Virus record (IMG/VR): IMGVR_UViG_3300008219_000114
Span: 1-22,706 of that record
DNA length: 22,706 nt
Direction: 5' to 3' (one strand)
DNA from: a virus
The notes under the pieces were generated by a model that saw only the letters and a program-made list of their open reading frames with translations, was not told the origin of the DNA and did not search any database. Positions within the stretch are counted from its first letter, which is position 1. Each line of letters opens with the position of its first letter. Positions 1-22,706 of this stretch are shown in pieces. The translations under genes were made by a program, and so were the position numbers.

Positions 1-684
1 CAATTTTACGCACAATATTATAATGATCCTAACGATAAGTCAACTTCCCCCATTAGCCGTGATTTATTCCGTTATTATAAACGTGAGGAATTGGAACATA
101 TTGCCAGTCAATGGATGATCCAAGGTAAACCTTGCTGGTTGTATTGTGCTGTTGATATGGCTGCTTCTACAAAGGACAGGTCTGATTATTCTGTTGTAGC
201 AGTGGGAGCTATTGATGATGAAGGTAATCGTTACACAGTAGATATTAAACGGTTTAAGACTCAAAAGTCGTCTGAAATATTTGATGCTATTAAGGAATCG
301 TATATATCATATCAATTTAAGAAATTACGAATTGAGGCTGTATCTGGTTTTCGTCTAGTAGCTCAGGATTTAGCTGATAGATTATCTGACGAGGGGGTAC
401 GTATACCTATTGATTTATATATACCTCCTAACTCTGATGGTAAGTTTGCCAGGGTTAACGGTATTTTAGAACCCCTCTATCAATCTGGTGCTATATACCA
501 CTATAGAGGGGGTAATTGCCAAGTACTAGAAGATGAATTAGTATCCGTCAATCCACTTCATGACGATACAAAAGATGCATGGGCTATGACATGTGATGTT
601 ATGATAAGACCTATACCTCGTAGACAACAAGGTTCCGATAACGTAATAAGTTTTCATAATCGTTTTGGTGGAGTGGCGGCGTAA
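1..684 (+). CDS. terL: Terminase large subunit, C-terminal nuclease part (5' end outside window)
   Basis: Partial gene, open from the first base in frame 1, with 227 residues visible. This is the RNase H-like nuclease half of the DNA-packaging motor, which cuts concatemeric DNA and docks on the portal. Three acidic positions fit the two-metal nuclease centre: Asp52 in A-V-D-M-A-A-S after a hydrophobic strand, Glu112 in R-I-E-A-V-S-G, and the late cluster H-D-D-T-K-D-A at about 187-193. The motif S-D-Y-S-V-V-A-V-G just after the first Asp is typical of TerL nuclease domains. The N-terminal ATPase with its Walker motifs would lie to the left. Portal starts six bases after the stop. TerL directly upstream of portal differs from T7, where gene 19 sits at the far end. 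An internal TTG at 91 is not a credible start, because the homologous sequence clearly continues upstream of it. Confidence 0.9.
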   Translation, partial: QFYAQYYNDPNDKSTSPISRDLFRYYKREELEHIASQWMIQGKPCWLYCAVDMAASTKDRSDYSVVAVGAIDDEGNRYTVDIKRFKTQKSSEIFDAIKESYISYQFKKLRIEAVSGFRLVAQDLADRLSDEGVRIPIDLYIPPNSDGKFARVNGILEPLYQSGAIYHYRGGNCQVLEDELVSVNPLHDDTKDAWAMTCDVMIRPIPRRQQGSDNVISFHNRFGGVAA

Positions 685-690
685 AAAGAT

Positions 691-2568
691 ATGAGTAAGT
701 CACAGTCAAGTGGATCAGTTCTTTCAATAGAGGATGTTGATGATGTTGCAGTTCGTATTGCAGAAATGTGGGAGAGGTACAATACTGAAAAACGCAATGC
801 TCTTACTTTAAATGAAGAGGCTAGACGATTTGTATATGCAACTGATATTGATAGTACTACTGCCCAAGAGTTACCACATAAAAACAGAACACACCAACCT
901 AAACTTACGCAAATTGCGGATACTTTGAAGTCCCAGTATTATGAGGCTTCTTTGTCAATGCCTCAGTTTTTTAGGTTTCCACCTCCTCAAAATATTACTG
1001 CCGCAGTGTCTTTAGCTATGGAAAAGTGGATTCGTGTTAAACTTGATCAGCGTAAGTTCCGTGAAACTACGGGTCGAGAACTTGTTAATGACTATGTTGA
1101 TTATGGTAATTGCTTTGTCGGTGTAGATTATGTTATTGAACGTGATAATGTAAATAAAGTTAAATACAAAGGGCCAGCCTGGAAGCGTATTTCTCCATTA
1201 GATATAGTATTCAATCCTAGAACTTCTTTTATTAAAAGTCCTAAAGTGGAAAAGATGTTAGCTCATGTGGCTGATATTACAGAATTTCCTGAGAGGTTTC
1301 CTAATAGCGGATTCAAAAGAAAGATAATACAAAAGGCTATAAATACCCGTCACCCCGATGGAATTGATGATTGGGTTGAAGTAATTAAGAATCGTGGCCT
1401 TAATATGGATGGTTATGGTGGATTTGATCAGTATTTTAAGAATGATATAGCAGAGATTTTAATTTATAGAGGTGATGTATTCAATCCCAAGACAGGGAAA
1501 TCTCAACGTAATCGAGTAGTATATGTCATGGATAAGGTTCATGTCATACGTAATGAACCTTCACAGGCTCCTTCAGGATTTGATGGTATTCATCATGCTG
1601 GATGGAGACTTCGCCCAGATAATACATGGGCTCAAGGTCCACTCGATAATTTGGTTGGTATGCAATATCGTATTGATCATTTAGAAAATCTCAAGGCTGA
1701 TATATTCGATATAATAGCACAACCTGTAACTTTTGTTAAGGGTGATGATGTACAAGAACCATCTGAAGGTTATAGGCCAGGAGCAGTATATTATGGTGGT
1801 GTAGATAGTGATGTTAGGATGTTAGTACCTGATTCTACTGCACTTAATGCAGATAATCAGATTGCTAACTACCATCGTATGATGGAAGAATTTGCTGGGG
1901 CTCCACCTGAATCTAGAGGTATCCGTACTCCCGGTGAAAAAACAGCATTTGAAGTAAGCAAACTTGACCAGAATGCTACTATGATGTTTGTTGATAAAGC
2001 TCGTATTTTTGAGCGTATGTTAGAAACCATGCTTAAGGAAACCTTTGAGCTTATGTTGGTTAACTTCGATATTGAAGATTATACAGATATTTTTGGAGAA
2101 GGAGAAGAGGGGGATGCTCTTGAAGCTCTTGCGTTAGTGGATACTCTTAGTAGAGGAGAATTTATTGCTATGGGTGCGCGACATTGGACTCGTCGCAATA
2201 GAGAAACTTTGGAAATGAATAACTTCATGTCCGGTCCACTTCAAGATCCAAAGATTAGGGCTCATGTTTCTGGAGTTAAACTAGCTGAATTTTGGGAACG
2301 AAAATTGCTTATTGAAGATGAGGATATTGTTGAAGAAAATGCTGGAGTTAAGGAAGATGTCAGAATTCAAGCAATCGCTCAGGAAGAAGCTAGAGCTCTC
2401 CAAGAAGAAGCCGGGGGAGAAGCAATCGGTGTGGGGGATCAATCTGGGACTGGTACACAGACTTTTACCGGAGAAGAAACAGCAGCAGACCGTCAAAGCC
2501 CAGGCGGCGTCTTGCCCCCAGATGATGGAGTTCCTAGAGGACGTAATGCTGGAGGAGTACCTAGCTAA
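691..2568 (+). CDS. Portal protein (head-tail connector)
   Basis: A 625-residue protein that should form the dodecameric ring through which DNA is packaged and ejected. Its place between TerL and the scaffold/capsid pair and its size fit podovirus portals (T7 gp8 is about 536 residues). Around residues 411-465 is a stretch typical of these portals: R-T-P-G-E-K-T-A-F-E-V followed by a long helix (K-A-R-I-F-E-R-M-L-E) that would belong to the stem and tunnel region. The last 60 or so residues are acidic and then Gly/Thr/Pro-rich, probably disordered. The ATG at 691 has only weak Shine-Dalgarno complementarity, so it may be translated by coupling to the TerL stop at 684. The 3' end overlaps a small gene in the +1 frame. 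Family assignment rests on motif memory and synteny. Confidence 0.88.
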   Translation: MSKSQSSGSVLSIEDVDDVAVRIAEMWERYNTEKRNALTLNEEARRFVYATDIDSTTAQELPHKNRTHQPKLTQIADTLKSQYYEASLSMPQFFRFPPPQNITAAVSLAMEKWIRVKLDQRKFRETTGRELVNDYVDYGNCFVGVDYVIERDNVNKVKYKGPAWKRISPLDIVFNPRTSFIKSPKVEKMLAHVADITEFPERFPNSGFKRKIIQKAINTRHPDGIDDWVEVIKNRGLNMDGYGGFDQYFKNDIAEILIYRGDVFNPKTGKSQRNRVVYVMDKVHVIRNEPSQAPSGFDGIHHAGWRLRPDNTWAQGPLDNLVGMQYRIDHLENLKADIFDIIAQPVTFVKGDDVQEPSEGYRPGAVYYGGVDSDVRMLVPDSTALNADNQIANYHRMMEEFAGAPPESRGIRTPGEKTAFEVSKLDQNATMMFVDKARIFERMLETMLKETFELMLVNFDIEDYTDIFGEGEEGDALEALALVDTLSRGEFIAMGARHWTRRNRETLEMNNFMSGPLQDPKIRAHVSGVKLAEFWERKLLIEDEDIVEENAGVKEDVRIQAIAQEEARALQEEAGGEAIGVGDQSGTGTQTFTGEETAADRQSPGGVLPPDDGVPRGRNAGGVPS

Positions 2569-2671
2569 AACATTCACTAAGACATACGGTGAAGAACGGG
2601 CTTTCGCTGACGGTGAAGCCCATCAGGCACAACATGTTTATAATATATTGAAAGGACTAGAAGATGGCTGA
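2546..2671 (+). CDS. Small overlapping protein between portal and scaffold
   Basis: An open frame in +1 relative to portal continues past the portal stop (2568) and ends at 2671, eight bases into the scaffold gene. Without a gene here there would be a 95-base gap in an otherwise packed operon. The ATG at 2546 is preceded by AGAGG five bases upstream and gives 41 residues. ATGs at 2522 and 2525 would give 49 and 48 residues but have no good ribosome binding site. The product is helical and charged, with a notable central stretch G-E-E-R-A-F-A-D-G-E-A-H-Q-A-Q-H. The frame is open back to 2312, but the upstream part is Lys/Gln-rich shadow of the portal C-terminus. It could instead be reached by a +1 frameshift from portal. 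Function unknown; a minor head or assembly protein is a guess from position. Confidence 0.5.
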   Translation: MLEEYLAKTFTKTYGEERAFADGEAHQAQHVYNILKGLEDG

Positions 2672-3425
2672 AGCATTGACCGATGCTATGGAATCTGTTG
2701 AAGCAAAACCTGTTGAAACAGAAGAAGCCGATTCAAGCGGGAAACCACAATTTTTGAATAATCTCGTAGGCGAGGGTAAAAAGTATAAAAATACTGATGA
2801 TCTCGCTAAAGCATACCACCACGCCAATCTCCATATTGATGAACTTAAATCCGACCTGGAAGAGTTTAAAGGTGGTAAAGAACTTCTTAATGAGGTTCTA
2901 GACGAAATTCGTAATTCCAATCCAGAAGAGAGTACTGAAGTCTCGGCCCCACCAAAGGCCCCGGCAGAGGCTCAAATCCAGACGGAAGATGTAGCGAAGC
3001 TCGTTAGTGATGAGTTTTCAAAGAAGGAACAAGAGACACAAGCTAAGAATAATGTCCAACTTTCTTTTGAAAAACTTACAAAAGCCTATGGTAGTCAAAG
3101 TAATGCTAAAGCTGCCGTGGCTAAGACTATCGGGGATGATGAGTATATCAAAAATACCATTGATAATCTCAGTCTTACAAGCCCGGATGCGATGGTCAAA
3201 TTTATCACTGGTGTAACCCCTGTTGAAGCTTTGGCAGAGGGAAACACTCCCGGTGTTGACGCTGCCGCTGGCTCTACAATTGGAGCGGGCGGGTTGACTT
3301 GGGCTCAGTGTAGAGAGATCCGTAAAACAGATCCTAAACGCTATAATAGTCCTGACTTTCGTCAATCTATTGAAGCCGCAGCTAATGCGGCTGCTGCTAA
3401 GGGCGTTGACTTTTTCGCAACATAG
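2664..3425 (+). CDS. Capsid scaffolding protein
   Basis: A 253-residue, acidic, helix-rich protein directly upstream of the major capsid gene. This is the position and composition of podovirus scaffolds (T7 gp9), which guide procapsid assembly and then leave. The N-terminal 25 residues are Glu/Ala-rich. Residues about 30-70 hold a pattern common in such scaffolds (N-N-L-V-G-E-G-K-K-Y then D-D-L-A-K-A-Y and a charged coil). The centre is Pro/Glu/Gln-rich and likely flexible. The C-terminal end (L-T-W-A-Q-C-R-E-I-R, then basic and Ala-rich helix) is the likely capsid-binding helix. AAAGGA sits eight bases before the ATG, inside the preceding small gene, which it overlaps by eight bases. Call by synteny and composition rather than a catalytic motif. 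Confidence 0.8.
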   Translation: MAEALTDAMESVEAKPVETEEADSSGKPQFLNNLVGEGKKYKNTDDLAKAYHHANLHIDELKSDLEEFKGGKELLNEVLDEIRNSNPEESTEVSAPPKAPAEAQIQTEDVAKLVSDEFSKKEQETQAKNNVQLSFEKLTKAYGSQSNAKAAVAKTIGDDEYIKNTIDNLSLTSPDAMVKFITGVTPVEALAEGNTPGVDAAAGSTIGAGGLTWAQCREIRKTDPKRYNSPDFRQSIEAAANAAAAKGVDFFAT

Positions 3426-3442
3426 GAGAAGGGAGTATCTAG

Positions 3443-4375
3443 ATGGCTTTAGATACTGTTAACAACTCTTCATTAGTTCGTACAAATGTATGGGCAAATG
3501 AAGTGAAGGATGTTCTCCAAGAAGAGTTAATGTTGGATTCTCATATCCGATGGATTACTGAGTTTCCCGATGGCGATACTCTGAACATCCCGACCCTTTC
3601 CGAAATGACGGTTCGCAACTATTCCGAAGGTGCGACTATCACTTTGGATGATCCTACGACTGGTAACTTTACTCTTACTATTGATAAGTATTACCAGAGT
3701 GGGTTCAAGATTCCTGAAAAATTCCGCCATGATTCATTTTATGTGTCTATTGCGGAATCTAATTTTGTTCAGAAACTCACTCGTGCGTTGCTTGAACAGA
3801 AGGAATCAGACATTGCCAACTTGCAATCTTCGCAAACTGCCTCTGACCCCAATACAATTAACGGCGTAGATCACCGTTATGTTGGTACTGGCACAAACGA
3901 AGCTATAACTCTTGCTGATATGCAGAAAGCAAAACTAGCTCTGGATAAAGCGAAAGTTATGCGTGGTGGCCGTAGGGCATTTGTAGACCCCTCGGTTTCT
4001 TACGAATTGCAGCAGATCAGTAATGTTATCCAACAAGATGTTTATGGTGGTAATGTTCATATTAAAGAAGGTATGAATGGAACTGCTTTTGTTGGACGAT
4101 TTGCTGGCTTTGATCTTTTTGAGTCGTTGTTTCTTGACAACGCGATTACTGAAACGATCACTGCTACTGCTCCTAGTGCAGGTTCGGCCACTGGTACAAG
4201 TGCCTTTGCCAACATGTTTGTTGGAGAGGAAGCTTTTATCGGTGCTCTCCGTGCATTGCCCGATATGGATGCTTGGTACGACAATAACACTCGTTCAGAC
4301 GTTTACCATGTGACGATGAGATATGGCATTAAGTTATATCGTCCAGAGTCCCTGGTTATCGTCTTAACAGAATAG
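3443..4375 (+). CDS. Major capsid protein
   Basis: A 310-residue protein following the scaffold, with a strong ribosome binding site (AGGAGAAGGG) before the ATG. The size is close to other podovirus coat proteins with the HK97 fold (T7 gp10A is about 345). Features that fit are a helical N-terminus, an extended E-loop-like region near residues 45-80 (T-L-N-I-P-T-L then T-I-D-K-Y-Y), a long spine-like helix around 105-130, R-G-G-R-R-A-F-V-D-P-S-V near 173-184, and a terminal strand ending Y-G-I-K-L-Y-R-P-E-S-L-V-I-V. Codon choice here is less AT-biased than in the neighbouring AT-rich genes, as expected for a very highly expressed protein. It is followed by a capsid-associated gene and then a hairpin terminator. 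Confidence 0.87.
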   Translation: MALDTVNNSSLVRTNVWANEVKDVLQEELMLDSHIRWITEFPDGDTLNIPTLSEMTVRNYSEGATITLDDPTTGNFTLTIDKYYQSGFKIPEKFRHDSFYVSIAESNFVQKLTRALLEQKESDIANLQSSQTASDPNTINGVDHRYVGTGTNEAITLADMQKAKLALDKAKVMRGGRRAFVDPSVSYELQQISNVIQQDVYGGNVHIKEGMNGTAFVGRFAGFDLFESLFLDNAITETITATAPSAGSATGTSAFANMFVGEEAFIGALRALPDMDAWYDNNTRSDVYHVTMRYGIKLYRPESLVIVLTE

Positions 4376-4390
4376 TAGGAGGGAAAGATT

Positions 4391-4960
4391 ATGGCGCAAG
4401 TTAGAACTCCTGCTGGATCTGGTGCTGGAACTGGCACTGGCTCCGAACAGACTGGTAGCTCCAGCACCACGCTGAATGCACCACAGGATCTCACGTTTAA
4501 TGAGATTCCTGGTGTAGTAAACGGTATGGGCTCTGGACATGTCTGGTACGATATTATTGATGGTACTCTATTTAGTGGTACTGTTGAATCTACCTCGTCT
4601 GACTTCGTGTGGCAGATGACCGCTGCTGATAAAGGCCGCATTGTTGGCATCATGTATGCTAATGGCAGTGTGGCTATGAGTGGTAGTGTTGGTTGGGAAC
4701 TTGATTTTATCAATGACACCCAAGCTGATGCCACTTGTGCGTACTTTGGTTTCGGTTCCGGTACGGAAGCTGCCAAAGGCACGGACAATGACGTTGCTGT
4801 TGCTGCGGATACTACTGTTTATGTATCCAACAGCCTCACTACTGGTGCTTCTCACTTTAACGCTGGTGATCTGATTCAGGTTACAGCGGATCGTGACGGT
4901 ACAACTGGTGTTGGTTCGTTCCGGTTGCTCGTTTCTTACGAGTCACAGGGCCACGTATAA
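4391..4960 (+). CDS. Beta-rich capsid-associated protein, possible decoration protein
   Basis: A 189-residue protein with an excellent ribosome binding site (TAGGAGGG, seven bases before ATG). Residues 6-30 are a Gly/Ser/Thr/Ala-rich linker. The rest alternates hydrophobic and small residues in beta-sandwich style (V-W-Y-D-I-I-D-G, G-W-E-L-D-F-I-N-D, S-F-R-L-L-V-S-Y). It lies between the major capsid gene and a terminator, with codon use like the capsid gene, so it is probably made in large amounts and sits on or in the capsid. A head decoration or minor head protein is the most economical reading. No family is recognised with certainty and no enzymatic motif is seen. Confidence 0.55.
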   Translation: MAQVRTPAGSGAGTGTGSEQTGSSSTTLNAPQDLTFNEIPGVVNGMGSGHVWYDIIDGTLFSGTVESTSSDFVWQMTAADKGRIVGIMYANGSVAMSGSVGWELDFINDTQADATCAYFGFGSGTEAAKGTDNDVAVAADTTVYVSNSLTTGASHFNAGDLIQVTADRDGTTGVGSFRLLVSYESQGHV

Positions 4961-4966
4961 GTTTGT

Positions 4967-4986
4967 TGGGGGGCTTCGGCCCCCCA
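4967..4986 (+). terminator. Intrinsic-type terminator hairpin after capsid genes
   Basis: A perfect eight-base-pair stem (TGGGGGGC paired with GCCCCCCA) is closed by a TTCG tetraloop, one of the most stable loops in RNA. It starts seven bases after the stop codon at 4960. The 3' side runs into CCATTCTCGTTCT, which is pyrimidine-rich but not a clean U-tract, so termination may be partial. T7 has its terminator at the matching place, right after the capsid gene. The likely role is to keep capsid transcripts more abundant than those for tail genes downstream. Confidence 0.8.
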
Positions 4987-5014
4987 CCATTCTCGTTCTA
5001 TGAAGGATAAATAA

Positions 5015-5479
5015 ATGGCTGTTGAACACTCAACTCTCACGACCACTGATTTACATGAGCCGAAGGGTGTTGCTGCGGCTAATGCTGATGAAGTGTATAT
5101 TGCTGATGGTGCTGCCAGTGGTTCTTGGACTGCTCATGATAACTTCGTATACCTTAATTTACATATTGCTGATATTAGTACAGCATCTAGTTCATGGGTT
5201 GTAGCTCCTACTGCTGGTAATATTACTAAAATCTATACTATTATTGATACTGCTATTACAACTGGTGATGCTACTATTACAGCAAAGATTAATACAGTAT
5301 TAGTAACAAATTCAGCTATTACTATTTCCCAGTCAGGTAGTGCTGCTGGTGATGTAGATAGTTCTTCTCCATCTGCTGCTAGAACTGTAGTAGCAGGAGA
5401 TAAGATAGAGATTCTTACTGATGGTGGCTCTACAGTTGCTTCTAAGGCTGTTGTAACTGTGGTTATAGTACCGACTTAA
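5015..5479 (+). CDS. Beta-rich virion protein with HEPKGVA-type N-terminus
   Basis: A 154-residue protein; AAGGA lies eight bases before the ATG and the gene is the first after the terminator hairpin. The N-terminal 30 residues carry L-H-E-P-K-G-V-A (13-20) followed by V-Y-I-A-D-G-A and G-S-W. This is a short module that recurs near the N-termini of phage head-fibre, decoration and tail-fibre proteins. From about residue 45 on there is an all-beta domain rich in Thr, Ser, Ile and Val, with G-N-I-T-K-I-Y and G-D-K-I-E-I-L strands. It is probably a virion surface protein, either a head fibre or decoration protein, or part of the neck. The exact location is not determined by the sequence, and the motif recognition is from memory. 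Confidence 0.55.
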   Translation: MAVEHSTLTTTDLHEPKGVAAANADEVYIADGAASGSWTAHDNFVYLNLHIADISTASSSWVVAPTAGNITKIYTIIDTAITTGDATITAKINTVLVTNSAITISQSGSAAGDVDSSSPSAARTVVAGDKIEILTDGGSTVASKAVVTVVIVPT

Positions 5480-5488
5480 GGGTAAATC

Positions 5489-6235
5489 ATGAAGCTTACA
5501 CTCCTTGATTTAGTTCAAGACATGCTTGTTGCCACGGATTCAGAGAATGTATCCACGGTAGGTGAGACAGAAGATGCTGGTATGTGTGTTAATATTGCTA
5601 ACAGGGAGTTTGAGCGTCTTATTTCTAAGTTTCGTTGGCGTCATACTAGATCCTTTTCTAAATTAGAGGTTACTAGTAATAAACATGAGATGACGCTTGC
5701 ATCTAATGCTATAGCTCTTAACCCAGAAAGTGTATATTATTCAGGTAATAGAGTATTTTGGATGGATGAAGATTATTTTCTTGCCTGGACTATAGCAAGA
5801 AAGACTACGGAAAGTAATATAGAGGAAATCAATAATATCAAAGTTTATAATGATAGAGATCCTCAATATTTTACTAGCTTTGATGATGAAACTTTGATCT
5901 TTGATGCCATACCTACTGCATCTGGTCTTGTAAAAGCTGACACTGATTGTATCGTTTATCTGCAACCTACTTCCCGATTAACTTCTGATGGCGAGTTTTT
6001 TGATCTACCTGCCCAAGCATTTGCAGCATTAAGTGCTCGTTGTATTGTAAAGGCAGTTATGGAAATAAAAGGAGATACTCAAGGAGCACAAGCAGAGAAG
6101 CGTGATGCTGATAATGCTATTGCTGCTTTATCTCGTAATGCAAGGTTAGTAGATATTTTTGATGATCGCAGAGAACATATTATACCAAGACGTTCCATGC
6201 GTAATACTTTCAATAAAACAAGGATTATATCGTAA
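5489..6235 (+). CDS. Tail adaptor / tail tubular protein A (T7 gp11-like)
   Basis: A 248-residue protein that should form the ring joining portal to nozzle. The N-terminal half fits the podovirus adaptor pattern: L-L-D-L-V-Q-D-M-L, then T-V-G-E-T-E-D-A, then helix I-A-N-R-E-F-E-R-L-I-S and F-R-W-R-H. The middle is beta-rich (Q-Y-F-T-S-F-D-D-E-T-L-I-F-D-A-I-P), and the C-terminal third has the helix L-P-A-Q-A-F-A-A-L-S-A-R-C plus a basic tail. T7 gp11 is 196 residues, so this one is somewhat longer. AAGGG sits six bases before the ATG. The stop overlaps the next gene by one base (TAATG). Its position two genes before the nozzle supports the call. Confidence 0.8.
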   Translation: MKLTLLDLVQDMLVATDSENVSTVGETEDAGMCVNIANREFERLISKFRWRHTRSFSKLEVTSNKHEMTLASNAIALNPESVYYSGNRVFWMDEDYFLAWTIARKTTESNIEEINNIKVYNDRDPQYFTSFDDETLIFDAIPTASGLVKADTDCIVYLQPTSRLTSDGEFFDLPAQAFAALSARCIVKAVMEIKGDTQGAQAEKRDADNAIAALSRNARLVDIFDDRREHIIPRRSMRNTFNKTRIIS

Positions 6236-6579
6236 TGCAAACTACGAATATAGCTAATTTTACTAATTCGTCTGGGTGGCATGTAATTCATAATCCGGAT
6301 ATTATGGTTTATGAAATAAAATCATCGAATGGTAAAACCAGACCTGGGACTTATACCCATAGACTATTTGCTGATAAAGCTCTCTATGATTATCTTGAGT
6401 TTATTCAGACTGCCGATTCTTCTAAGATAAAAAAGAGAAGAGCTAAAAAGGTTGAAGTTAAATCTACTCCCGTTAAACGTACACTTGAAAAACCAAAAAC
6501 TTCTCGTGAATTAGAAGTAGATAGGATGGCTAGTACACCTTTGACCCCAGAAGAAATAATAAAATATGTCAACACGTAA
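6235..6579 (+). CDS. Hypothetical lysine-rich protein between adaptor and nozzle
   Basis: A 114-residue protein starting in a TAATG overlap with the adaptor gene and ending 14 bases into the nozzle gene, so it is tightly coupled to both. The N-terminal 60 residues look folded and contain several aromatics (G-W-H-V-I, M-V-Y-E-I-K, Y-D-Y-L-E-F-I). Residues 64-91 are a strongly basic patch (K-I-K-K-R-R-A-K-K, then Lys/Pro/Thr-rich), followed by an acidic helix near the C-terminus (T-P-E-E-I-I-K-Y). No family is recognised. A DNA-contacting connector or neck component is conceivable from the charge and position, but that is inference only. Confidence 0.65.
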   Translation: MQTTNIANFTNSSGWHVIHNPDIMVYEIKSSNGKTRPGTYTHRLFADKALYDYLEFIQTADSSKIKKRRAKKVEVKSTPVKRTLEKPKTSRELEVDRMASTPLTPEEIIKYVNT

Positions 6580-8869
6580 ACTTCAGTTACCTGTTTCTGG
6601 ATTTACAGATGGATTGAATACTGAAGCTTCTGTTTTAAACGTCTTACCTTCAGAATTTATGGATGGTACTACTAATGTAGTATTACATCAAAATGGTTCT
6701 GTGCGTAGACGTAAGGGTGTGGATTTCTTAGGAGCTTCTGATTCAGGGGGATTTCTACAAACTGTTCGTACTTCATCTATTAGTTCCGAGTTAAAACAAG
6801 AATCTCCTGCTGTTAAGTTTGTTCGACTTACTGCTCCCAATGGATCTATTGTTGAAAGAATTGTCGCTGATATAAATAATGAGTTTTGGGTATTTAAGGT
6901 TACGGCAGATGCATTAACTAATATTGATGTCCCAACTCAAACTATTACTCGAACTGCTTCTGGTATTATTCATAGTGATCCCGAACAGAAATTTGTAAAT
7001 ATGCAGTTTGCTCAATCCGGTAATCGTTTATTTTTTGCTGGTAAGCATATTCATCCTGGTTATTTACAAGTATCTGCGGATAATGAAACACTTGAAGTTG
7101 TCTATATCAATATTCTTATTCGTGATCCTAATGCTTCTAAAATTAATACACAAAGAAAGAATGGTTCACCTTCTGTCGGGTACGAATGTATTAAAGATCA
7201 TACCTCTGCTTCGGTTAATGAGCCAGGGGTAGGGGCTGATTGGGAAACGTTCTGGTTTGCTAATGAAGGATCAACTACATTTTCAGCTTGGGCTAGTTCA
7301 ACATCATATACTACCACATTTCTTAATCGTTATGATAAAAGAATATCCGTAGCGAGTACTGATACGTTTCCAACTACTGTGGATTTCTTTGCTGGAAGAG
7401 CATGGTATGCTGGAGATCCCAAGTTTCCCAATAATGTATATTTTTCTCAAGTTGTTGTAAATGATGGTGATTTAGAGAAGTCTCATCAATTTGCTGATCC
7501 ATTCGATACCTCTGATCCTGCTATTGTAGCTGATGATGGTGGTGTGATTGCCTTTCAGGGTGCAGGATTGGTACTTAGGCTTTTGACTCTTGGAACTTCA
7601 CTATTTGTTTGCTCTAATACTGGTGTATTTCAAATTACTGGCCCTAATGCTGCATTTAAGGCTACTGATTATACTACATTTTCAGTACTTAAAGATGGTA
7701 TAGATGGCCCTGAAAATGTTGTTGCAGTTGATGATGAATTCATTATTTATGGACAAGATACTATATGGCGGTCTACTATTCAGAGTAGCCTCAATATAAC
7801 TACTTCTGGACAAGCTACGTTTAAGAGTCTTTCAGAAAATCGAGTAGAAACTCTCTATACTACTATACCCAAGGCTAGTAAGACTTCTGCAAGAGCTCTT
7901 TATAATCCTTCAGAGCGTCGAGCATATTACTTCTATAATTCTATTAGTACCGATTTTGATAATTCATATAGTAGTCTTGAACAACCTGGATATTCAAAGG
8001 ATGTTCTAGTTCTTGATACACGGTTTCAAGATGATATCCTTCCTACCGAACAACAACAAAAACTTCGTAGAACCGTTAAAGGAGCATTCTTTTCTTACAG
8101 TTTTAATGACGGGGCTAACAGTGAGAAACCTTATATTGCTTGCCCATTCATAGCTCCCGATGTTCCACCTGTTGATGAAGCTGTTGTGGCAGGTGGTGTA
8201 ATTATTACTGATGGCGCTACCCCAGGAGTAGAGATTGTAGCTTCTGGTGCTCCTGATCCTAAAGATGTTATTTTGGCAGTAGCTTTACGTAGATCTGAAG
8301 TTGGTGCCAATGCCACTATACAAGCAGCATTTGCTTCTTTAAATACTACAACTCTTAGAGATTGGAATTCTTCCTCTACTTATGCCATATCCTATTCTAG
8401 TCCTATATTTAGTGGTGTTCAAACAGGCGGTGATGCACTTCATAATAAGAATTTGACTTATATTCATCTAGTTTTTGAAAGAGTTGAAGGTGGGGTGCTT
8501 GATAGTGATGGAATTGATTTAACTCCTGGGGGATGTTTTTTAGCTATTTCATGGGATTATGTAACTAAAGAAGGCGCTCCTGGTCATACTAATTTTGGAC
8601 AACAAGTTACTTCTGGTAACGGAGCTAATAATGTTACCACTAGTGATGGAACTCTTGTATTTAAGCGTGATCCAATGCGTGAAGTTTATGTCCCAGCACG
8701 ATTTACTAGTGATGAAGCAGGGGCGGGTTCTACTGATTATAGTCATGTCTATTATAAACATCGTGTGAGAGGTAGGGGTAAAGCATTTCAGATGTTATTT
8801 CTTAATGATGCAGATAAAGACTATAATTTAATAGGGTGGGCAGAGCAGTTTCATGGCAAACCTGATTAA
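6566..8869 (+). CDS. Tail nozzle / tail tubular protein B (T7 gp12-like) with carbohydrate-binding-like insert
   Basis: A 767-residue protein, similar in size to T7 gp12 (794), expected to form the tail nozzle. The N-terminus is typical of the family: G-F-T-D-G-L-N-T-E-A then N-V-V-L, G-S-V-R-R-R-K-G-V-D-F. Further typical stretches are G-R-A-W-Y-A-G-D with N-N-V-Y-F-S-Q near 276-292, and G-V-F-Q-I-T-G-P around 353. Residues 206-230 carry Y-E-C-I-K-D-H-T, then E-P-G-V-G-A-D-W-E-T-F-W, a pattern seen in carbohydrate-binding (CBM5/12-like) modules and in other phage tail proteins. The ATG overlaps the preceding gene by 14 bases and has only a weak binding site (AGAAG), suggesting coupling. Confidence 0.85.
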   Translation: MSTRKLQLPVSGFTDGLNTEASVLNVLPSEFMDGTTNVVLHQNGSVRRRKGVDFLGASDSGGFLQTVRTSSISSELKQESPAVKFVRLTAPNGSIVERIVADINNEFWVFKVTADALTNIDVPTQTITRTASGIIHSDPEQKFVNMQFAQSGNRLFFAGKHIHPGYLQVSADNETLEVVYINILIRDPNASKINTQRKNGSPSVGYECIKDHTSASVNEPGVGADWETFWFANEGSTTFSAWASSTSYTTTFLNRYDKRISVASTDTFPTTVDFFAGRAWYAGDPKFPNNVYFSQVVVNDGDLEKSHQFADPFDTSDPAIVADDGGVIAFQGAGLVLRLLTLGTSLFVCSNTGVFQITGPNAAFKATDYTTFSVLKDGIDGPENVVAVDDEFIIYGQDTIWRSTIQSSLNITTSGQATFKSLSENRVETLYTTIPKASKTSARALYNPSERRAYYFYNSISTDFDNSYSSLEQPGYSKDVLVLDTRFQDDILPTEQQQKLRRTVKGAFFSYSFNDGANSEKPYIACPFIAPDVPPVDEAVVAGGVIITDGATPGVEIVASGAPDPKDVILAVALRRSEVGANATIQAAFASLNTTTLRDWNSSSTYAISYSSPIFSGVQTGGDALHNKNLTYIHLVFERVEGGVLDSDGIDLTPGGCFLAISWDYVTKEGAPGHTNFGQQVTSGNGANNVTTSDGTLVFKRDPMREVYVPARFTSDEAGAGSTDYSHVYYKHRVRGRGKAFQMLFLNDADKDYNLIGWAEQFHGKPD

Positions 8870-9203
8870 GTATCTTGCTAAAGATGTTATACAAATTGTA
8901 GAGATAATAGATAATGGAAAAGAAGTTATTGGAGTTATTCGGGCAGAGGTTGGTGAAGATATGTTACTTATGCACCCTCGAATTTATTCCCCCACTAAAA
9001 CTAAGTTCTTAGAATTTCGCAAATCTTTTGAAGTATTTCTACGTTATATGAAATCCGAATATTATTATGAAAAATGGCATGGTCTCCTTTCAATGCCAAG
9101 TCTTTCTGATAATAAGAAGTGGGCTGATATGATTAGTAATAATAGAGCATATCCTGTTAAATACATTATGGGAAGGCCACTTTATGAGTGTGAAATACAA
9201 TGA
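8853..9203 (+). CDS. Hypothetical protein between nozzle and internal virion genes
   Basis: A 116-residue protein overlapping the nozzle gene by 17 bases and the next gene by four (ATGA). It occupies the place of T7 gene 13. It starts with a short beta-type region (I-V-E-I-I-D-N-G-K-E-V-I-G-V-I-R-A) and continues with aromatic-rich helix (F-L-R-Y-M-K-S-E-Y-Y-Y-E-K-W), ending in R-A-Y-P-V-K-Y-I-M-G-R-P-L-Y. The tail recalls small proteins at the same locus in other podoviruses, which are usually left unnamed. No membrane segment or signal peptide is present. A role in assembling or loading the internal virion proteins is possible from position only. Confidence 0.68.
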   Translation: MANLIKYLAKDVIQIVEIIDNGKEVIGVIRAEVGEDMLLMHPRIYSPTKTKFLEFRKSFEVFLRYMKSEYYYEKWHGLLSMPSLSDNKKWADMISNNRAYPVKYIMGRPLYECEIQ

Positions 9204-9697
9204 CAGGATTTCAATATTTTTTAGCATCTTTTGCTCTTACTGCTCTTACTACTGCTTATCAATATATAGCAGAAGAAAAGAAACAGGATAGATTAGAAAA
9301 ATTAGAGCAGGATCGACTTGCTTTAGAAACTAAGAGAGCAAACTTATTGGATGAGGAAAGTAAACGTAAAGGTCGTGCAATTGCTAGATTTAAGATTGGT
9401 GAATTAGTTAATCGTGCTGCTGCTCAAGGACTGGATCCAGAAAATAGATTTAGTCGAGGTAATATACAGGCTGTTGAGAGTAGTCTTAAGGGAGCAGAAA
9501 CATTTCTTGCTGAAACTTCTGGTGTAGCTGCAGAACTTAGAACAAGTGCTTCTGATATCTTATCAGAGGAGAGAGAACCTACATTAGGGTTGGCTTCTTC
9601 ATTAGCTGTTGCAGGAGGTACTGCAGGAGCAAGCGTTTTTGGTGTACAGGCCGCTAAAGGTAAATGGGGCGATGTTTCAACTTGGTTGGGATCATAA
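9200..9697 (+). CDS. Putative internal virion protein B (T7 gp14-like)
   Basis: A 165-residue protein (T7 gp14 is 196). It begins with one hydrophobic segment (residues about 4-22, F-L-A-S-F-A-L-T-A-L-T), then a charged coiled-coil-like helix (25-60, with K-Q-D-R-L-E-K-L and L-E-T-K-R-A-N-L-L-D), a further helical stretch, and a Gly/Ala-rich mildly hydrophobic C-terminus (130-152). This combination and its place at the head of the internal-protein series fit the first ejection protein, which inserts in the outer membrane after adsorption. Start chosen at the ATGA overlap with the upstream stop. There is no distinctive sequence motif, so the call leans on synteny. Confidence 0.62.
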   Translation: MTGFQYFLASFALTALTTAYQYIAEEKKQDRLEKLEQDRLALETKRANLLDEESKRKGRAIARFKIGELVNRAAAQGLDPENRFSRGNIQAVESSLKGAETFLAETSGVAAELRTSASDILSEEREPTLGLASSLAVAGGTAGASVFGVQAAKGKWGDVSTWLGS

Positions 9698-9702
9698 GAT
9701 TA

Positions 9703-11211
9703 ATGGCTACTATAGATACTGAAGCTGCAAGAACCCCTAGTCAGGGGAATATAGGCGGTGGTAGGCTTGCCGGAGGTGGTTCTGTTCGTGAGCAATTGAT
9801 TTCTTCTGGTGCGGAGAGTATTACTAAACTTATTCTCACCAGTATGGAGGGTGCACGAAGAAGTCGTATGGGGCAAGCGGTTATAGATCTTGGCGCTAAA
9901 TTAGCAATAGCTAGAGTTAATAATCTGGGAAATACTGAGCGCAAAGAAATAAAACGTAAGTTTGTTAGTGGATTAGCTGAAGGTGGTATGAATCCCGCAG
10001 ATGCGGTGGAAGTCGGCAAATTAGTGGAAGTACAAAAACTTCAACAGATTAGGATAGATGCTAGGAGAACTGGACAAATAACTCCTCAAGGGGATATTGT
10101 TAGTATAGGTGGAGAAATTCCAGGTGGGGGAGATTATTCACAAGGTGTCGATCTTTTTGGTAATGAATTAAAAAAACTTAATGGTACAGCTCCCAATACT
10201 GTTGCAGCATATAAAACATTTATTGAAAATAATATCAATGAAATTAAACATAGAGGATTGAAACAACAATTTGAAATATCCTTTATGCTTGCTAAAAATA
10301 ATCTTACTAAATTTCTTGCTGAAAGGGATGCCTTTAAGATATTTGGGCAAGGCCGTAAACTTGTTATAGCTTCTGATATTAATGCTGAGAAATTAGCTAA
10401 ATTGAATGAATTTAGTAGACATGTTTCAGAGGTAAGGCAACAAATAACTTCTTCTTCTATAACTGAATTTGCTAACGATAGTGATAATACTCTTTCTAAA
10501 AGTAGTATTCAAGGATTATGGAAAGCACTTCGTTTAGATATTACGAATAAATTAACCAGAAATGTTGTGGATGAATTAGGGGTTAATTTTAAAACTCTTA
10601 ACGATATTCTTAATGATGAGGAGACTCTTGTAAATACTTTTGCAGAGAATGTTTTTAAGATGGGACCGTTAGGGTCAGCTACTGAAAAACATGAAACTTT
10701 ATCAAAACTTCTAAGAGCAAAACAATTTATAGCTACTGATGAATTTCGTTCTCAACTTCCGCCAGATATTCAAAAAATAATACTTCAAAGGGAATCAGGA
10801 TTCTTAGATGCTGTAGTAAAAATAGCAGAGGTTGCACAGATAATTGGAGATACTACAACTGTAGAACAAGTTATTAAAGAGCTTGTTCTCCCCACCGCTG
10901 AAAGATTTGCTGAACAATCTATTTCTTATCTTGAAGATCCTAGAAAATTTGCTAATGAGAAAGGAGAAGTATTCTTAGAAAAAATACTTCAAGAAATTAG
11001 AGCTGTTAGAAATAATCAGGCAATGATTCGTAGTCCTAATTTGGTTATTAGGTTTGAAATTGCCATGAATCGTCTTGTAGAACAATTAGAAAACCAGGGA
11101 GAGGGGAGAGCGGCTAAACAACTGCAAAATGAATTTAATAAATTTAATACTGCTAATGAAAAGAAACGTATTATTGTTAACGAACGTGTAGGATCTCTTG
11201 GTGGTGGATAA
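9703..11211 (+). CDS. Putative internal virion protein C (T7 gp15-like)
   Basis: A 502-residue, almost wholly alpha-helical and charged protein between the gp14-like and gp16-like genes, in the position of T7 gp15 (747 residues), which helps build the ejection tube across the periplasm. The first 30 residues are Gly-rich (N-I-G-G-G-R-L-A-G-G-G), followed by helices with many Lys/Glu pairs and Leu repeats; no enzymatic motif is seen. The ATG at 9703, six bases after the preceding stop, is preferred over an in-frame ATG at 9664 that lies inside the upstream gene and adds 13 non-matching residues. It ends within the next gene with an 11-base overlap. Call by synteny and fold type only. Confidence 0.6.
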   Translation: MATIDTEAARTPSQGNIGGGRLAGGGSVREQLISSGAESITKLILTSMEGARRSRMGQAVIDLGAKLAIARVNNLGNTERKEIKRKFVSGLAEGGMNPADAVEVGKLVEVQKLQQIRIDARRTGQITPQGDIVSIGGEIPGGGDYSQGVDLFGNELKKLNGTAPNTVAAYKTFIENNINEIKHRGLKQQFEISFMLAKNNLTKFLAERDAFKIFGQGRKLVIASDINAEKLAKLNEFSRHVSEVRQQITSSSITEFANDSDNTLSKSSIQGLWKALRLDITNKLTRNVVDELGVNFKTLNDILNDEETLVNTFAENVFKMGPLGSATEKHETLSKLLRAKQFIATDEFRSQLPPDIQKIILQRESGFLDAVVKIAEVAQIIGDTTTVEQVIKELVLPTAERFAEQSISYLEDPRKFANEKGEVFLEKILQEIRAVRNNQAMIRSPNLVIRFEIAMNRLVEQLENQGEGRAAKQLQNEFNKFNTANEKKRIIVNERVGSLGGG

Positions 11212-14200
11212 TCAATTAGTAGAAACTCAAAAAGAAGAGCATCCCTTTGATTTTAATATTGTAGAATCTAAAGATTTTACAATAACTAATACGGAAGATG
11301 CTCTAGCTGGAATTCCTACGGAGATAGATCCTGTTCAATCACCGCTTGTTTCTTCGTCTGAACAAGTTGTTTCCGATATGGCAGAGGTTAAGTCTTATGA
11401 AGAAATTAAGTTAAAGGCTGATCTTGAAGAAGAGGATCGTAGGAATAGAGCTATTAAAGCTTCTATTTTTAATATCCCTAGTACTACTTCTGATATGCTT
11501 AGAGTTGTTCGTACAATAGCTAGGGAACCTCTTCCCAATAAGTCTATTGGAGAAGCTGTATCTTCTGTTATCGGTAAAGAGCTTAATAAACCTATTCGTA
11601 AAGATTTATCCTCTGGTATTAATGTAGCTATAGGTCAGCAAATATCTAAACAAGAAGCAGAGAAATCTCTTGTATTACCTCCTGGTAATTTCCAAGCTAA
11701 TATGCGTACTCCTAATTCTGCTGTAGAAAGTATTGCAATTCATTTTGGGGATAAGTCAGGGTCAGAAAGTGTTTCAACACCATTAGAATTTTTAGAATTT
11801 ATTAATCCCGTTGGTGGAGAATCTCCCAAAGGAATGGATATTCCATTATGGGAGATGACTAAAGATATATTTACTTTAGATTTCGATGCGGATGATTTTG
11901 CAGAACGAATGGAATCTAATTATGGTAAAGATTGGGGATGGAGATTTACTGGATTTTTGGGAAAGGAAGTAGCTATTGATACGCTTATTCTTGGTGTTAC
12001 TTTCTTTATCCCCCCTCTTGCTGGAATTACGGCTTTAAGTCTTGCTGCACGTCGGGCTGGGTTTCTTGGATCTGTAATCCGAACAACTGCTATTGGTGGA
12101 GGTGGTGGTCTTATACAATCAGGGCAGAACTTAGCTCTTGATAGAGATGCTAATCTTCAAGGTGAAATTATTGGCCGCGCATTAGGACAAGGTGGTATCG
12201 AAGTATTAGGTCATGGTGTAAGAGCTGGTATAAGAGCCTTCCGTGGCCGCAATATGAAAGAATCTATATCTATTAATGCCAAGGAGGATGGTACTAAACC
12301 TCTCACGAATAAAGAATTAAAAGCTGCCCTATCTCCTGAATCTGAAATTTCTGCACACTCTTCTCTTACTCGTGCTCAATTAGATGGAGTAGTGGCAAAT
12401 TATAATAAAGCTACAAGCGATGTAGCTGATGCTCTTATGGATAATACTCTCCCCCCAGAAATTCGTAAAAGCCTTGCCGCTCACCTTGGTATTGATGCAG
12501 GTAGACTAGATAATATTAAATTGGATATTGTTCTTCCATTATTTAAAAATCAGAACGAGACTCTTCTTAAACAAGGACTTACTATTCCACTATTAGAGCG
12601 GCAAGGATCTGAATTTTCTAATTTAAAATATTTGCAGGGAATATATTTTGAAGATCTAACATCTCCTCTTCGTGCTACTAGTAGAAATATTAATAAATCG
12701 GTTATTCCTACTCTTTATAAAGGAATGAAAACTGTAGGACTTGCAGAACCAGAGAAACTAGCTCTTCAAAGTGGATCTAATTTTCATACTAGTAAATCAT
12801 TTACTGCAAAACAAATTAATGGCTTCAATCAAATGTGGAGAGATGTTTATTCTGGTCTTTCCTCAAAAGAGAAAAAACTTTTAGGTGCTATTAATAAAGA
12901 AGGAGATGCTAACGAAGTCATATATGACTTTGTTGAAATTGCCCCCAAATTAACTGGGAGAAAAGTTTCTCCTAAAGTTCAAGAAGCATATCGCAAGTTT
13001 AGATTTGTTAATGATTTGACTTATGAGGTAGCAGATGCGGGTGCAGTAGCTACTCTTAAAGACAGTGTTTTTAAGACTAGAGGAGGATATGTTCAAGTTC
13101 AGAAGAGTGCTAAAGATCTAAAGAATTTTAAGGCTAATGAAAACGTATCTGTTAGAAAGTTTGACGAGAATGTTCAATTAGCTGTGGGGGAAAAGTTTAC
13201 TATTAAGGCTAGAGTTCTGCAAAACCCTAAAAATGAAATTACTACAATAGTCCCCTATCGTACTGGTCATGTTCCTCGTTCATATCGAGATCAACAATTT
13301 GCTGTAGTAGTACTTAATAAAAATACGGGTAAAGTAGATTATGAAGCTACATTTGATAGTAATCCCGCAGCTACTAAATGGATGGACGATCGTAATAAAC
13401 TCCTTAATTTAAATGAAGAAATTGCCATTAAAATATGGAATAAAATGGATTCCGGTGCTGGTGGGGTACATATGACTCGCCAGTCGGCTAAGTTAATGAG
13501 TCAAGTAGATGAACGTACTGCTGAATTATTTCGTAAGGGTTTATTGGATAATGGTATTGGTGAAAATCAAGTGAGGGTTCTTCTTAATAAGATGATTGCA
13601 GCTCCTGTTGTTCCTGGTTTTACTAAAGCTCGTGGAATAGGTGTGGCAACTTCAAAAAAGGCTCAAGAAGCTCGTCTTAAATTAGCTCGTAATCCAAAAG
13701 ATGAACAAGCACAGAAAGAATTTGCCGAAGCTGTATATGAAGATACTCCAGTTACCAAAACTACTCAAATAAATTACTCCTCTTCTATAGCTCATAATTC
13801 AGGTTATGATAATTGGCGTAAGTATTCTTTTGATGATTGGTCATCTAGATATGGTCATTTAATTGAAGAAGGAAAAATTCCAGATCCCCTACTTCCTGTA
13901 TTTAAAGATGCACCTCAATTTGGGGCCAAACAATTTCGTAAAGAAGTAAGTGAGGCTACAGATTATTCCAATTGGCTTAAACAAACTATTAAACATAGGG
14001 ATTGGTTGGAAGATCGTTATGATGATATTCTTGTAACAACTTCTGATGCTATAGCAAGAAAAGCTGTTGAAGGTAGCGTGTCAGCAAAAGCTGTATCTAA
14101 AGTAATTGATAATCTTGTCCCAGAAGCTAAGGGATTAGAGAATACTCTTCGTTTTGTAGCTGCATTTCCTAAACTTCTTACTGGAAATACCGCACAAATT

Positions 14201-15883
14201 GTTGTACAAGGATCTCAGGCTGCTCTTGGTGCTGGTGCTGCTTTTGGGTTCAATCCCAGATTAATGGTTGGTTCCATGTATAAGCTCGGTAAAATAACTG
14301 GATTAGAAGCTGCTCGTAGATTAGGACGTAGAGTTCCTAAAGATCCTAAATTAAATAGTGCACGTCAAGTTCATAAAGAGATGATTGAGTCTGGATATTT
14401 TGCAGATTTACAAACTACGGATACTGCTTTTGGAATGAGTCATGGTCTTGATCCTTCTGCAATGCGTAAGACATGGGAGTTTACTAAACGAGTTGGTGCG
14501 GTGCCGTTTAGACTTGGTGAAGCTTTAAATCGTTCTGTTGCCTATGTTACTGTAAGAGATCAAGTTGCTTTTGCAATCTCTCAAGCTGAGAAAAAAGGAT
14601 TTGCTAATTTAAAACCCGAATTGCAGCGTTTAGCTAGTGACTTTGATGGTAATTTAATGACTACAGCTTCTATCGGTTCTCATGCTTTTAGAGAGGCAGT
14701 AGTTGAAAAAGCAAAAGTAATTGCTCTTAGTATGGGTAAAGCTGGAGAACTAAGATTAATGTCTGGTTCGGGTTCTGTAGCATTGCAGTTTAAGCAGGTA
14801 CTAGCAAAAGAGATATCAGTTATAGACAGTTCTCTTTTGTCTCTACGAGAGAAGATAGTAGGCGCGGGAACTATGATTGGGTTATTCGGGGCAGGTGCTA
14901 TTCCTTTGGCAGGAGATATACTCAAACTTTCTGATTATATCTTTTCCAGTAAGGATGAACCCCTTGATAGATTATATTTTAAGGATCAAGCTGATGCCTT
15001 TAATAAGATGCTTGGTGATAATTTAGAGAGTTTTAGTGATGGATTTGTATCTACTGAAGGAGTGCAGCGGTTCTTTAAGAAGGGTTTAATAACTGCTGCT
15101 TCAGAGGGTGAGATTGATTTTGCTAACCGTGTCGCACTTGGTAATTTTATCAATGAAACATGGGATGTGCAAGATCCTCTTGAAGTAATTGTTTCATTTG
15201 CTGTATTACAGGATGTAGTAGATGCAGCTAAGAAACTTGGTGTAACTACTATGCTTAATCCATTGTCTATGATGGAGGTAAGTGCTAGAGTTCTTGCTGG
15301 TGAAGATTTTCGTGATGTATTACTTGATAAATTTGAACCCGACTCTACAGCCTCTAAATTGATCTCTGGAGAGGTGGAACTAGGTGGAGCTATTCTAGAT
15401 GTCTTTAGGGAAAGCGGTAAAGTATTTTCGCAAGTAGGTAGTATATCCCGTGTATTGGATGTTGCTAACAGGGATATCGTGGCTCCCGAAGCTTACTGGA
15501 GAAATCCTTTTGCTACACAAACTTATGCTACTTCTGGGCTTAGGGGTATTCCAGTGGAACGTACACGATCCCGTGATATACAATTTTTACTTGGTATAAC
15601 CCCAGGTAAAATTGTAGAGCATTATAGTAAATCTAGGACTGAACGTATTTATGCAGAAGCTATTAAAGATTTTGGATATGATTTGGAAGGAAAGTTTCGT
15701 TCCTTGTTTGGTGCACCAGAAGCACAGAAAAAAGTATCTGCTAAGGCTATCCAACAATTAGTTTTGTTACGTAAACATTTGCGGGATTCAGGTCTGGATA
15801 CCCCCATTACTTCGGGTGCTTTAAAAAGTGTACATAACAAACTTACTAAACTTATTTTAGATATCCAAACTGGAGGAAGGTAA
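11201..15883 (+). CDS. Giant internal virion / ejection protein (T7 gp16-like by position)
   Basis: About 1560 residues, the largest gene in the window and larger than T7 gp16 (1318). The GTG at 11201 has AGGA seven bases upstream; TTG at 11198 and GTG at 11204 are alternatives. The protein is mostly helical. Two hydrophobic, Gly-rich segments stand out, near residues 258-285 (I-D-T-L-I-L-G-V-T-F-F-I-P-P-L-A-G) and 1219-1242 (V-G-A-G-T-M-I-G-L-F-G-A-G-A-I-P-L-A-G), candidates for membrane insertion during DNA entry. No lytic transglycosylase motif like the one at the N-terminus of T7 gp16 is evident. It overlaps the preceding gene by 11 bases and the fibre gene by one (TAATG). The place between ejection proteins and fibres makes the role likely; the domain content is unrecognised. 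Confidence 0.72.
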   Translation: MVDNQLVETQKEEHPFDFNIVESKDFTITNTEDALAGIPTEIDPVQSPLVSSSEQVVSDMAEVKSYEEIKLKADLEEEDRRNRAIKASIFNIPSTTSDMLRVVRTIAREPLPNKSIGEAVSSVIGKELNKPIRKDLSSGINVAIGQQISKQEAEKSLVLPPGNFQANMRTPNSAVESIAIHFGDKSGSESVSTPLEFLEFINPVGGESPKGMDIPLWEMTKDIFTLDFDADDFAERMESNYGKDWGWRFTGFLGKEVAIDTLILGVTFFIPPLAGITALSLAARRAGFLGSVIRTTAIGGGGGLIQSGQNLALDRDANLQGEIIGRALGQGGIEVLGHGVRAGIRAFRGRNMKESISINAKEDGTKPLTNKELKAALSPESEISAHSSLTRAQLDGVVANYNKATSDVADALMDNTLPPEIRKSLAAHLGIDAGRLDNIKLDIVLPLFKNQNETLLKQGLTIPLLERQGSEFSNLKYLQGIYFEDLTSPLRATSRNINKSVIPTLYKGMKTVGLAEPEKLALQSGSNFHTSKSFTAKQINGFNQMWRDVYSGLSSKEKKLLGAINKEGDANEVIYDFVEIAPKLTGRKVSPKVQEAYRKFRFVNDLTYEVADAGAVATLKDSVFKTRGGYVQVQKSAKDLKNFKANENVSVRKFDENVQLAVGEKFTIKARVLQNPKNEITTIVPYRTGHVPRSYRDQQFAVVVLNKNTGKVDYEATFDSNPAATKWMDDRNKLLNLNEEIAIKIWNKMDSGAGGVHMTRQSAKLMSQVDERTAELFRKGLLDNGIGENQVRVLLNKMIAAPVVPGFTKARGIGVATSKKAQEARLKLARNPKDEQAQKEFAEAVYEDTPVTKTTQINYSSSIAHNSGYDNWRKYSFDDWSSRYGHLIEEGKIPDPLLPVFKDAPQFGAKQFRKEVSEATDYSNWLKQTIKHRDWLEDRYDDILVTTSDAIARKAVEGSVSAKAVSKVIDNLVPEAKGLENTLRFVAAFPKLLTGNTAQIVVQGSQAALGAGAAFGFNPRLMVGSMYKLGKITGLEAARRLGRRVPKDPKLNSARQVHKEMIESGYFADLQTTDTAFGMSHGLDPSAMRKTWEFTKRVGAVPFRLGEALNRSVAYVTVRDQVAFAISQAEKKGFANLKPELQRLASDFDGNLMTTASIGSHAFREAVVEKAKVIALSMGKAGELRLMSGSGSVALQFKQVLAKEISVIDSSLLSLREKIVGAGTMIGLFGAGAIPLAGDILKLSDYIFSSKDEPLDRLYFKDQADAFNKMLGDNLESFSDGFVSTEGVQRFFKKGLITAASEGEIDFANRVALGNFINETWDVQDPLEVIVSFAVLQDVVDAAKKLGVTTMLNPLSMMEVSARVLAGEDFRDVLLDKFEPDSTASKLISGEVELGGAILDVFRESGKVFSQVGSISRVLDVANRDIVAPEAYWRNPFATQTYATSGLRGIPVERTRSRDIQFLLGITPGKIVEHYSKSRTERIYAEAIKDFGYDLEGKFRSLFGAPEAQKKVSAKAIQQLVLLRKHLRDSGLDTPITSGALKSVHNKLTKLILDIQTGGR

Positions 15884-17388
15884 TGGCTGATCGTCCAACA
15901 ATTTCTTCACACCCATCGGGTGGGCGATATAGTGTTGCTACCCTGAATGCTAATTTCCAGGCATTACGAGATGAGTTTGATAATGTATTTGGAACTAATG
16001 GTGTAGGCGGGGCTAATAATTCCATGTCGGGTAATCTCGACATGAATACATATAATGTTATTAATGCTGGTAGTATACTTGATAGTGCTGGTGTCGATCT
16101 AGCACTACAATCAGGGTTTGCTGAAGAGTGGGCAAGTAAGGCTGAGGATAGTTTGGTAAGTACCGCTGCTGGTGGCAATCTGGTAGATGAATATTCCTCT
16201 TTACATCATGCCGCTAAGGCTTCTGCTAGTGCTACCTCTGCATCATCCTCTTCTTCTACCGCTACTACCCAGGCGTCTAATGCTTCTACAAGTGCTACTA
16301 ATGCTGCTACAAGTGCTACTAATGCTTCCACTAGTGAAACTAATGCTGCTACAAGTGCTACTAATGCTTCTACCTCAGAAACTAATGCATCTACCTCAGA
16401 AACTAATGCTACAAGTATTATTTCGTCTATAGGTCTTAATTATAATTTTGATAGTTCTACTACTATGGCGGACCCTGGTACTGGTGACTTCCGCCTTAAT
16501 AATGCTACTGTGGCTAGTGTCACGGCAATTGCTGTCGATGCTACTACCAATGATACCGGCAATCCCGATTTATCTGATTTTGTTGCTACGTGGGATGATA
16601 GTACTAGTACCATTGCTGGTTATATTGTAGGAAAGAAGGTTGGTACGCCAGCTACTTTCTTCGTATACTCTGTATCTACTGTTGCGGATAATACAGGCTG
16701 GCTTCAATTAACTGTTACTCATGTGACTAGTAATGGTACTTGGACTGCTGGTGATGATTGTATCTTCCAGTTTTCTCGTTCTGGTGACAAAGGCGATACT
16801 GGTGTTGGGGATATGAGTGATCTTATTGATGATCTTACTCCCCAACTTGGTGGTGACCTCGATTGTAATGGCGCACAAATCCAATGGAGCAAAGGTGCTG
16901 ACGTAGCGTCTAATTCAGCACTTCCTGTGCTTACAGACGGTAATTATTTCGATGTCACGGGAACTAGTACAGTGTCGAGTATTAATACTACTGGTGGGGC
17001 TGGCACCCTTATTAAACTACACTTCGATGGTGCTGTTACGCTGACCCATCATGCCACAAATCTAATCCTTGCTGGTGCAACGAACTTCACGACCGAGGCC
17101 GGTGACGAAGTTGAGTTCGTTGAATACGATACAGGTAAATACCGTATGACAGGTTGGAGCTTGGCTGGCACGGCCCCAGGAGGTGGGGGAGGAGGTGCCT
17201 TCCTTGGCGAGGGTGCTTCCGGTGCTTCAGTAGGTGACAGTGGTGATATTATCAGGGTTAATCAACAGACATTAGACACTTCCCAAACTATGAGTGCCAC
17301 TGATAATGGCAGTTGTGCGGGACCATTCAGTGTGGCTTCCGGCGTGACCTTGACCATCAACTCCGGCGCAACATTCACGGTGATATAA
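15883..17388 (+). CDS. Tail fibre protein, proximal
   Basis: A 501-residue fibre with GGAGGAAGG just before the TAATG start. Order of parts: N-terminal attachment-like region (1-75) with L-N-A-N-F-Q-A-L-R-D-E-F and S-G-N-L-D-M-N-T-Y-N-V-I-N-A-G; E-W-A-S-K-A-E-D and H-H-A-A-K-A-S-A-S (about 85-120), as in T7 gp17-type fibres; six and a half heptads of T-N-A-[SA]-T-S-[EA] (132-178), a likely trimeric coiled coil; a beta domain; a collagen-like G-D-K-G-D-T-G (301); L-G-G-D-L-D-C-N-G (322); a beta module (336-430) shared with the next gene; a Gly run; and a tip ending S-G-V-T-L-T-I-N-S-G. Composition turns GC-richer after about residue 320, inside the gene. Confidence 0.85.
   Translation: MADRPTISSHPSGGRYSVATLNANFQALRDEFDNVFGTNGVGGANNSMSGNLDMNTYNVINAGSILDSAGVDLALQSGFAEEWASKAEDSLVSTAAGGNLVDEYSSLHHAAKASASATSASSSSSTATTQASNASTSATNAATSATNASTSETNAATSATNASTSETNASTSETNATSIISSIGLNYNFDSSTTMADPGTGDFRLNNATVASVTAIAVDATTNDTGNPDLSDFVATWDDSTSTIAGYIVGKKVGTPATFFVYSVSTVADNTGWLQLTVTHVTSNGTWTAGDDCIFQFSRSGDKGDTGVGDMSDLIDDLTPQLGGDLDCNGAQIQWSKGADVASNSALPVLTDGNYFDVTGTSTVSSINTTGGAGTLIKLHFDGAVTLTHHATNLILAGATNFTTEAGDEVEFVEYDTGKYRMTGWSLAGTAPGGGGGGAFLGEGASGASVGDSGDIIRVNQQTLDTSQTMSATDNGSCAGPFSVASGVTLTINSGATFTVI
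16276..16416 (+). repeat. 21-bp tandem repeat coding fibre heptads
   Basis: Six full 21-base units plus a 15-base partial unit lie in frame in the fibre gene. The encoded units are S-N-A-S-T-S-A, T-N-A-A-T-S-A, T-N-A-S-T-S-E, T-N-A-A-T-S-A, T-N-A-S-T-S-E, T-N-A-S-T-S-E and T-N-A-T-S. The DNA core is ACTAATGCT plus TCTACAAGT or close variants. Alternation of the seventh residue between Ala and Glu, and near identity at the DNA level, suggest recent slippage or unequal recombination that sets shaft length. Confidence 0.9.
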
Positions 17389-18257
17389 TGAGTACAGTTA
17401 AGACAGATGCCATCGTCGCTGTTAGTACTAACGGCAATCTGGACCTCAGCGGCCAGGGGACGGGCGGCGTTGCGGTTTCCGATTACCTTATCCTGAGTAA
17501 GGGCGCTGATATTGCTTCTGCAACAGCATTGACCCTAGGAAAGGATGGTTCTGCCTTTGACGTGACAGGCACTACAGCCATCACTTCCATCGGCACTCAG
17601 GGTGTTGGCTCCCATGTAACTTTACATTTCGACGGTGCATTGACATTTACCCACCACGCTACTGATTTGATCCTACCGGGAGCGGCTAATATCACGACTG
17701 CCGCTGGCGATATAGCGGTCATGTACGAATACGCTTCCGGCGATTGGCGGTGCGTTAGTTACACTAAGGCTAGTGGTGAGGCAGTTGTTGCTGGTGGCGG
17801 GAAGATTGTGCAAGTCGTAAATGTTACGAGTGGTGCGGCGCAGACATCTACTGCTACCACATGGGTCTTTGATGATACTACTCCTCAGAATACAGAGGGT
17901 ACGGAATGGCAAACACTGGCAATCACACCCACTAATTCTTCTAACAAACTCTTGATTGAGGTCGTTCTAAATTCGATGTTCCACAATCAAGCAACTCACA
18001 AAATTGGAGCCGCCCTGTTTCAAGATAGTAACGCCGATGCTCTTTCTAGTGGCTTACGAGTTGGGCCGACTGCCCAGTGGGGAGGTAGCATTGTATTCTC
18101 ACACTATATGACGGCTGGCACTACAAGTTCCACTACCTTTAAGGTAAGGTTTGGAACAGCAACAGCGGGAACCCATAGCATAAATACTGATCATAATTCT
18201 GCTCGGTTCAATGGGACTATAGGCTCGACTATTACAATTACGGAGATTGCAGTATGA
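17388..18257 (+). CDS. Tail fibre / receptor-binding protein 1 of an array
   Basis: A 289-residue protein. The ATG at 17388 is in a TAATG overlap with the proximal fibre stop; the frame stays open to 17313, but homology with later genes begins exactly at this ATG. Residues 1-10 are the leader M-S-T-V-K-T-D-A-I-V shared with two later genes, followed by a G-T-G-G-V turn. Residues 37-130 are a beta module (L-S-K-G-A-D-I-A-S, D-V-T-G-T-T, L-H-F-D-G-A-L-T, T-H-H-A-T-D-L-I-L) closely matching 336-430 of the proximal fibre and common in phage fibres. The C-terminal half (G-K-I-V-Q-V-V, I-T-P-T-N-S-S-N-K-L-L-I-E-V) is another widespread phage fibre tip type. Probable host-recognition unit. Confidence 0.75.
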   Translation: MSTVKTDAIVAVSTNGNLDLSGQGTGGVAVSDYLILSKGADIASATALTLGKDGSAFDVTGTTAITSIGTQGVGSHVTLHFDGALTFTHHATDLILPGAANITTAAGDIAVMYEYASGDWRCVSYTKASGEAVVAGGGKIVQVVNVTSGAAQTSTATTWVFDDTTPQNTEGTEWQTLAITPTNSSNKLLIEVVLNSMFHNQATHKIGAALFQDSNADALSSGLRVGPTAQWGGSIVFSHYMTAGTTSSTTFKVRFGTATAGTHSINTDHNSARFNGTIGSTITITEIAV

Positions 18258-18553
18258 CGGATATATCAATAGTGATTGGGTGGAAGTTCGGCCACCAACC
18301 GGGGATGGCTACACGCGATGGCGTTATTACGGATTTCCCCGGTGGCATACCGTCGCAAGCAGATCAAGATGAATGGACGGCTGAGTATGTAGCGCACTTG
18401 GCGGCAACAAGCTATGTCGATGACCGCCGCGAAGCCTACGGCTCAGTCGGTGACCAGTTGGACATGCAATATTGGGACAGCGTGAACGGAACAACTGTTT
18501 GGGCGGACCACGTTGCGGCTGTCAAAGCCGTGCACCCGAAGCCGGAAGGATAA
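18254..18553 (+). CDS. Putative fibre assembly chaperone 1
   Basis: A 99-residue protein in ATGA overlap with the upstream fibre gene, with GGAG eight bases before the start. The N-terminal half is a small mixed region with several Gly and Trp residues. The C-terminal half has R-R-E-A-Y-G-S-V-G-D-Q-L-D-M-Q-Y-W-D followed by V-W-A-D-H-V-A-A-V-K-A-V-H-P-K-P. This motif (R..AY.S.GDQLDM....W...VAAVK...PKP) recurs in small proteins encoded just after tail fibre genes in many phages, where a folding or assembly role is assumed. Direct coupling to the fibre gene supports a dedicated helper. The function is inferred, not shown by a catalytic site. Confidence 0.6.
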   Translation: MTDISIVIGWKFGHQPGMATRDGVITDFPGGIPSQADQDEWTAEYVAHLAATSYVDDRREAYGSVGDQLDMQYWDSVNGTTVWADHVAAVKAVHPKPEG

Positions 18554-18556
18554 GAT

Positions 18557-19330
18557 ATGTCAACAATCAAGACAGATGCAATCACCGCTGTCAGCACTAA
18601 TACCGACATCTCAGTCGATGGTGATGGGACAGGTGTTCCTGATCTTGGGGCAGGGATGAAAGTAGGTGGTTCTGTCGGTATCCCGGTTAGTGAGTTACGT
18701 ACCGGCACTGATGGTGAACTAATCACATGGGATGCTTCCGGCAATCCAACGACTGTCGCTGTTGGAACATCGACCCATGTGTTGACCTCCAACGGTGTAG
18801 GTGCGGCCCCTACGTTTCAAGCGGCGGCTGGTACTTTTGTCGAAAAAGTAACTTGCAGTGGTAATGCCACAGAAGAACTGGGCGAGGGAAATATTGAGGC
18901 CGGATATATTTATCGGCTCCACTTCCTTAACGTAAAACCGAGTGCAGACGCACATGTACTCGTTTTAATCGGTACAGGCGGCGGTCCGACATACTTAACT
19001 TCCGGCTATGCGGGGGACGGATGGAGGAATACGGGATCACATGGCGGTTATGCCAATCCGTCAACCAGTGTTCAGCTTGGTTCCGGGGCTGGCGGGGCGT
19101 CAGCCGGAGAAACCATGAATGCGACAATGCGGATTATGAATGCTGCAGAAACGGTTGAAACAAAATTTTATGTAAACGGCACATGGCAGGACTCCGGCGG
19201 CAACGAAAGCGGTTTTGCGATGGGCGCGGAACAGACAGGAACAGCAGCAGTTACCGGATTTCAGGTTAAATCTGCTTCCGGCAATCTGGCAAGCGGAGAT
19301 ATAGTTCTGGCACGGGAGAAATTATCGTGA
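18557..19330 (+). CDS. Tail fibre / receptor-binding protein 2 of an array
   Basis: A 257-residue protein; GGAAGGA seven bases upstream of the ATG lies in the end of the preceding gene. It starts M-S-T-I-K-T-D-A-I-T-A-V-S-T-N, nearly identical to the previous fibre-like protein, then G-D-G-T-G. Residues 45-95 contain the common phage fibre motif I-T-W-D-A-S-G-N-P and H-V-L-T-S-N-G-V-G-A-A-P-T-F-Q. The C-terminal 160 residues form an unrelated beta domain with many Gly (G-G-G-P-T-Y-L-T-S-G-Y, W-R-N-T-G-S-H-G-G-Y) and F-Y-V-N-G-T-W, a plausible ligand-binding tip. The stop overlaps the next gene by GTGA. A second receptor-binding unit with a different tip is the natural reading. Confidence 0.72.
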   Translation: MSTIKTDAITAVSTNTDISVDGDGTGVPDLGAGMKVGGSVGIPVSELRTGTDGELITWDASGNPTTVAVGTSTHVLTSNGVGAAPTFQAAAGTFVEKVTCSGNATEELGEGNIEAGYIYRLHFLNVKPSADAHVLVLIGTGGGPTYLTSGYAGDGWRNTGSHGGYANPSTSVQLGSGAGGASAGETMNATMRIMNAAETVETKFYVNGTWQDSGGNESGFAMGAEQTGTAAVTGFQVKSASGNLASGDIVLAREKLS

Positions 19331-19746
19331 GTAAATTTTTAGTTGTCGCACACTGGGACAGTAATAATTATATCACTGGATCAAACCATTCTGCGACCAA
19401 AGACAAGGCTGATGAACTTGTAGCTGTCATGGTCAGCGAGGGCAATTCTGGAGCATTCCATGTTTCTTACCCTGATAGCGGCGATGTTTCTACTTGGGTT
19501 GTTAACGGATCAGCAAAAACCGTTACCGATGGAACTAAAAATCCGGCAGTTGTCCAAGAAGAATGGGTTGTGGTCAGGGCCGAGCGGGACAGGCTTCTGG
19601 CCTCAAGCGATTGGACCCAATACAACGACTCACCGTTGACCAACGAAAATAAAGCAAGTTGGGCAAAGCATCGCCAGGAATTGCGCGACCTTCCGGCTGT
19701 CACTACTGATCCCGCTGATCCGACTTGGCCGAAAGCGCCAGAATAA
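19327..19746 (+). CDS. Tail fibre assembly chaperone 2 (Phage_tail_APC-like)
   Basis: A 139-residue protein starting at GTG in a GTGA overlap with the fibre stop; GGGAG precedes it. The C-terminal half (about 78-139) has V-R-A-E-R-D-R-L-L-A-S-S-D-W-T-Q, then N-E-N-K-A-S-W-A-K-H-R-Q-E-L-R-D-L-P and finally P-T-W-P. This is the hallmark of the phage tail assembly chaperone domain known in Pfam as Phage_tail_APC, found next to tail fibre genes. The N-terminal half is a small alpha/beta region (K-F-L-V-V-A-H-W-D, then D-K-A-D-E-L-V-A-V-M, then W-V-V-N-G-S-A-K-T-V) that accompanies such domains in other phages. It likely helps fold or attach the product of the gene just upstream. Confidence 0.75.
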   Translation: MSKFLVVAHWDSNNYITGSNHSATKDKADELVAVMVSEGNSGAFHVSYPDSGDVSTWVVNGSAKTVTDGTKNPAVVQEEWVVVRAERDRLLASSDWTQYNDSPLTNENKASWAKHRQELRDLPAVTTDPADPTWPKAPE

Positions 19747-19758
19747 AGGAGAAATATT

Positions 19759-20163
19759 TTGTCCACGATTAAGGCCAATGCAGTCGAACCAACGACAACA
19801 AACTCGGCACTAACACTCTCGGCCAACGGCACGGGCGGCATTGTTATCGGTACGGGATTTGGTTGTAGTCAACAGACGGTTTACGACCTTGGCACCAACA
19901 GTAGTGGAACCGAAACTTTGGATTCCGATAACGGCAATTTCCAGAAGGGCGTAAATGGAGGGGCGCATACTTTGGCTCCGCAGTCCCAGCTATCGACTAT
20001 CGTGGTTCAATATACGAATAACGCCTCTGCCGGGACGTTGACCACCAGTGGCTATGACATCGTGACTGGAGATACGATCAGTACGACAAATGGCGATGAT
20101 TTCATGCTTTATTCGACTGTTAATGGTGCGTTCCAGCACCTTCATGTGACGGCCCTGCAATGA
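19759..20163 (+). CDS. Fibre-like protein 3 of an array, short
   Basis: A 134-residue protein with a TTG start. The choice is secure because AAGGAG lies seven bases upstream, there is no closer ATG, and the translation from here (M-S-T-I-K-A-N-A-V-E) matches the leader of the two earlier fibre-like proteins residue by residue. Next come a Thr/Asn-rich strand and G-T-G-G-I-V-I-G, then an all-beta body (V-Y-D-L-G-T-N-S-S-G-T-E-T-L-D, D-I-V-T-G-D-T-I-S-T). It lacks the longer tip domains of its paralogues, so it may be a collar or adaptor whose tip is supplied by the next gene, which it overlaps by ATGA. Confidence 0.68.
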   Translation: MSTIKANAVEPTTTNSALTLSANGTGGIVIGTGFGCSQQTVYDLGTNSSGTETLDSDNGNFQKGVNGGAHTLAPQSQLSTIVVQYTNNASAGTLTTSGYDIVTGDTISTTNGDDFMLYSTVNGAFQHLHVTALQ

Positions 20164-20801
20164 GTTTATTTCCGATAATCGCGCCAGTCGAAGCTGCTGT
20201 TGTAGCCGTAGCATATAATAGCGAGGCTGCTGGAAACGGGTCCGATGCCTCATCATTTACTTTCTCCAGCCAGACGCTTGGCGCTGGTAAAATCGTCGTT
20301 CTTGTGGGGGGCGCGAATGAGTCAGCCTCGCTGAGCAGTGTCACAGTTGATGGCAACACGGCATCCCTCCTGGCGGACATTTCACCCGGTGGATCAAAAC
20401 GACTTTCTGTCCTCCAGTACAACGGTAACACCTCGTCGTCCGGTGATGTTGTCGTAACCTATTCCGGTACGCAAGGCCGCTGCGGCATCGGCGTTTATCT
20501 CGTGACCGGAGCGGCGGATAGCGCAACGGATAATCTGGAGGCGACGGCCACATCTGCACCTTCTATTGCGCTGGATTGTCCGGCAAACGGCGTCATTATC
20601 GCGGCGGCTCTGACTGAAAATAACAATTCAGTTTCATGGTCAGGCGTCACGGAAGACTTTGAGGTTTCGACTGAAGCCACTGAGAACAGGCTCATCGGGG
20701 CGTCTGACGCCTTCGCCGCAGAACAGGTCAACCTGACGATACAAGCCACAGCCAGTACTAATGAGGTGAACTTGATCGGCATCTCATGGGGACTAGCATA
20801 A
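20160..20801 (+). CDS. Beta-rich fibre-associated protein, possible tip subunit
   Basis: A 213-residue protein in ATGA overlap with the preceding gene and without its own clear ribosome binding site, so translation is probably coupled. The composition is that of an all-beta sandwich: Ser, Thr, Val, Ala and Gly dominate. Recognisable strands are G-A-G-K-I-V-V-L-V-G-G, S-S-V-T-V-D-G-N-T-A-S-L and G-D-V-V-V-T-Y-S-G-T, a pattern seen in uncharacterised phage tail-tip proteins. It lacks the M-S-T leader of its neighbours. Residues 5-18 are mildly hydrophobic but Pro-containing, not a convincing signal peptide. Position suggests it works with the short fibre-like protein just upstream; function inferred. 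Confidence 0.6.
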   Translation: MSLFPIIAPVEAAVVAVAYNSEAAGNGSDASSFTFSSQTLGAGKIVVLVGGANESASLSSVTVDGNTASLLADISPGGSKRLSVLQYNGNTSSSGDVVVTYSGTQGRCGIGVYLVTGAADSATDNLEATATSAPSIALDCPANGVIIAAALTENNNSVSWSGVTEDFEVSTEATENRLIGASDAFAAEQVNLTIQATASTNEVNLIGISWGLA

Positions 20802-20810
20802 GGAGAAACT

Positions 20811-21245
20811 ATGGATATTTTAATCAAAACATCGGACAGCACCGAGATTTGGCGGTGGCCCACACCGCCTGGGAAAGTTGACATCCCCGGCACAGGTGAT
20901 GTCGTATTCCCTGCTCCAGATGACAGGCCACTGGCTATCGGCCCAGACCACTTTCTAGCCACGGCAACGGTTGTCGATGAGGCTATCGGTGACGGCCAGA
21001 AGCGTGGGCCGGAAGTTGTTACAATTGTCGGCCAGGAAGTGACGGTAACGCGGACATCAATCGACAAAGACGCCGATGACCTCCTGGCCGAATGGAAAAC
21101 CGAGATGTCGGAAGCGACAAGAGATATGCCCGACTGCGTCGAGGCCGTTATCGACAGCATGGACGTGGCCCAACTGGGCCGATTGGGTCAGGTTGCAAAG
21201 GACCATTTAGCAAACAAGAAGATGGTAAGAGAGGCGAAGCCGTGA
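20811..21245 (+). CDS. Hypothetical protein in chaperone position after fibre genes
   Basis: A 144-residue acidic protein with AAGGAG six bases before the ATG. The first 80 residues are a beta-type region rich in Pro, Gly and Asp (D-I-L-I-K-T-S-D-S-T, W-P-T-P-P-G, G-Q-E-V-T-V-T-R). The rest is helical (D-A-D-D-L-L-A-E-W-K-T-E-M-S-E, M-P-D-C-V-E-A-V-I-D-S-M, H-L-A-N-K-K). This layout of small beta domain plus helical end, and the position after the third fibre unit, parallel the two chaperone candidates earlier in the array, but the sequence motifs differ. A third fibre chaperone is plausible, not shown. The stop overlaps the holin candidate start (GTGA). Confidence 0.55.
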   Translation: MDILIKTSDSTEIWRWPTPPGKVDIPGTGDVVFPAPDDRPLAIGPDHFLATATVVDEAIGDGQKRGPEVVTIVGQEVTVTRTSIDKDADDLLAEWKTEMSEATRDMPDCVEAVIDSMDVAQLGRLGQVAKDHLANKKMVREAKP

Positions 21246-21448
21246 ACAAAGCCCACGAGCAAATCCAACAGTTGAGTAGCGACACCGTTGGAAAGATATC
21301 GGTTGGGATTGGCGGCGGGGGGACGACTGCGCAGGTGATTACTGAGTGGGGTAATTTATTTGTTCTCGCTGGTAATGCAATTCTGGTAGCTGGTGGTTTA
21401 TATTTATTAGTATTCAAAGTACGAGATAGGTGGAGAAAGGGGAGGTAA
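21242..21448 (+). CDS. Holin candidate, single membrane span (T7 gp17.5-like)
   Basis: A 68-residue protein. GTG at 21242 overlaps the upstream stop (GTGA) and has GAGAGG seven bases before it; upstream codons in the same frame are Arg/Gly-rich shadow. There is one hydrophobic segment at about 38-59 (N-L-F-V-L-A-G-N-A-I-L-V-A-G-G-L-Y-L-L-V), preceded by a soluble Gly-containing N-terminus and followed by a strongly basic tail (K-V-R-D-R-W-R-K-G-R). Size, topology and location right after the fibre genes match T7 gp17.5 (67 residues), a one-span holin that opens the inner membrane at lysis. Base composition changes from GC-rich to AT-rich within the gene. It could instead be another small membrane protein, but holin is most likely. 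Confidence 0.75.
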   Translation: MNKAHEQIQQLSSDTVGKISVGIGGGGTTAQVITEWGNLFVLAGNAILVAGGLYLLVFKVRDRWRKGR

Positions 21449-21451
21449 CTA

Positions 21452-21787
21452 GTGAAGTTATTTTTTGTCTTAGTGTGGTTTTTATTTATATTTGTTACCC
21501 CCTCTATTGCTGAAAAGCCTAGAGTTTCTGACGGCTCTTCTATTCGTGTTGGTCATTCTCAATGTGGATCTACATTGACTTCAAGAGAAGCATTAAAGAA
21601 ATTAAATGAAAAGGCAGTAGCATCAGCCTTAATGGATATAACATCTGGGGATACTGTAATTGTAACAATTTTTAATAATCAGTCAGGGGATTGGACTATT
21701 ATGGTAGATGGCAAGAATGGTATTAGTTGTATGGTAATGTGGGGTAGAAATTGGTTTAACATTAAAGATGAAGGTGATAGTTTATGA
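21452..21787 (+). CDS. Small secreted protein with two cysteines
   Basis: A 111-residue protein with GTG start and a strong site (GGGGAGG, seven bases upstream). The N-terminus is a clear signal peptide: Lys2, a hydrophobic core F-F-V-L-V-W-F-L-F-I-F-V, and likely cleavage after T-P-S-I-A (residue 20). The mature part of about 91 residues has Cys38 and Cys93, which could form one disulfide in the periplasm. There is a helix near 43-60 (S-R-E-A-L-K-K-L-N-E-K) and strands such as W-T-I-M-V-D-G-K-N-G-I-S-C-M-V. Similar small secreted proteins with G-x-W-T and an S-C pair near the end occur in phages and alphaproteobacteria without a known role. Placed after the holin, it might act in lysis or host-envelope modification. 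No peptidoglycan hydrolase motif is seen. Confidence 0.75.
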   Translation: MKLFFVLVWFLFIFVTPSIAEKPRVSDGSSIRVGHSQCGSTLTSREALKKLNEKAVASALMDITSGDTVIVTIFNNQSGDWTIMVDGKNGISCMVMWGRNWFNIKDEGDSL

Positions 21788-21804
21788 CTATCGTCCTGAC
21801 GTGA
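21784..21804 (+). promoter_or_regulatory. Six-codon coupling mini-ORF before the PP-loop gene
   Basis: ATG at 21784 overlaps the stop of the secreted-protein gene (ATGA). It is preceded five bases away by AAGGTGAT, whose AGGTGAT matches seven bases of the anti-Shine-Dalgarno partner. The frame codes M-T-I-V-L-T and stops at TGA 21802-21804, which in turn overlaps a GTG (21801) in frame with the next gene (GTGA). This would let ribosomes restart directly on the PP-loop gene. It may be a genuine leader or the remnant 3' end of another gene left by recombination. Confidence 0.5.
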
Positions 21805-22619
21805 CACGCCAACCAACCCTGCGTATTTTGAGTCTTGGCGCTGGTGTCCAGAGCAGCACTATGGCGCTGATGGCGGCGCACGGGGAAATAACGCCTATGC
21901 CTGACTGCGCGATCTTCGCTGACACCCAAGGTGAGCCAAAGGCGGTGTATGAGCATTTGAAGTTTTTAATGTCCCCCAACGTCCTCCCCTTTCCTGTCCA
22001 TGTAGTCACACAAGGAAGCCTAAAGGACAAGATCGGGCGCAAGCGGCCCAAAGGAAAATGGGCGCACCTACCAATCCCGGCCTTTATACAAGGGAGCCGG
22101 GGGACAATCGGTCCGGGGAACCGGGATTGTACGAGAGACTTTAAGATCGTTCCCATCCAGAGAAAGGCGAAGGAACTAGCCGGCATCACCAGGAAAAAAG
22201 CCCCAGACCACCCTGTGGTCACCCAATGGATAGGCATTTCAACCGATGAGGCGTCGCGTCAAAAGCCCAGCCGGCACGCCTGGTGCGAACATCGGTTTCC
22301 CTTGATTGAGGCGGGGATGAGTCGCGGGGACTGCCTGGAATGGATGCGGAGACATGATTATCCAACACCGCCGAAAAGTGCTTGTACGTTTTGCCCCTAC
22401 CACAACAGCACCCTATGGCGCGACCTCAAGGTGAATGACCCTGAAAGTTTTGCAGAGGCGGTGGAGGTGGATAAGAAAATCCGTGGGGTTTGGGAGGGGA
22501 AAACCATATCGCTCCACTCATCGGGAAAGCCGCTTGAAGAGGTGGACTTTCGCAACTTGGAGGACAAGGGCCAACTCAACATGTTCAACAACGAATGCGA
22601 AGGGATGTGTGGGGTATGA
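21801..22619 (+). CDS. PP-loop ATPase, 'PAPS reductase-like' family
   Basis: 272 residues from GTG 21801; upstream in-frame starts at 21768 (ATG) and 21774 (GTG) add up to 11 residues but lack binding sites. The N-terminal S-L-G-A-G-V-Q-S-S-T (11-20) is a modified PP-loop, which binds ATP and activates a substrate by adenylation, and F-A-D-T-Q-G-E (39-45) is the second nucleotide motif of this superfamily. Cysteines at about 110 (D-C-T-R-D-F-K-I-V-P-I), 178, 195 and 198 (C-T-F-C-P-Y-H) could bind an iron-sulfur cluster or zinc, and the end is E-C-E-G-M-C-G. The CysH active-site motif ECGLH is absent, so sulfate assimilation is unlikely. Relatives in phages and plasmids are uncharacterised; sulfur modification of nucleic acid is one possibility. 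Composition is clearly GC-richer than the gene just before it. Confidence 0.8.
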   Translation: MTRQPTLRILSLGAGVQSSTMALMAAHGEITPMPDCAIFADTQGEPKAVYEHLKFLMSPNVLPFPVHVVTQGSLKDKIGRKRPKGKWAHLPIPAFIQGSRGTIGPGNRDCTRDFKIVPIQRKAKELAGITRKKAPDHPVVTQWIGISTDEASRQKPSRHAWCEHRFPLIEAGMSRGDCLEWMRRHDYPTPPKSACTFCPYHNSTLWRDLKVNDPESFAEAVEVDKKIRGVWEGKTISLHSSGKPLEEVDFRNLEDKGQLNMFNNECEGMCGV

Positions 22620-22706
22620 GCAATCCCCTGATCGTCGTGGTGATCGCCCTGATCCTCTCTGGCTGCGCGGCGGCTGGGTACGTCACCAGCGGCGTCGGCG
22701 CGGCCC
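22616..22706 (+). CDS. Small lipoprotein, start only (3' end outside window)
   Basis: ATG at 22616 overlaps the stop of the PP-loop gene (ATGA), and the frame is open to the end of the window, giving 30 residues. It starts M-S-N-P-L-I-V-V-V-I-A-L-I-L-S-G-C: a short hydrophobic signal with the lipobox L-S-G-C, so Cys17 would be lipidated. Ala/Gly-rich sequence follows (A-A-A-G-Y-V-T-S-G-V-G). Near a holin, a small phage lipoprotein is often the outer spanin (Rz1 type), but the upstream gene is not an inner spanin and Rz1-type proline richness is not seen so far, so the role stays open. Confidence 0.7.
   Translation, partial: MSNPLIVVVIALILSGCAAAGYVTSGVGAA

Follow-up and report, generated by a model that had tools for sequence, protein, structure and literature searches.

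The question raised by this locus is whether a phage gene of the kind labelled cysH belongs to sulfate assimilation, the role under which viral cysH genes are read in ecological surveys (PMC8725595), or to another branch of PP-loop chemistry. In a table of soil viral genes, cysH is listed as 'not validated' (PMC12713726). The window, that is, the whole stretch of DNA analyzed here, is an IMG/VR virus record of 22,706 bases that encompasses terminase, portal, capsid and tail genes, the portal being closest to those of Lentibacter, Roseobacter SIO1 and ICP2-type podoviruses (37-38% identity). The last complete gene ahead of the contig end encodes a protein of the PP-loop fold (Table 1) which an earlier note, made from the letters of the window, had separated from CysH.

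Table 1. Position of the PP-loop gene, its motifs and the adjacent genes in the window.
Feature	Coordinates	Strand	Remarks
One-span membrane protein, holin-like in appearance only	21245..21448	+	no Pfam family
Small protein, signal-peptide-like start, AT-rich	21452..21787	+	PHROG 25396, unknown function
PP-loop sulfur-transferase-like gene	21801..22619	+	272 aa from GTG, stop-free; PHROG 424, E 1.6e-43
Degenerate PP-loop SLGAGVQSS, residues 11-19	21831..21857	+	Q17 at Asp position of SGGKDS
FADTQGEP, residues 39-46 (FADTQGE 39-45)	21915..21938	+	D41, E45 conserved
R-x-C110-T-xxx-K115	22122..22145	+	aligns with RWCTxxxK of SspD/DndC and CC motif of CysH/APS reductase row
GISTDEASR, residues 145-153	22233..22259	+	E150, R153 invariant across families
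C178	22332..22334	+	kept in PHROG 424 family, not in SspD
SACTFC, residues 193-198 (CTFC 195-198)	22377..22394	+	CxxC aligns with cluster CxxC of DndC and CysH/APS reductase row
ECEGMCG, residues 265-271 (ECEGMC 265-270)	22593..22613	+	CxxxC pair on low-confidence tail (pLDDT 58 and 48)
Lipoprotein-like start (MSNPLIVVVIALILSGCAAAG), truncated at contig end	22616..22705	+	start only

In the 5' to 3' direction, the PP-loop gene follows fibre-like ORFs, the one-span membrane protein and the signal-peptide-like protein, and precedes the truncated lipoprotein-like start. Its own start is uncertain: initiation at an upstream ATG in the same frame (21768) would lengthen the protein by 11 residues, to 283 aa. 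The list of ORFs also contains a six-codon frame (21784-21804) that overlaps the upstream stop with its ATG and the GTG at 21801 with its TGA; translational coupling and an assembly base error are both possible. The G+C content of the PP-loop gene, about 54-56%, is that of most of the profiled contig stretch, amid which the small secreted-looking gene (21452-21787) stands at about 35%. The 'lysis' label of the genes beside the PP-loop gene has no Pfam support and derives from membrane and signal-peptide features only. Three of the fibre-like ORFs (17388-18257, 18557-19330 and 19759-20163) resemble one another in their N-terminal segment (MSTxKxxAxxxxTN...), which may be an attachment module present in repeat.

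All the motifs that the earlier note had picked out (SLGAGVQSS, FADTQGE, CTFC and ECEGMC) were found in the translation, which ends in NECEGMCGV and, as had been stated, lacks ECGLH. The motif set is far beyond chance, recurring with conserved cysteines in at least 131 relatives from viral contigs, of which the best 80 (46-62% identity to the query) were kept. The search patterns for these viral homologues included some of the cysteines, which biases their conservation. In bacterial rows (the best 80 of 427 candidate stretches, mostly from Alphaproteobacteria) collected with cysteine-free patterns, C110 is present in 78/80, C178 in 79/80, C195 in 79/80, C198 in 78/80, and the tail cysteines C266 and C270 in 76/80 each. 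The position of the SGGxDS aspartate is occupied by glutamine in 79/80 viral and 78/80 genome rows and, in the cross-family alignment, by proline in PptA (see below); ATP adenylation is therefore not to be assumed, which counts against the suggestion of 'another adenylation reaction'. Ten residues (G15, S18, E45, C110, T111, K115, E150, R153, C195 and C198) are invariant across the families compared, and the candidate catalytic residues of the PHROG 424 family are kept at 95-100%.

The claim that the protein is not a CysH was borne out by several comparisons. A search for PF01507 gave no match in the window record (0/1) and was positive in 14/14 control genomes; the 272-aa protein matches neither PF01507 at E up to 0.1 nor any Pfam model past its cut-off, nor, at E values of 1 or below, any NCBIfam model, the DndC model TIGR03183 included. 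The one family to which it was assigned, PHROG 424, bears the name 'phosphoadenosine phosphosulfate reductase', and genes of this kind bear the PAPS reductase label in phage records too, in keeping with the remark that they are often annotated as sulfur-metabolism genes; the match covers residues 6-272 and leaves the first 160 profile positions unmatched. In profile-profile comparisons, the closest groups are SspD-like proteins (E 1.3e-21), SspD (2e-21), the PptA family (1.6e-13) and a phage group with the PP-loop SGGKDST (3.8e-11), followed by the weaker matches to DndC (3e-4), CysH (1.4e-3) and CysD (0.018), whereas those to TtcA (0.25) and TilS (0.91) are the weakest, the former not being significant.

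The phylogeny with CysH, DndC and TtcA that had been proposed as a check points in the same direction. In a tree of 73 rows, the PHROG 424 family, SspD, SspD-like proteins, PptA and the FSGG group are separated by a branch with 100/96 support from CysH, CysD, DndC, TtcA and the SGGK group. The family alignment A1 comprises the query and 41 of 45 non-redundant viral rows (L021, L040, L042 and L067 were excluded). In AU tests, joining the query to CysH was rejected (p 0.0006), as was joining it to CysH plus CysD (p 0.021) and, marginally, to DndC (p 0.049), whereas placement with SspD (p 0.205) or PptA (p 0.318) was not. The tree tool flagged long branches, including one that joins the SspD-like group to the PHROG 424 family, and the order of groups within the SspD side is accordingly not to be trusted. 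Taken with the profile kinship to SspD and PptA, which agrees with the earlier suggestion that the residues point away from CysH and maybe to nucleic-acid thiolation, these data make the 272-aa protein very probably a sulfur transferase of the SspD/PptA side rather than a CysH. This class assignment is well supported; the PAPS reductase label on PHROG 424 is not.

SspD is the sulfur-inserting PP-loop subunit of the SspABCD system of DNA phosphorothioation and acts together with SspA, SspB and SspC. The query is collinear with SspD over 238 columns and shares RxCTxxxK, the DE motif, CxxC and a C-terminal cysteine pair, but SspD has an SGGKDS PP-loop in the place of GAGVQS, a CxxC tail and three partners. 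Under hmmscan, the PADLOC SspD model scores the query at E 2e-14 and 52 bits, against 446 bits for a true SspD. This model (PDLC02782) is positive in 7/14 control genomes with an E limit of 0.001 and weakly matches many frames of ~520 aa that read as GMP synthase-like, so that PADLOC SspD calls denote relatedness rather than membership, and a lone low-score call in a prophage says little about phosphorothioation. The SspD calls of similar strength reported for Sinorhizobium prophages (PMC12429752) are likely to represent the PHROG 424 family or a sister family. A PADLOC scan of the 24 ORFs of the window, which is a fragment, and of the two complete gene-bearing phages scanned for Dnd/Ssp, P23-77 (36/37 CDS) and HTVC034P (63/63), found 3 proteins with an SspD-type match and none that matched a further Dnd or Ssp family.

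The three putative cluster cysteines of the query align with C146, C280 and C283 of DndC (PMC12193691), but the profile match to DndC is weak, as noted above, and, in our reading of the alignment, the query has no equivalents of C262 and C273. C178, the spacing of which had hinted at a counterpart of DndC C262, was discarded in this capacity because the profile alignment put it in a helix opposite a DndC valine. Among named phage relatives, gp05 of Thermus phage P23-77 is a member of the PHROG 424 family with 39% identity to the query. Roles beyond sulfur metabolism have been suggested for the P23-77/Tsatsa PAPS reductase homologue (PMC11437467), in an account that, in the excerpted text, comes without a mechanism, a link to IscS or a cysteine analysis. 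Likewise, prophage genes of the phiT46-1 homologue type have already been compared with DndC (PMC8092301); the gene of Mycobacterium phage phiT46-1 is a distant homologue that lies near genes for cysteine dioxygenase and glutaredoxin.

A candidate for the source of sulfur emerged from a PDB profile search with the PHROG 424 family, in which the only sequence below E 0.1 was PptA of entry 21fy (E 0.0054). The sequence of PptA agrees at all 250 residues with a protein that is annotated as hypothetical in Vibrio phage vB_VhaP_VH-5. The same entry, as a search with IscS revealed, contains a chain with the sequence of E. coli IscS (1p3w_B), the housekeeping cysteine desulfurase of this bacterium; from the presence of both chains in one PDB entry, PptA and IscS presumably form a natural complex. 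Literature searches recovered neither a published function of PptA nor a paper on 21fy. Like the query, PptA is the product of a stand-alone phage gene, is homologous at the profile level (the E value is given above) and has equivalents of C110, C195, C198, C266 and C270, which are present in 76/76 ungapped rows of its family. Unlike the query, it has the PP-loop SCGAPS, and its rows form a separate clade (100/100) that leaves the query outside, with 21% identity between the two. By analogy with PptA, IscS is probably the sulfur donor of the query as well.

An AlphaFold2 model built on the family alignment (pLDDT 93.0, pTM 0.87) is confident except for the last two blocks, the tail, at 58 and 48. 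Its fold matches are PP-loop enzymes, namely PAPS reductase 7rge (Z 14.2), NcsA (Z 12.8), TtuA (Z 12.5) and APS reductase 2goy (Z 11.9), with Z scores so close together that the comparison cannot choose among PP-loop classes; no DndC or SspD structure is among the matches listed by VIA-align, which excludes nothing. The C-terminal cysteine pair takes the form CxxxC in the query and PptA, CxxC in SspD, CxC in SspD-like proteins and C-x6-C in the SGGKDST group, whereas the trimmed rows of DndC, CysD and TtcA have no such pair. Judging by these sequences, a cysteine pair close to the C-terminus appears to be a theme of the side of the superfamily to which SspD and PptA belong, yet the SGGKDST phage group, which shares it, is set by the tree beside DndC and CysH.

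The family is widespread on mobile elements. Relatives of the query are found in 48/50,697 phage records, all at <60% identity and both in tailed phages and in the tailless P23-77 and Salisaeta phage, and in 206/72,556 plasmid records, mostly of Agrobacterium and Rhizobium. Of 299 genomes from a single phylum, no more than 3 carry the PHROG 424 family (E up to 1e-30), a number that includes the centre genome; this indicates a mobile, accessory gene. Within the phage group of the window, evidence to this effect is thin: the 1561-aa virion protein, used as a query, recovered no relatives, the capsid protein gave 30 loci, and the PP-loop gene is present in 0/29 of the records behind these loci, most of which are short. 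Among the three related stretches compared (L259-L261), only L259 extends well beyond the fibre genes, and convergent metabolic genes are found there.

Among the 116 near neighbours of the viral genes (from 57 dereplicated loci), the Pfam families seen most often are C5-cytosine methylase, AAA_25 and a helix-turn-helix (4 each), then primase, Toprim and terminase (3 each), with no sulfur-related Pfam family among the 25 families listed; in phages, the neighbours of PHROG 424 genes include primases, helicases, SSB and DNA methyltransferases. A cytosine methyltransferase gene lies <=150 bases upstream or 600 downstream in 4/86 viral loci. On plasmids and chromosomes, an ardC gene is located <=150 bases upstream in 52/82 loci and a ParB-like protein is encoded somewhere in 62/82, neither count being dereplicated; after dereplication at <90% identity, the ArdC cluster comprises 15 and the ParB cluster 18 of 105 loci, 57 of these viral. 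The adjacent ArdC proteins consist of an ArdC N-terminal and a zincin-like metallopeptidase domain, and ArdC has an anti-restriction role. When the neighbour proteins were scanned against PADLOC, 132 families matched. The late-operon setting described in the earlier note is peculiar to the window contig; on other elements, replication and DNA-modification genes or ardC take its place, and the position of the gene accordingly says little about its function. On a Mesorhizobium plasmid with phage genes, a PHROG 424 member is fused in frame to half of a C5-cytosine methyltransferase, the N-terminal one (L162:7479-8798); this fusion, a single case and possibly a degraded gene, was set aside as evidence.

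Among the explanations considered, the best is a stand-alone sulfur transferase fed by the host IscS and acting on nucleic acid, probably DNA, although, with all its parts taken together, its chances are slightly below even. In this scheme, the degenerate PP-loop fold of the model would bind a nucleotide or a phosphate-containing substrate, and C110, C195 and C198, which align with residues of APS reductase and DndC, would hold a [4Fe-4S] cluster together with one further ligand. The host IscS, as the PptA-IscS entry suggests, would give its persulfide sulfur either to the cluster or to the mobile C-terminal CxxxC tail, and the second tail cysteine might then resolve the persulfide, in the way the end dithiol of ribonucleotide reductase serves as a resolving pair. 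The sulfur would be placed on nucleic acid, most likely the DNA of the mobile element itself, with protection from restriction as the outcome; this step is proposed because of the kinship with SspD, the pairing with ArdC and the DNA-metabolism neighbours. Nucleic acid is favoured as the substrate, and DNA in particular is a tentative choice. The distance to PptA, the phages that lack SspA, SspB and SspC, and the loss of the PP-loop aspartate, as in CysH, count against this explanation. In a bolder and, as a whole, unlikely version, the gene would be a one-gene system of phages, plasmids and integrative elements that docks on the housekeeping IscS, takes up persulfide via a [4Fe-4S] site of three cysteines and a swinging C-terminal CxxxC tail, and modifies the DNA of its own element with sulfur, in the backbone or on a base, as an anti-restriction mark that requires no other Dnd or Ssp protein, the pairing with ArdC on plasmids guarding DNA that enters a new host.

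An RNA or tRNA thiolase that acts in the manner of TtcA, TtuA or NcsA, and alters translation or shields phage RNA, is an improbable alternative, albeit the one that fares best: the fold is common to the [4Fe-4S] tRNA thiolases NcsA and TtuA, and tRNA thiolation in E. coli also draws its sulfur from IscS, but the window contains no tRNA gene, the TtcA profile match is not significant, and both the DNA-centred neighbours and the pairing with ArdC point elsewhere. Somewhat less probable is a decoy or inhibitor that performs no sulfur chemistry itself and disables host phosphorothioation or iron-sulfur supply, either by binding the IscS of the host or through mimicry of SspD or DndC. Such a role would fit a gene that stands alone, the occurrence of PptA and IscS in one PDB entry and the existence of phage antagonists of Dnd such as JSS1_004 (PMC12345140); the strong conservation of the candidate catalytic residues goes beyond the needs of a binding decoy. 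Least probable is a divergent PAPS/APS reductase that serves sulfate assimilation in infection, with the C-terminal CxxxC in place of ECGLH, which could claim the top PDB fold matches, a PP-loop devoid of the ATP-pyrophosphatase aspartate as in the CysH rows and the record labels, but is contradicted by the PF01507 search, the rejected CysH clade, neighbours that are DNA genes rather than sulfur genes, and the PF01507 genes already present in 5/5 of the searched bacterial genomes with the PHROG 424 family.

The family itself is known from databases, and roles outside sulfate assimilation have been hinted at (PMC11437467; PMC8092301, in the passages concerned); the PptA-IscS link, the common five-cysteine layout and the ArdC pairing are new as far as literature searches show. 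If the PHROG 424 family sulfurates nucleic acid, counts of sulfur assimilation based on viral cysH need revision, and a large family borne on mobile elements acquires a testable biochemical role, with the PptA-IscS entry naming the partner to test for the query family. Were one phage gene, together with a desulfurase of the host, to put sulfur into phage DNA, the route would be new and very simple.

Two further observations concern C-terminal cysteines. In the copy on Ti plasmid C58, an in-frame stop just ahead of the last residues (L161:8862-8864) removes the CxxxC tail, and other Ti plasmids carry intact copies of the gene. In the related phage stretch L259, an ORF that reads as ribonucleotide-reductase-like (2874-4544) has CEIGGKGGVCGV as its C-terminus, a dithiol tail similar to ECEGMCGV.
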